Assembly (NCBI GenBank): GCA_024640505.1
Contig: JAHEEV010000010.1
Location: forward strand, 1-63,390
DNA: 63,390 nucleotides
From: Halieaceae bacterium
Lineage (GTDB): Bacteria > Pseudomonadota > Gammaproteobacteria > Pseudomonadales > Halieaceae
Direction of reading: 5' to 3'
Shown: positions 1 through 63,390 of the stretch, piece by piece
How the letters are laid out: every line of letters starts with the position of its first letter
How positions within the stretch are numbered: the first letter of the stretch is position 1
Program-made: the position numbers and the translations under genes
The notes under the pieces: generated by a model
What the model saw: the letters and a program-made list of their open reading frames with translations, nothing else
Told to the model about the DNA's origin: nothing
The model's database searches: none

Positions 1-188
1 AGATGGGTGGCGAGTCGATAGGGACCGGATGCCAGGGTGCCGGCGCGGTGCTCGGCGCCGTAACGCTCGCTGAAATCGATACCGTAGAAGCGGCAGAATT
101 CCTTGAGCCCGGGCGCGGGCGCGGGCGGCGCATCCTCCGCGAAGGGCGGCAGTGCTAGGCGCAGTTCCTGCAGTTGCTCGGGGGTCAT
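1..188 (-). CDS. Alpha/beta hydrolase, N-terminal part (truncated by the window edge)
   Basis: About 62 codons read from an ATG at 188 leftwards off the window. The translation opens MTPEQLQELRLALPPF and continues with LKEFCRFYGIDFSERYGAEH and a RLATHL stretch. This layout (a short helix, a CRFYGIDF-type segment, then the first beta strand) resembles the N-terminus of alpha/beta-fold hydrolases found in marine gammaproteobacteria. The catalytic triad lies outside the window, so the call rests on the N-terminal pattern only. It is downstream of and co-directional with fba, separated from it by a REP-like inverted repeat. Confidence 0.5.
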   Translation of the reverse strand, partial: MTPEQLQELRLALPPFAEDAPPAPAPGLKEFCRFYGIDFSERYGAEHRAGTLASGPYRLATH

Positions 189-210
189 GGGTTTGGCTGT
201 GGGACCCCCC

Positions 211-284
211 CTGTAGGAGCCCGGGGCCTGCCCCGCTTTACCGGGTACTCCGCGGGCGATCGCCCGCGGAGCGGGCTCCTACAG
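211..284. repeat. REP/BIME-like inverted-repeat pair downstream of fba
   Basis: Two head-to-head REP-like units. The outer arms CTGTAGGAGC (211-220) and GCTCCTACAG (275-284) are perfect inverted copies. Between them are a hairpin CGGGG-CCTG-CCCCG (222-235) and a perfect 24-bp palindrome at 248-271 centred on GGGCGATCGCCC. The half-site GTAGGAGC followed by a GC-rich palindrome resembles REP elements of Pseudomonas. It begins 6 bp past the fba stop, where it could act as a 3' mRNA-stabilising or terminating hairpin. A near-identical half is at 30051-30076. Confidence 0.75.
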
Positions 285-290
285 GATGGC

Positions 291-1355
291 CTAATTGACC
301 TGCGCCTTGAGCTCGCCGGCCTCATAGGCGCTGGTCATCACCGCCAGGGACTTGACCCGGATCTTGTCGGCATTGCCGGCGGTCCCGAAGGCCTCGTAGC
401 GGGCGATGCAGATATCGCGCATGGCCTCGATGGTCTTGCCCAGGTATTTGCGTGGATCGAACTCGGACGGGTTCTGCGCCATGAAGCGGCGGATCGTGCC
501 GGTGGAGGCCAGGCGCAGGTCGGTATCGATATTCACCTTGCGCACCCCGTGACGGATCCCTTCCTGGATCTGCTCCAACGGCACGCCGTAGGTCTCGGGG
601 ATCTCACCGCCGAATTCGTTGATGATGGCCAGCCAGTCCTGGGGTACGGAGGAAGAGCCGTGCATTACCAGGTGGGTATTGGGAATGCGCTTGTTGATCT
701 CCACGATGCGTTCAATGGCCAGGATATCGCCGGTGGGTGGCCGGGTGAACTTGTAGGCCCCGTGGCTGGTGCCGCAGGCTATCGCCAGTGCATCCACCTC
801 CGTGGCCTTGACGAATTCAGCGGCCTCTTCGGGGTCGGTGAGCATCTGGTCGTGGGTCAGGGTGCCCTCGGCACCGATCCCATCCTCCTCGCCCGCCTCG
901 CCGGTCTCCAGGGACCCCAGGCAACCCAGTTCCCCCTCCACTGACACGCCGCAGGCGTGGGACATCTCCACGACGCGGCGGGTGACCTCCACGTTATAGT
1001 CGTAATTGGTCGGGGTCTTGCCGTCCTCCCCCAGTGAGCCGTCCATCATCACCGAGCTGAAACCCAGCTGAATGGAGCGCTGGCAGACGGCTGCCGATGT
1101 GCCGTGATCCTGGTGGACCACCACGGGAATGTGGGGGAACTCGTTCATGGCCGCTTCCATCATGGCTCGCAGGAAGGGGGCGCCGGCGTATTTGCGCGCC
1201 CCCGCGCTGGCCTGCATGATGACCGGCGAGTTGGTTTTGTCCGCCGCTTCCATGATGGCGCGGGTCTGCTCCAGGTTGTTGACATTGAACGCCGGGACTC
1301 CATAGCCGTGTTCTGCGGCGTGGTCCAGCAACTGGCGCATACTGATTAAAGCCAT
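291..1355 (-). CDS. fba: Class II fructose-bisphosphate aldolase (Calvin-cycle subtype)
   Basis: A 354-residue cytosolic zinc-dependent aldolase that interconverts fructose-1,6-bisphosphate with glyceraldehyde-3-phosphate and dihydroxyacetone phosphate. Class II features visible are VVHQDHG (metal-binding His and the catalytic-region Asp), [10 protein letters not shown] and the phosphate-binding KVNIDTD segment. The length and the [23 protein letters not shown] start match the so-called Calvin-cycle subtype widespread in proteobacteria, which does not by itself imply CO2 fixation. AGGAG precedes the ATG by about 7 nt. It is the last gene of the tkt-epd-pgk-fba run; a REP-like repeat follows the stop. 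Confidence 0.95.
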
Positions 1356-1393
1356 AACGGTACTCCTCTTGAATTGTTGGGTTGGGGCATGAG

Positions 1394-2566
1394 CTAGTCG
1401 CTGCCGGCACGCTCCTCGAGCATGGCGACCGCGGGCAGGGTCTTGCCCTCGACGTATTCCAGAAAGGCGCCACCCCCCGTGGAGATATAGGAAACCTTAT
1501 CCGCGATACCGAATTTGTCAATTGCCGCCAGGGTGTCGCCGCCGCCCGCCAGGGAAAAGGCATTGCTACCGGCGATAGCCAGGGACAGTGCTTTGGTACC
1601 CGAGGCAAACTGATCGAACTCGAACACACCCACCGGCCCGTTCCACAGGATGGTGCCCGCGCCCTCCAGGATGCGGGATATTTCAGCCGAGGCCTCGGGG
1701 CCGATATCGAGGATCATGTCGTCCTCCGCCACATCCTCCGCCCGCTTGAGCTCGGCCGGGGCAGATTCGGAAAATTCCTTGCCGGTCACCACATCGACCG
1801 GCAGCGGGATGTCGGTCTTTTTCATCAGCGCCTGCGCTGCCGGGATAAGGTCGTGCTCACAGAGAGACTTGCCCACCGGCCTGCCGCTGGCCGCCAGAAA
1901 CGTGTTGGCGATGCCGCCGCCGACGATCAGCTGGTCTACCTTCTCCGACAGGGTCTCCAGCACCGTCAGCTTGGTCGAGACCTTGGAGCCACCGACGATC
2001 GCCACCATGGGACGGGCCGGGTTCGACAGGGCCTGTTCCAGGGCGTTGAGTTCGCCGGCGAGCAGGGGGCCGGCACAGGCGACCGGGGCATGCCGGGCGA
2101 CACCGTGGGTAGAGGCCTGGGCGCGGTGGGCGGTGCCGAAGGCATCCATCACAAAAATGTCGCACAGGGCGGCATAGGCCTGCGCCAGCTCGTCCTCGTC
2201 CTTCTTTTCACCCGGGTTGAAGCGCACATTCTCCAGCAGCGCCACCTCGCCGTCGGCCAGATCGACCCCTTCGCGCCAACTGGCCACCAGTTGCACCGGC
2301 GTCCCCAGCAGACCGCTGAGATGGTCGGCCACAGGACTCATGGAATACTGCGGATCGAACTCCCCCTCGGTGGGGCGGCCCAGGTGGGACATGAGAATCA
2401 CTTTCGCACCGGCAGCGCGCGCCGCCTCGATGGTCGGCAGTGCGGCGCGGATACGGGCGTCGGAACTCACCGCGCCGTCCTTGACCGGTACATTGAGGTC
2501 CTCCCGGATCAGGACACGCTTTCCCTTCAGGTCCAGCTGCTCCATCAGTGTTACATTCAGCGCCAT
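1394..2566 (-). CDS. pgk: Phosphoglycerate kinase
   Basis: A 390-residue cytosolic kinase transferring phosphate from 1,3-bisphosphoglycerate to ADP in glycolysis. Family motifs are the N-terminal IREDLNVPV, the GGSKVSTK segment of the interdomain region and the C-terminal nucleotide-site GGGDT. The reading frame stays open upstream, but the start at [10 protein letters not shown] is preferred because GGAG sits 10 nt before it and it gives the usual family length. It lies between epd and fba with short spacers (16 and 38 bp), so a single transcript is likely. Confidence 0.96.
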
Positions 2567-2582
2567 TGAACTATCTCCAGGG

Positions 2583-3593
2583 TTAGAGGCTGCCCCAGTA
2601 GGCGGCCACATCGAGCATGCGATTGGCGTAGCCCCACTCATTGTCGAACCAGACCAGCACCTTGACCAGCCGCTTCCCGCTGACCCGGGTCTGGCTGGCA
2701 TCCACTATCCCCGACCGGGCATCGTGGTTGAAATCACAGGAGGCCAGCGGCTCTTCAGTATAGCCCAGCACCCCCCCGAAAGCGGATTGAGCTGCATCAT
2801 GTAAAGCGCAATTGATGGCCGCCTCATCCGTATCGTTGCGAACCTGGACCGTCAGGTCCAGGGCTGACACATTGAGGGTGGGCACCCGCAGTGCCTGGGC
2901 ACTGAAGCGATCGGTCATCTCCGGCAGGATGCGCTCAACCCCGCGGGCCAGGGCGGTGTCCACCGGAATGATCGACTGGGAGGCGGCCCGGGTCTTGCGC
3001 AGGTCCGTGTGGTGATAGGCGTCCAGGACCGGCTGGTCGTTCATCGCCGAATGGATGGTGGTGATCGTGCCGAACTCGATGCCCACGGCATCGTGCAGCG
3101 CTGCAATCACCGGCACGATGGCGTTGGTGGTGCAGGAGGCGTTGGAGACGATACGGTGCTCCGGCCGCAGGTCCCCGTGATTGATGCCGAACACCACCGT
3201 GGCGTCAACATCCGGCTGGGCCGGTTGCGAGAACAGCACCCGGCGGGCGCCGCGACGCAGGTGGCCCTCGGCGGTGGCCCGGTCGGAAAAAGCGCCGGTG
3301 CACTCCATGACCAGGTCGATCCCCAGTTCCTCCCAGGGGAGCCCGGCGATTCCCTCACTGCGCAGCAGGGCGATATGCTGCCCATCCACCGAAAGGCGCT
3401 GCCCGTCTCCCTCGAGCACCCCGGGAAAACGGCCATGGGTGGAATCGTAGCGTGTAAGGTGCAGCACGGTGCGGGCATCCGCCAGCTCGTTGACGGCCAC
3501 TACCTGAAGCTGCGAACGCAGCGGGCTCTCGTGAAGGGCACGCAGCACGCTGCGGCCGATCCTGCCGTAGCCGTTGATCGCCAGTCGCAACAT
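2583..3593 (-). CDS. epd: Erythrose-4-phosphate dehydrogenase (GAPDH family)
   Basis: A 336-residue NAD-dependent dehydrogenase of the GAPDH superfamily. It has the GYGRIGR dinucleotide fold at the N-terminus and the catalytic cysteine in SNASCTTN (C154). After it the sequence reads [15 protein letters not shown] followed by [17 protein letters not shown]. This HSAMND version, instead of the HSYTGDQ type of glycolytic GAPDH, together with the epd-pgk-fba order, favours Epd: oxidation of erythrose-4-phosphate to 4-phosphoerythronate for pyridoxal phosphate synthesis. Transketolase immediately upstream produces the substrate. A residual or principal glycolytic GAPDH role cannot be excluded from sequence alone. 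Confidence 0.88.
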
Positions 3594-3608
3594 GGGAGCA
3601 GGTACCCC

Positions 3609-5618
3609 TTAAAGATCCTGCGGCAGCACGTCTTCCACGGTGGCGGTGACATTGTCCACGGTAAACCCGAAGTGGTGGAACAGCTCGCCGGCAGGCGCCG
3701 ATTCACCGAAGCTGGTCATCCCCACCACGCGGCCGTCCAGTCCCACGTACTTGTACCAGTAGTCCGCATGCAGGGCTTCCACGGCGACCCGGGCGAGCAC
3801 ATCGCTGGGCAGGACTGACTCGCGATATTCGGCATCCTGCTCCTCGAAGACCTCGGCACAGGGCATGGACACCACGCGCACCCGGCGGCCGGCATTCTCC
3901 AGGCGCTCCGCCGCCGCCATGGCCAGATGGACTTCGGAGCCGGTGGCAATGAGGATCGCCTCCGGCGCGCCGGTACAGGGTTTAATCACGTAGGCGCCGC
4001 GGGCAATGTCCGCCACCTGCTCCGCGTCCCGGTCCTGGTGCGGCAGGCCCTGGCGGGAAAACACCAGGGAGGTAGGGCCATGGCGCCGCTCGATGGCGGA
4101 CTTCCAGGCTACCGCGGACTCAACCGCGTCGCAGGGTCGCCAGGTATGCATGTTGGGGGTGGCGCGCAGGGCCGTCAGCTGCTCGATCGGCTGGTGCGTG
4201 GGGCCGTCCTCGCCCAGGCCGATCGAATCGTGGGTGAACACGAAGATGGACTGGAGCTTCATCAGTGCGGCCATGCGCACGGCATTGCGCATGTAGTCCT
4301 GGAACACCAGGAAGGTGGCGCCGTAATTGATAAAACCCCCATGCAGGGCGATGCCATTCATCATCGCCGCCATGCCGAATTCGCGCACGCCGTAATAGAT
4401 ATAGTTGCCGGCGGCGTCTTTCCGATCGACATGTCTGGAGCCGCTCCACAGGGTCAGGTTGGAACCGGCCAGGTCGGCGGACCCTCCCATAAGCTCGGGC
4501 AGCAGTGGTCCGTAGGCGTTGAGGCAATTCTGGGAAGCCTTGCGGGAGGCGATGCTCTCCCCCTCCTCCTGACACCGCTGGATGTAAGCGGCCGCCTGGC
4601 TGGCGAAGTTGTCCGGCAATTCCCCGGCCAGGCGCCGACCCAGTTCGGCCGCCAGCGCCGGGTGGGCTTCCGCATAGGCCGCCATGGCTTCCCCCCAGGC
4701 TTCCTCGCGAGCGGCGCCCTTGACCCGGGCATCCCAGCCGGAATAGATCGTTTCGGGAATCACGAAGGGTTCGTACTCCCAATCGAGGGCAATGCGCGTC
4801 GCCGCCACCTCGTCGCCGCCCAGGGGCGCGCCGTGGGTGCTCTCCGATCCCTGCTTGTTCGGGGCGCCCTTGCCGATAATCGTCTTGCAGCAGATCAGTG
4901 TGGGCCTGGCGGTATCGTGGCGTGCTGCCTCGATGGCCGCCTTGACCTCCGAGGAGCTGTGTCCGTTGACGTCGTTGATCACCTGCCACCCGTAGGCGTG
5001 GAAGCGGGCCGGCGTGTCGTCGGTAAACCAGCCCTCCACGTTGCCGTCAATGGAGATGCCGTTGTCATCATAGAACGCGATCAACTTGCCCAGACCCAGG
5101 GTGCCCGCCAGGGAACAGGTCTCGTGTGAAATTCCCTCCATGAGGCAACCATCACCGAGGAAGGCGTAGGTGTAGTGATCGATCACTTCGTGTCCTTCCC
5201 GGTTGAACTGGGCAGCCAGGATCTTCTCCGCCAGGGCCATGCCGACCGCGTTGCTGATACCCTGCCCGAGCGGCCCGGTGGTCGTCTCCACACCGGGCGT
5301 GTCACCGTACTCGGGGTGCCCCGGGGTTCCACTGTGAAGCTGCCGGAAATTGCGCAGGGCGTCCATGGGCAGGTTGTAGCCGCTCAGGTGCAGCAGGGAG
5401 TACAGCAGCATGGAGCCGTGGCCATTGGACAGCACGAAGCGGTCCCGGTTGGGCCAGTGCGGGTTGGCCGGGTTGTGCCGCAGGTAGTCGTTCCACAGCA
5501 CCTCGGCGATGTCTGCCATGCCCATCGGCGCACCGGGGTGACCGCTGTTGGCCTGTTGGACGGCATCCATGCTGAGAGCACGAATGGCGTTGGCGAGTTC
5601 GGAACGGGAGGCTGGCAT
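3609..5618 (-). CDS. tkt: Transketolase
   Basis: A 669-residue thiamine-diphosphate enzyme moving two-carbon units between sugar phosphates in the non-oxidative pentose phosphate pathway; one of its products is erythrose-4-phosphate, used by the next gene. Seen are the N-terminal [20 protein letters not shown], the TPP motif [12 protein letters not shown] near residue 155, and [14 protein letters not shown] of the Pyr domain. The start at 5618 ([11 protein letters not shown]) is chosen over further upstream codons because GGAG lies 8 nt upstream and it matches the normal transketolase N-terminus. First gene of the minus-strand sugar-phosphate block. Confidence 0.96.
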
Positions 5619-5676
5619 CGGGTTCTCCAGTGCACTGTGAAGCGCGATCAACGGGACAGGGATGAAACGGGCCGCT

Positions 5677-5705
5677 ATTTTCGCGTAAGCGACCGCCAAC
5701 GGCAA
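5677..5705 (-). promoter_or_regulatory. Candidate sigma70 promoter for tkt-epd-pgk-fba
   Basis: On the minus strand TTGCCG (4/6 match to -35) is followed after exactly 17 bp by GAAAAT (4/6 match to -10), about 60 nt before the tkt ATG. This is pattern matching only; no experimental or comparative support is visible. Confidence 0.35.
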
Positions 5706-5965
5706 ACAAATGGCGGCATTTCCGCGAAAAGAACCCGTATCCGATTGAAATCAGACCTGCAGAAGCCATCGATACCCGGGGTAGCTCAGGGGAACCGGCC
5801 CCGGCGCCGGATGACAGGTTGGGGCCCAAAGCGCAGCGCACCTGAAGAGGCGGGACAATCTCCGGGGCACGCTGAATCGGGCCAACAGAGTCTGGCAGGG
5901 GCGAATTCATTCGCCCAGGGTGAAAAAAACACGCCTTGTCTCCTACCCGACCGGACCTGGGTCTC
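5706..5965. other. Non-coding part of the tkt-sahR divergent region
   Basis: The tkt-sahR gap is 401 bp and no convincing gene was seen in it. This part contains a perfect 8-bp-arm hairpin, GGGCGAAT-TC-ATTCGCCC (5899-5916), inside a GCAGGGGCGAA...TTCGCCCAGGG context that looks like another REP-type palindrome, followed by an A-run at 5923-5929. GC-rich segments around 5797-5835 form only weak inverted repeats. It was compared by eye with 6S RNA, TPP, glycine and SAH riboswitch patterns and none fitted. Confidence 0.45.
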
Positions 5966-5993
5966 ATCTATATCAAATAACTTTGATATAGAT
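5966..5993. promoter_or_regulatory. Perfect palindromic operator, probable SahR binding site
   Basis: The arms ATCTATATCAAA (5966-5977) and TTTGATATAGAT (5982-5993) are perfect 12-bp inverted repeats around a TAAC spacer. AT-rich palindromes of this type are typical ArsR-family operators. The right arm overlaps the -35 hexamer of the promoter reading into sahR, so a bound dimer would block RNA polymerase. The site is 26 bp upstream of the regulator gene that heads the SAM-cycle operon, which fits autoregulation. Confidence 0.8.
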
Positions 5994-6011
5994 TTTGAAG
6001 CCTGCTAGACT
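5983..6011 (+). promoter_or_regulatory. Sigma70-type promoter of the sahR-metK-ahcY operon
   Basis: TTGATA (5983-5988, 5/6 match) and TAGACT (6006-6011, 4/6 match) are separated by 17 bp. Transcription would start about 6-8 nt after the -10, at 6017-6019, directly before the sahR ATG at 6020. No Shine-Dalgarno sequence lies before that ATG, so a leaderless or nearly leaderless message is predicted. Confidence 0.6.
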
Positions 6012-6019
6012 CGCCCGCC

Positions 6020-7030
6020 ATGGATTCGAGCAACACCGCCCCCGCCCTGCTTGACGACCTCGTCGAGGCAGGGCCGGAACAGCCCTTCAGCGCCCTGGCC
6101 AGCCTGTGCAAGGCCAGCGCCGATCCGCTGCGCCTGCAGGTCCTGCGCGTCCTGCGCAAGGACTCCTTCGGTGTTTCCGAACTCTGTTCGATCTTCAACA
6201 TCCGGCAGCCGGCTCTCAGCCACCACCTCAAGGTTCTGGCCAATGCCGGCCTGGTGGCCACCCGCCGGGAGGGCAACTCCATCTTTTACCGGCGCAGCGA
6301 ACTGGGCCAGCGACCTGCACTGGAGGCCCTGCAGGTCCGTATCTTCGAAAGTGTAGATGGCCTCGAACTGCCCGCACCGCAACGGCAGGCCCTGGCCTCC
6401 CTCTACCGGCAACGGGAAGAGAACTCGCGCAACTTTTTCCGGGACAACGCCGACAAGTTCCGCCAGCAGCAGGACCTGATCGCCAGCTACGAGCAGTACG
6501 CACAGACGGTGGCGGACGTGCTGCGTGACGCCCCCCTGGCCCGGCGGCAGACCGCGCTGGAAGTGGGGCCGGGAGACGGCTCATTCCTGCTGGAGCTCGC
6601 CCCGCGGTTCGAGCGCGTGGTGGCGCTGGATAACGCGCCCGAGATGCTGGAACGGGCGCGGCAGAACTGTGCCCGGGCGCACCTGGACAATATCGAATTC
6701 ATCCCGGGCGATACCGGCAGCCCCGAACTGCAGGGATTGCAGGCAGACTGCGCTGTCATCAACATGGTGTTGCACCATACCCCGGACCCGGGCCGGATGC
6801 TGCGGGACGTGGCTGGCTGCCTGGCGCCCGGCAGCGTGGTGCTGGTCACCGACCTGTGCAGCCACGACCAGGGCTGGGCCCGTGAGAACTGCGGGGATCT
6901 CTGGTTGGGCTTCGAGCCCCGCGAACTCACTGCGTGGGCGGAGCAGGCAGGCCTCAAGGATATCGCGAGCGTCTACCTGGCGCAGCGCAACGGATTTCAA
7001 GTACAGGTGCGCCTGTTCGGCCACCCCTGA
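6020..7030 (+). CDS. sahR: SahR-type regulator: ArsR winged helix fused to a SAM-methyltransferase-like sensor
   Basis: 336 residues. Residues about 25-100 form an ArsR winged helix, with the likely recognition helix around [20 protein letters not shown] (61-80) and a wing at REGNSIFYR. Residues about 175-335 form a Rossmann methyltransferase domain with motif I EVGPGDG (181-187) and a following acidic stretch at [11 protein letters not shown]. SahR regulators are known as ArsR-family repressors of SAM-cycle genes that release DNA when S-adenosylhomocysteine fills the methylase-like domain. Position directly before metK, ahcY and metF supports that identity. The domain could still retain methyl-transfer activity; that is not decided by the sequence. 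Confidence 0.85.
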
Positions 7031-7047
7031 ACCTCAAGGAAACAACT

Positions 7048-8202
<1,155 letters not shown>

Positions 8203-8224
8203 GCACGTTCACACTTAACCGGCA

Positions 8225-8330
8225 CTGTGATGCAGTCAGGGTTTACGGGACACGCCGTAAATCCATCCATGGAGGCTCGACTGCGACATCCCTGTCGCAG
8301 ACGGTCCCGCCAACCCTGACTGCACCACAG
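8225..8330. repeat. Large structured inverted-repeat element between metK and ahcY
   Basis: The outer stem pairs CTGTG-A-TGCAGTCAGGGTT (8225-8243) with AACCCTGACTGCA-C-CACAG (8312-8330): 18 pairs with one A/C mismatch. Inside are hairpins TTTACGG/CCGTAAA (8242-8261; its first two bases are shared with the outer stem), the palindrome TCCATGGA (8266-8273), CTGCGACA-TCCC-TGTCGCAG (8281-8300), and a possible CGGGAC/GTCCCG pairing (8246-8251 with 8304-8309). It fills most of the 185-bp metK-ahcY gap. Overall form suggests either a dispersed palindromic intergenic repeat of marine gammaproteobacteria or a structured leader of ahcY. Confidence 0.75.
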
Positions 8331-8387
8331 CGCCTCGATCAGATTCAAGACAGGCAGATTCAACCAGAGAATCCAGAGGAAATGAAA

Positions 8388-9779
8388 ATGAGCACAGCAG
8401 AAAAGATCGAAACAACACAGGATTACAAGGTCGCGGACATCGCTCTGGCCGAATGGGGCCGGCGCGAGCTGGATATCGCCGAGGGCGAAATGCCGGCACT
8501 GATGGCCCTGCGGGAGCGGTACCGGGACAGCAAGCCCCTGGAGGGGGCCAGGATCCTCGGCTGCATCCACATGACCATCCAGACCGGGGTGCTGATCGAG
8601 ACCCTGATCGAACTGGGCGCTGAAGTGCGCTGGTCTTCCTGCAACATCTTTTCGACCCAGGACCATGCAGCCGCTGCGATCGCTGCCGCGGGCGTTCCAG
8701 TCTTTGCCTGGAAAGGCGAGACGGAGGAAGAGTACGACTGGTGTATCGAGCGGACGATCCTCAAGGACGGCCAGCCCTGGGATGCCAATATGGTGCTGGA
8801 TGACGGCGGCGACCTGACTGCCATGCTGCACGAGAAGTACCCGGCCATGCTGGACAGGATCCACGGCATCACCGAGGAGACGACCACGGGTGTGCACCGC
8901 CTGCAGGAGATGCTCAAGCAGGGCACCCTGAAGGTCCCCGCGGTCAACGTCAACGACTCGGTCACAAAATCCAAGAACGACAACAAGTACGGCTGCCGCC
9001 ACAGCCTGAACGACGCCATCAAGCGCGGCACGGACCACTTGCTGGCCGGCAAGAAGGCCCTGGTTATCGGTTACGGCGATGTGGGCAAGGGCTCTTCCCA
9101 GTCCCTGCGCCAGGAAGGCATGATCGTGCGCATTTCCGAGATCGATCCCATCTGCGCCATGCAGGCCTGCATGGACGGTTTCGAGGTGGTATCCCCCTTC
9201 ATCGACGGCATCAACGATGGCACCGAGGCGTCCATCAACCGCGAATTGCTCTCGGGTACCGACCTGGTGGTCACCACCACTGGAAATTACAACGTGTGCG
9301 ACGCCAATATGCTCAAGGCCCTGAAAAACGGCGCGGTGGTCTGCAACATCGGCCATTTCGACAACGAGATCGACACGGCTTTCATGCGCCGCAACTGGGA
9401 GTGGGAGGAGATCAAACCCCAGGTACACAAGGTATACCGGGACCAGGCTACCAACGACCATCTCCTCCTTTTGTCAGAGGGTCGACTGGTAAACCTGGGC
9501 AACGCCACCGGTCACCCGTCGCGCATCATGGACGGCTCTTTTGCCAACCAGGTGCTGGCGCAGATCTACCTGTTCGAGCGCCGTTTCGCCGAACTGGAGC
9601 CCGAGATGAAGCCCGCCGCTCTTGCTGTCGAGGTTCTGCCCAAGAAGCTGGACGAGGAAGTCGCCGCCCACATGATCTCCGGCTTCGACGCCGTACTGAC
9701 CCGGCTGACCCCGGAGCAGGCAGATTACATCAACGTGAAAGTGGACGGCCCCTACAAGCCGGACAGCTACAAGTACTGA
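8388..9779 (+). CDS. ahcY: S-adenosylhomocysteine hydrolase
   Basis: 463 residues from the ATG at 8388. It splits S-adenosylhomocysteine into adenosine and homocysteine, removing the inhibitor left by methyltransferases. Visible are [17 protein letters not shown] (the substrate-binding Lys region), the NAD-binding [12 protein letters not shown], and the C-terminal KPDSYKY tail that reaches into the partner subunit. Two ATGs lie 6 nt apart (8382 and 8388); AGAGGA at 8375-8380 is optimally spaced only for the second. A structured repeat sits upstream and metF follows after 13 bp. Confidence 0.96.
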
Positions 9780-9792
9780 GGCCCGTGCTGCC

Positions 9793-10632
9793 ATGCCCCA
9801 GCGTAAGCCCCGCATCAGCTTCGAGTACTTCCCGCCGAAAACGGCAGAGGGAAAGGAGCGCTTGCTGAACGAGACCACCCCGGCCCTGAACGCCCTCGAG
9901 CCGGAGTTCTTTTCAGTCACCTACGGCGCCGGTGGTACCACCCGGGATTCCACCCTGGGTGTGGTTTCCTCGATACATGACGCGGGCATCGCAGTGGCAC
10001 CCCACCTCAGTTTCGGCGGCGACGACGAGGCCGCCATCGGCGGGCTCCTGGACACGTACCGGGAGCTCGGCGTCCGCCGACTGGTCGCCCTGCGAGGTGA
10101 CACCCCCTCGGGCATGGGCGGCTCCGCACAGCTGGTGTACGCCAGCGAACTGGTAGCCTTCATCCGCGAGCGCACCGGCGACCACTTCCATATCGAGGTG
10201 GCTGCCTATCCGGAAATTCACCCGGAAGCGGAGAGCTACGACCGGGATATCCTGTTCCTCAAGGGTAAGCTGGATGCCGGGGCAGACAGCGCCATCACCC
10301 AGTATTTTTTCAATGTCGAGGCCTACTTCTATTTTCTGGACCAGTGCCAGGCCGCCGGTATCGACAAGCCGATCCATGCCGGCATCATGCCTATTATCAA
10401 CTTCGCCAATCTGCTGCGCTTTTCACGCAACTGTGGCGCGGAGATCCCCCGCTGGATCTGCCAGCGCATGGAGGGATACGGTGACGACCAGGAGAGCGTT
10501 CGCAACTTCGGCATCGAGGTGGTCACCCAGTTGTGCCAGACCCTGCTGGACAGCGGCGCGCCGGGCATCCACTTCTACACCATGAACCAGGTGGAGCCCA
10601 CCCGCACCATCTACAACAACCTGGGTCTGTAA
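9793..10632 (+). CDS. metF: 5,10-methylenetetrahydrofolate reductase
   Basis: A 279-residue FAD enzyme reducing methylene-tetrahydrofolate to methyl-tetrahydrofolate, the methyl donor for homocysteine remethylation. The N-terminal ISFEYFPPKTAEGKERL, the flavin-pocket segment FFSVTYGAGGTTRD, ALRGDTP and the C-terminal FYTMNQ are diagnostic. It closes the SAM cycle started by metK and ahcY; no methionine synthase gene is in the window. Spacing to ahcY is 13 bp, consistent with the same transcript. Confidence 0.95.
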   Translation: MPQRKPRISFEYFPPKTAEGKERLLNETTPALNALEPEFFSVTYGAGGTTRDSTLGVVSSIHDAGIAVAPHLSFGGDDEAAIGGLLDTYRELGVRRLVALRGDTPSGMGGSAQLVYASELVAFIRERTGDHFHIEVAAYPEIHPEAESYDRDILFLKGKLDAGADSAITQYFFNVEAYFYFLDQCQAAGIDKPIHAGIMPIINFANLLRFSRNCGAEIPRWICQRMEGYGDDQESVRNFGIEVVTQLCQTLLDSGAPGIHFYTMNQVEPTRTIYNNLGL

Positions 10633-10652
10633 CAGACCGCGGCGACCCGGGG

Positions 10653-11381
10653 ATGCGTATTCCGCGGATTTTCACCGGACAGGCGCTTGCACCCGATCAG
10701 GTGCTGGAACTGGAGCCGGGCCCCGGACAGCACGTTGCCCGCGTTCTCCGCATGGGACCGGGCGACCCGCTGGTGCTCTTCGATGGCAACGGCGGGGAAT
10801 TTCCCGCCACCCTCCAGGCCGTCGACAAAAAGCGGGTCACCGTGGCGCTGGGCGAACGGCGGGACCACGAGGCGGAATCACCCCTGTGGATTCACCTGGG
10901 TATCGCCATCTCGCGCGGTGACCGCATGGATTGGGTGATGCAGAAGGCCACGGAGCTGGGTGTGAGCGCCATCACCCCCCTCCTGACCGAACGCACGGAA
11001 GTCAGGCTGGCCGGCGAGCGCGGCGATAAAAAACTGCGGCACTGGCGCCAGGTCACGATCAGCGCCTGTGAACAATGCGGTCGCAATCGGCTGCCGATAC
11101 TCCATCAACCGCTACCTGTGACCGAGTGGTTGCAGAACACACAGGCCGACTACAGGCTGGTACTGCACCACCGCGCGCCGTCCTCACCGCTCCCGGCAGG
11201 CGCCCCCGCCTCCCTCGCCCTGCTGGTGGGACCGGAAGGCGGCCTCAGCGCCACCGAAATCGACCGGGCGGAAACGGCCGGCTACCAGTCCCTCGCCCTC
11301 GGTCCGCGCGTGCTGCGCACGGAGACCGCACCGCTGGCGGCACTGGCGATACTGCAGGCCCGCTGGGGCGATATGGCGTAG
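10653..11381 (+). CDS. rsmE: 16S rRNA (uracil(1498)-N(3))-methyltransferase
   Basis: A 242-residue SPOUT-family methyltransferase modifying U1498 of 16S rRNA using SAM. The C-terminal knot shows LLVGPEGGLSATEI and LGPRVLRTETAPLA, which are the hallmark SAM-binding motifs; the N-terminal part is a PUA-like RNA-binding domain. ATG at 10653 follows CGGGG and gives the usual family length; the frame is open further upstream but without a better start. It ends the plus-strand SAM-cycle run; in E. coli its next neighbour is gshB, which here is 6 kb away. Confidence 0.93.
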   Translation: MRIPRIFTGQALAPDQVLELEPGPGQHVARVLRMGPGDPLVLFDGNGGEFPATLQAVDKKRVTVALGERRDHEAESPLWIHLGIAISRGDRMDWVMQKATELGVSAITPLLTERTEVRLAGERGDKKLRHWRQVTISACEQCGRNRLPILHQPLPVTEWLQNTQADYRLVLHHRAPSSPLPAGAPASLALLVGPEGGLSATEIDRAETAGYQSLALGPRVLRTETAPLAALAILQARWGDMA

Positions 11382-11428
11382 CGGCACGGAACAGGGCCTG
11401 CGGCTTGCAGGATCGACCCTGTCCCGGA

Positions 11429-12001
11429 TCAGGCGTCGAATCCCGCCAGGCTTTTCCACACGGCGCGATAGTCGTAGTCGGTCTGCAGGGCCAGGTTCAA
11501 CCGGTTGTAGGAGGCAAAATCGCTGACCACGTGGGTGAGCTGCACAATGCCCTTGTCAGTCAGGCCGTTTGCGCGCAGCGCCTGCACATCCTCATCCCGA
11601 ACGCCGGCGGCATCGCGGTTCACCTTGAGAGCATAATCCAGTATCGATCTCAGCCGTTGGCTGTCGACAGCCTCGGTACCCCCGGACAGCAGGTCGGCAA
11701 TATAATCCTCGGGAGTGCCGAGCCCGTGGTTCAGTATGGTGCAGAAGGCAGCGGTACAGTAGGCACAGCCATTGTCGCGCGAAACGAGAATGCCAATGTG
11801 CTGGATCTCGTCCATGGCCAGCTCGCCGGCCTCCCACAGGACTTTTGTCGCTCCCAGCTTGGCGGTGAAAAACTCGGGGAAGTTGAGCTCCACGTAAAAG
11901 TGATTGGGCACCTCACCTTCCATCTGGGTCACCCATTCAAAGATACCGGCGACCGCCGGGTCATCGACGCGGTCCGGTTTTGCGATCTTTACCCTGGCCA
12001 T
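11429..12001 (-). CDS. Carboxymuconolactone decarboxylase/AhpD-family protein
   Basis: 190 residues, all-alpha, with GCAYCTAAFC containing the CxxC pair and nearby polar residues typical of AhpD-like alkylhydroperoxidase domains. Related proteins use the cysteines for peroxide reduction, but many family members have other or unknown substrates. A strong AGGAGG precedes the ATG at 12001. It sits 13 bp downstream of the TonB-dependent receptor gene, implying cotranscription; the actual substrate is unknown. Confidence 0.75.
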   Translation of the reverse strand: MARVKIAKPDRVDDPAVAGIFEWVTQMEGEVPNHFYVELNFPEFFTAKLGATKVLWEAGELAMDEIQHIGILVSRDNGCAYCTAAFCTILNHGLGTPEDYIADLLSGGTEAVDSQRLRSILDYALKVNRDAAGVRDEDVQALRANGLTDKGIVQLTHVVSDFASYNRLNLALQTDYDYRAVWKSLAGFDA

Positions 12002-12014
12002 GAGCCCCTCCTGT

Positions 12015-14423
12015 TCAAAAGTCCTTGCGCAGCTCGATGAGCCACTGCCGGCCGCGATCGTAGCTGCCCTCATACGCCTGAAATGCCGTGCCATAGACAC
12101 CCGTCACCAGGTACTCCTCATCGCCCAGGTTACGGCCCGACAGCATCAGCGAGAGGTCTCCCCCGGCATTGGTCCAGCGCAGGGAGGCATCCCAGAGGTC
12201 GTAGGCATCCGTCTTGAGTATCCCGGTATTGTAGGCGTCGTTATAGGTCTCGTCGCGGTAGCTCCAGTCGACCCGGGCGACGACAGAGCCGTTGCCGCCC
12301 AGTCCGAACTCCTTAGACACACCGATGTTGCCGGTGTTTTCCGGTACCCGTTCGAAGCTGAAGTCTTCCCCGATCAGGGTGAGGTCGCTCTCGATTTCGT
12401 CGTACTCCGCATCGAGATAGGCATAGGTGGCCTCCAGCAACCAGCCGTCACCCAGAGCGGCCTGCATTTCCACCTCGAGGCCCTGGATCGTCGCGGAGCC
12501 GATGTTTTCTGTCACCGGAGCCACGCTGTTGAAGACCTGTACCTGCAGGTCTTCGTAGTCAGTGTAGAACAGTGCACTGTTGAGGCGCAGGCGCCCGTCC
12601 ATCAGGGTGGATTTCAGGCCCAGCTCGTAGGCGTCGACGAATTCCGGGTCATAGGTGGGAATGAGATCGATATCGGGAGTCCCCGGCGGTGCCGTGGCAC
12701 CGGCCACGACGGGCGGGAATACCCGCTGGGTAAAGCCGCCGGATTTGAAGCCCTCCGAGTAGCTGGCATAGACCATGACATCGTCCGTAAGGTCCCAGGA
12801 GAGGTTGGCCATCGGGGTGAACTCATCGACATCCACCTGCTTTTCCAGGTAGGGCAGGATCCGCGAACCCGCCTGCAGGAAGGGGGCGTCCAGTGCTGCC
12901 AGCGGGTTGTCCGGGGGCACCACCTGGCTGATGCCGGCGAAGTAGTTCTGGAAGATGATCTGGTCCGGCAGGAATTTCTTGGTTTCATCGGTATAGCGGC
13001 CGCCCAGCGTGAGGTGCAGCGTTGGGGTAATGTCGTAGGTACCCTGCGCAAACAGTGCCCACGCCTCGTTGTCGAACTTGCCCCCGGAGCGGAAATTGGA
13101 GACGGTGAAGTCGAGGATGTTGACGTTGTCCCCGTCCTCAGCGAAATAGTAGGCACCGACGATCCAGTCCAGCCGTTCGCCATCGCCCAGCAGCTGCAGT
13201 TCCTGGGTGAACTGGTCCTGATCCAGGTCATCGTAGAACTGGGAGATACGATGGGGCGAGTGATCGCCATCGCGGGCGAACTCCGATTCCAGATCCCGCC
13301 AGGCCGTGATCGACTTGAGGGTCATCGCGTCGGATAGATCATAGGTCAGGGTGGCGGAGAGGCCCAGCACATCGGTTTTGGATTCCGCGGGAGCCGTGCC
13401 CTGGTTCCTGCCACCCAGGTACCGGTTATCGTAGCAGTCGGGATTGTCCGGATTGTAGGTTATGCCGTTCCCCGCGGGATCGGTGACCGCACAGGGCACA
13501 CCCGGGGAGGCCATCGTGGTGACGTTGTGTATGAACGCCATTGGCGGCGGCACCGCCGCCACCAGGCCATTGAGCTGGCTCAGGTCGGTAAAGTCGATAC
13601 CCAGCAGCTGCATGGCGGGGCCGTTCTCACGGTCGCGGGTCGCATCGACATTGAAGTCGGCGTAAAACTTCTCCGTCGGCTGCCAGGCCACGGCCAGGCG
13701 CCCGGTCAACGTGTCGTCATCGCCGAGATCAACCCCGTCGGCACGCTCCACATAGCCGTCCTGCTGCAGGGAGGCCAGTGACACCCGCGCCGCCAGCGTC
13801 TCCCCCATGGGCAGCAGCATGGACCCTTTGAGATTGATCCGGTCGTCGGTGCCGTACACGGCGGCGACGGAGCCGCCGAAGTCATCGCCCGGCCGGGGCT
13901 TGACGGTGGTGATGTTGATGGCGCCGCCAATGGTATTGCGGCCGAACAGGGTGCCCTGCGGACCCCGCAGTACTTCCAGTCGCTCGATATCGATCAGGTC
14001 GAGTATCGCGCCCACCGAACGGGCGATGTAAACGCCGTCGACATAGAGACCGACCCCGGGCTCCGTCGTGGGCAGGAACTCTTTCTGCCCGACACCACGC
14101 AGATAGATGGCCGCCGAATTAGAGGCACCGCCAAAACTGGGGTTGTTCTCCAGGGTCAGGCTGGGCACGAAGCGCACCACCTCATCCAGCCGGGTCACAC
14201 CCCGGTAGGCGAGGGTTTCGCCACTGAATGCAGAGATGGCGATCGGCGTGCTCTGGGCGGACTCCTCGCGGCGGCGGGCCGTGACGACCATCTCCTCCAG
14301 CAGTTGCTCGGCGCCCGACCCCTGCCGCTGCTGTGTCTGCGCCTGGCCGCAATCTGCCGAGAGGGCCAGTGCGACAGCCGCACACAATGGCGCTACCCGA
14401 TGGGTGTTGTTACCTCGATTCAT
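12015..14423 (-). CDS. TonB-dependent outer-membrane receptor
   Basis: 802 residues with a signal peptide ending around ADCGQAQ, a TonB-box-like EEMVVTARRREE, a plug domain containing RGVGQKEF and EVLRGPQGTLFGRNTIGGAIN, and a beta barrel ending in aromatic F (RKDF). The plug and barrel pattern is that of the FecA/CirA-like receptor class abundant in marine gammaproteobacteria, importing siderophores or organic substrates with energy from TonB. GGGG lies 7 nt before the chosen ATG. The ligand cannot be read from sequence; the neighbouring AhpD-like protein and esterase hint at an organic substrate rather than iron. Confidence 0.92.
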   Translation of the reverse strand: MNRGNNTHRVAPLCAAVALALSADCGQAQTQQRQGSGAEQLLEEMVVTARRREESAQSTPIAISAFSGETLAYRGVTRLDEVVRFVPSLTLENNPSFGGASNSAAIYLRGVGQKEFLPTTEPGVGLYVDGVYIARSVGAILDLIDIERLEVLRGPQGTLFGRNTIGGAINITTVKPRPGDDFGGSVAAVYGTDDRINLKGSMLLPMGETLAARVSLASLQQDGYVERADGVDLGDDDTLTGRLAVAWQPTEKFYADFNVDATRDRENGPAMQLLGIDFTDLSQLNGLVAAVPPPMAFIHNVTTMASPGVPCAVTDPAGNGITYNPDNPDCYDNRYLGGRNQGTAPAESKTDVLGLSATLTYDLSDAMTLKSITAWRDLESEFARDGDHSPHRISQFYDDLDQDQFTQELQLLGDGERLDWIVGAYYFAEDGDNVNILDFTVSNFRSGGKFDNEAWALFAQGTYDITPTLHLTLGGRYTDETKKFLPDQIIFQNYFAGISQVVPPDNPLAALDAPFLQAGSRILPYLEKQVDVDEFTPMANLSWDLTDDVMVYASYSEGFKSGGFTQRVFPPVVAGATAPPGTPDIDLIPTYDPEFVDAYELGLKSTLMDGRLRLNSALFYTDYEDLQVQVFNSVAPVTENIGSATIQGLEVEMQAALGDGWLLEATYAYLDAEYDEIESDLTLIGEDFSFERVPENTGNIGVSKEFGLGGNGSVVARVDWSYRDETYNDAYNTGILKTDAYDLWDASLRWTNAGGDLSLMLSGRNLGDEEYLVTGVYGTAFQAYEGSYDRGRQWLIELRKDF

Positions 14424-14510
14424 TGTTTTCCCCCGAATCACTGTTTTTTTGGTTAAACATCAGCGTGCCGGACGCGATGCCGCTCGCCCGGACGACGCAA
14501 CAGATAAAGC

Positions 14511-15872
14511 TCAGGCCAGAACCGGCACTTCCGCCATGGCGGCGGCGATGGCCTCGTCGGACAGCTCCAGATCGACCATCTCCCCGCGCAGGTACTGGTC
14601 GTAGGAGGCCAGGTCCAGGTGACCGTGTCCACAGAGGGCTGTGAGAATGGTCTTTTCCTCGCCGCTCTCACGGCAGGCCAGTGCCTCCCGGATCGCCGCT
14701 GCTATCGCATGCGTCGGCTCCGGGGCCGGGACGATGCCCTCGCAGCGGGCAAACTGTACGGCCCCTGCAAAACACTCGGTCTGGGGTATGGCGATGGCTT
14801 CCACCAGCCCCAGCTGGTAAACGTGGGAGACCAGGGGCGCCATACCGTGGTAGCGCAGACCACCGGCATGAATGGGTTCGGGAATGAAGGAGTGACCCAG
14901 GGTGTGCATCTTCATCAGTGGCGTCAGTCCCGCCGTATCCCCGAAGTCGTAGCGGAACTGCCCCTTGGTCAACGTGGGACAGGCCGTCGGCTCCACGCAG
15001 CGAATCACCGGGTTCATCCGGCCCGCCAGCTTCTCCCGCAGGAAAGGGAAGGCCAGGCCGCCGAAATTGGAGCCGCCGCCGGTACACCCCACCAGCACGT
15101 CGGGGGTTTCCCCTACCTTGGCCAGCTGGAGCAGCGCCTCCTCACCGATCACCGTCTGGTGCAGCAGGACATGATTGAGGACGCTGCCCAGGGCATAGCG
15201 GGTGTTCTCACTGGCCACCGCCTCACCCACGGCCTCGGAAATGGCGATACCCAGGGATCCGGGGTGATCCGGGTCCTTTGCCAGCAACGAACGGCCGTAC
15301 TCGGTCACCTCGGACGGACTGGGGTGCACCTTGCCTCCCCAGATCTCCATCATGGTGCGACGGTAGGGCTTGGCGCGGTACGAGGCGGCCACCTGCCAGA
15401 TCTCACACTCGAGCCCGAACTGGGCGCAGGCGAAAGCCAGGGAGCTGCCCCACTGTCCGGCGCCGGTTTCGGTGGTGAGCTTGGTGATGCCCTCCTGCGC
15501 GTTGTAGAAGACCTGTGGTACAGCCGTATTGGGTTTGTGCGATCCGGCGGGGCTGACCCCCTCGTACTTGTAGAAAATCTTGGCCGGCGTATCCAGCAGT
15601 TTCTCCAGCCGCCGGGCGCGAAACAGGGGGCTGGGGCGCCACAGGCGATAGACATCCAGGACTTCACCGGGGATGTCGATGTAGCGCTCGACGCTCATCT
15701 CCTGTTCGATCAGCGCCCGCGGGAACAGGGCCGCAAAATCCTCCGCGGTCGCGGGCTGCAGGGTACCCGGATGCAGTTGCGGTGGCGGCGGTTCCGGCAG
15801 GTCGGGCACCACGTTGTACCACTGGGTGGGAATCTCGTTTTCCTCAAGCAGGATTTTGGTGTAGTCGCTCAT
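14511..15872 (-). CDS. trpB2: TrpB2-type tryptophan synthase beta-like PLP enzyme
   Basis: 453 residues, longer than the usual 390-400 of TrpB1, with an N-terminal extension typical of TrpB2. The PLP lysine is in SPAGSHKPN, and the phosphate-binding loop is [11 protein letters not shown]. TrpB2 enzymes make tryptophan from indole and serine or act on related substrates, often without a TrpA partner. No trpA lies nearby, so this is an orphan beta subunit beside a receptor and hydrolase. It is probably cotranscribed with the downstream TonB-dependent receptor (87 bp gap). Confidence 0.88.
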
Positions 15873-15911
15873 CGATCGGACTCATATCTCATGGGGTGAA
15901 TCGGCAGGCCA

Positions 15912-15960
15912 TGTGCCCCAGGCAGTGTGCCCCAGGCAGTGTGCCCCAGGCAGTGTGCCC
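15912..15960. repeat. 14-bp tandem repeat array upstream of trpB2
   Basis: Three exact head-to-tail copies of TGTGCCCCAGGCAG occupy 15912-15925, 15926-15939 and 15940-15953, followed by a half copy TGTGCCC to 15960. They lie 40 bp upstream of the trpB2 start, between it and the 3' end of the esterase gene. The same unit recurs on the other strand at 61574-61612. There are no spacers, so it is not CRISPR. Confidence 0.9.
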
Positions 15961-16063
15961 TGTGCAGCGGCCGTCGCGCGGCGCACATGTTAGTCAATCC
16001 CGCCGGTTATTGCCACGGTGCGCGGCGGTGCGGCACGCTCACGAGCAGGGGCAGCCCGCAGGA

Positions 16064-17323
16064 CTATGCCCGCTGCTCTGCCCAACGGGCATGGGTCCAC
16101 TCCAGGAAGTCGGTCACCGCATTGACCGTGTGGTCGGTGCGCACCGAGTGGAACACCTCGAAGGCGTGCTGGGCTCCGGGCAGTTCGCCGTAGACCACCG
16201 GTTGCGCCGAGACAGCCTGCAGGGCCGAAACAAAGGTCCTGGCCTCCTCTACCCAGACCAGGGAATCGTGAGTGCCCTGGATGACGAACATGGGTGGCGC
16301 CTCCTCGTTGACGTGGGTCAGCGGGGAACCACTCTCCCACAGGGCGCGGTTTTCCTCGAGGGAACACTGCATGACCCGATCTGCCACCATACCCTCCATG
16401 GACATTTCGGGGCGTATCTCGTACCGGTCGAGAAAATCATAGACGCCGTAGAAGGGCACGGCCGCCTGCACGCGGGTGTCCACGTCCTCGAAGCCTGGCT
16501 GCCATTCCTGCCGGTTGGGGGTAAGGGCCGCGAGGGAGCTGAGGTGGCCGCCGGCAGACCCGCCGGTAATGGCGATGAAGTCAGGGTTGCCGCCATATTC
16601 CGCAACATGCTGGCGAACCCAGGCGATGGCCTTTTTGACATCCTCTATATGGGCAGGAAACACGGCCCGCGGACTGAGACGGTAATTGATCGCTACACAC
16701 AGCCAGCCCCGTTGCGCCAGGTGATACATCAGCGGCTGGGCCTGCTGCTCCTTCTCACCGATCATCCAGGCACCGCCGTGCACCTGCAGCAGGACCGGGT
16801 AGCCGCCCTCCCGCGATTCATGGGGGTGGTAGATATCAAGCAGGTTGCGCTTGCCGGCATCCGCATAGGCGATGTGGTTGTGCACCCGCACCCCCTCCCG
16901 CCGGAAGCTGAAGGGGCGCAGCCATTCCCGTGTCACCAGGTCATCAGCCAGCACCCGCTGGCGTTCCACCGGCAGGGAGGCGCGGTAGTCCTCGCCCAGC
17001 CCGCGCCGCAGGGAGCGCCGCAGGATCCGGTGGGTGTCCATCGCCTGCAGGTGCAGGTAGACCAGGCCGATCCAGGAGAGGGCAAACAGGCCCAGGCCCG
17101 CCTGCGCCAGGGTATCCCCCAGCATCCCGCCAAAGGCCAGTACGCCCGTCAGCGTTACCTGCCACAGCAGGTGGATCAGTGCCAGCTCACCCGTGAGCCA
17201 GGCGGTAAAGAAATAGACGGGGACCAGCCAGTAAAGCCGTCGCGCCTGCATCATGGCGCAATAGGTGCCCACGGCACTCATCACCGCCAGGGCAAAGTAG
17301 AATCCGGCTACGCTCATTTTCAC
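16064..17323 (-). CDS. Membrane-anchored alpha/beta hydrolase (HSL/esterase type)
   Basis: 419 residues. The first 100 are hydrophobic with about three membrane segments (near 5-22, 30-50 and 55-90). The rest is an alpha/beta hydrolase with the oxyanion motif VHGGAW, the nucleophile elbow GGSAGGHLS, and a C-terminal His in PGAQHAFEVF. Such HGG-type enzymes hydrolyse carboxyl esters. Membrane tethering would place the catalytic domain at one face of the inner membrane. First gene of the minus-strand accessory block; divergent from gshB. Confidence 0.82.
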   Translation of the reverse strand: MKMSVAGFYFALAVMSAVGTYCAMMQARRLYWLVPVYFFTAWLTGELALIHLLWQVTLTGVLAFGGMLGDTLAQAGLGLFALSWIGLVYLHLQAMDTHRILRRSLRRGLGEDYRASLPVERQRVLADDLVTREWLRPFSFRREGVRVHNHIAYADAGKRNLLDIYHPHESREGGYPVLLQVHGGAWMIGEKEQQAQPLMYHLAQRGWLCVAINYRLSPRAVFPAHIEDVKKAIAWVRQHVAEYGGNPDFIAITGGSAGGHLSSLAALTPNRQEWQPGFEDVDTRVQAAVPFYGVYDFLDRYEIRPEMSMEGMVADRVMQCSLEENRALWESGSPLTHVNEEAPPMFVIQGTHDSLVWVEEARTFVSALQAVSAQPVVYGELPGAQHAFEVFHSVRTDHTVNAVTDFLEWTHARWAEQRA

Positions 17324-17460
17324 TCCAATGCTGTCAATTTCAGGCCGCCTATTCTAGGCCAGGCAGGATCAATCCCCTAGCCGCTTTTTGAACCACGCTT
17401 GCGCCCCTGATCGCCTTTGCGTAAGTTAGCAGACCTCCTGTACCGGGCGAGCATCCGACG

Positions 17461-18417
17461 ATGACCATCAAGCTGGGCGTGGTAATGGACCCCATTGCCG
17501 ACATCACCTACAAAAAAGACTCCACCCTGGCCATGCTGTGGGCTGCCAGTGACAGGAACTGGGAGCTCTACTACATGGAGCCGCCGTCGCTGTACCTGGA
17601 CCAGGGCATCGCCCGGGCCGGGATGTCTCTCCTCAAGGTGTATCGCGACCCGGATGCCTGGTTCGAGCTGGGCGCGCAGGAGGACCGGGAACTGGCGGAT
17701 CTGGACGTCATCCTGATGCGCAAGGATCCGCCCTTCGACAACGAGTACATCTACACCACCTATATCCTGGAGGCGGCAGAGCGCAGGGGTACCCTGGTGG
17801 TCAACCCCTGCCAGAGCCTGCGGGACTGCAACGAGAAGGTATTTGCCACGCAGTTTCCGCAGTGTTGCCCACCGGTCCTGGTCTGCGCCGACATGCCACG
17901 ACTGAGGGCATTTCACGCCGAGCACCGCGACGTGATCTACAAGCCACTGGACGGGATGGGTGGAGATGCCATCTTCCGGGTGAGGCCCGACGACCCCAAC
18001 GTCAGCGTGATCCTGGAGATGCTCACCCGCCACGGCCAGCAGACCATCATGGCGCAGCGCTTCATCCCCGAGATCAGCGCCGGCGACAAGCGCATCCTGA
18101 TGATCAACGGGGAGCCGGTTCCCTACTGCCTGGCCCGGGTGCCGCTGGTGGGAGAGACCAGGGGCAACCTGGCCGCCGGGGGAGAGGGGCGACCGCAGCC
18201 GCTATCCGAACGCGACCGGTGGATCGCCGCCCAGGTGGGACCCAGCCTGCGGGACAAGGGGATGCTGTTTGCCGGCCTGGATGTCATCGGCGACTACCTG
18301 ACCGAAATCAACGTCACCAGCCCAACCTGTATCCGGGAAATCAACGCCGGTTATGATCTGGACATCGGCGGCCAACTGATGGATTGTATCGCCGGGGTAT
18401 TGGATAACAGGGGCTGA
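17461..18417 (+). CDS. gshB: Glutathione synthetase
   Basis: A 318-residue ATP-grasp enzyme joining gamma-glutamylcysteine and glycine. Diagnostic segments are the N-terminal KLGVVMDPI, the ATP-grasp KPLDGMGGDAIFRV, and C-terminal EINVTSPTCIREIN. The start codon follows the intergenic divergent region directly; the stop is adjacent to the next ATG, so translation of tonB is probably coupled. Position before yqgE-ruvX matches the E. coli order. Confidence 0.95.
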   Translation: MTIKLGVVMDPIADITYKKDSTLAMLWAASDRNWELYYMEPPSLYLDQGIARAGMSLLKVYRDPDAWFELGAQEDRELADLDVILMRKDPPFDNEYIYTTYILEAAERRGTLVVNPCQSLRDCNEKVFATQFPQCCPPVLVCADMPRLRAFHAEHRDVIYKPLDGMGGDAIFRVRPDDPNVSVILEMLTRHGQQTIMAQRFIPEISAGDKRILMINGEPVPYCLARVPLVGETRGNLAAGGEGRPQPLSERDRWIAAQVGPSLRDKGMLFAGLDVIGDYLTEINVTSPTCIREINAGYDLDIGGQLMDCIAGVLDNRG

Positions 18418-19284
18418 ATGTATTATCTCGAATCCGGCTACGGCAAACACAACCGGCTGCGCAACGCGCTGCTGGCGGCTCTCGCGGTACACGCACTGCT
18501 GATCCTGGGGGTCACATTCGATATCGGGGGCGGGCAGCGCTACAGCCCGCAGATCGAGATCACCCTGGCCAACCGACCCGACTCAACCGCCCCGGATGAG
18601 GCCCGCCACATTGCCCAGGCCAACCAGGAGGGTAGCGGTGACCAGGCGGACCTCGCCATGGTCAGCAGCCAGGCCCTGCCCCTGCCCTCCCAGGGGGAAT
18701 CCGCGCATCAGAACCTGCCGGAACACGCTGATCGATCAGCCCGCGACAGCAGAGATGTGGTCGCCACGCGTGCCGCAGCCCGTCGGGTCACCCCGCGAGA
18801 GCAGCAGGAAAGGGAGGAACAGCAGGCGCTGCTCCAGGGGATAAGTCCCGAGGTGGACCGACTGACACAGGAAGTGGCGAGCCTCGAAGCGGAACTCGAC
18901 GAACAGACACGCACCTTTGCCGAGCGACCGCGGGTAAAAAGGCTCACCTCCGTGGCCGCACGGGAATCGGCGGACGCAGCCTACCTCCACAGCTGGCTGC
19001 GCCGGTTGGAGGCGGTGGGAAATCGCTACTACCCGGAGGCATCCGTCCGCTACGGCCTGTACGGCAGCCTGCGCCTGCTCGTGGTGATCCGCCAGGACGG
19101 TACCCTGGAGGACGTGACCGTCCTCTCCTCCTCTGGTTTTGCCGTATTGGACGAGGCGGCCATCAAGACCGTGCGCATGGCGGCACCCTATGCGCCGTTC
19201 CCCGCAGAGCTCAAGGCGACGACGGATAAGCTGGAAATTATCCGCACATGGCATTTCGAGGAAAACCGGCTAAGCTCACAATAG
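18418..19284 (+). CDS. TonB-family energy transducer
   Basis: 288 residues with a single N-terminal membrane helix near residues 16-36 (ALLAALAVHALLILGVTF), a long charged, coiled-coil-prone periplasmic stretch (residues about 120-175, rich in E, Q and R), and a C-terminal TonB fold with YGSLRLLVVIRQDGTL and AVLDEAAIKTVRMAAPYAPFP. TonB proteins couple the proton gradient to outer-membrane receptors such as the one at 12015-14423. It starts immediately after gshB. No exbB or exbD is adjacent. Confidence 0.88.
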   Translation: MYYLESGYGKHNRLRNALLAALAVHALLILGVTFDIGGGQRYSPQIEITLANRPDSTAPDEARHIAQANQEGSGDQADLAMVSSQALPLPSQGESAHQNLPEHADRSARDSRDVVATRAAARRVTPREQQEREEQQALLQGISPEVDRLTQEVASLEAELDEQTRTFAERPRVKRLTSVAARESADAAYLHSWLRRLEAVGNRYYPEASVRYGLYGSLRLLVVIRQDGTLEDVTVLSSSGFAVLDEAAIKTVRMAAPYAPFPAELKATTDKLEIIRTWHFEENRLSSQ

Positions 19285-19353
19285 TGCGGGGACTCGCCTC
19301 CGCACATGCGGCAGATGTAACGCGAGCGCCTGAAGAACCCAGGATTGACGACC

Positions 19354-19944
19354 ATGTCCGGTAGGCTTACGGCCAGCACAGCAAGAAGCAGCGACTGCCT
19401 GCGGGACCATTTCCTGTTGGCCATGCCCTGTCTTGAGGAAGGTATTTTCGCCCACAGCATCACCTATATCTGTGAGCATGGCGAGAGCGGAGCCATGGGG
19501 ATCGTGATCAACCAGCCCCTGGACCTGTCGGTAGAGGAGATTTTCGAGCACCTGCAGATAGAATCAGAAAGCGATTTTTCCGATATTCCGGTTATGGCCG
19601 GCGGCCCCGTGCAGATCGATCACGGGTTTGTGCTGCACCGCAACTGCCCGCGCACCTGGGAGGCCAGCCTCAAGGTCACGCCGGAGATCACCCTGACCAC
19701 CTCCCGGGACATCCTGCGCGCCATTGCCGATGGCACGGGGCCGGAAGAGAACCTGATCGCCCTGGGTTACGCCGGATGGGCAGCGGGTCAGCTGGAACAG
19801 GAGCTGGCGGACAACAGCTGGCTGACGCTCCCGGCCAAGAGCGACATCATCTTCACCACCCCTGCCGCACAGCGCCTCGGCGCCGCTGCCGCACAGCTTG
19901 GCATTGACATGAACCTTATTTCCGGCACCGCCGGTCACGCCTAG
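19354..19944 (+). CDS. yqgE: YqgE/AlgH family protein (UPF0301)
   Basis: 196 residues with the family hallmarks LRDHFLLAMPCLEEGIFAHS near the N-terminus, GAMGIVINQPLDL, and GYAGWAAGQLEQE. YqgE/AlgH has a known fold but unclear biochemical role; in Pseudomonas AlgH mutations affect alginate expression. AGGA lies 9 nt before the ATG at 19354; a TTG three codons earlier is a less likely start. Found between tonB and ruvX, as in many gammaproteobacteria. Confidence 0.93.
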   Translation: MSGRLTASTARSSDCLRDHFLLAMPCLEEGIFAHSITYICEHGESGAMGIVINQPLDLSVEEIFEHLQIESESDFSDIPVMAGGPVQIDHGFVLHRNCPRTWEASLKVTPEITLTTSRDILRAIADGTGPEENLIALGYAGWAAGQLEQELADNSWLTLPAKSDIIFTTPAAQRLGAAAAQLGIDMNLISGTAGHA

Positions 19945-19968
19945 CGCTCCAATCACCTGCCTGACGGA

Positions 19969-20403
19969 GTGAATTCGCACGCCCGCACAGTGCTCGCCTT
20001 CGACTTCGGCCTGAAACAGATAGGTGTTGCGGTGGGCAATTCCCTGCTGGGCACCACCCAGCCCCTGTCGGTCATCGCGGCGAAGGAGGGGGTGCCGGAC
20101 TGGCACACAGTGGGCGCCCTGATCGAGGAGTGGCGCCCCGATCTCCTGCTGGTTGGGGACCCCCTGAACATGGATGGCAGCGAAAGCGATCTGGGAAGGC
20201 GCGCACTCAAGTTTGCGCGCCGCCTCGAGGGCCGGTTCGGCCTGCCGGTGGCTAGGGTGGATGAGCGCCTCAGCAGTTTCGAGGCCAAACAGTCCAGCCG
20301 GGAGCGGGGGCACAAGGGCGACTACCGGGCCCGGCCGGTGGACGCTTATGCCGCCGAGATCATCCTGCAATCCTGGCTGGCGGAAAACCCCCCGGCCGAT
20401 TAG
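19969..20403 (+). CDS. ruvX: Pre-16S rRNA nuclease (YqgF/RuvX)
   Basis: 144 residues, RNase-H fold: VLAFDFGLKQIGVAVG carries the first catalytic Asp, and VDERLSS and the C-terminal DAYAAEIILQ supply the others. YqgF processes the 5' end of 16S rRNA. The start is a GTG at 19969 just after GGA; no better ATG is in frame. Its end overlaps the convergent pilU stop by 4 bp. Confidence 0.92.
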   Translation: MNSHARTVLAFDFGLKQIGVAVGNSLLGTTQPLSVIAAKEGVPDWHTVGALIEEWRPDLLLVGDPLNMDGSESDLGRRALKFARRLEGRFGLPVARVDERLSSFEAKQSSRERGHKGDYRARPVDAYAAEIILQSWLAENPPAD

Positions 20404-21539
20404 CGGGCGAAGAAGTTGCCCGCGTCCTCCTCTTCGTCCACCGCCAGGTCGAAACCGCCGCCGGTACCGGCCCTGCCCTTTTCGAACATCTTGATCTGCA
20501 GGCGCACATCGTTGGCGGAATCGGCGTAGCGGATAGCGTCTTCCTTGCTGATAACGCCGTCCTTGAAGGCCTGAACCAGGGACTGGTCCAGGGTCTGCAT
20601 GCCCAGTTCCGTAGACTTGGCCATCAGATCCTTGATCAGGTGCACCTCGCCCTTGCGGATGTAATCGGCAATCAAAGGTGTGTTCAGCAGGACTTCCACG
20701 ACAGGAGCCCGTCCCTTGCCATCCTTACGCGGCAGGAGCTGCTGTGCCACCATGGACCGCAGGTTGAGGGAGAGGTCCATCCACACCTGGCGATGCATGT
20801 CCGCCGGGAAGAAGCTCTGGATGCGGTCGAGGGCCTGGTTGGCGTTGTTGGCGTGCAGCGTGCACAGGCAGAGGTGACCGGTTTCCGCAAAGGTCAGGGC
20901 CTGCTGCATCGTCTCCGCAGAGCGCACCTCGCCAATCATGATGACGTCCGGCGCCTGGCGCAGGGTGTTCTTCAGGGCGACATCAAAAGACTCCGTGTCC
21001 ACGCCCACTTCACGCTGGGTGACGAGGCAGGAACCATGCTCGTGCATGAATTCGATGGGGTCCTCGATGGTGATGATATGTCCGCGGCTGTTGTGGTTGC
21101 GATAGCCCACCATGGCCGCCAGGGAGGTCGACTTACCCGTGCCGGTGGCCCCCACGAAGATGACCAGCCCGCGCTTGGTCATCGACAGCTCCTTGATGAT
21201 GGGGGGCAGGCCCAGTTCGTCGATATCCGGGATGTCGGTCACGATCCGGCGCAACACCAGCCCGCACTGACCGCGCTGTATGAAGCAACTGACACGGAAA
21301 CGACCGAGGCCGGGGCTTGAGAGAGCGAAATTGCTCTCGGAGTGCTCGATGAACTCCCGTTGCTGTTTCTCGTTCATGGTGGACATGACGATGTCATGGG
21401 CCTCCTCGGGCGTGAGCGCGTGCTCGGACACCGGCAGTATCGCGCCATCGACCTTGATACTCGGCGGCGCCATGGCCGCGATAAACCCGTCCGAGGCCCC
21501 TTCCTTGACCACCCTCTCCAGTAATTCCTCGATCTTCAT
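20400..21539 (-). CDS. pilU: Type IV pilus retraction ATPase paralogue PilU
   Basis: 379 residues with Walker A GATGTGKST, the Asp box region ITIEDPIEF, and the His box HLCLCTLHANNANQAL of PilT-class ATPases. The C-terminal extension ending in an acidic DEEEDAGNFFAR tail and location directly downstream of pilT identify it as PilU, an accessory motor that helps PilT retract pili and drive twitching. The ATG at 21539 (MKIEELL) is preferred to one two codons upstream. No pilin genes are in the window. Confidence 0.93.
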   Translation of the reverse strand: MKIEELLERVVKEGASDGFIAAMAPPSIKVDGAILPVSEHALTPEEAHDIVMSTMNEKQQREFIEHSESNFALSSPGLGRFRVSCFIQRGQCGLVLRRIVTDIPDIDELGLPPIIKELSMTKRGLVIFVGATGTGKSTSLAAMVGYRNHNSRGHIITIEDPIEFMHEHGSCLVTQREVGVDTESFDVALKNTLRQAPDVIMIGEVRSAETMQQALTFAETGHLCLCTLHANNANQALDRIQSFFPADMHRQVWMDLSLNLRSMVAQQLLPRKDGKGRAPVVEVLLNTPLIADYIRKGEVHLIKDLMAKSTELGMQTLDQSLVQAFKDGVISKEDAIRYADSANDVRLQIKMFEKGRAGTGGGFDLAVDEEEDAGNFFAR

Positions 21540-21569
21540 CCCCACAGTCCCCCTGTGATTATTCTCTTA

Positions 21570-22604
21570 CTAGAAATTCTCCGGCATCCGGGCTTTCTCC
21601 CGGGCAACCTCACGGTTGATGATACGTTTTTCGACCAGTTCCTGCAGACACTGGTCCATGGTCTGCATGCCCAACGCGCTGCCGGTCTGGATGGCCGAGT
21701 ACATCTGCGCCACCTTATCTTCACGAATCAGGTTGCGTATGGCGGACGTCCCGCGCATGATCTCCCAGGCCGCAACCCGGCCTCCCGTTGCCCGCTTGAG
21801 CAGCGTCTGGGACACCACCGCCTGCAAGGATTCGGACAACATGGAGCGGACCATGGATTTTTCCGCCGCCGGAAATACGTCAATGACCCGGTCGATCGTC
21901 TTGGCCGCCGACGTGGTATGCAAGGTACCGAACACCAGGTGGCCCGTCTCCGCCGCGGTCAGGGCCAGGCGAATGGTCTCCAGGTCGCGCATCTCACCCA
22001 CCAGAATGATATCCGGGTCCTCCCGCAGCGCCGAGCGCAGGGCCTCCGCAAAGCCCAGCGTATCCCGGTGTACCTCCCGCTGGTTCACCAGGCACTTCTT
22101 GCTCTCGTGCACGAATTCGATCGGGTCTTCGATGGTCAGTATGTGCTCGTACTTGTTGTCATTGATGAAATCTATCATGGCCGCCAGGCTGGTGGACTTG
22201 CCGGAGCCGGTAGGGCCGGTCACCAGCACCAGTCCGCGCGGCATCATGGAGATATCGCGGAAGACCTGGCCCATGCTCAGGTCCTCGAGGGTGAGCACCT
22301 TGGAGGGAATGGTACGGAAGACGCCTCCGGCCCCGCGGTTGTGGTTGAAGGCATTGACCCGGAAGCGGGCCACACCCGGGACCTCGAAGGAAAAGTCTGT
22401 TTCCAGAAACTCCTCGTAGTCCTTGCGGGTCTTGTCGTTCATGATGTCGTAGATCAACTCATGAACCTGCTTGTGCTCCATCGGTGGCAGGTTGATGCGG
22501 CGAATGTCGCCATCCACGCGAATCATTGGCGGCAGGCCCGCCGACAGGTGCAAATCAGACGCGCCCTGCTTGGCACTGAACGCCAGAAGCTCTGTGATAT
22601 CCAT
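21570..22604 (-). CDS. pilT: Type IV pilus retraction ATPase PilT
   Basis: 344 residues, the canonical PilT length. Walker A is GPTGSGKST, followed by ITIEDPIEFVH and the His box HLVFGTLHTTSAAKTIDRV; AIRNLIRE in the C-terminal domain is a PilT signature. The ATG at 22604 has GGGGAA 4 nt upstream; earlier in-frame starts lack this. A cytoplasmic hexamer depolymerises pilin at the inner membrane. pilU follows 30 bp downstream, and yggS is divergent. Confidence 0.96.
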   Translation of the reverse strand: MDITELLAFSAKQGASDLHLSAGLPPMIRVDGDIRRINLPPMEHKQVHELIYDIMNDKTRKDYEEFLETDFSFEVPGVARFRVNAFNHNRGAGGVFRTIPSKVLTLEDLSMGQVFRDISMMPRGLVLVTGPTGSGKSTSLAAMIDFINDNKYEHILTIEDPIEFVHESKKCLVNQREVHRDTLGFAEALRSALREDPDIILVGEMRDLETIRLALTAAETGHLVFGTLHTTSAAKTIDRVIDVFPAAEKSMVRSMLSESLQAVVSQTLLKRATGGRVAAWEIMRGTSAIRNLIREDKVAQMYSAIQTGSALGMQTMDQCLQELVEKRIINREVAREKARMPENF

Positions 22605-22736
22605 AGGTTCCCCTTTTTCGCCGGCTATGGCCGCCGGCCCGTCCCTCTCCCATTCCGCCTGGTGGCCATACAACGCCACTGCACGGTTTTATTCTTAAGT
22701 CGCCCGTCACGCCCCGAATCGGCTAAGATTCGCCGC

Positions 22737-23429
22737 ATGAAACGATCCCCTATTGCTGACAATACAGCAAAGTTACTCCAGAGAGTACGACTCAGCGCGG
22801 AAAAAAGCCAGCGCCAGACTAGTGACATAGTAGTGCTTGCGGTAAGCAAGACAAGGACCGCAGTCGACATACGAGAGGCCTGTGCGGCGGGGCTGAACCA
22901 GTTCGGGGAGAGCTATCTGCAGGAGGCCCTGGGCAAAATGGCCGAACTGGAGGATCTGCCGCTCACCTGGCACTTTATCGGTCCCGTTCAATCCAACAAG
23001 ACACGATCGATTGCCACTCACTTCGACTGGGTGCACAGCGTCGACCGGGAGAAGATTGCGCGCCGGCTCAGCGAACAGCGCCCGGAGGGGATGGCACCGC
23101 TGCAGGTCTGCCTGCAGGTCAATATCTCCGGGGAATCCAGCAAGTCCGGTGTCAGCCCGGATGAGCTGCCGGACCTGGCCCGTGCAGTGGCGGGACTGCC
23201 CCGCCTGCGGCTGCGGGGCCTGATGGCCATTCCGGCCGCCACCGGGGATATCGCGGGACAGCGCAGGGCCTTTGCCAGCCTGCGCCAGGCGCTGCAAGCG
23301 CTGAAACCGACAATCGCGGGACTCGACACGCTGTCGATGGGTATGTCCGCAGACCTGGAAGCCGCTATCGCCGAAGGGTCGACCATCGTACGGGTCGGAA
23401 CGGCCATTTTCGGTTCCAGGGACAGGTGA
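22737..23429 (+). CDS. yggS: Pyridoxal-phosphate homeostasis protein YggS
   Basis: 230 residues, alanine-racemase-like TIM barrel lacking the second domain. The PLP lysine is K38 in VVLAVSKTRTAVDIREA; other family landmarks are FGESYLQEAL, WHFIGPVQSNK and LSMGMSADLEAAI. Known to buffer PLP and affect amino-acid pools. The start at 22737 is the first ATG after the pilT divergent region. proC follows, as in many bacteria. Confidence 0.95.
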   Translation: MKRSPIADNTAKLLQRVRLSAEKSQRQTSDIVVLAVSKTRTAVDIREACAAGLNQFGESYLQEALGKMAELEDLPLTWHFIGPVQSNKTRSIATHFDWVHSVDREKIARRLSEQRPEGMAPLQVCLQVNISGESSKSGVSPDELPDLARAVAGLPRLRLRGLMAIPAATGDIAGQRRAFASLRQALQALKPTIAGLDTLSMGMSADLEAAIAEGSTIVRVGTAIFGSRDR

Positions 23430-23498
23430 TATTGCCGCGGGCCGACGTGTATACTGCGCGTTTCATTTTCCCCTGACTACAGCCACACGGACGGGTTC

Positions 23499-24320
23499 TT
23501 GAACACGCTCAATATCGCATTCATCGGCGCTGGTAATATGGCCGGCAGCATCGTCGGCGGCCTGGTCGAGAGCGGGCACCCGGCGGAGCACATCTGCGCC
23601 GCCGACCCCTTTCCCGCAAGCCTGGAACGCCTGCGGGACATTGCCCCGGTCCGGCTCTGCAAGGACAACGCGGAAGCGGCAACGGGCGCCGACGTGATCA
23701 TACTGGCGGTCAAGCCACAGGTGATGGCCGAAGCCACCGAAAGCATTGCCGCCGCGACAGGCTCGGGCAGCGCACTGGTCATCTCGATCGCGGCCGGTAT
23801 CACACTTGCCAGCATGCAAACCCGGCTCGGGCCGCGGGCGGCCATCGTGCGCTGTATGCCCAACACCCCTGCACTGCTGGGTTGCGGAGCCAGCGGCCTG
23901 TTTGCGGCGGACACCGTGTCCGCCGCACAGCGGGAGCAGGCAGATTACATCCTCTCCGCCGTGGGCACCACGACCTGGGTCCCCACCGAGGAAGCACTGG
24001 ACGCCGTCACTGCCCTGTCCGGCAGCGGCCCGGCCTATTTCTTCCTGTTCATGGAAGCCATGATCGACGCCGGCTGTGAGCTGGGCCTGGAGCGGCAGAC
24101 CGCCACCGCCCTGGCCCTGCAAACGGGCCTTGGAGCCGCGCGCATGGCCGCGGAGAGCGACGTCGACCTGGTGGAATTGCGCCGCCGGGTAACCAGTCCC
24201 GGGGGTACAACCGAACGGGCGATCGCCAGCTTCGAGGAGGACGGACTGCGCTCCGTCGTCACGAAAGCGATGCGCTCTGCAGCTGATCGGGCGGCCGAGA
24301 TGGCCCGGGAAATGGGTTAA
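23499..24320 (+). CDS. proC: Pyrroline-5-carboxylate reductase
   Basis: 273 residues. NAD(P)-binding GAGNMAGSIVGGL at the N-terminus and the C-terminal ALSGSGPAYFFLFMEAM plus VTSPGGTTERAI are ProC signatures; the enzyme performs the last step of proline synthesis. The only suitable start is a TTG at 23499 (LNIAFIGAG follows almost at once). An extended -10-like GTGTATACT lies about 45 nt upstream, so it may have its own promoter besides reading from yggS. Confidence 0.94.
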   Translation: MNTLNIAFIGAGNMAGSIVGGLVESGHPAEHICAADPFPASLERLRDIAPVRLCKDNAEAATGADVIILAVKPQVMAEATESIAAATGSGSALVISIAAGITLASMQTRLGPRAAIVRCMPNTPALLGCGASGLFAADTVSAAQREQADYILSAVGTTTWVPTEEALDAVTALSGSGPAYFFLFMEAMIDAGCELGLERQTATALALQTGLGAARMAAESDVDLVELRRRVTSPGGTTERAIASFEEDGLRSVVTKAMRSAADRAAEMAREMG

Positions 24321-24335
24321 GGAGAACATTCAGGG

Positions 24336-24923
24336 ATGGACGCCATCAACGAAATCCTGATCTACCTGGTACAGACATTTCTGACCCTGTACCTGCTGGC
24401 CATGCTGCTGCGCTTCCTGTTACAGCTGGTGAAGGCAGATTTCTACAACCCGATCAGCCAGTTTCTGCTCAAGATCACCAACCCGCTGGTCATTCCAATG
24501 CGCCGGATCCTGCCGGGGTACGGGGGTATCGACCTGGCCTCGCTGCTGCTGTCGGTACTCCTGCAGCTGGCGGGCATCGTCGCCCTGCTGCTGGTCAACG
24601 GCCTCGGCCTGCCCAACATCGCCCTGCTTCTGTTGTGGTCGGTGCTCGGCGTGGTCGGCCTGCTGGTCAACATTTATTTCTTCGCCCTGCTGGGCATGAT
24701 CATCCTCAGCTGGGTCGCCCCGGGGTCCCGTCACCCGGCTATCTACCTGTTGTACCAGATCACAGAGCCGGTTATGGCCCCTTTCCGTCAGGCCCTGCCA
24801 CCCATGGGTGGCATGGACTTCTCGCCCATCCTGGTCTTCATCCTGATCAACGTCATCCAGATCGCCCTCCGGCACCTCGCTACAGGCGTGGGTCTGCACC
24901 CGGCGCTGGTTATCGGCATCTGA
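24336..24923 (+). CDS. yggT: YggT-family membrane protein
   Basis: 195 residues with two YggT repeats, each consisting of membrane helices followed by a conserved segment: [21 protein letters not shown] in the first and [20 protein letters not shown] in the second. Four to five hydrophobic helices place it in the inner membrane. Function is not established; it co-occurs with yggS-proC across proteobacteria. GGAG precedes the ATG. Confidence 0.92.
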
Positions 24924-24933
24924 GCCCGCCCAG

Positions 24934-26082
24934 GTGAATCCCGGTCGAGACAGCCGTTCGGTGGGCCTGGTCACGCCTCAGCTGGCCCGCTTCGAGGAAC
25001 CGCTGCTGCTGGCCTGCGGCCGGGAGCTGTCCGGCTACGAGCTGGTCTACGAAACCTATGGCGAACTCAACGCGTCACGCAGCAACGCCGTGCTGGTCTG
25101 CCACGCGCTCAGCGGCCACCACCACGCGGCGGGCTACCACAGCGAAGCGGACAAAAAGCCCGGCTGGTGGGACGAATGCATCGGGCCGGGCAAACCCATC
25201 GATACCAACCGTTTTTTTGTGGTCAGCCTGAACAATCTGGGCGGCTGCCACGGCTCCACGGGGCCCCGTTCCATCAATCCCGCCACCGGCCGGCCCTGGG
25301 GTCCGGGGTTCCCCCCGCTGCGGGCAAGGGACTGGGTCCACAGTCAGGCGCGCCTGGCGGACCGGCTCGGCATCGACTGCTGGGCAGCAGTCATCGGCGG
25401 CAGCCTGGGTGGCATGCAGGCCATGCGCTGGGCGCTGGAGTACCCCGGGCGAGTCAGGCACTGCGTGGTCATCGCTGCCGCCATGAAGCTGAGCGCCCAG
25501 AACCTGGCTTTCAACGAGGTGGCCCGGCAGGCGATCCTGTCTGACCCCAATTTTGCCGAGGGTCACTATCTGGAGCGCGAGACCACGCCCGCCCAGGGGC
25601 TGGCCCTGGCGCGCATGGTAGGCCATATCACCTACCTGTCCGACGATGCCATGGCCAACAAGTTCGGCCGCGACCTGCGCACCGGCACCCTGGACCGGGG
25701 AAGCGAAAGCGACGTGGAATTCCAGGTGCAGAGCTATTTGCGCTACCAGGGGAGCCAGTTTTCCGAGAGCTTCGACGCCAATACCTACATCCTGATGACC
25801 CGCGCCCTGGACTACTTCGACCTGGCCCGGGAGTACGACCATGACCCGGTGGCCGCCTTCAGACACTCACGCTGCAGCTTCCTGGTGATCTCATTCTCCA
25901 CGGACTGGCGCTTCTCCCCGGCCCGCTCCCGGGAGATCGTCGACGCCCTGATTGCGGCGGACAAGCCCGTGACCTACACCGAGATCAAGGCCGACGAAGG
26001 GCACGATGCCTTTCTGATGCCCATTCCCCGTTACCTCGATGTGTTCCGGGCCTACATGAAACGCGTCGGGGACGACCACTGA
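24934..26082 (+). CDS. metX: Homoserine O-acyltransferase MetX
   Basis: 382 residues, alpha/beta hydrolase fold. [13 protein letters not shown], the nucleophile elbow GGSLGGMQ, and the Asp/His pair in [10 protein letters not shown] are MetX-type. In gammaproteobacteria with metX-metW pairs the acyl donor is usually succinyl-CoA, so this probably makes O-succinylhomoserine for methionine synthesis. The start is a GTG at 24934 with little Shine-Dalgarno, 11 bp after yggT. Its stop overlaps the metW ATG (TGATG). Confidence 0.93.
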
Positions 26083-26672
26083 TGCGCCTCGACCTGGCGC
26101 ATATCCAGCGCTGGATCGAGCCCGGGTCACGGGTACTCGACCTCGGCTGTGGCGATGGCGAGTTCCTGGAACTGCTGCGGGAGCAGCGCCAGGTCAGGGG
26201 CACCGGCCTGGAGATCGACGAGCACAAGATCACCACCGCGATCTCCCGCGGGCTCAATATCGTGGAGCAGGACATGGATCGCGGCCTGGGGAACTTCCCG
26301 GACCGGAGCTTCGACACGGTGGTAATGGCGCACGCCCTGCAGGCGGTTCACTACCCTGACCGCGTCCTGGAAGAGATGCTCCGTATCGGCCGCCAATGCA
26401 TCGTGACCTTTCCCAATTTCGGTCACTGGCGCTGCCGGGTGCACCTGGGAACGCGGGGCCGCATGCCGGTGTCGAAATTCATGCCCTACCACTGGTATGA
26501 CACCCCGAATATCCACTTCTGCACCGTGAAGGATTTCGAGGCCCTCTGCACGGATAAGGGGATCCGTATCCTGGCCCGAGACGTTGTCGGCAGCCCGGCG
26601 CGGGAGCCACTGCTGGCCGGCGCCTGGCCCAACCTTTTTGCCACCACCGCCATCTACCACATTACACGCTGA
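26082..26672 (+). CDS. metW: Methionine biosynthesis protein MetW
   Basis: 196 residues, class I SAM-methyltransferase fold with motif I VLDLGCGDGEFLELL and an acidic residue in GLEID after strand 2; the segment MPYHWYDTPNIHFCTVKDFE is typical of MetW. MetW works with MetX in methionine synthesis, apparently activating it. Translational coupling through the one-base overlap with metX supports equal production. Confidence 0.94.
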   Translation: MRLDLAHIQRWIEPGSRVLDLGCGDGEFLELLREQRQVRGTGLEIDEHKITTAISRGLNIVEQDMDRGLGNFPDRSFDTVVMAHALQAVHYPDRVLEEMLRIGRQCIVTFPNFGHWRCRVHLGTRGRMPVSKFMPYHWYDTPNIHFCTVKDFEALCTDKGIRILARDVVGSPAREPLLAGAWPNLFATTAIYHITR

Positions 26673-26680
26673 GAAACCCG

Positions 26681-27121
26681 ATGGTCCCGAGACTGACTAC
26701 TGCCCTGCTGCTATCGTTCCTGCTGTCGCTGGGCAGCGCTGCCCATGCGCAGCAGTCGGAGCGGTTTGGCCCGTTCGAACTGCACTACAGCGTCGTGAAC
26801 ACCACGTTCCTAGAGCCACAGGTGGCCGCGACCTACGGCATCACCCGGGGGAAGAAGCGCGCGATTCTCAACCTGGCGGTCCGGGAGCATGTCGAAACCG
26901 GCACCGAGGCGAGAACCATGCAGCTCAAGGGCCGGACCTGGGACCTGATCCAGAACCAGGATCTCACCTTCCAGGAGGTCCGCGAGGGTCCCGCCATCTA
27001 CTACATCGCCGAGTTCAGCTTCATCAATGAGGAGTGGCGCTTCTTCGAGGTACACTTCCGGCCCGAGGGAGCCGGAGAAACCTATACCTTCAAGTTCAAG
27101 CACCAGCTCTATATCAACTGA
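26681..27121 (+). CDS. Exported DUF4426 protein
   Basis: 146 residues with a clear signal peptide (hydrophobic LLLSFLLSLGSAAHAQ, cleavage after AHA near residue 23). The mature part is beta-rich, starting FGPFELHYSVVNTTFL, and corresponds to the DUF4426 family, whose function is unknown. It follows metW by 8 bp and its stop overlaps the rdgB ATG, so it is in the same operon. Periplasmic location is expected. Confidence 0.82.
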   Translation: MVPRLTTALLLSFLLSLGSAAHAQQSERFGPFELHYSVVNTTFLEPQVAATYGITRGKKRAILNLAVREHVETGTEARTMQLKGRTWDLIQNQDLTFQEVREGPAIYYIAEFSFINEEWRFFEVHFRPEGAGETYTFKFKHQLYIN

Positions 27122-27723
27122 TGTCGGCGATCCACCACAGACAGGTCGTCCTGGCCAGCGGCAACCCCGGGAAGCTGCGGGAGCTGTCCCGCATCCTCGA
27201 GCCCATTGGGCTGGAGCTGCGCTCACAGGCCGAGTTCGATGTGCCCGAAGTCGAGGAGAACGGCCTCAGCTTCGTGGAAAACGCCATCATCAAGGCGCGT
27301 GCGGCGGCCGGGCACTGCGCACTTCCCGCCATCGCCGACGACTCCGGGCTGGAGGTGGATTTCCTCAACGGGGAGCCCGGCATCCACTCGGCGCGCTACT
27401 CCGGGGGCGGGGACGCGGCGAACAATGCCAGGCTGCTGAAAGAGCTGGGAGATCTCCCGGAGGAGCGGCGTACCGCCCGCTTCCAATGTGTGCTGGTCTA
27501 CATGCGCCACCCCCTGGACCCCACGCCCCTGGTCTGCCAGGCCAGCTGGGAGGGGCGCATTCTGTTCGAACCCAGGGGTGACAACGGTTTCGGCTACGAC
27601 CCCCTGTTCTTCGTCCCCGACCAGGGCTGCAGTTCCGCAGAACTGCCGTCGGAGGTGAAAAACCGCGTCAGCCACCGGGCAAAGGCCAGCGCCCTGTTGC
27701 TGGAAGCCCTGCGCAGGCGCTGA
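27121..27723 (+). CDS. rdgB: XTP/dITP diphosphatase (RdgB/HAM1)
   Basis: 200 residues. The N-terminal VVLASGNPGKLRELSRIL, ADDSGLEVDFLNGEPGIHSARY and NGFGYDPLF are the family's substrate and metal signatures. It removes non-canonical purine triphosphates to protect DNA. The ATG at 27121 overlaps the previous stop by one base; the frame is open upstream but a start there would lie inside the DUF4426 gene. Confidence 0.95.
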   Translation: MSAIHHRQVVLASGNPGKLRELSRILEPIGLELRSQAEFDVPEVEENGLSFVENAIIKARAAAGHCALPAIADDSGLEVDFLNGEPGIHSARYSGGGDAANNARLLKELGDLPEERRTARFQCVLVYMRHPLDPTPLVCQASWEGRILFEPRGDNGFGYDPLFFVPDQGCSSAELPSEVKNRVSHRAKASALLLEALRRR

Positions 27724-28859
27724 TGCAGCTGCCTCCCCTGGGCCTCTACATCCACCTGCCCTGGTGCGAACGCAAGTGCCCCTACTGTGATTTCAACTCC
27801 CACGAGGCGCAGCAGCTTCCCGAGGTCGCCTACGTGGATGCCCTGCTGGCGGACCTGGAGGGAGACCTGCACCTGGCCGATGAGCGGGCCGTGCAGACCC
27901 TGTTTATCGGCGGCGGCACGCCCAGCCTGTTCCGCGCCGAAACGATAGGGCGCCTGATAGCAGGCATTCGCGCCCGTCTGGAACTGGCCGCTGAACTGGA
28001 AATCACCCTCGAGGCCAATCCGGGTAGCGCGGAAGCCGAAAAATTCCAGGACTTTCGCGCCCAGGGTGTCAATCGCCTATCGCTGGGCATCCAGAGCCTG
28101 AATGACAGCTCGCTGCAGGCTCTGGGTCGAATCCACGACGGAACACGCGCCCGCGCAGCCATCGACATGGCCCGCCGGGCCGGCTTTGAAAGCCTCAACC
28201 TGGACCTCATGCACGGCCTGCCGGGGCAGACCACCGCGATGGCGCTGACCGACATGAAGGCGGCCCTGGCCTGTGAACCGACCCACCTCTCCTGGTACCA
28301 GCTCACCGTGGAGCCGAACACGGTGTTCCACAAGCGACCCCCGGTCCTTCCAACCGAGAATTCGCTGGAAGCAATGCAGGACAAGGGTGAGCGACTGCTC
28401 GCGGACGCCGGCTATCGGCAGTACGAGGTCTCGGCCTACAGCCGTCCGGGTTTCGAATGCCGGCACAACCTCAACTACTGGTCATTTGGTGATTACCTGG
28501 CGATCGGCGCCGGCGCCCATGGCAAGATTACCGACCGGCGGGGGCATATCGTCCGCTACCACAAAACCCGCCGGCCGGAGGATTACCTGGCGGCCGGCGC
28601 GGGTGCCTTCACCGCCGGCACCCGCACACTGGCGCGGGAGGACTTGATCGGCGAGTTCATGCTCAATGCCCTGCGCCTCAATCGCGGTTTCAGTACCGGG
28701 CTCTTCGAACATCGCACCGGACTGGATGTCCGTACGCTACAGCCGCAGTTGCAGCCGCTGTGCGATCGCGGGCTGCTGGAGCAGGATATCGATGGGATCC
28801 GGGCCACGCCGCTGGGCAGGCGCTTTCTGGACAGCGTAATCGCGGAATTTTTCGCGTAA
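27723..28859 (+). CDS. hemW: Radical SAM protein HemW (heme chaperone)
   Basis: 378 residues. The radical-SAM cysteines are C15, C19 and C22 (CERKCPYC), followed by FIGGGTPS and the LMHGLPGQT segment. The protein is related to coproporphyrinogen dehydrogenase HemN but has the HemW form, which lacks the extra N-terminal Cys of HemN; HemW binds heme and delivers it to target enzymes. ATG overlaps the rdgB stop (TGATG). Confidence 0.92.
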   Translation: MQLPPLGLYIHLPWCERKCPYCDFNSHEAQQLPEVAYVDALLADLEGDLHLADERAVQTLFIGGGTPSLFRAETIGRLIAGIRARLELAAELEITLEANPGSAEAEKFQDFRAQGVNRLSLGIQSLNDSSLQALGRIHDGTRARAAIDMARRAGFESLNLDLMHGLPGQTTAMALTDMKAALACEPTHLSWYQLTVEPNTVFHKRPPVLPTENSLEAMQDKGERLLADAGYRQYEVSAYSRPGFECRHNLNYWSFGDYLAIGAGAHGKITDRRGHIVRYHKTRRPEDYLAAGAGAFTAGTRTLAREDLIGEFMLNALRLNRGFSTGLFEHRTGLDVRTLQPQLQPLCDRGLLEQDIDGIRATPLGRRFLDSVIAEFFA

Positions 28860-28903
28860 CTGCGGGTCGGTCCAGCCACAGGAATTCGGCCGGGGGGCCG
28901 CGG

Positions 28904-29596
28904 TCAATCGCGGCTGAAAATCAGATCCCATACCCCGTGACCAAGGCGCTCGCCGCGCAGCTCGAACTTGGTGAGCGGGCGGAAATCGGGGCGCGGGGCG
29001 AAACGGCCGGCGCCACAGGTATTGGAGAGACCTTCGGCGGCGGTCAACACCTCCATCATCTGCTCGGCATAATTTTCCCAGTCAGTCGCCAGGTGCAGCT
29101 TGCCGCCCGGTCGGAGCCTGCTGGCCAGAGCGGCGACAAATGGCGGCTGGATCAGGCGGCGCTTGTGGTGGCGCTTCTTGTGCCAGGGGTCGGGGAAGAA
29201 TACCTGGATGACGTCCAGGGAGGCGGCGGGAATGCAGTCCCGCAGGACCTCAACCGCGTCGTGACAGTAGACGCGGATGTTCTCGACCCCCTGCGCCTCC
29301 ATGCTGTGCAGCAGCCTGCCCACGCCAGGGCGGTGAACCTCGATGCCGATAAAGTTGGTACCCGGTGCGCGGGCCGCCATCTCCACCAGGGACTGCCCCA
29401 TGCCGAACCCTATCTCCAGGACCGTGGGGCCCGCGCGCCCGAAGACTGCCGGGTAATCCAGCGGACCCTCCCGGTGCTCGAGGCCCCAGCGTCCCCAACC
29501 GCGCTCGAAGGCACGCTGCTGGCCGGGGGTCATGCGGCCGGTGCGCAGTACATAACTGCGGATCGGGCGCTGCTTGTCGCTGTCGCTGTCAGTCAC
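28904..29596 (-). CDS. trmB: tRNA (guanine-N7)-methyltransferase
   Basis: 230 residues from a GTG at 29596. [14 protein letters not shown], motif [25 protein letters not shown] and the catalytic-region [16 protein letters not shown] are standard TrmB. It methylates G46 of many tRNAs. The frame stays open further upstream, overlapping the preceding gene, but only the GTG before [13 protein letters not shown] gives a normal N-terminus; no strong ribosome site is visible, so the start is tentative. Confidence 0.93.
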
Positions 29597-29625
29597 ATCG
29601 GGTCGGGGTACGGTTGATAGGGGGT

Positions 29626-30003
29626 CTAGGCCAGCAGTTTCCAGCCGGTAGCGGCCAGGCAACCCCAGCCGGCGATGAACGCCAGACCGCCCAGAGGTGT
29701 GATCGCGCCGAGCCACTTGACGCCGGTCACGCTGAGCAGGTAGAGGCTGCCGGAGAAAACCAGTATCCCGATGCAGAACAGCCAACCGCTGCTCTTGAGC
29801 ATCGCCGTCTGGGGCTGGGTCAGGGCAATGACGCCCACCGCCAGCAGGGCCAGGCTGTGATAGAAGTGGTATTGCACCGCGGTCTCGAAGACGCCCATCG
29901 AGTAGTCATCCAGCCGGTTGCGCAGACCGTGTGCGCCAAAGGCGCCGAAAACCACAGCAAGCATGCCGCTGAGGGAGGCGAGGGTGATGAAGAGTTTTGC
30001 CAT
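29626..30003 (-). CDS. DUF423 (YgdD-like) small inner-membrane protein
   Basis: 125 residues with four hydrophobic helices; the N-terminal [20 protein letters not shown] is the DUF423 hallmark, and the C-terminal half repeats the helical pattern with [17 protein letters not shown]. Function is unknown. GGGGAG-free but the ATG at 30003 is followed closely by the conserved motif. 29 bp upstream of trmB, same strand. Confidence 0.88.
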
Positions 30004-30050
30004 GGGGAGATTGTAACGCAGTTGCAGGTACGACCGGGGGTCGATTTTTT

Positions 30051-30076
30051 ATCGCCCACGGAGTGGGCTCCTACAG
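30051..30076. repeat. REP-like hairpin unit
   Basis: The 26-bp unit differs at two positions from 259-284. The hairpin is GCCCAC-GGA-GTGGGC, whereas the other copy has GCCCGC-GGA-GCGGGC: the two changes lie at paired positions and keep the stem intact. Both units end with TCCTACAG. It is between the rpoH terminator and the DUF423 gene. Confidence 0.75.
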
Positions 30077-30096
30077 ATCCTTCAGGCCATTCGTGC

Positions 30097-30122
30097 AAAG
30101 AAAGGGCGGTATTAAACCGCCC
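30097..30122 (-). terminator. Rho-independent terminator of rpoH
   Basis: On the minus strand, 13 nt past the rpoH stop, GGGCGGT-TTAAT-ACCGCCC forms a 7-bp GC-rich stem with a 5-nt loop, followed by TTTCTTT. Confidence 0.85.
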
Positions 30123-30134
30123 CGGGGTCGATGC

Positions 30135-30992
30135 TCAGGCCGCCATTGAGACCCGCAGTTTTTTCATGGCGTTCTGTTCCAGCTGCCGGATGCGCTCGGC
30201 AGAGACGCCATAGGTGGCAGCGAGGTCGTGCAAGGTGGCTTTTTCCTCCGCCAGCCAGCGCCGGGCCAGGATATCGCGACTGCGCTCGTCCAGCTCACCC
30301 AGGGCCAGGTGCAGCTTCTGCTCACTGCTGCGCTGCCAGTCACTGGACTCCACCTCCAGGGCCGGGTCGGCACTGTGATCTTCCAGGTAGTACTGGGGTG
30401 CCTGCCACGCATCGTCATCATCGGACTCACGGGCAGGCGCATCGAAAGCCACGTCCCGGCTGCTGAGACGCCCCTCCATGCGCTGCACTTCGGCGACATC
30501 CACACCCAGATCGTCGGCGACCGCCTGGGCCTCCTCCGCACTCAGCCAGGCGAGGCTCTTCTTGGCACTGCGCAGGTTGAAAAACAGCTTGCGCTGGGCC
30601 TTGGTGGTGGCGACCTTGACGATACGCCAGTTACGCAGGATGAACTCGTGCATTTCCGCCTTGATCCAGTGCACCGCGAATGAGACCAGGCGAACCCCTT
30701 TCTCGGGGTTGAAGCGGCGGACCGCCTTCATCAGGCCGACATTACCTTCCTGGATGAGGTCGGCCTCGGCCAGGCCGTAACCGGAATAGCTGCGGGCGAT
30801 GTGCACCACGAAACGCAGGTGAGACATCACCAGCTCCCGGGCGGCTTCCAGGTTGTCGTTGTAGTAGAGGTCTTCTGCCAGTTCCTGTTCGCGCTCTACA
30901 CTGAGCACAGGAATACTGCTGACGGCCTGAATATAGGCCGCGAGGTTTGCGCCTGGGACCATCTGGTCCACGGCTTGCAGACTCTTACTCAT
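30135..30992 (-). CDS. rpoH: Heat-shock sigma factor sigma32 (RpoH)
   Basis: 285 residues. Region 2 contains [18 protein letters not shown] and [17 protein letters not shown], the RpoH box is QRKLFFNLR, and region 4 ends with [20 protein letters not shown]. It directs RNA polymerase to heat-shock promoters. The start at MSKSLQAVD has GGAGAA 9 nt upstream. A perfect CIRCE operator lies 32-58 bp upstream, pointing to additional control by HrcA; a hairpin terminator follows. ftsX, the usual upstream neighbour, is present. Confidence 0.96.
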
Positions 30993-31023
30993 ACTGTGTT
31001 CTCCATGTCGCGGGTTGGCGATT

Positions 31024-31050
31024 TTAGCACTCATTGTATTAGAGTGCTAA
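31024..31050. promoter_or_regulatory. Perfect CIRCE (HrcA) operator upstream of rpoH
   Basis: TTAGCACTC (31024-31032), nine bases, then GAGTGCTAA (31042-31050): an exact match to the CIRCE consensus bound by the HrcA repressor. Read on the minus strand, a -10-like TACAAT sits in its spacer (31033-31038 complement) and TAAAAT overlaps its downstream edge (31021-31026 complement), so bound HrcA would block the rpoH promoter. Adjacent 31079-31110 is almost pure A/T. Confidence 0.92.
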
Positions 31051-31137
31051 TTGCCGGAAAGTTCCCGTAGGGGCAGCAAAATTTAAAAATAATTATTAAT
31101 TAAATCAATGCCTTGTGGCTCATCACCAAAAACCGGC

Positions 31138-32121
31138 TCAATGGGGCTCGATGCGCACCAGATGGCGCGCCACCGCCAGCCAGGCACCGGCCAGGCCCAG
31201 CATCCCCCCGAGGATCACCAGGTTGAGGCCCCCCATCACACCGAGCCCCTCCAGGCGGAAGTCAGTGTCATAGAGGGCTGCCAGTTCCCCCACCGGCTGC
31301 TGCAGAAACCACAGGGAAAGAGCCACCAGCGCTGCCGCGAATACGCCCCCACCCACACCGTACCAGAGGCCCGTATAAAGAAAGGGTCGGCGCACGAAGG
31401 CATTGCTGCCGCCGATCAGCTTGACGACGACGATCTCCTCGCGCCGATTCTCGATTGCGAGGCGGATCGTGTTGCCGAGAATCAGCACGACCCCCAGCAC
31501 CAGCAATCCCCCCACTGCCTGCACCAGCCTCCGGCTGAGCACCATCAGACTCTCCAGGCGCTGCAGCCACTCCATGTCCAGCAACGCTTCTGATACCTCG
31601 GGCAGACCCTCCAGGTTCTGCCGCAGTGCGGCCGCTCCCGCCTCGTCAGCGGGTGATACCAGGATCAGGTGCGGCAGGGGGTTGCTGTCGAGGCTGTCCA
31701 GCACATCACCGAAACCGGAGAGCGTGCGGAACTCCTCGAGAGCCTCCTCCCGTGATATGAAGCGGGTCGCGGCGATATCGGCGCGGGTTGCCAGTCCCCC
31801 CGCCAGTTCCGTGGCGACATCAGTACTCACTTCTTCCTGCAGGAACAGGGAAATCTGGGCGGGGCTTTCCCATTGAGCCCCCAGTCGCCCGAAATTTTCC
31901 AGGGCTACATCAAGCCCCACCGGCAGCGCCAGTGCAATGCCGATAACCAGCCAGGTCAATACACTGGCAACGGGACTCTCCAGCACCCTGGAGAGGCTGT
32001 CGGCTGCCGACAGCCGATGATGGTGGAGCCAGCCGTTGTACTGGTCCCGCAGGCGCGCCCGACTCTCGCTCGCGCCCTCCCGGCGCTCCCGGCGCTCCCC
32101 TTTGTTCCTGCGCGGAATCAC
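31138..32121 (-). CDS. ftsX: Cell-division ABC transporter permease FtsX
   Basis: 327 residues: a basic cytoplasmic N-terminus (RRNKGERRERREGASESRAR), membrane helix near residues 52-72, a large extracytoplasmic loop, and three C-terminal helices. With FtsE it couples ATP hydrolysis to activation of peptidoglycan hydrolases at the septum. The ATG overlaps the ftsE stop by 4 bp (ftsE runs upstream on the minus strand). Confidence 0.94.
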   Translation of the reverse strand: MIPRRNKGERRERREGASESRARLRDQYNGWLHHHRLSAADSLSRVLESPVASVLTWLVIGIALALPVGLDVALENFGRLGAQWESPAQISLFLQEEVSTDVATELAGGLATRADIAATRFISREEALEEFRTLSGFGDVLDSLDSNPLPHLILVSPADEAGAAALRQNLEGLPEVSEALLDMEWLQRLESLMVLSRRLVQAVGGLLVLGVVLILGNTIRLAIENRREEIVVVKLIGGSNAFVRRPFLYTGLWYGVGGGVFAAALVALSLWFLQQPVGELAALYDTDFRLEGLGVMGGLNLVILGGMLGLAGAWLAVARHLVRIEPH

Positions 32122-32783
32122 GAGGCGCCTCCGGCAATGAGCCGGCCCTGGTCCAGGGTGATGATGCGGTGGCGCAAACGCGAAATCAGCGCCAGGTCGT
32201 GACTGGCGATCAGCACCGTGACCCCCACCTGGTTGAACTCCTCGAACAGTTGCATGATCTCGGCAGACAGGGAGGGGTCCAGGTTGCCCGTTGGCTCGTC
32301 CGCCAGCAGGATTTTTGGCTTGGCGACCACCGCCCTGGCGATACCCACGCGCTGCTGTTCCCCGCCGGACAGGCTTACCGGCATGGCGCGCTCCCGGTCG
32401 AGCAGGCCGACCTTGTCCAGCGCCGCCCGCACCCGCCGCCCGACATCCCGCTGATCGTAGCCGGCGATGACCAGGGGCAAAGCGACATTGTCAAAGACCG
32501 GCCGATCGAACAACAATTGGTGATTCTGGAAGACCACCCCGATGTTGCGCCGGTGTTGCGGTATTCCCCGTGAGCCCACAGTGGCCAGGTTTTTGCCATC
32601 CACGCTGACCTGGCCACGGGAGGGCCGCTCCATCAACATGATCAGTCGCAACAGGGTGCTTTTACCTGCCCCGGAGTGTCCGGTGAGAAAAACCAGTTCG
32701 TCGCGATTGATAGCAAAGCTGACTTCACGCAGGGCGTCGTGCCCTTCACTGTATCGCTTGCTGACCCGTTCGAAGCTGATCAT
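32118..32783 (-). CDS. ftsE: Cell-division ATP-binding protein FtsE
   Basis: 221 residues, ABC ATPase. Walker A GHSGAGKSTLLRL, signature LSGGEQQRVGIARA, Walker B ILLADEPTGNLDP and the switch His in IASHD are all present. It powers FtsX at the division site. Overlaps both ftsY (upstream) and ftsX (downstream) by 4 bp, so the three are translationally coupled. Confidence 0.96.
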   Translation of the reverse strand: MISFERVSKRYSEGHDALREVSFAINRDELVFLTGHSGAGKSTLLRLIMLMERPSRGQVSVDGKNLATVGSRGIPQHRRNIGVVFQNHQLLFDRPVFDNVALPLVIAGYDQRDVGRRVRAALDKVGLLDRERAMPVSLSGGEQQRVGIARAVVAKPKILLADEPTGNLDPSLSAEIMQLFEEFNQVGVTVLIASHDLALISRLRHRIITLDQGRLIAGGAS

Positions 32784-33940
32784 GCAGTGGCGTCATCTCC
32801 GGCAAACAGGGCGTCGATGAACTGCTCCGCCTGAAAAGGCCGCAAATCCTCGGCGGACTCACCCACGCCGATGAAGCGGATAGGCAGGCCCAGCTTTTTG
32901 GCGATCGCGAAAATAACCCCACCCTTGGCAGTGCCGTCCAGCTTGGTCAGGGTGATACCGGTGACACCCACCCATTGCTGGAACTGTCCCGCCTGGGCTA
33001 GAGCGTTCTGTCCGGTGCCGGCGTCCAGCACCAGCATCACCTCATGGGGTGCCTCGGGGTCGAGCTTGCCCATCACCCGTACCACCTTGCTCAGCTCCTC
33101 CATGAGATTGTCCTTGTTGTGCAGCCGGCCGGCCGTATCGGCAATCAACACATCCACGCCACGGGACTGTGCGGCCTGCAACGCGTCAAAGACGACCGAC
33201 GCGCTATCGGCGCCGGTGTGCTGGGCGATGACCGGCACGTCGTTGCGCTCACCCCAGACCTGCAGCTGTTCCACCGCAGCGGCACGAAACGTATCACCCG
33301 CCGCCAGCATCACGGAACGGCCCTCGGCCTGGAGGTGCTTGGCCAGTTTGCCGATGGTCGTGGTTTTCCCAACGCCATTAACGCCCACCATGAGAATCAC
33401 ATAAGGCTTATGTCCCACTGGCTGCAGGGGATTCTCGCAGGGCTTGAGCAGGGTCAGCAGTTCCTCCTGCAGCGCAGTTTGCAGCGCTTCGGGATGCGTC
33501 AATTCCTTGCGGGCCACGCGCTGGGTGAGGTGATCGATGATCTCGACGGTGGCATCGACGCCGACATCCGCCAGCAGCAGCCGGGACTCCAGCTCCTCCA
33601 GCAATTCCTCGTCGATCTCCTTGCGGCCCAGGAACAGGGTCCCCATCCCCTGAACCAGTGTATTGCTGGTACGGCCAAGTCCGCGACGCAGGCGGGAAAA
33701 GAAACCCTTCCCACTGGTGGTATCCTCCTGTGGCGCGCTATCCGGCTCGCCGGGCGAACTGTCCGGGGAAGAAGAGGCCTCCTGCGGCTGCGACGGGGCA
33801 TCGGTCGCCGGCTCTGGCGCAGTCTCCTGTGCGGCCGCCTCAGGAACCGGATCGGCCTCTGGCTTCACCTCCGGTGCGACCGGGCTCCCGGATGATCCCG
33901 GCTGGGTATCCGCCGCTTTCTTGCGTTTGAAAAGTTTCAT
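32780..33940 (-). CDS. ftsY: Signal recognition particle receptor FtsY
   Basis: 386 residues. An acidic, Pro/Ser/Glu-rich A domain (residues about 10-80, containing many E, D and P) precedes the NG GTPase: Walker A GVNGVGKTTTIGKLA, DTAGRLHN, and TKLDGTAKGG. It docks ribosome-SRP complexes to the membrane. The ATG at 33940 (MKLFKRKK) is chosen because the basic start is typical and the upstream open frame overlaps the rsmD gene. Divergent from rsmD by 102 bp. Confidence 0.95.
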   Translation of the reverse strand: MKLFKRKKAADTQPGSSGSPVAPEVKPEADPVPEAAAQETAPEPATDAPSQPQEASSSPDSSPGEPDSAPQEDTTSGKGFFSRLRRGLGRTSNTLVQGMGTLFLGRKEIDEELLEELESRLLLADVGVDATVEIIDHLTQRVARKELTHPEALQTALQEELLTLLKPCENPLQPVGHKPYVILMVGVNGVGKTTTIGKLAKHLQAEGRSVMLAAGDTFRAAAVEQLQVWGERNDVPVIAQHTGADSASVVFDALQAAQSRGVDVLIADTAGRLHNKDNLMEELSKVVRVMGKLDPEAPHEVMLVLDAGTGQNALAQAGQFQQWVGVTGITLTKLDGTAKGGVIFAIAKKLGLPIRFIGVGESAEDLRPFQAEQFIDALFAGDDATA

Positions 33941-34042
33941 AGTCGTCGTGCTAAAGTGCGCGGGCGGGCGCCCGCGGAAAGCGCCTATCCTACCATCCTT
34001 GGCGGACCTGTTAACACCGCCGGGCCGGGCTCGAGCGAGGAA

Positions 34043-34630
34043 ATGAAACAGACGACGAAAACGGGCCAGCTGCGGATCATCGGGGGCCAGTGGCGTGGAC
34101 GGAAGCTGACCTTCAGTCCGGTACCGGGTCTGCGGCCCACCGCCGACCGGGTGCGGGAAACGCTCTTTAACTGGCTCGCGCCCGTTATTCACGGCGCCCG
34201 CTGTGTCGATCTGTACGCCGGCAGTGGCGCGCTGGGGCTGGAGGCCCTATCCCGCGGGGCCGCCTACTGCGATTTCGTCGACATCTCCCCTGTCGCCCTC
34301 GATCAGATCCGTTCGCATCTGAGCGTTCTGGATGCCGCCGACCGGGCCGGGTGTCACAGGGAAACCGCCTCCTCCTTCCTGCAGCATACCGGGCCAGGGC
34401 CGTGGGATATCGCCTTTATCGATCCGCCCTTCGGCGGGGATCTGGTTGCGCCGACCTGTGACCTGCTCGCCCGGAGAAACCTGTTGTCTGCTAACGCCCT
34501 GGTCTACATAGAATCAGGCACCGGGGAGCAAGCGCCGACACTGCCGACAGACTGGTCACTGCACCGGGAAAAGCGTGCTGGCAGCGTCGCCTACCGGTTG
34601 TTCGTTGTCGGCCCCGGGCAAATTGTTTAA
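34043..34630 (+). CDS. rsmD: 16S rRNA (guanine(966)-N(2))-methyltransferase
   Basis: 195 residues. RIIGGQWRGRKL and RPTADRVRETLFNWL at the N-terminus, motif I DLYAGSGALGLEALSRGA, and the catalytic DPPFGG are RsmD hallmarks. It methylates G966 of 16S rRNA. GAGG lies 4 nt before the ATG at 34043. Located divergently from ftsY, as in E. coli; coaD follows 36 bp later. Confidence 0.94.
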   Translation: MKQTTKTGQLRIIGGQWRGRKLTFSPVPGLRPTADRVRETLFNWLAPVIHGARCVDLYAGSGALGLEALSRGAAYCDFVDISPVALDQIRSHLSVLDAADRAGCHRETASSFLQHTGPGPWDIAFIDPPFGGDLVAPTCDLLARRNLLSANALVYIESGTGEQAPTLPTDWSLHREKRAGSVAYRLFVVGPGQIV

Positions 34631-35158
<528 letters not shown>

Positions 35159-35159
35159 G

Positions 35160-35184
35160 CCCGGAGCGAAGCCCCGGACTTTAA
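35160..35184 (+). terminator. Possible terminator after coaD
   Basis: CCGGAGC-GAA-GCCCCGG (with one internal mismatch) directly after the coaD stop is followed by ACTTT. The T-tract is short, so this is a weak call. Confidence 0.35.
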
Positions 35185-35197
35185 CCCCTGTCACCCA

Positions 35198-35614
35198 TTA
35201 GTAGACTGCGTCGGATTCGCTTACCGGAACCAGGCCCAGATTCTCTGCTTCCTGCTCCGCCTTGCCTTCCTGCGCGGCCTCGTGACGCTCGATATCATCG
35301 CGGGTATAGCCGGGATTACGGCAGCCCAGGCAGCGCACGAACGTTGACTCCGCCGGCCCCACGACCAGTGTTTCCGCTGCCTCGGCGGCATGGCCCGCGA
35401 GCAGTGTGAAGGGCAGGCTGACCAGCCAGACAGCTGCGCCTCCGGCAGTCATTAGCACACCGATCGGCCTGGCGACCAGCAAGTCCCCCACCATGGCCCA
35501 CTCGTTAGGACTGTCATCCAGCGCTGTCTGTGCCCAGAGGGCCTGTGGCAGCAGCAGACAACTGATCATGACGGCGGTTACAGCGCGACGCGCCCCTGAT
35601 GTTATTTTCATCAT
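35198..35614 (-). CDS. Hypothetical exported/membrane protein with CLGC motif
   Basis: 138 residues not assigned to a characterised family. It has a signal sequence (AVTAVMISCLLLPQALWAQ), then a second hydrophobic stretch near residues 50-75 (IGVLMTAGGAAVWLVSLPFTLLAG), a FVRCLGCRNPGY motif near residue 95, and a charged C-terminal helix. Similar small proteins occur in Pseudomonas and relatives under uninformative names. Convergent to coaD, same strand as mutM. Confidence 0.7.
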   Translation of the reverse strand: MMKITSGARRAVTAVMISCLLLPQALWAQTALDDSPNEWAMVGDLLVARPIGVLMTAGGAAVWLVSLPFTLLAGHAAEAAETLVVGPAESTFVRCLGCRNPGYTRDDIERHEAAQEGKAEQEAENLGLVPVSESDAVY

Positions 35615-35667
35615 TATCTCCCGGGTTTTATTCCCCGTTCCCCTGTTGTCCCTACAGTTTAGCCTGA

Positions 35668-36480
35668 TCAGCGCTGGCAGGTCACGCAGTAGACCGTGCT
35701 TCGCTGGCCCAGGCGACGCTCCCGCAGAACCGTGTCACAACGCTTGCAGGCCTCACCGGCACGGCCGTAGACATAGAGTTGCTGGGCGAAGTATCCGGGT
35801 TTGCCGTCACCGCCCACGAAATCGCGCAACGTAGTGCCTCCCTGCTCTATAGACGAAGTAAGTACTTGCTTAATAATTTCCGAAAGCCGCTCGTAACGCG
35901 CTCTCGAGATGCGTCCCGCGGCCCGGTCGGGTCGTATCCCGGCCAGAAACAGGGCTTCATTTGCGTAAATATTACCAACGCCTACCACGACTTTTCCGTC
36001 CATGATGAACTGCTTGACCGGACTCCTGCGGCCCCGGGAGCGCTGGTGCAGCAATCTGCCGTCGAACTCCGCCGACAGGGGTTCGGGCCCCAGATGCTGC
36101 AGTAACGGTGATTGCTCTCCCGTCTCCAGCCAGAGAAAGCAACCGAAACGCCGGGGGTCGTTAAACCGCAGGCAGTGGCCGCCACTGAGCAACAGGTCGA
36201 TGTGATCGTGCCGTCCCGGTGGCTCCCCGTGAGATACCACTCGCAGGGAGCCGGACATACCCAGATGGACCAGCAGGGTGCCCCGCCCGGTTCTGAACAG
36301 AAGGTATTTGGCGCGCCGCTCGACAGCCGTAATGGTCTGACCGCCGAGCTTGTCCGCCAGGTCCACGGGGACCGGCCAGCGGAGGCGTGCCTCCCGCACC
36401 GCCAGGCTTTCGACCCGGCGGCCGCGGCTGTAGGGCTCGACGCCGCGACGGGTGGTCTCAACTTCGGGTAATTCAGGCAT
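35668..36480 (-). CDS. mutM: Formamidopyrimidine-DNA glycosylase
   Basis: 270 residues. The catalytic N-terminus [12 protein letters not shown] (P2 nucleophile, E3), and a C-terminal zinc finger with CKRC...CVTC (the protein ends VYCVTCQR) are diagnostic. It excises 8-oxoguanine and related lesions. The ATG follows directly after the T-run of the rpmG terminator, so mutM probably depends on read-through or on an internal promoter not recognised here. Confidence 0.96.
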
Positions 36481-36481
36481 A

Positions 36482-36510
36482 TAAAAAACCCCGGGGCATG
36501 CCGGGGTTTC
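36482..36510 (-). terminator. Rho-independent terminator of rpmBG
   Basis: On the minus strand AAACCCCGG-CATGCC-CCGGGGTT followed by TTTT forms a strong stem-loop with a T-run. It lies between the rpmG stop and the mutM start, abutting the latter. Confidence 0.85.
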
Positions 36511-36535
36511 CTGGTCTTTCCTGGGACGGGCGCAA

Positions 36536-36691
36536 TTACTTGATCTTGCCTTCCTTATACATGACGTGCTTGCGCGCCACCGGGTCGTACTTCTTCATCT
36601 CCAGCTTATCCGGAGTGGTACGCTTGTTCTTGTCGGTCGTGTAGAAGTGGCCCGTGCCCGCACTGGAATTCATCCGGATCTTCTCTCTCAT
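36536..36691 (-). CDS. rpmG: 50S ribosomal protein L33
   Basis: A 51-residue basic protein beginning [20 protein letters not shown] and ending MYKEGKIK, which is the bacterial L33 pattern ([24 protein letters not shown]). It lacks the CxxC zinc pairs of the alternative L33 type. Cotranscribed with rpmB (12 bp gap) and followed by a terminator. Confidence 0.96.
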
Positions 36692-36703
36692 GGCTACTCT
36701 CCT

Positions 36704-36940
36704 TTATACCTTGTCGCCGCGGGCGCGAATGTCACTCAGGACCTGTTCGATACCCTTCTTGTCTATGATACGCATCCCTTTGCTTGAAACACGCAGACTG
36801 ACGAAGCGCTTCTCGGATTCCACCCAGAAGCGGTGATGGTGCAGATTCGGCAAAAAACGGCGACGGGTGCGGTTCTTCGCGTGGGATACATTGTTTCCGG
36901 TGACCGGGCGCTTGCCGGTGACCTGACATACTCTTGCCAT
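36704..36940 (-). CDS. rpmB: 50S ribosomal protein L28
   Basis: 78 residues starting [20 protein letters not shown], the L28 signature, with the basic [14 protein letters not shown] core. GAGAGCAGG lies 5 nt before the ATG. Heads the rpmB-rpmG transcript. Confidence 0.96.
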
Positions 36941-37032
36941 GATTCCTGCTCTCCCAAATTTCGGGGGATTTTCAGACGATGTGGTCTTATGGAGTCCCAC
37001 CAAATAGGGACCCCTGCCGCGCGGAGCGCGAC

Positions 37033-37061
37033 TTTATACCAGAACACCCCTGCCTTCGCAA
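37033..37061 (-). promoter_or_regulatory. Sigma70 promoter of rpmBG
   Basis: On the minus strand TTGCGA, 17 bp, TATAAA (5/6 match to -10). It is about 95 nt upstream of rpmB and downstream of radC. Confidence 0.6.
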
Positions 37062-37096
37062 GCTTGCAGCGTGCGGGCTGCAGGTCTGTGTAATAT

Positions 37097-37771
37097 TCAC
37101 AGCAGGCCTTCCTCCGCAAAGGAGAAAGCCCGGCCGCTGCCAACGATAATATGGTCCAGCACCCGGATATCCAGCAGACCGAGTGCAGCGCAGAGTCGTT
37201 CAGTGATGCGCCGGTCGGCGCTGCTGGGCTCTGCCACACCCGACGGGTGGTTGTGGGCGAAAATCACGGCGGCTGCACTGTACTGCAGGGCCCGAACCGC
37301 CACCTCCCTGGGGTAGACCGCGGCCCCGTCCAGAGTGCCGAGAAAAAGGTCTTCGCAGCGCAGCACCCGGTGCTGGCTGTCCAGAAAAATGCAGCTGAAA
37401 ACCTCCCGGCTGCGTGTGCCGAGGTGGTACTGCAGAAAACGCCGGGTTTCGCCGGGGCTGGACAGCACATCCCCGACACACACTGCCTGCAGGGCCTGGC
37501 GTCGGGCAAGCTCCAGCGCTCCCCGCAGCTGCGCGTATTTGGCCAGCCCGACACCGGGGCAGGCCAGCAGTCGTCTGCGGTCTGCCTTGATCACGCCCGC
37601 AAGCCCCCCGAACTGGCCCAGCAAACGGTGTGACAGTTCCAGTGCGCTGCAGTCACGATGCCCGGTGTTGAGCAGTACCGCCAGCAGTTCGGCATCGGAG
37701 AGAGCACCCTCGCCCCGTTCGAGCAGCTTGTCCCGGGGGCCCTCCCCGGGAGCCCAGCCGGCTATACTCAT
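37097..37771 (-). CDS. radC: RadC family JAB-domain protein
   Basis: 224 residues. A helix-hairpin-helix-like N-terminal part (PGVGLAKYAQL) precedes a JAMM/MPN metal site: FAHNHPSGVAEPSSAD. Despite the name, its role in repair is unproven; the metal site suggests a peptidase- or nuclease-like hydrolase. The ATG at 37771 (MSIAGWAPGEGPRDKLLERG) fits the family start. Divergent from coaBC. Confidence 0.92.
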   Translation of the reverse strand: MSIAGWAPGEGPRDKLLERGEGALSDAELLAVLLNTGHRDCSALELSHRLLGQFGGLAGVIKADRRRLLACPGVGLAKYAQLRGALELARRQALQAVCVGDVLSSPGETRRFLQYHLGTRSREVFSCIFLDSQHRVLRCEDLFLGTLDGAAVYPREVAVRALQYSAAAVIFAHNHPSGVAEPSSADRRITERLCAALGLLDIRVLDHIIVGSGRAFSFAEEGLL

Positions 37772-37872
37772 ATATGCACCTCCCCGGGGCTGCACCCAGC
37801 GCCCGGTGTCAAATCCGCCGGGTCGGTGGTATCGTTCCCGTCCCCTCGCATTTTCCCAAGTCGAGCGAAAAA

Positions 37873-39075
37873 ATGGGACATCTTTTCAATCGCAATGTGC
37901 TGCTGGGTGTCAGTGGCGGCATCGCGGCCTACAAATCGGCGGAACTGGTCAGACAGTTACAGGAATCAGGCGCCAGCGTCAGGGTGATCATGACCCGCGG
38001 TGCGCAGGAATTCATCACTCCCCTGACCCTCCAGGCCCTGTCCGGTAATCCTGTCCATGCGGAGCTGCTGGACGAAGAGGCGGAACGGGGTATGGGCCAC
38101 ATCGAGCTGGCCCGCTGGGCGGACCTCATGCTGATCGCCCCGGCCACTGCCGACCTCTTGGCCCGGCTGGCCGCGGGGCGGGCGGACGACCTGTTGACCA
38201 CCGTGGCCCTGGCGACGGCCGCACCACTGATGCTCGCTCCCGCCATGAACCAGCAAATGTGGCGCGACCCTGCCACCAGCGACAATGTCCACACACTGGG
38301 CAGCCGGGGCATCCACCTGGTGGGGCCCGCATCCGGCGAGCAAGCCTGCGGTGACGTGGGCCCGGGACGCATGGAGGAACCGGCGGTTATCGTCGCGGCA
38401 GCGGCGGGCCTGTTCGAGAGCGGCCTGCTGGCAGGCAAGCGCGTGGTTGTCACGGCTGGACCAACCCGGGAGGCCATCGATCCGGTGCGCTACATATCCA
38501 ACCACAGCTCGGGCAAAATGGGCTATGCGCTGGCCAGGGCTGCGGCGGAGGCGGGAGCCCTGACCACCCTGGTCAGCGGCCCGGTGACGCTGCCCACCCC
38601 CGAGCATGTGAGCCGTATCGATGTCGAGAGCGCCCGGGAAATGCTGGCAAGCTGCCAGGCCCTGATCGGGGACTGCGACATCTTCATCGCCTGTGCGGCA
38701 GTGGCTGACTATCGTCCGGCAGAGACGCAGGCTGACAAGATAAAGAAGACCCAGGAGCAGGTCACCCTGCAGCTGATCCGCAACCCCGATATCGTGTCGG
38801 CTGTCGCCGCCACTGCAAACGGCCCGTTCACCGCGGGCTTTGCCGCAGAAACCAACGATGTATTGAGCTACGCCAGGGACAAGATGCAACGCAAGGGTCT
38901 GGATATGATCATCGCCAATGATGTGAGCGACAGCACTATTGGCTTCAACAGTGATGACAACGAGGTTACCGTGCTTTGGCCTGGAGGTAAGCGTGCCCTG
39001 TCCCGCGCCGGCAAGGACGCCATAGCCCGACGTATCGTGGCACTCATTGCAGAGCGCCTGGCAAGCGACGGCTGA
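37873..39075 (+). CDS. coaBC: Bifunctional phosphopantothenoylcysteine decarboxylase/synthetase
   Basis: 400 residues. The N-terminal flavoprotein CoaC part shows LLGVSGGIAAYKSAELVR and APAMNQQMW; the CoaB half starts with VVVTAGPTREAIDPVRYISN and has ACAAVADYRP, KIKK and LIRNPDIV. Makes 4'-phosphopantetheine precursor in two steps. In E. coli and Pseudomonas dut follows; here algC follows directly and dut is absent from this locus. Confidence 0.96.
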   Translation: MGHLFNRNVLLGVSGGIAAYKSAELVRQLQESGASVRVIMTRGAQEFITPLTLQALSGNPVHAELLDEEAERGMGHIELARWADLMLIAPATADLLARLAAGRADDLLTTVALATAAPLMLAPAMNQQMWRDPATSDNVHTLGSRGIHLVGPASGEQACGDVGPGRMEEPAVIVAAAAGLFESGLLAGKRVVVTAGPTREAIDPVRYISNHSSGKMGYALARAAAEAGALTTLVSGPVTLPTPEHVSRIDVESAREMLASCQALIGDCDIFIACAAVADYRPAETQADKIKKTQEQVTLQLIRNPDIVSAVAATANGPFTAGFAAETNDVLSYARDKMQRKGLDMIIANDVSDSTIGFNSDDNEVTVLWPGGKRALSRAGKDAIARRIVALIAERLASDG

Positions 39076-39160
39076 AAGTCCCTTATTGCGGCAAATTCCC
39101 TACAAGTGGGAAGCGCACCATAATATGATTGGCTAGAGATGTCGGAGGCCTGTCAACAGG

Positions 39161-42723
<3,563 letters not shown>

Positions 42724-42781
42724 GTGACGCACGCCCGATCGATTAAAAACGAAAAATGTGAACCCGTTTGAAAGAGACTTA

Positions 42782-42810
42782 TTGCAGGCTCTGTTGGTAA
42801 TCGCTAGCAT
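42782..42810 (+). promoter_or_regulatory. Candidate promoter of slmA
   Basis: TTGCAG (42782-42787), 17 bp, TAGCAT (42805-42810), about 30 bp before the slmA ATG. Each hexamer matches the sigma70 consensus at four positions. Confidence 0.4.
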
Positions 42811-42840
42811 ACAAGACATACCGACTCTTCCCGGATCGAC

Positions 42841-43491
42841 ATGCCTCCCAGAAACTCCCAACGGCGACAACAGATTCTCGAGGCCCTGGCCCAGATGCTG
42901 GAAGCGAACCCCGGGAGTCGCATTACCACCGCCGGGCTGGCGCGCCAGGTGGGCGTTTCCGAGGCAGCGCTCTACCGCCACTTTCCCAGCAAGTCCAAAA
43001 TGTTCGAGGGGCTGATCGAGTTCATCGAGGAGACCCTGTTCAGCCGCATCAACATCATCATCAACGAAGAGCGTACTGCCGCCCTGCGCTGCGAGAAAAT
43101 GCTGGTATTGCTGTTGGCATTCACCGAGCGCAACCCGGGAATCACCCGGATTCTCACCGGGGACGCCCTGGCAGGCGAGACTGAACGGCTGCATACCCGC
43201 GTCGCACAATTATTCGACCGCTTCGAAACACAGCTCAAACAGGTGATCCGGGAAGCAGAAATGCGGGAAGGCCTGAGGCCGGTGATCCCGCTGCCTGCAG
43301 CGGCCAACCTGCTGATGGCGACCGCTGAAGGGCGCATCTCCCAGTACGTACGCAGTGGCTTCAAGCGGCCACCGACCGCCGACTGGTCTGTGCAATGGGA
43401 GCAATTGATGCGAGGCTTTTTCCGGGAAGCAATATCACAGCCTATTCCCGGCCAGAACAGGCCCGGGCAAGCCACTTCCTTCGCCGGCTAG
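42841..43491 (+). CDS. slmA: Nucleoid occlusion factor SlmA
   Basis: 216 residues, TetR family. The N-terminal HTH reads [24 protein letters not shown], followed by [17 protein letters not shown], matching SlmA. It binds DNA over the nucleoid and blocks FtsZ polymerisation there. Location between coaBC/algC/argB and pyrE agrees with the E. coli dfp-dut-slmA-pyrE order. C-terminal tail is longer and Gly/Pro-rich compared with the usual 198 residues. Confidence 0.93.
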
Positions 43492-43538
43492 GCACTCCGG
43501 GCTTCCCCCTCCCATTTCCGGGAAAGACGGCGCTGCCG

Positions 43539-44204
43539 CTAGGACTCGTCGCGACCCTGGGCTGCCAACGAACGGCGCAGTTCTACCACGTCCAGTAACA
43601 TCTCGAAGCGCTCGATATCCTGCTGGTAGGCCTGTGACACTTTCTCGATTTCCTGCTGCCGGTCACCGATAGCACGATCGGTAATGGCGATCTCATCCTG
43701 GAGGTCCCCGATAACCCTGAGACGTTCCGCGTCCACCTGCTGGCCCCTGCGTTCGATGTCCGCGGCCTGTGCCTGGTAGTTTTCTACCTGCTGGCGCAGG
43801 GAGCGCTTATTGCTCTTGAGAATATTCACGCGGATACGCAGGTCCCGCAGGGCGCGCTCCCGTGCAGCTTCTATATCCGCCACTGTGCTGTAACGCAGCA
43901 GCAGGGACTCATCCCACTCACGCAGGCGCTGCTCCTCCGCCCTCGCCTGCTCTTCCTGCAGTTGCTGGGCATTGCGAACTTCCCGCTCGGCCTGAGTCAG
44001 TTCCCTGGGAACCACCTGGATCACGGTGCCTTTTTCATTGAGCACCTCGTAGCCATTGGCCACATACTCGGCGGGCACCTGGTAATCCACCACCGTGGTG
44101 CCCTCGGCATTGGTATAGCGGTACAGGTTGCGGGATTCTGCCCCCGGAGCCACTAACACCAGTGCGCCAACCAGACAGAATAATTTCGGCAAATGCGTTT
44201 TCAT
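43539..44204 (-). CDS. Exported DUF4124 coiled-coil protein
   Basis: 221 residues. Signal peptide ends near GAES (residue about 24); then the DUF4124 motif NLYRYTNAEGTTVVDYQVPAEYV, and a long coiled coil (residues about 78-215) dominated by E, Q, R and L. DUF4124 proteins are predicted periplasmic; function unknown. Sits between slmA and pyrE and is convergent with slmA. Confidence 0.8.
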   Translation of the reverse strand: MKTHLPKLFCLVGALVLVAPGAESRNLYRYTNAEGTTVVDYQVPAEYVANGYEVLNEKGTVIQVVPRELTQAEREVRNAQQLQEEQARAEEQRLREWDESLLLRYSTVADIEAARERALRDLRIRVNILKSNKRSLRQQVENYQAQAADIERRGQQVDAERLRVIGDLQDEIAITDRAIGDRQQEIEKVSQAYQQDIERFEMLLDVVELRRSLAAQGRDES

Positions 44205-44265
44205 GGGCCCAATATAGGGTCTGCCGGGCGCAGGGACAAGTCCGGTATTGTGGCCGTTTTTACGA

Positions 44266-44916
44266 TCAGACGCCGTAGCGCTCCCGGTAGGCGATCATGG
44301 CGGGCAGCGCATCCTGCGGGGCCCCACCCTCCCCCGCTTTCTCCAGGTAGTCGATGATATGGCCCATATCGATGATGCTGATGACGGTCACGCCGTGAGC
44401 CTGCTCGAGTTCCTGGATGGCGGACTGGTCCCCCTCTCCGCGCTCCTGCCGGTTGAGCCCGATCGCCACACCGGCCAGTTCCGCGCCAGCGCCCTCGATC
44501 ATCCGTATCACCTCCCGCACGGCGGTTCCCGCAGTGATCACATCGTCAATGACCAGCACCCGGCCCTGCAGAGGGGCACCGACCAGAACCCCTCCCTCCC
44601 CGTGCGATTTTTCTTCCTTGCGGTTATAGGCAAAGGGGGTATCCAGTCCGAATTCGTCCGCCAGCGCCACCGCGGTGGCCGCCGCCAGGGGTATACCCTT
44701 GTAGGCGGGCCCCAACAGCACATCGAACTCGATGCCCGACTCCACGATACAGCGCGCATAGCAGCGACCCACCGCCGCCAGGGCCCTGCCACTCGAAAAC
44801 GCCCCGGCATTGAAGAAATAGGGGCTTTTCCGGCCCGATTTCAGGGTAAATTCGCCAAATTTGAGGACGTCATACTGGCGGGCGAGCTCGATGAACTCGA
44901 TCTGATAGGCTTGCAT
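44266..44916 (-). CDS. pyrE: Orotate phosphoribosyltransferase
   Basis: 216 residues. The PRPP-binding motif is [16 protein letters not shown], and [19 protein letters not shown] at the N-terminus is the orotate-site signature. It forms OMP from orotate and PRPP in pyrimidine synthesis. Divergent from crc over 296 bp, as in pseudomonads. Confidence 0.96.
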
Positions 44917-44943
44917 GGACGTAAATTTTCCTGAAGTGATGCT

Positions 44944-44972
44944 TTGTTTTAACCAAAATCACACGCTAGAAT
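44944..44972 (+). promoter_or_regulatory. Candidate crc promoter and 240-nt leader (44917-45212)
   Basis: TTGTTT, 17 bp, TAGAAT (5/6). Initiation would be near 44980, leaving an untranslated leader of about 230 nt before crc, unusually long for this compact genome. A further -10-like TATCAT is at 45181-45186. The pyrE-crc gap holds no convincing gene; an in-frame upstream extension of crc from 45009 is possible but would add about 68 unconserved-looking residues. Confidence 0.5.
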
Positions 44973-45212
44973 ACGCCCCTGCGCTGGCCACAGGGACGGA
45001 TCCGGCGCATGCTGCCATGCTCGCCCGTGTCGTCCCGGTGGCTGGCGGAGCTTTTAGTCTTCGATACCGAAGCCTGGCCCATTCTCTGCCGGCCTGCAGG
45101 GCTCATATCCCCGCCCGGCTGGCAGTTCTGGCCGGATTTACTTGTGCGATGGGCCGCTACGGCGCGGCCCCAAGCCCCGGTATCATACACCCCGAATAAC
45201 AAGGGACCAAGA

Positions 45213-45977
45213 ATGAGGATCATCAGTTTCAGTGCCGACGGCATCCGGAACGCCGCGGAAAAGGGATTTTATGACTGGCTGAGTGAACAGGATGCCGACT
45301 TCATATGCATCCAGGATCTGCAATGTTCAGAATATGACCTGCAGGACGAAGTTTTCTTCCCCCAGAACTACAACGCCTATTTTTTCGACGACATCGACGG
45401 CAAGGCCAACGGGGTGGCTCTGTACTGCCGGGAACTTCCCAAGGCCATCATGACCGGACTGGGCTTCGCCGACTTCGATATGGAGGGGCGCTACATCCAG
45501 GCAGATTACGAAAACCTGAGCGTCGGATGCCTGCTGGCCCCCGCCGCCGAAACGGGCAATGCCGAACAGCAGTCGCGCAAGTCCCAATTTTTCGACATGC
45601 TCGGGGGCCATCTGCAGAAAGTGCGCAACAAGCGCCGCGAATTCATCATCTGCGGCAACTGGCAGATCGCACATACGGCAGCGGATGTTCAGGACACCGA
45701 GCTCAACAGCACCCGGTCAGGATTTCTCGCGGAAGAACGACAGTGGATGGACGAGCTGCTCGACAACGGTTACGTGGACGCGTTCAGGGAAATCAATTCC
45801 GACCGGGACGAGTTCAGCTGGTGGCCCGATGGAGGGCGTGACACCAACGGCTGGCGAACCGACTTCCATGTCATCTCCAAGGGCCTCCAGTATTCGGTGG
45901 ATTACGGCGCAATCTACAAGACCCGGGAGTTTTCCAGCCACGCACCGGTCATCATGGATTACGATATCGAACTCTGA
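45213..45977 (+). CDS. crc: Catabolite repression control protein Crc (exonuclease III-like fold)
   Basis: 254 residues, ExoIII/APE fold. Positions that carry catalytic residues in exonuclease III are changed: IQDLQ has Asp where Glu is used, and CGNWQIAH replaces the GDxN motif; SSHAPV keeps the terminal His. These changes are known from Crc, which has no nuclease activity and works with Hfq to silence mRNAs with A-rich motifs during growth on preferred carbon sources. Position next to pyrE matches Pseudomonas. Confidence 0.9.
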   Translation: MRIISFSADGIRNAAEKGFYDWLSEQDADFICIQDLQCSEYDLQDEVFFPQNYNAYFFDDIDGKANGVALYCRELPKAIMTGLGFADFDMEGRYIQADYENLSVGCLLAPAAETGNAEQQSRKSQFFDMLGGHLQKVRNKRREFIICGNWQIAHTAADVQDTELNSTRSGFLAEERQWMDELLDNGYVDAFREINSDRDEFSWWPDGGRDTNGWRTDFHVISKGLQYSVDYGAIYKTREFSSHAPVIMDYDIEL

Positions 45978-46006
45978 CCGGAGCCTGGTGCAACAGGCAG
46001 GTAGCC

Positions 46007-46726
46007 TCAGCTGGCGAGCGCCTTCTTCTGCAACTCGACCAGCTGACGAATACCGTCAGACGCCAGATCGAGCATGCTATCGAGCTCTTCCCTGGCAAAG
46101 GGAGCGCCCTCCGCCGTGCCCTGCACTTCGATAAACCCGCCGTTCTCGCCCATGATCACATTCATATCGGTGTCGGCAGCCGAATCCTCCGGATAATCGA
46201 GGTCCAGCACCGGCACACCCTGGTATATACCCACGGACACGGAGGCCACCATCTGCAGCAGGGGGTCGGTGTCGATCAGCTTCTTGCGCTGCAGATGGTT
46301 GATGGCATCCACCAGTGCCACGCAGGCACCGGTGATCGAGGCGGTTCGCGTTCCCCCGTCCGCCTGAATCACATCACAATCTATCGTGATGGTGTACTCA
46401 CCGAGTTTGGCAAGGTCTACGGCTGCCCTCAGAGAACGGCCGATAAGGCGCTGTATCTCGACAGTCCGTCCGCCCTGCTTGCCACGGCTGGCCTCTCGCC
46501 CCATACGGGTGCCCGTGGATCGGGGCAGCATGCCATATTCGGCGGTAACCCAGCCCCGGCCCTCTCCCCGCAGGAAGCGCGGCACTCCCTGCTCAACGGA
46601 GGCGGTGCAGATCACCCTGGTATCGCCAAAACAGACCAGAACGGCGCCCTCCGCGTGGCGAGTGAAGTGACGGGTAAAGCTGATGTCGCGCAGCTGCCCC
46701 GCGGCGCGACCACTGGGTCGTTGCAT
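46007..46726 (-). CDS. rph: Ribonuclease PH
   Basis: 239 residues. [39 protein letters not shown] and [20 protein letters not shown] are the phosphorolytic exonuclease signatures. It trims the 3' ends of tRNA precursors. The ATG at 46726 gives the family length; the frame is open upstream. Divergent from yicC. Confidence 0.96.
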
Positions 46727-46880
46727 CGCTGATCTCCAGATTGTTGGACAGGAACGACAGTATACGCCACACAGGTCTCGATTCAGCAGCCGTATGGCGT
46801 CCGGGGAACCTCTGAACAAGTCTCCGGGAAGCTGATACACTTTCGACATCGAGCACACTCATGAAAACAGCGCCGCAACC

Positions 46881-47747
46881 ATGATTCATAGTATGACCGC
46901 GTTTGCCCGGGAGAGCGCGACAATCGAGAGGGGCGTCCTGACTGTGGAGTTGCGCTCCGTCAACCACCGTTACCTGGACTGCAGCTTCAAACTGCCGGAC
47001 CTGCTGCGCCCGCTCGAGCCGGGCTTGCGGGAAGCTGCCTCGGGAGCCCTGGGAAGGGGCAAGCTGGACTGCATGATCCGGCTGCAGGCACACCCGGGGG
47101 GTGTGGGTGAACTGCAGGTGAACAGTGAGCAGCTGGAAAGGCTACTGGAAGCCGCCGGCACAGTCAGCGAACGACTGGAGCAGACTGTCCCCCTGGATCC
47201 ACTGGAGATTCTCAAGTTTCCCGGTATCTGTGTGGCGGAGGAGGAGTCCGAGGAGAAATTGCAGGCAGAGGCGGGGGAGCTGTTCGGTCGGGCCCTGAAA
47301 ACACTGCGCAAGAACCGCAGGCGCGAGGGCGAGAAACTGGCCGGCCTGGTGCTGGACCGGTTACAGCAGGTAGAAAGCGAGGTGGCCGCAACGCGGGGAC
47401 GGCTTCCGGACCTGAGGATACAGCAACGAGAGCGCATCCTCGCGCGGATCGAGGACCTTGGCATCGAGGTTGACCAGAACCGGCTGGAACAGGAGCTGGT
47501 TCACCTGGCGCAAAAAGCCGATGTGGATGAGGAGCTCGATCGACTGGATGCCCACGTCGCCGAGGTACGCCGCACCCTGGACAAGGGCGGCCCCTGCGGC
47601 CGACGCCTGGACTTCCTCATGCAGGAGCTCAATCGGGAGGCCAATACCCTCTCTTCCAAATCCACATCGTCCGCCACCACCCAGAACGCGGTGGAGCTCA
47701 AGGTTCTCATCGAGCAGATGCGGGAGCAGATCCAGAACATAGAATAA
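46881..47747 (+). CDS. yicC: YicC-family endoribonuclease
   Basis: 288 residues. SMTAFARESATIERG, VELRSVNHRYLDCSFKLP and the C-terminal GRRLDFLMQELNREANTLSSKS are unmistakable YicC segments. YicC proteins are reported ribonucleases involved in RNA decay and stress. Conserved order with rph and gmk. Confidence 0.94.
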   Translation: MIHSMTAFARESATIERGVLTVELRSVNHRYLDCSFKLPDLLRPLEPGLREAASGALGRGKLDCMIRLQAHPGGVGELQVNSEQLERLLEAAGTVSERLEQTVPLDPLEILKFPGICVAEEESEEKLQAEAGELFGRALKTLRKNRRREGEKLAGLVLDRLQQVESEVAATRGRLPDLRIQQRERILARIEDLGIEVDQNRLEQELVHLAQKADVDEELDRLDAHVAEVRRTLDKGGPCGRRLDFLMQELNREANTLSSKSTSSATTQNAVELKVLIEQMREQIQNIE

Positions 47748-48404
<657 letters not shown>

Positions 48405-48632
48405 AACCCGGCATAATACCGGCGTGCCGGCCGCGGCCGGGCATTATTACCTCTGGACGCCCCCCCGGCTATTCAGGGTATAATTTGCGGTTCCTCCGGC
48501 TTAGACCATCTGACCGGAACGAGACAGCACAGGGTCGTCCTGGCCGTTTGCGGCGCGCCCCGTTTTGATCAACCCGTATTCCGCTACCCGACTGTCGGTT
48601 GGAAGAATACGTTTTATGGGAAATAGGTAACA

Positions 48633-48893
48633 ATGGCACGTGTAACTGTTGAAGATTGTCTGGAAAATGTCGCGAACCGCTTCGAACTGGTCATGGTAGC
48701 CAGCAAGCGTGCCCGGCAAATGGCTACCGGCGGCAAAGACCCGATGGTGCAGGAGGAGTCCGACAAGCCAACCGTGATCGCGTTGCGCGAGATTGCCGAG
48801 GGCTATGTCACCCCCGATATCCTCACCCGGGAAGATGAACTGGAAGCCGAGGAAGAACTGGCGGAGGTCATGGAGGCCAGCGAGTCCCTGTAA
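48633..48893 (+). CDS. rpoZ: RNA polymerase omega subunit
   Basis: 86 residues: [30 protein letters not shown] and [10 protein letters not shown] match omega. It stabilises beta-prime and forms part of a ppGpp site. A TATAAT at 48479-48484 (GGGTATAAT) suggests a promoter with a roughly 145-nt leader, though no good -35 was found; the leader contains no clear structure. spoT follows after 42 bp. Confidence 0.96.
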
Positions 48894-48935
48894 CCGCTCC
48901 GGGGGCTTCGATGGCGCATTCCACGAAACAGCGAT

Positions 48936-51053
48936 ATGCAACAGACCCTCGAGGCCCTCGACACCACACTTAAGACCTACCTGAACCCGGATCAGAGCAA
49001 CTCTGTAAAACGGGCCTATTTTTTTGCCGAACAGGCCCATTTCGGGCAACTCCGACGCAGCGGCGAAGCCTACGTGACCCACCCCCTGGCCGTCGCCGGC
49101 ATCCTTGCCGACATGCACATGGACCACCAGAGCCTGATCGCGGCCATGTTGCACGACGTCATCGAGGATACGGGCATTCCCAAGTCCGCCATTGGTGAGC
49201 AATTCGGTTCCGCCGTTGCGGAGCTGGTGGATGGGGTCAGCAAACTGACCCAGATGGAGTTCGAATCCCTGGAAGAAAAGCAGGCGGAGAATTTCCAGAA
49301 GATGGCCCTGGCCATGGCCCGGGACATCCGTGTCATCCTGGTCAAGCTGGCTGACCGGCTGCACAACATGCGCACCCTGGGTGTCCTGCAGACCGACAAG
49401 GCCCGGCGCATTGCCCGGGAAACACTGGATATCTACGCCCCCATTGCGATGCGCCTGGGTATGAACAATGTGCGTATGGAATTCGAGGACCTGGGTTTCA
49501 GCGCCCTCTACCCCATGCGCGCCCGACGCATTGATGCAGCCCGGCGCAATGCCCGCGGGCACCGCAAGGAGCTGGTGGAAAAGATCCGCCACCAGATCGA
49601 AACGGTCCTCGAGCAGGAGGGTCACGAGGTCGAAGTCATCGGGCGTGAGAAGCACCTCTACAGTATTTACAAAAAGATGAAATCCAAGCGGAAATCCTTT
49701 TCCGAGATCATGGACATCTATGCGTTTCGCATCATCGTCGATTCAGTGGATACCTGCTACCGGGTGCTGGGTTGTATCCATAGCCTCTACAAACCCGTGC
49801 CCGGCGAATTCAAGGACTATATCGCGATTCCCAAAGCCAACGGTTACCAGTCCCTGCATACGGTACTCATGGGCATGCATGGCGTTCCCATCGAAATCCA
49901 GATTCGCACCCGGGAAATGGAAGACATGGCCAATAACGGTATCGCCGCCCACTGGCTTTACAAGAGCAACGGCCAGTCCGCCAACGGCAGCCACGCCCGT
50001 GCCAGGGAGTGGGTCCAGGGCCTGCTGGAGATGCAGCAGAGGGCGGGCAACTCCCTGGAGTTCATCGAGAACGTCAAGATCGACCTGTTCCCGGACGAAA
50101 TCTACGTATTTACACCCAAGGGACGGATCCTGGAGCTGCCACGGGGTGCCACGGCTGTGGACTTCGCCTATGCCGTGCATACGGATGTCGGGAACAGCTG
50201 CGTCGCCTGTCGCATCAACCGCCGCCTGGCTCCCCTGTCAGAGCCGCTCCAGAGCGGCCAGACCGTGGAGATCCTCACCGCTGCCGGGGCCCGACCAAAC
50301 CCCTCCTGGTTCAACTACGCGGTAACGGCCAAGGCACGCAGCAACATCCGCCACTACCTGAAACACCAGACCCGGGACGACTCCGTGGCCCTGGGCCGGC
50401 GCCTGCTGGACAGGGCCCTGGCCAGCTTCGACAGCGGCCTGGGGCAACTCCCCGCAGGCCAGCTGCAGGACTATCTCACGCGCCACGGCTACGCGGAGCT
50501 GGACGACATGCTGGATGAGATCGCGCGGGGCAATCGGCTGCCCACGATCACCGCGCAGCAACTGCTCGGGGAACTGGTAGCCGACCAGGCCCAGACCGCG
50601 GGCGAGACCCAGCCGGTAGCCATTCGCGGCACCGAGGGTTTCATGCTCACCTATGCCAAGTGCTGCCACCCCATTCCCGGTGACCCCATCGAGGGCTACC
50701 TGAGCTCGGAGAAAGGTGTCGTGGTGCACCGGGAACGCTGCAAGAATCTGAACGACATGCGGGGCAACAGCGATCGTCTGGTTGCCCTGCGCTGGGATGA
50801 ATCCGTGACAGGCGAGTACGCGGTCGACCTGCGAATCGAAGTGGAGAACCGCCGCGGCATGATCGCGGTCATCGCGACCCGCATCAACAGCATGGGCGTG
50901 AATATCGAAAAGATTTCCACGGAAGACAAGGATTACCAGTTCACGTACGTGGACCTGGAAATGCTGGTCCACAACCGGATACACCTGGCGCGCATCATGA
51001 AACGATTGCGCACCATCAATGCCGTGCGTAAAGTGGCCCGGATCAAGAACTAG
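48936..51053 (+). CDS. spoT: Bifunctional (p)ppGpp synthetase/hydrolase SpoT
   Basis: 705 residues. Domains in order: HD hydrolase with HDVIEDTG, synthetase with HLYSIYKKM and EFKDYIAIPKANGYQSLHT, TGS (VFTPKGRILELPRGATAVDF), and C-terminal zinc-finger/ACT region (YAKCCHPIPGDPI; DLRIEVENRRGMIAVIATRI). Both catalytic domains look intact, so both synthesis and breakdown of the alarmone are expected. The trmH gene that follows spoT in E. coli is missing here; ridA takes its place. Confidence 0.96.
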   Translation: MQQTLEALDTTLKTYLNPDQSNSVKRAYFFAEQAHFGQLRRSGEAYVTHPLAVAGILADMHMDHQSLIAAMLHDVIEDTGIPKSAIGEQFGSAVAELVDGVSKLTQMEFESLEEKQAENFQKMALAMARDIRVILVKLADRLHNMRTLGVLQTDKARRIARETLDIYAPIAMRLGMNNVRMEFEDLGFSALYPMRARRIDAARRNARGHRKELVEKIRHQIETVLEQEGHEVEVIGREKHLYSIYKKMKSKRKSFSEIMDIYAFRIIVDSVDTCYRVLGCIHSLYKPVPGEFKDYIAIPKANGYQSLHTVLMGMHGVPIEIQIRTREMEDMANNGIAAHWLYKSNGQSANGSHARAREWVQGLLEMQQRAGNSLEFIENVKIDLFPDEIYVFTPKGRILELPRGATAVDFAYAVHTDVGNSCVACRINRRLAPLSEPLQSGQTVEILTAAGARPNPSWFNYAVTAKARSNIRHYLKHQTRDDSVALGRRLLDRALASFDSGLGQLPAGQLQDYLTRHGYAELDDMLDEIARGNRLPTITAQQLLGELVADQAQTAGETQPVAIRGTEGFMLTYAKCCHPIPGDPIEGYLSSEKGVVVHRERCKNLNDMRGNSDRLVALRWDESVTGEYAVDLRIEVENRRGMIAVIATRINSMGVNIEKISTEDKDYQFTYVDLEMLVHNRIHLARIMKRLRTINAVRKVARIKN

Positions 51054-51128
51054 GGTTCTGTTAACACGATGTGTGTCGGCGTTGTAACGCCGGAAAAAGC
51101 GCTGATCGAGGCGCCAGGAGTAAGACCT

Positions 51129-51512
51129 GTGAGCAACCGCGCTATCATCTCCACACCCGAGGCCCCCGAGGCCATCGGCCCCTATTCCCAGGCCGTGAAA
51201 GTGGGTAACACGGTCTGGATATCCGGCCAGATACCGCTCATCCCCGACTCGATGGAGCTCGTTAGCGGTGATATCACCGCCCAGGCCACCCAGGTATTCA
51301 ACAACCTGCAGGCCATCGCATCCGCCGCCGGCAGCGACCTGAACAGGGCGGTCAAAATCAACATATCCCTGACAGATCTGGCAGACTTTGCCGCCGTCAA
51401 CGACGTTATGGCCCGCTTCTTCGATGAGCCCTATCCGGCGAGGGCCTGTGTCCAGGTCGCTGCGCTGCCAAAGGCCGTTGACATAGAGGTAGAGGCTATC
51501 CTCGCACTCTAG
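51129..51512 (+). CDS. ridA: RidA-family enamine/imine deaminase
   Basis: 127 residues. EAIGPYSQAVKVGN, ISGQIPL, VFNNLQAIASAAG and PARACVQVAALPKA (with the substrate-binding Arg) define RidA, which hydrolyses reactive enamines from PLP enzymes. The start is a GTG at 51129, with AGGAG 8 nt upstream; an ATG 20 codons earlier lacks one. Pairing with spoT is common in gammaproteobacteria. Confidence 0.94.
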   Translation: MSNRAIISTPEAPEAIGPYSQAVKVGNTVWISGQIPLIPDSMELVSGDITAQATQVFNNLQAIASAAGSDLNRAVKINISLTDLADFAAVNDVMARFFDEPYPARACVQVAALPKAVDIEVEAILAL

Positions 51513-51513
51513 G

Positions 51514-52365
51514 TCACGCCTCCTCCCCCAGCACTGCCGCATACCCGCGGCGATAGTCCGGATACAGCAACCGGTAACCGCTGGTGTGCAGCCGTCGATT
51601 GCTGCAGCGCTTGTGGGAGGCGACGGCCCCGCCCGGCGGCTGGTCGCCGGCGGACACCCCTAGCCGCGCAGCCAGCCAGCTGTCCACTTCATGCTGCGGC
51701 GCGGGGCAGTCGTCCACACCGATATAGACCGGGGCCAGGCTCTCCCCCGCCTCCGCGAGCCCCAGCAGGTGCAGGATAAAGCCGGCGCAATCATCCCGGT
51801 GTATCCGGTTGGTGTAGCGCACCGGTGATGACGGGGCCAACTCTCCCCGCCGGACCCGTTGCAACAGGTACCCACCGGGAGCCCCGTAAATACCGGCAAA
51901 GCGCACCACGCTGACACTGTGTCCGGACCCCAGCAGGCACTGTTCCGCCGCAACGATCGACACGGCCCTGGGATCCCGGCTCGAGAGCTCGCTGGTCTCG
52001 TCCACCCAGCCGCCGTCGGTTTCAGCGAATACCCGCGTGCTGGATACCATCAGAAGACCGCGGGGCCGGTGGCCGCCGAGCCCGGCCACCAGGTTGGCGG
52101 CGGCGCCGGCGAAGCCCCGGCGGTATCCCGCTTCCGACCTGTCAGCCGGTGTGAATGTGGCCAGCACGTAATCCGGTCGCAGATCGGCGGCGAAGTCGAG
52201 GCTGCCCGCCGCGGTATAATCCGCCGCATGACCGACGAACCCCGCTGGCAGCCGGGAGATGTCCCGGCGCACAGCGTGTACCTCCCAGCCGTCCTGCAGC
52301 AGGGCCCTGCCCACGCGGGAGCCCAGATCGCCGCATCCGACAATTAGCATGGAATTGCTCTTCAT
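51514..52365 (-). CDS. SDR-family NAD(P)-dependent protein (YeeZ-like)
   Basis: 283 residues from the ATG at 52365 (GTG at 52380 and ATG at 52350 are alternatives). Rossmann start MLIVGCGDLGSRVGRALL, followed by VSSTRVFAET and VRFAGIYGAPGGYLLQRV. This is the YeeZ/atypical extended SDR pattern; the usual YxxxK is not obvious, so catalysis is uncertain. Divergent from oxyR across about 55 bp, and converges on ridA with 1 bp between stops. Confidence 0.8.
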   Translation of the reverse strand: MKSNSMLIVGCGDLGSRVGRALLQDGWEVHAVRRDISRLPAGFVGHAADYTAAGSLDFAADLRPDYVLATFTPADRSEAGYRRGFAGAAANLVAGLGGHRPRGLLMVSSTRVFAETDGGWVDETSELSSRDPRAVSIVAAEQCLLGSGHSVSVVRFAGIYGAPGGYLLQRVRRGELAPSSPVRYTNRIHRDDCAGFILHLLGLAEAGESLAPVYIGVDDCPAPQHEVDSWLAARLGVSAGDQPPGGAVASHKRCSNRRLHTSGYRLLYPDYRRGYAAVLGEEA

Positions 52366-52419
52366 AATCGTTTCTTTCACTGGTTACACTATACGCCGCT
52401 CACACGGGGACCTATTACC

Positions 52420-53319
52420 ATGACACTAACAGAATTGCGCTACATCGTGGCTCTCGCCGAGACGGGCCACTTCCGCAAAGCGGCGGAACAGTGCAATGTC
52501 AGCCAGCCCACCCTGAGTATTGCAGTCAAAAAGCTGGAGGAGGAACTGGAAGTCGCCCTGTTCGAGCGCTCGCGCCACCGGGTAACGACAACACCCATCG
52601 GGGAACGTATCGTGGAGCAGGCCCGCACCATACTGCTCGAATCCCGCAACCTCCTGAACCTGGCAGAGGCGGGACGCGATCCCCTCGGCACGGTCCTGTC
52701 AGTCGGCGCCATCTATACCGTGGGGCCCTACCTGTTCCCCCGTCTCGTGACGCGCCTGCATGAAAGGGTTCCCGGAATGCCCCTGTTCATCGAGGAGAGT
52801 TTCACGGCAAACCTGCGTGGAAAACTGACCCGCGGTGAACTGGACGCCATTTTTGTCGCCCTGCCCTTTACCGAGACCGAGGTGGTGACGCGGGAGGTCT
52901 ACCGGGAGCCTTTCGTCGTTCTGCTGCCGGAAGGTCACCCGCTGGAGGACCGGGATACCATCGATACCGCCGAGCTGGCGCACCATCGCGTCCTGCTGAT
53001 GGGCGAGGGACACTGTTTCCGCGACCAGGTGCTGGAGGCCTGCGCCGGGCTCCCCCAGGCCATCAGCGAGCGGCACGCAAAGGGTGAGGCCGTGCTGGAG
53101 GGCAGCTCCCTGGAGACACTGAAGCATATGGTTGCCAGCGGACTGGGCATCACCGTGCTGCCCCGGTCCGCCGCCGACCTGGCCCAGTATGGCGGCCACG
53201 CACTGGCCGTGCGTCCCTTCACCGATCCGGCGCCGGAGCGTATCATCGCGCTCGCCTGGCGTGTCAGCTTTCCGCGGCACCAGGCTATCGATATCCTGGC
53301 CGACGCCCTGCGCGAATGA
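52420..53319 (+). CDS. oxyR: Hydrogen peroxide sensor OxyR
   Basis: 299 residues, LysR type. N-terminal HTH GHFRKAAEQCNVSQPTLSIA; the redox cysteines are exactly C199 and C208 (GHCFRDQVLEAC), as in E. coli OxyR. Peroxide forms their disulfide and activates defence genes. The stop overlaps the recG start (ATGA), so recG is translationally coupled, an order also found in Pseudomonas. Confidence 0.95.
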   Translation: MTLTELRYIVALAETGHFRKAAEQCNVSQPTLSIAVKKLEEELEVALFERSRHRVTTTPIGERIVEQARTILLESRNLLNLAEAGRDPLGTVLSVGAIYTVGPYLFPRLVTRLHERVPGMPLFIEESFTANLRGKLTRGELDAIFVALPFTETEVVTREVYREPFVVLLPEGHPLEDRDTIDTAELAHHRVLLMGEGHCFRDQVLEACAGLPQAISERHAKGEAVLEGSSLETLKHMVASGLGITVLPRSAADLAQYGGHALAVRPFTDPAPERIIALAWRVSFPRHQAIDILADALRE

Positions 53320-55382
53320 CCGGGATTGCCAGCATCCCGGTACGCCAGTTACGCGGGGTCGGCCCCCGACTGGAAGAGAAGCTGGCGGACTGCGGTGTGC
53401 GACAGGTGGAGGACCTGCTGTTTCACCTGCCGTTGCGCTACCAGGACCGCACCCGGGTCACCCCCATCGCCGCGGCCCGGGACGGTGACGACGTGGTCAT
53501 CGAAGGTGAGATTCGCGCCGCAGACGTGGTTTTTGGCCGACGTCGCAGCCTGATGGCGCGGATACAGGATGGCAGCGGCACGCTGACCCTGCGATTTTTT
53601 CACTTCAGCGCCGCACAGAAGAATGCGCTGGGGCCGGGGACACGGCTGCGATGCTTCGGTCAGGTACGCCGCGGCAGCAGCGGGATGGAGATGTACCATC
53701 CGGAGTACCGCCAGCTTCAGGAGGGCGAGCGGCCGGTCGAAGAGACCCTCACGCCCATTTATCCCACCACGGCAGGGATAGGACAGGCACAATGGCGTAA
53801 CCTGTGCGCCCAGGCACTGAACTATCTGCAGCGTTCGCCACCACGGGACCTCCTGCCACCCCAGCGGACCTTCGACTTCGACCTGGCGACAGCCCTGCAG
53901 TATCTTCACGCACCCCCACCGGATGCGCCACAGGCAGCGCTGCGGGAGGGCACACACCCGGCGCAGTTGCGCCTGGCACTGGAAGAGCTGGTGGCCCACA
54001 ACCTGTCACTGTTGCACCTGCGCGACCAGCAGCAGCGGGAGCCGGCCCCCGCCCTCGCACTGCGGGAACGGGAACAACAGGCATTCCTCGACTCACTTCC
54101 CTTCACACCGACCGACGCACAGCGGCGGGTAATGGCAGAAATTGCTGCCGATCTGGCCAAACCCTGCCCCATGCTGCGTCTGGTGCAGGGGGATGTGGGC
54201 TCGGGCAAGACCCTGGTCGCGGCGGTGGCCGCCCTGCAGGCCATCGCCAATGACAGCCAGGTGGCGATTATGGCCCCGACGGAACTGCTGGCGGAACAGC
54301 ACTGGAGCAACTTTAACGGCTGGTTCCAGTCCCTGGGAATCACCATGGAGTGGCTCAGCGGACGGATCAGGGGCAGGAAGCGGGAGACCGCCCTGGCGCG
54401 CATCGTTTCGGGGGAGGCCGCCCTGGTAATCGGCACTCACGCCCTGTTCCAGCAGGATGTGGCGTTTGCCCGGCTGGGCCTGGTGATCGTCGATGAACAG
54501 CACCGCTTCGGCGTGCACCAGCGACTGGCGCTGACCGAAAAGAATGCCCCTGGTCTGGGCCGCCCCCACCAACTGGTGATGACCGCCACGCCCATTCCCC
54601 GCACCCTGTCCATGGTGGCCTACGCGGACCTGGACTGCTCGATCATCGATGAGCTGCCCCCGGGGAGGAAGCCCGTCAGTACCGCGCTGGTGGACAGCAG
54701 TCGCCGTAGCGAAGTGGTGGAACGGGTCGCTGCAGCCTGTGAGCAGGGGCGGCAGGCCTACTGGGTGTGCACCCTGATCGAGGAGAGCGATGCCCTGCAG
54801 GCCCAGGCCGCCGAAGCCACAGCCGCCGAGCTGCGGCTGGCCCTACCGCAGCTGGACATCGGCCTCATCCACGGGCGGCAGAAGCCCGCCGAGAAAGCGG
54901 CAGTCATGCATGCCTTCAAGGCCGGGGAGCTGGCCCTGCTGGTGGCCACCACCGTGATCGAGGTGGGCGTCGACGTGCCCAACGCCAGCCTCATGATCAT
55001 CGAAAACCCGGAGCGACTCGGCCTGGCGCAGCTGCACCAGCTGCGGGGCCGGGTGGGCCGGGGTGCCGAGGCCAGCCACTGTGTACTGCTCTACCAGACG
55101 CCCCTGTCTGCCAACGGCAGGGAGCGTCTCGGTGCCATGCGGGAGAGTTCCGACGGCTTCTATATTGCCGAGAAGGACCTGGCGCTGCGGGGCCCTGGCG
55201 AGGTGCTGGGCACCCGGCAGACCGGGCTGATGGAGTTCCGCATCGCCGAGCTGCCGGCGCACCAGCACTTGCTGCCCGAGGTGCAGACCCTCGCGGCGAC
55301 CCTGCGCCGGCATCACCCGGCGCTGATCGAGCCGTTGATCCAGCGCTGGACGGGCGCAAACCGGCAGTTTGGTCAGGTGTAG
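53316..55382 (+). CDS. recG: ATP-dependent DNA helicase RecG
   Basis: 688 residues. N-terminal wedge/OB domain (VRQLRGVGPRLEEKLADCGV), then SF2 helicase motifs: GDVGSGKTLVA (I), DEQHRFG (II), TATPIPRTL (III), and VIEVGVDVPNA with QLRGRVGRG (V-VI). It remodels stalled forks and recombination intermediates. Shares 4 bp with the oxyR end. Confidence 0.96.
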   Translation: MTGIASIPVRQLRGVGPRLEEKLADCGVRQVEDLLFHLPLRYQDRTRVTPIAAARDGDDVVIEGEIRAADVVFGRRRSLMARIQDGSGTLTLRFFHFSAAQKNALGPGTRLRCFGQVRRGSSGMEMYHPEYRQLQEGERPVEETLTPIYPTTAGIGQAQWRNLCAQALNYLQRSPPRDLLPPQRTFDFDLATALQYLHAPPPDAPQAALREGTHPAQLRLALEELVAHNLSLLHLRDQQQREPAPALALREREQQAFLDSLPFTPTDAQRRVMAEIAADLAKPCPMLRLVQGDVGSGKTLVAAVAALQAIANDSQVAIMAPTELLAEQHWSNFNGWFQSLGITMEWLSGRIRGRKRETALARIVSGEAALVIGTHALFQQDVAFARLGLVIVDEQHRFGVHQRLALTEKNAPGLGRPHQLVMTATPIPRTLSMVAYADLDCSIIDELPPGRKPVSTALVDSSRRSEVVERVAAACEQGRQAYWVCTLIEESDALQAQAAEATAAELRLALPQLDIGLIHGRQKPAEKAAVMHAFKAGELALLVATTVIEVGVDVPNASLMIIENPERLGLAQLHQLRGRVGRGAEASHCVLLYQTPLSANGRERLGAMRESSDGFYIAEKDLALRGPGEVLGTRQTGLMEFRIAELPAHQHLLPEVQTLAATLRRHHPALIEPLIQRWTGANRQFGQV

Positions 55383-55439
55383 GGATGTATATCGTTTACA
55401 CTACGGCCGAACGGGAATTCCAGCAACCGGGAAACAGCG

Positions 55440-57227
55440 ATGCCTGACCTCCTACCTGCCGGGCGCAGCCCCATATTCCGACACCGCCTCGCCGCGGCCC
55501 TGCCGGGACTGCTGTTCGCGATCGTCTCGGTGGGAGTCTCCGCCCAGAGTTGCCCGCCGGAATTCGGCAGTGGCCAGATATGTACCGCCGGCGATTTCCG
55601 GGTGACGGGAGTCATAACGGAGGGCCCGGACGCATGCACCGAAGGCGACACCATCGCCCTGACCCTGCGCGTCAGCCTGACATCGACAGCGAGGCAACGC
55701 TATGACATCGGCCTGTTTGCCGGCAATGACGGGGAGCCTGTGCTCGGTGGCCAGAGCTGCAGCCACACCGCACTGGTACCACTGGAACCGGTGTTCGACC
55801 CCGGCTCCGGTAGCGGACCCTACCGCGACCTGGATGGGGACGCCTGTGGCGATATCGACAACGGTGACCCGGTCAACCAGCGTGATTTCCGGCTGGACTC
55901 AGTGCTGTGTCGGGACAACGACGGCGACGGCATGCTCGACCTGTCCGGCCTGGTCACCTGGAGTATCAATGCGAACCAGGATGTCTGCTCGGATCCGGCC
56001 GATCCCGCCAGTTTCTTCCCATTGCAGAATTCCAAGTGCCAGCTCGACCCCGACTTCAACCTTCCGATCACCGTGGAACCACCGCCGGCCATGGCAGTCA
56101 CCAAGCTGGCCCTTCCGTCCAACCTGCCCGCACCGGGAGGCCCGGTACGCTTCGTGGTGAGTGTGAGGAATACCTCGACGGCAACCGACACCCTGACCCT
56201 CAACAGCCTGGAGGACGACATCCACGGGGATCTCGATGGCCAGGGCAACTGCAGCCTTCCCAGGGGTCTCGCTCCGGGAGAGCTGTACCTCTGCGAGTTC
56301 ACCGCCGACGTGACGGGCAACGCCGGCGACAGCGAAACCGATACCGTGACCGCAGGCGCGATCGATGATGACGGCGAAACACTGACCGCTTCCGCCAGCG
56401 CTACCGTCACCCTTATCGATGCACCCGCATCGATGAAGGTCCTCAAAGTAGCGTCCCCGGTATTCATATCGGAACCGGGAGGTACCGTGACCTATCACGT
56501 CGTGGTGGCCAACACATCCGACACCGAATCGATCACGCTGACCGGGCTCGTGGACGACCTCTACGGTAACGTCTTCACAAAAACAGGCTGCGTGCAGCCC
56601 GTCCAGCCGGTTGTTCTGGGCCCCGGCGCAATCATGTTCTGCTCCTTCAGCGAAACGGTGACGGGGGTCCCCGGGGAAGTGATCACGGATACCATCACCG
56701 CCACGGCCACGACCGCAGCCGGGGGCACGCTGGAAGAATTCGACACCGCGAGCGTCCGGGTAAGAGATGTGAGCTCGGCCATAGCGACCCTCAAGAGCGC
56801 GAACCCCACCGCACTCCCGGCACCGGGAGGAGCTGTCCGCTTCGATGTCCGGGTCCGCAATACCTCACCGACGGACAGCGTCACCCTCAACAGCCTGGTG
56901 GATACGGTTTATGGCGATATCACCTTCGTTCACGACCAGGTCCTCGCGACAGACTGCAGCGTGCCACAGCAGCTCCCTCCTGGAGCGGAATACGGCTGCC
57001 GCTTCACCGGAGAGGTCACCGGCAGCCCCGGTGAATTCCACGTGGACTACGTCGTCGCGCAGGGGGTGGATGACGATGGCGTTGCCGTCAGGGACTGGGC
57101 CCGTGCCCAGGTGACCATTCGCATTCCGGGCACGGCCACCAGCATACCGGTAGGGCCGGGCTGGCTGGCGGCAGCCGCGGTGTTGCTGCTGGGCACCGGC
57201 CTGCGGGTGCTGCGTTCGAGGAAGTGA
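55440..57227 (+). CDS. Secreted three-repeat (DUF11-like) surface protein with C-terminal sorting-signal-like tail
   Basis: 595 residues. Signal peptide to about residue 35 (VGVSA|Q). Residues 36-215 are a Cys- and Asp-rich domain with DxDxDG-like stretches (DLDGDACGDIDNGD, DNDGDGMLDLSG) suited to calcium binding. Three tandem beta-sandwich repeats follow, beginning near 218, 331 and 446, each with a PGG...V-NTS core and a Cys pair (271/285, 384/401, 506/520). The tail SIPVGPGW, a hydrophobic helix (573-590) and LRSRK resemble IPTL-type CTERM signals. Probably surface-anchored or processed; function unknown. Confidence 0.8.
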   Translation: MPDLLPAGRSPIFRHRLAAALPGLLFAIVSVGVSAQSCPPEFGSGQICTAGDFRVTGVITEGPDACTEGDTIALTLRVSLTSTARQRYDIGLFAGNDGEPVLGGQSCSHTALVPLEPVFDPGSGSGPYRDLDGDACGDIDNGDPVNQRDFRLDSVLCRDNDGDGMLDLSGLVTWSINANQDVCSDPADPASFFPLQNSKCQLDPDFNLPITVEPPPAMAVTKLALPSNLPAPGGPVRFVVSVRNTSTATDTLTLNSLEDDIHGDLDGQGNCSLPRGLAPGELYLCEFTADVTGNAGDSETDTVTAGAIDDDGETLTASASATVTLIDAPASMKVLKVASPVFISEPGGTVTYHVVVANTSDTESITLTGLVDDLYGNVFTKTGCVQPVQPVVLGPGAIMFCSFSETVTGVPGEVITDTITATATTAAGGTLEEFDTASVRVRDVSSAIATLKSANPTALPAPGGAVRFDVRVRNTSPTDSVTLNSLVDTVYGDITFVHDQVLATDCSVPQQLPPGAEYGCRFTGEVTGSPGEFHVDYVVAQGVDDDGVAVRDWARAQVTIRIPGTATSIPVGPGWLAAAAVLLLGTGLRVLRSRK

Positions 57228-57266
57228 GCGCGCCGGGTCGGGGATTCGGCCCGGCAGCGATGGCGA

Positions 57267-58637
57267 TCAGGCCATGATGGCCGGTAACTCTTTCTGCAGC
57301 GCGACCTTGTGTCGGGTGGCATCACCGGTCAGGGCGAACCCCAGCAGCCTGCCCCCGCCATCCCGGAACTCTGCCTTGACGCTGCTGCCCTCGGCCTCGA
57401 TTGCCCACTCGCCCTCGGCATCAGGGGCCGGCGGCGCCACCACGACCGGGCAGGCCGGGGTCTTGATAGTGACGGGCATGGCGGGATAACTCACCTCCGT
57501 GGGCTCCCCCGCCAGGGTTTTCCCCAGGGCCCTGGCCGCCGCCATCAGCGGCGCCACATAAACCAGTACGTGGCCATTGACCTCGGCGCAGTCTCCCATC
57601 GCGTAGACATTGGCCGCGCTGGTTTCCAGCCGCCGGTTGGTCACGATGCCGCGGTTGGTCTGGAGACCCGTTGCCCGGGCCAGCTCGGTGCGGGGACGCA
57701 CACCGACCGCGCAGACCACGAGATCGGCAGCGATGGTCTCGCCATTGTTCAGGCTCACCTCCACCCCGTCCGCCGACTTGTTCACCGCAGTGACCAGGGG
57801 GCCGAAATGAAATCGGGCGCCCTTCTCTTCCAGGGCGCCCTGCACCGCCCGCCCCGCGGCCTCCGGCAGCAGGGTCGGCAGGCAGTGGCCCAGGGGATCC
57901 ACCGCTTCCACCTCGAAACCGCCGTTGATCAGATCGTTGGTAAACTCGCAGCCGATCAGGCCCGCACCGATGATGCAGATTTTTTTGACGCCATTCTTCT
58001 GCACGGCGGTCCGGAAATCGTCGTAGTCCAACAGGTCGTTGACGGAGTAGACCAGGTCCAGCCCGTCCCCCTCAATCGGCGGTCGAATCACTTCCGCGCC
58101 CAGGGCAAGCACCAGCTTGCCGTAGTGGATAGCAGTCTGCGCATCGCCGACCCTGATCAACTGGTTGGCCGTATCGATTTCGTTGACCTTGGTCATGGTC
58201 CAGACACTGGCCTTGAGCATACGCGCCATACTGCCCGCATCCAGCTGGGCCAGGTCGTCGACGCCGTGGTCCTTGGTGTAGCCGGTGGACAACATCGGTT
58301 TGGAATAGGAGCGCCCGTCGTCGGACGTGATGAGGATCAGGGGAGTCTCCTCGTCATGCTTGCGGAACTCCTTGGCCAGGCCGTAGCCGGCCAGGCCGGT
58401 ACCCAGAATGACCACCGGTGCATGGACCTTGTCCACCACCGGTTCCTCGTGATGGGGGGTATCGTCTACCGGCGCCTCCTCCAGCAGTTCGAAATCCTCC
58501 TTTCCCACCCCACAGTCGGGACAGAGCCAGTCCTCGGGCACATCTTCCCATCGCGTGCCCGGTGCGATACCGTCATCGGGCCAGCCTTCTTTTTCGTCAT
58601 AGACCAGGCCACAGACAATACATTCGTACTTGCTCAT
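57267..58637 (-). CDS. Rubredoxin-rubredoxin reductase fusion
   Basis: 456 residues. Residues 1-54 are a complete rubredoxin with iron ligands C6, C9, C39 and C42. After an acidic linker (about 52-73), a FAD/NAD oxidoreductase begins: [17 protein letters not shown] for [16 protein letters not shown] for NAD, and YAMGDCAEV near the C-terminus. Elsewhere, rubredoxin and its reductase are separate proteins that pass electrons to alkane hydroxylases or reduce oxygen species. Here both are one polypeptide; no alkane hydroxylase is in the window. Confidence 0.92.
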
Positions 58638-58869
58638 TGCTGTTCTCGCTCCTTCAAGGCCATCGTATCCGCTTCAACTGAACGTTGTGACGGGGAGAAA
58701 GCCGATAGACATGGAAACGCCACACTATAAATGCTGCGTGATCGTGTGCAAGGGCCTTATCCGGTACCTGGACTGTCATAACAAACCAGATCCGCGTGCT
58801 TGCAAGACGCACCGTATTAACGCATTCTCGCGAATCGCTCAAACAGTTCCCGACCGTTCAGGCTAACCA

Positions 58870-59514
58870 TTGCCCCACGCTGAATGCCATCACCGCAACG
58901 GTGGCCGCCGCATTGCCGTCGAGCCCCGATGGCGCCCGGTGACCCGATTCACCAGCGCTGAACTGCCGCCCGGTCACCGACCGTGGTTGCTGGATGACGG
59001 CTCCCTCACCGAACGCCTGGTCTCACTGGACCAGGGTGAATTCCGGGTGCAGCGCCTCTACCAGGGCTGGCAGGTGCCCCTGCCCTCGGAACGCAGGCTG
59101 CTCGATCTGCCTCATCGGCAACAGGCCATGGTCAGGGAAGTCATTCTCATGGTTTCGGGCCGGGCCATGGTGTTCGCCCGCAGCGTATTCCCCGTCTCCA
59201 GCCTGGTGGGCAGTCTCACTCACCTGCGCCGGCTCAGGAACCGCTCCCTCGGGGCTATCCTCTTCCGCCACCCGGATATGCACCGCAGCCCCTTCGAACT
59301 GTCACTGGTAGCGGGCGACAGCGACTACCTGCCTCCCGCTCTCAGGCAGCCGGGACCCGCGTGGGGCCGGCGCTCCCGCTTCGATATCCGCGGCAACCGC
59401 CTCATGGTCAGTGAGGTGTTCCTGCAGGGTTTCACACCGTGGCAGGCGACGCTCGCCGTGCACCGCTCCCAGCGCGGCAGGGTCAGCGCTGCAATCACCC
59501 GGCCAAAGCAGTAA
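58870..59514 (+). CDS. ubiC: Chorismate-pyruvate lyase
   Basis: 214 residues read from a TTG at 58870. [39 protein letters not shown] and [19 protein letters not shown] are UbiC signatures. It makes 4-hydroxybenzoate for ubiquinone and is followed by ubiA, which uses it. The N-terminal 15-20 residues are not conserved-looking and the real start may be a little downstream at a non-ATG codon. Confidence 0.9.
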
Positions 59515-59548
59515 GCTTGGGGTTGTCGTCCCCCTGCCCCCGAACCTG

Positions 59549-60409
59549 ATGAGCGCGACTACCAAGTTCAATGCCCTGCTGCAACTGATCCGCTTCGACA
59601 AGCCCATCGGTACGCTGCTGCTGTTATGGCCCACACTATGGGCACTGTGGATCGCCGCCGGCGGAGTGCCGGATTACGATCTTCTGTTCATCTTCATCAC
59701 CGGCACCTTCCTCATGCGCTCGGCGGGCTGCATCATCAATGACCTGGCGGATCGCAACGTGGACGGGGCCGTGGAGCGAACCCGAGGCCGCCCGCTGGTC
59801 ACCGGTGCCGTGTCGGTCCGTGAGGCCCGGATCCTGTTCCTGGTCCTGCTGGTCACGGCGTTCGCGCTGGTCCTGTTCACCAACCGGCTCACCATCGCCC
59901 TGTCCATACCCGCAGTACTGCTCGCCTCCACCTACCCCTTCATGAAACGCTACACCCATTTGCCCCAGATCGTACTGGGAGCGGCTTTTTCCTGGAGTAT
60001 TCCCATGGCGTTTGCCGCCCAGCTGGGGGAATTGCCACCGCCGCTGTGGCTGCTATACCTGGGCAACCTGCTCTGGACCGTGGTGTATGACACCAAGTAC
60101 GCGATGGTGGATCGACCCGACGACCTGGCCATCGGGGTCAAGTCCACCGCCATACTGTTCGGCAAGCACGACCGCCTGATCATCGGCTGCCTGCAACTGC
60201 TCTGTCTGCTGGTGATGTACCTTGCCGGCGTGCAGTTCGGGCTGGGCACACCCTACAACATCTCGCTGATTATTGTGGCCGCCCTGTTTGTTTACCACCA
60301 GTACCTGATAAGGGAGCGGCAGCGGGAGGCCTGCTTCCGGGCATTCCTGCACAACAACTGGGTGGGCATGGTCATATTCATCGGCATTGCCCTGAACTAT
60401 GCCTCTTGA
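59549..60409 (+). CDS. ubiA: 4-hydroxybenzoate polyprenyltransferase
   Basis: 286 residues, about eight membrane helices. The first Asp-rich motif is [20 protein letters not shown] and the second [19 protein letters not shown]; both bind the prenyl diphosphate through magnesium. It prenylates 4-hydroxybenzoate at the inner membrane in ubiquinone synthesis. The ATG at 59549 gives the normal N-terminus; the open frame continues upstream into ubiC. Confidence 0.96.
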
Positions 60410-60425
60410 GACCGGTCGATCAAGA

Positions 60426-61568
60426 ATGTCCCTGACTGCAGAATTTCTTACCAGCCTCGAGGGTATCGACCGGGAGCAGTGGAATGGTGTGGCCGGGGTC
60501 GACTACCCTTTCATGCGACACGAGTTCCTCCTGGGCCTGGAGCAGACCGACTGCACCACGGCGGACAGCGGCTGGCAACCCTGCCACCTGGTATTGCGCG
60601 ATGGCGCAGAACCGGTAGCCGTCATGCCCCTGTACCTCAAGTCACACTCCTATGGCGAGTATGTATTCGACTGGTCCTGGGCGGAGGCCTGGCAGCGAAG
60701 CGGACTGCAGTACTACCCCAAATTGCTGACCGCCATTCCTTTCACCCCGGCAACCGGCCCGCGCCTGTGCTGCGTCCCGGAACTGGATCTCGAGGAGGCC
60801 TGGAAGTTCGCACTGCAGGCGGTACAGCAGCTGGCCAGGGAAAAAACGATCTCTTCCTGGCATGTCCTGTTCCCGGAGCAGGCCGTATCGGAGAACCTGT
60901 TGCAGGCCGGCCTGCACCAACGCAGTGCCAGCCAGTTCCACTGGTTCAATCGGGGTTACGCTGACTTCGACGATTTCCTCGCCACGCTCACCAGCCGCAA
61001 ACGCAAATCGCTAAGGCGCGAACGCAGGCGTATCGCGGAGCAGGGCCTGAGCCTGCGCACCCTGATCGGCGATGCCATCCTGGAGGCGGACTGGGACCGC
61101 TTCCATCATTTCTACCAGCTGACCTATGCCAAGCGCAGCGGCCACGGGGGCTACCTGACCCGGGAATTCTTCACCCGCACCGCTGCCAGCCTGGGGGACC
61201 AGGTGATCATGGTGCTGGCTGATGTCGGCAATGAGCCCGTTGCGGGAGCACTCTACTTTCGCTCCCGCCAAACACTCTATGGTCGTTACTGGGGCTGCCG
61301 GCAGGAGTTCGACTGTCTCCACTTCGAGGCCTGCTATTACCAGGGCATCGAGTTCTGCATCGCCAACGGCCTGCGGCACTTCGATCCCGGCGCCCAGGGA
61401 GAGCACAAGATCCAGCGCGGCTTCGAGCCGGTGAAGACCTTCTCCAACCACTGGATTGCCGACCCGCGCCTGTCCGCTGCGGTGGGCGACTTCACCCGGC
61501 AGGAGAGCCGCCACGTGGAGGATTATATCTCTGCGGCCAGCACGCTGCTGCCGTTCAGGACCTCCTGA
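60426..61568 (+). CDS. FemAB-like GNAT-fold peptide/glycan-linked acyltransferase (DUF482-type)
   Basis: 380 residues (an ATG at 60399, overlapping ubiA, is an alternative start). Segments WNGVAGVDYPFMRHEFLLGLE, YLKSHSYGEYVFDWSWAEAW, LTSRKRKSLRRERRRI, GALYFRSRQTLYGRYWGCR and GEHKIQRGFEPVKTFSNHW match the GNAT family formerly called DUF482, related to FemAB peptidoglycan-bridge enzymes. The acceptor is unknown. Possibly cotranscribed with ubiA. Confidence 0.85.
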   Translation: MSLTAEFLTSLEGIDREQWNGVAGVDYPFMRHEFLLGLEQTDCTTADSGWQPCHLVLRDGAEPVAVMPLYLKSHSYGEYVFDWSWAEAWQRSGLQYYPKLLTAIPFTPATGPRLCCVPELDLEEAWKFALQAVQQLAREKTISSWHVLFPEQAVSENLLQAGLHQRSASQFHWFNRGYADFDDFLATLTSRKRKSLRRERRRIAEQGLSLRTLIGDAILEADWDRFHHFYQLTYAKRSGHGGYLTREFFTRTAASLGDQVIMVLADVGNEPVAGALYFRSRQTLYGRYWGCRQEFDCLHFEACYYQGIEFCIANGLRHFDPGAQGEHKIQRGFEPVKTFSNHWIADPRLSAAVGDFTRQESRHVEDYISAASTLLPFRTS

Positions 61569-61573
61569 GCAAA

Positions 61574-61612
61574 CTGGGGCTCACTGCCTGGGGCACACTG
61601 CCTGGGGCTCAC
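61574..61612. repeat. Second 14-bp tandem repeat locus (inverse orientation)
   Basis: Read on the minus strand: TGAGCCCCAGGCAG, TGTGCCCCAGGCAG, then TGAGCCCCAG. The middle unit is identical to the unit repeated at 15912-15953; the outer ones differ at one base. It lies in a convergent gap, starting 6 bp past one stop and overlapping the enoyl-CoA hydratase TGA (61609-61611). Confidence 0.9.
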
Positions 61613-62484
61613 TCCCACCAGGGGTAGAAATCCGGCATGCCTTTCGAGGTGGAGTCGGTAAAGACCGCGTCGCGCTTCTCCAGGAAGGATTGCACACCCT
61701 CCTTCCCGCTGGAGAGGCTGGTATAGAACATGGCCAGGGAATCGACCTTGTGGGCCTCCAGGGGGTGGGGCTTGGCGGCATTGCGATACATCATCTGACG
61801 GGTCAGGGCGATGGCAACCGGGCTGTGCCGGGCAATGCGCCGGGCGATGCGATACGCCTCGTCCAGCAGCTCCTCCGCCGGCAGGACGGCCTTGACCAGG
61901 CCACCCTGCAGCGCCTCCTCCGGTTGCAGGATATCGGCGCTGTAGACCCACTCGAGCGCCTGGGATAGGCCGACCACCCGCGGCAGGAACCAGCTGGAGC
62001 AGGCCTCGGGAACGATGCCGATCTTGTTGAAAACGAATCCGATTCGGGCCTTCTCTGAAGCGAGGCGGATATCCATGGCACAGGTCATGGTCGCGCCAAT
62101 GCCCACCGCGGCGCCGTTGATCGCGGCGATGACCGGCTTCTTGCAGTCGTAGATGGCCAGCGTCACCCGACCCCCGGTATCGCGCACACCCGCAACGATC
62201 GCCGGATCATCCAGGCGCTGCTCCATGTCCTCCATGGTGGGAGACAGGCTCTCGTCGAGGCCGAACACGTTCCCGCCGGTGGACAGGTCCATACCGGCAC
62301 AGAAGGCCTTCCCCGCTCCCGTCACGACAATTGCCCGGACGGCGTCATCGTCGCTGGCCCGGTTGAAAGCGTGAATGAGCTCTTCCGCCATCTCCACTGT
62401 GAAGGCGTTGAGCTGCTGGGGGCGATTAAGGGTGAGGGTAAGAATATAGTCCGCTACGTCGTAGCGCAGGGTTTCATAGGACAT
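61609..62484 (-). CDS. Enoyl-CoA hydratase/isomerase family protein
   Basis: 291 residues, crotonase fold. LTLNRPQQLNAFTVEM, GAGKAFCAGMDLS (oxyanion loop) and AAINGAAVGIGATM are typical; VFNKIGIVPEACSSWFLPRVVG carries a glutamate in the usual active-site region. It hydrates or isomerises enoyl-CoAs in fatty-acid or side-chain degradation; the exact substrate is not inferable. The last codons and stop run into the 14-bp repeat. Confidence 0.88.
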   Translation of the reverse strand: MSYETLRYDVADYILTLTLNRPQQLNAFTVEMAEELIHAFNRASDDDAVRAIVVTGAGKAFCAGMDLSTGGNVFGLDESLSPTMEDMEQRLDDPAIVAGVRDTGGRVTLAIYDCKKPVIAAINGAAVGIGATMTCAMDIRLASEKARIGFVFNKIGIVPEACSSWFLPRVVGLSQALEWVYSADILQPEEALQGGLVKAVLPAEELLDEAYRIARRIARHSPVAIALTRQMMYRNAAKPHPLEAHKVDSLAMFYTSLSSGKEGVQSFLEKRDAVFTDSTSKGMPDFYPWWE

Positions 62485-62553
62485 GGTGTTGGCTCGCTTT
62501 GATCAGAGGGTGCGTTGGCGCGACACCGGGGGATCCACCACCGGGCGCGCTGG

Positions 62554-62826
62554 TCAATCCGTGTCGCGACTGTGCCACTCGCCGTCGAGCAGGTAAAGGT
62601 TGTGTTCCTGTGCGCAGAGTGCTTCGGGATCCCCGGAGCCTGTCGCCGCCCCGGCCATGCCCGCTGCGGCAGTCATCGATGCCTCCCGGCGCATACAGCG
62701 CTTCATGGTTTTGGCGTTTTCCTGGAGTTGTTGTTCCAGCGAACTGGGGCGGCCCTCCTGGTACGGCCCCTGCCAGTACCAGTATCCAACCGCCAGCACT
62801 GCCAGTAGCGGAAAATATTTGCCCAT
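62554..62826 (-). CDS. Hypothetical small membrane-anchored protein
   Basis: 90 residues. One N-terminal hydrophobic helix (YFPLLAVLAVGYWYW), then a polar part with SLEQQLQENAKTMKRCMRREAS, an Ala/Gly-rich stretch and ALCAQEHNLYLLDGEWHSRDTD. AGGAG lies about 10 nt before the ATG at 62826; a TTG three codons upstream is possible. No family recognised; probably a periplasm-facing single-pass protein. Confidence 0.6.
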   Translation of the reverse strand: MGKYFPLLAVLAVGYWYWQGPYQEGRPSSLEQQLQENAKTMKRCMRREASMTAAAGMAGAATGSGDPEALCAQEHNLYLLDGEWHSRDTD

Positions 62827-62868
62827 CAATGCCAACTCCTGGACCCGGAAATTACCGTACAGTCTAGC

Positions 62869-63390
62869 TCACTTTTCAGATCTCGCCGCTGCAGTGCCCC
62901 GCGTCCAGACCAGCAAGCGGTTGTTGGCGGGCATTTCGTGGTCAGCGGCGAGCATAAGCCCCGCAGACGCCGCAAGGCGGTCCACCTCCTCGAAATCGCG
63001 AATGGCGCTATCCGGATTTTGCGCCGCCAGCCACTGGTCAAAGCGCGCATTGCTGGGGCTGGTGTACTCGCCGCGATAGTTGAACGGGCCGTAGTTGGCG
63101 AAGACCAGGTCCTGGCTCCCGCGGCGACCCAGCGCTGCAAAGAACCGCTCGACGACGGGAAAAGCCATGATGTGCAGGCAGTTGGCGCTGAACACGGCAT
63201 CGGGAATGGCGAGCGGCCAGGAATCTTCACGCACATCCAGTGCGCATGGAGGCAGCAGATTGTCGCCGGCATAAGCTCCACAGCGTGGCAGCAGGTACGC
63301 CAGGTTTTCCTGCAGCTCAGTGGGTTGCCATTCGAGCCAGGGCAGGTGCGTCGCGAAATGGCAGGCGTGCTGACCGGTGCCGCTGCCGAT
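62869..63390 (-). CDS. DUF938 SAM-dependent methyltransferase, C-terminal part (truncated)
   Basis: The last 173 residues of a gene entering from beyond the window. IGSGTGQHACHFATHLPWLEWQPTEL is motif I followed by the DUF938 signature; then SANCLHIMAFPVVERFF and FANYGPFNYRGEYTSPSNARFDQWL. DUF938 proteins are class I methyltransferase-like with no established substrate. The start codon is outside the window. Confidence 0.88.
   Translation of the reverse strand: MGSGTGQHACHFATHLPWLEWQPTELQENLAYLLPRCGAYAGDNLLPPCALDVREDSWPLAIPDAVFSANCLHIMAFPVVERFFAALGRRGSQDLVFANYGPFNYRGEYTSPSNARFDQWLAAQNPDSAIRDFEEVDRLAASAGLMLAADHEMPANNRLLVWTRGTAAARSEK

Follow-up and report, generated by a model that had tools for sequence, protein, structure and literature searches.

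In a Halieaceae bacterium, a perfect CIRCE operator, the predicted binding site of the HrcA repressor, stands in front of rpoH, the gene for the heat-shock sigma factor sigma32. HrcA/CIRCE and sigma32 are commonly described as separate heat-shock strategies. We analysed the stretch of 63,390 nt that holds the locus (the window), its own genome and sets of related genomes. Our reading, to which we assign a probability of roughly 0.7, is that the operator is fused to a double rpoH promoter, and that HrcA would there veto rpoH transcription of both kinds, housekeeping and envelope-stress.

The operator, its genes and its genome

The sequence at 31024-31050, TTAGCACTCATTGTATTAGAGTGCTAA, has both arms exact, as the sequence-only reading of this DNA had proposed, and is the single match in the window; 100 shuffles gave no match, which rules out a chance occurrence. 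The rpoH ATG lies 31 bases downstream of the operator (Table 1). The encoded protein scores above the RpoH family cut-off, and its closest named relatives come from Haliea, Halioglobus and Parahaliea records, the best four being 88 to 83% identical, as would be expected of a Halieaceae genome. The gene order ftsY-ftsE-ftsX-rpoH is the same as in E. coli K-12. Elsewhere in the window, two adjacent minus-strand frames (20400-21545 and 21570-22679) look by eye like PilT and PilU, the type IV pilus retraction ATPases.

Table 1. Features of the rpoH region, in window positions
Feature	Position	Strand	Basis or remark
CIRCE operator (predicted HrcA site), exact	31024..31050	minus	shuffle test and family conservation
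rpoH, sigma32, 285 aa	30135..30992	minus	NCBIfam TIGR02392, 396.2 bits (cut-off 323.1)
GGAG, likely rpoH ribosome-binding site	31001..31004	minus	position by eye
TGCTAAAAT, predicted extended -10 of sigma70 promoter	31021..31029	minus	CIRCE right arm plus three bases
TCTAA, predicted -10 of sigmaE-type promoter	31039..31043	minus	spans CIRCE left arm and spacer
TTAGCA, possible sigma70 -35 (CIRCE left arm)	31045-31050	minus	promoter scan
GGGAACTT, predicted -35 of sigmaE-type rpoH promoter	31059..31066	minus	sequence and conservation
ftsX, neighbour upstream of rpoH	31138..32121	minus	TIGR00439
ftsE, neighbour upstream of rpoH	32118..32783	minus	TIGR02673
ftsY, neighbour upstream of rpoH; start codon uncertain	32780..34192	minus	TIGR00064

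The window's own genome (4.17 Mb in 257 contigs, 91% complete) contains one hrcA match (TIGR00331, 335.6 bits against a cut-off of 197.2), so the repressor gene that the sequence-only reading had proposed to look for is present. One rpoE match above the family cut-off was also found, followed by an rseA-like gene whose protein carries an RseA N-terminal domain (RseA_N, 51.8 bits). The genome-wide motif search suggested in the same reading, run with up to three mismatches, returned two CIRCE sites only, both exact: one before groES, at groESL, and the other before rpoH.

CIRCE-mediated autoregulation of hrcA is usual in Bacillus. Here, no CIRCE with up to three mismatches was seen at hrcA or in hrcA-grpE, ruling out autoregulation of hrcA through CIRCE in this genome. 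Upstream of hrcA there is an imperfect palindrome, TAGCAC..GTGCTG (locus L326, about 893-915, minus strand), with half-sites that are CIRCE-like but differently spaced. Between hrcA and grpE we noticed by eye CTTGAAA-N13-CCCCATAT (locus L003, 1409-1436, minus strand), a predicted heat-shock promoter of textbook form in an operon without CIRCE.

The groESL operator (locus L001, 1501-1527) is identical to the one at rpoH, which places the predicted HrcA/CIRCE control of groESL on the same operator in the same genome. By eye, a sigma70-like promoter runs into this CIRCE and CTTGAAA-N12-CCCCAAT, a putative heat-shock promoter, follows it, so that of the two predicted groESL promoters only the first, sigma70-like one looks HrcA-controlled. 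This arrangement differs from that at rpoH, the groESL operator lacking three features specific to the rpoH site (see below). CTTGA occurs within 13 bases after CIRCE in 26 of the 29 groESL contexts of the family. The sigma32 promoter form given in the available part of PMC545781 fits both CTTGAAA sites, in the hrcA-grpE gap and at groESL.

Two predicted promoters overlapping the operator

Read along the rpoH strand, the operator is preceded at a distance of 8 to 9 bases by GGAACTT, whose GAACTT is separated by 15 bases from TCTAA, the first two letters of which end the CIRCE left arm. Both elements of a P3-type sigmaE promoter, a GGAACTT -35 and a TCnnA -10, are present in the window. Among 131 loci picked by pattern, the distance between -35 and operator corresponds to a promoter spacing of 16 in 86, 15 in 35, 17 in eight and 14 in two.

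At the other end of the operator the sequence takes the extended -10 form TGnTAnnnT. A promoter scan returned TTAGCA-18-TAAAAT, with a preceding TG, as the only promoter-like site there (0.2 expected). The -10-like hexamers that the sequence-only reading had placed inside and beside the operator can be recognised as TACAAT within it (by eye) and TAAAAT at its right edge (from the scan). A further sigma70 promoter, suspected by eye upstream in the AT-rich stretch 31070-31109, is absent from the list of the scan and was set aside.

The CIRCE operator is therefore predicted to be nested in two promoters, one sigmaE-type and one of the extended -10 sigma70 type. Direct repression had been called plausible from the sequence; the overlap of the operator with two predicted promoters, both conserved, makes it more plausible than that reading could know. 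The sequence-only reading had described neither the sigmaE-type promoter nor how well the extended -10 is conserved and how widely the layout occurs.

Conservation of the layout and coupling to hrcA

Within the family (81 genomes), rpoH scored above the cut-off in 77 genomes and as a partial copy in two more. Two of the 79 loci taken had their upstream region cut by a contig end, leaving 77 evaluable loci, picked by RpoH alone and with no promoter pattern. The conservation in relatives by which the sequence-only reading proposed to judge the palindrome holds at every one of them: CIRCE precedes rpoH in 77/77, exact in 60 and with one mismatch in 17. Counting CIRCE with up to two mismatches, 70 of the 81 family genomes have two sites, nine have one, two have none, and none has more than two.

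As a control we used 29 distinct groESL contexts, from the family only. GAAC at -17 to -12 from CIRCE was found at 71/77 family rpoH loci and 0/29 groESL contexts, A at CIRCE spacer base 3 at 72/77 and 1/29, and T at +3 after CIRCE at 77/77 and 1/29, counts that are not independent, the sequences being related. Over all distinct rpoH contexts, the spacer A is present in 209/234 (versus 1/29 at groESL; Fisher p 6e-22, relatedness ignored) and GAAC lies at the expected offset in 218/234, the latter figure being partly circular, as the pattern used to pick 117 of the contexts holds GAACT. Spacer base 3 and the +3 base are absent from that pattern, and the GAAC argument rests on the pattern-free sets. 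The 117 pattern-picked contexts have the spacer A in 105 and the +3 T in 116. Among 33 loci drawn mostly from hrcA-bearing genomes that fail the strict pattern, GAAC, spacer A and +3 T occur in 26, 27 and 32, and among 16 named relatives with CIRCE, in 13, 13 and 16. Counted as distinct contexts, the four sets cover 220 of the 234, the set tallies leaving out 14 that come from other loci. The bases conserved at rpoH are thus those that the predicted promoters need outside the CIRCE arms, and they are not kept at groESL. The sigmaE part is not universal, since six of the 77 family loci keep CIRCE without a correctly placed GAAC.

An alternative is that HrcA acts through the housekeeping promoter only, with GGAACTT unused or independent and no veto over sigmaE. 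The housekeeping -10 is indeed the better-kept part, as the +3 T is found in 77/77 loci and GAAC in 71/77, and the -35/-10 spacing of 15 in the window is unlike the 16 of E. coli. On the other hand, spacer base 3 is needed only for the sigmaE -10, and its A is kept in 72/77 and 209/234 rpoH contexts versus 1/29 at groESL. Relatives without the operator also speak against this alternative. CIRCE within three mismatches is missing in 64 of 80 named relatives, and in 43 of these 64 GAACT is kept in the same position, between 82 and 55 bases ahead of the start codon; among the Pseudomonas-titled loci that lack CIRCE the figure is 30 of 32. GAAC and TGnTAnnnT lie 34 to 36 bases apart in 15 of the 64, as in CIRCE-bearing loci, compared with a mean of 0.34 and a maximum of 2 in shuffles. 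Because many CIRCE-lacking relatives keep GAACT, and some the extended -10 at that spacing, the predicted rpoH promoters appear to exist without the operator.

The known systems point the same way. In the available part of PMC8103513, E. coli rpoH P3 is transcribed by RpoE and is the promoter through which RpoE was found; a Pseudomonas rpoH promoter is dependent on AlgU (sigmaE) according to the available part of PMC4585239. The E. coli promoter, GAACTT-N16-TCTGA after ftsX, shares its -35 and TCnnA -10 with the window and differs in spacing (16, against 15 in the window) and in distance from the ATG (120 bases, against 72). Our E. coli control genome gave no hrcA match and, by eye, no CIRCE upstream of rpoH. 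Taken with the spacer base, these promoters make control through the housekeeping promoter only rather unlikely in our view. Pseudomonas loci have GAACT like the window but no CIRCE within three mismatches, and some also have TGCTAGACT 35-36 bases beyond GAACT. We considered whether the right-hand half in some Pseudomonas loci is what remains of a CIRCE; we take it for an extended -10 that has been retained, which may itself descend from an older CIRCE.

Beyond the family, we looked for the strict pattern GAACT-N8..12-CIRCE at three ranks. It is carried by 62 of the 390 order genomes, which fall into 29 of 143 genera, by 71 of the 369 class genomes (48 of 272 genera and 44 family labels) and by six of the 299 phylum genomes, every one of which belongs to the same class; no genome in these three sets had more than one. 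It precedes rpoH at 133 of 134 distinct places, of which 131 were examined (130 with rpoH directly downstream), the remaining three being family rpoH loci. In the sole exception (genome G523, locus L329) the layout stands before clpB, with CIRCE at about 1510-1536 and, from 1563, a frame that matches the ClpB family and is incomplete where the locus ends. This suggests that clpB may be another HrcA target in that genome.

CIRCE at rpoH is conserved in relatives and coupled to hrcA. Among the 390 order genomes, 96 have hrcA and 53 of these carry the strict pattern. In the other 43 we searched for rpoH and for CIRCE with up to three mismatches, and read the upstream regions: 35 have CIRCE at rpoH (three of them with three mismatches), five do not (G183, G233, G293, G416 and G447, all of family label f40), and in three rpoH is incomplete (G102, G141 and G260). 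In the order as a whole, CIRCE (up to three mismatches) stands at rpoH in 88 of the 93 hrcA-bearing genomes that could be evaluated. Two RpoH genes above the family cut-off were seen in G293, G416 and G432 of label f40; G432 has a weak CIRCE (three mismatches) at one copy only, and G293 and G416 have none.

The 294 order genomes without an hrcA match include nine with the strict pattern, five of them less than 90% complete and four at least 90%. Genome G320 (locus L153; 99% complete) has CIRCE at rpoH without an hrcA match, possibly due to recent loss of hrcA, an assembly gap or another repressor. From the 294, sorted by handle, we searched the first 80 for any CIRCE with up to two mismatches and found it in five; G096, G165 and G169 belong to families with hrcA-bearing members, and two of the five, with 2-mismatch sites only, may be chance matches.

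The coupling bears on whether the palindrome works at the RNA level, as a hairpin of the rpoH leader acting on stability or as a thermometer, and is not an HrcA site at all. A 9-pair stem would form in any transcript starting upstream, and one-sided arm changes include U-G at pair 1-27 in 30/234 contexts and G-U at pair 3-25 in 6/234; because many such changes are wobbles that RNA tolerates, the pairing data alone are compatible with a hairpin. Two-sided changes that keep a pair are, however, very rare (pair 7-21 is the one clear case), the palindrome follows hrcA across the order genomes, an identical operator stands at groESL, and an mRNA beginning at either predicted start would lack part of the hairpin. 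We give the hairpin very little credence.

It is also conceivable that HrcA binds at rpoH with little effect and that, as in E. coli, sigma32 depends on translation and proteolysis. Relatives without CIRCE manage with rpoH, and in rhizobia CIRCE does not always go with strong heat induction or hrcA dependence (PMC3989490, in the part available). Nevertheless, the arms are near-perfect in all 77 evaluable family loci, which argues for steady selection on the operator, although the size of the effect is not readable from sequence; we regard a site of little consequence as quite improbable.

A proposed circuit and its relation to known systems

In the reading that we prefer, an HrcA operator and a double rpoH promoter form one fused element. 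In an unstressed cell, GroEL would keep HrcA active and HrcA would occupy CIRCE, covering the sigmaE -10 in the left half of the operator as well as the sigma70 promoter core, and so blocking RNA polymerase at both overlapping promoters. Misfolded protein would occupy GroEL, HrcA would come off, and rpoH would be transcribed by the housekeeping polymerase; with envelope stress in addition, sigmaE would transcribe it also, the sigmaE input thus being gated by HrcA. Sigma32 would then act at the promoters that groESL and grpE-dnaK have of their own, and the GroEL so made would restore HrcA on CIRCE, closing the loop. We infer HrcA binding, the use of both promoters and repression, and with them a putative cascade from hrcA to rpoH in which misfolding titrates GroEL and rpoH is derepressed. 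The GroEL step would follow work in other species: in Campylobacter jejuni, HrcA binding is raised by GroESL (PMC8533110, in the part available).

Permina and Gelfand are said to have studied these regulons in gammaproteobacteria, and CIRCE at rpoH may well already be known in some of them. Geobacter sulfurreducens, in current taxonomy, belongs to a different phylum. There an exact TTAGCACTC-N9-GAGTGCTAA, the form that the window operator also has upstream of rpoH, lies at -51 of rpoH (Rodionov et al. 2004, PMC545781). According to the same account, as far as its available text goes, CIRCE is found at groESL too, as here, and at hrcA-grpE-dnaK-dnaJ, unlike here; that text mentions no overlapping sigmaE or extended -10 promoters. 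Our literature search returned nothing on CIRCE nested in sigmaE and extended -10 promoters, and among the papers found, going by the parts available, only PMC545781 ties CIRCE to rpoH. CIRCE before rpoH is thus known from Geobacter sulfurreducens, and the fused operator-promoter element may be new.

The fused layout recurs at rpoH in many gammaproteobacteria that keep HrcA, and the two heat-shock circuits are therefore probably wired together there. A more tentative view, which we hold at somewhat less than even odds, is that the fused element is old in Gammaproteobacteria, that lineages such as E. coli and Pseudomonas are remnants in which the promoters persisted and the veto disappeared together with hrcA, and that, since HrcA would veto the sigmaE promoter, a sigmaE signal would reach rpoH only when the chaperonin is also overloaded.

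Changes of single bases in the fused element are predicted to tell HrcA binding apart from each of the promoters, which makes the logic of the element testable on short DNA. With the operator at rpoH in 88/93 evaluable hrcA-bearing genomes of the order, HrcA/CIRCE and sigma32 appear to be stacked, and such stacking would make the repressor-free scheme of E. coli a special case.
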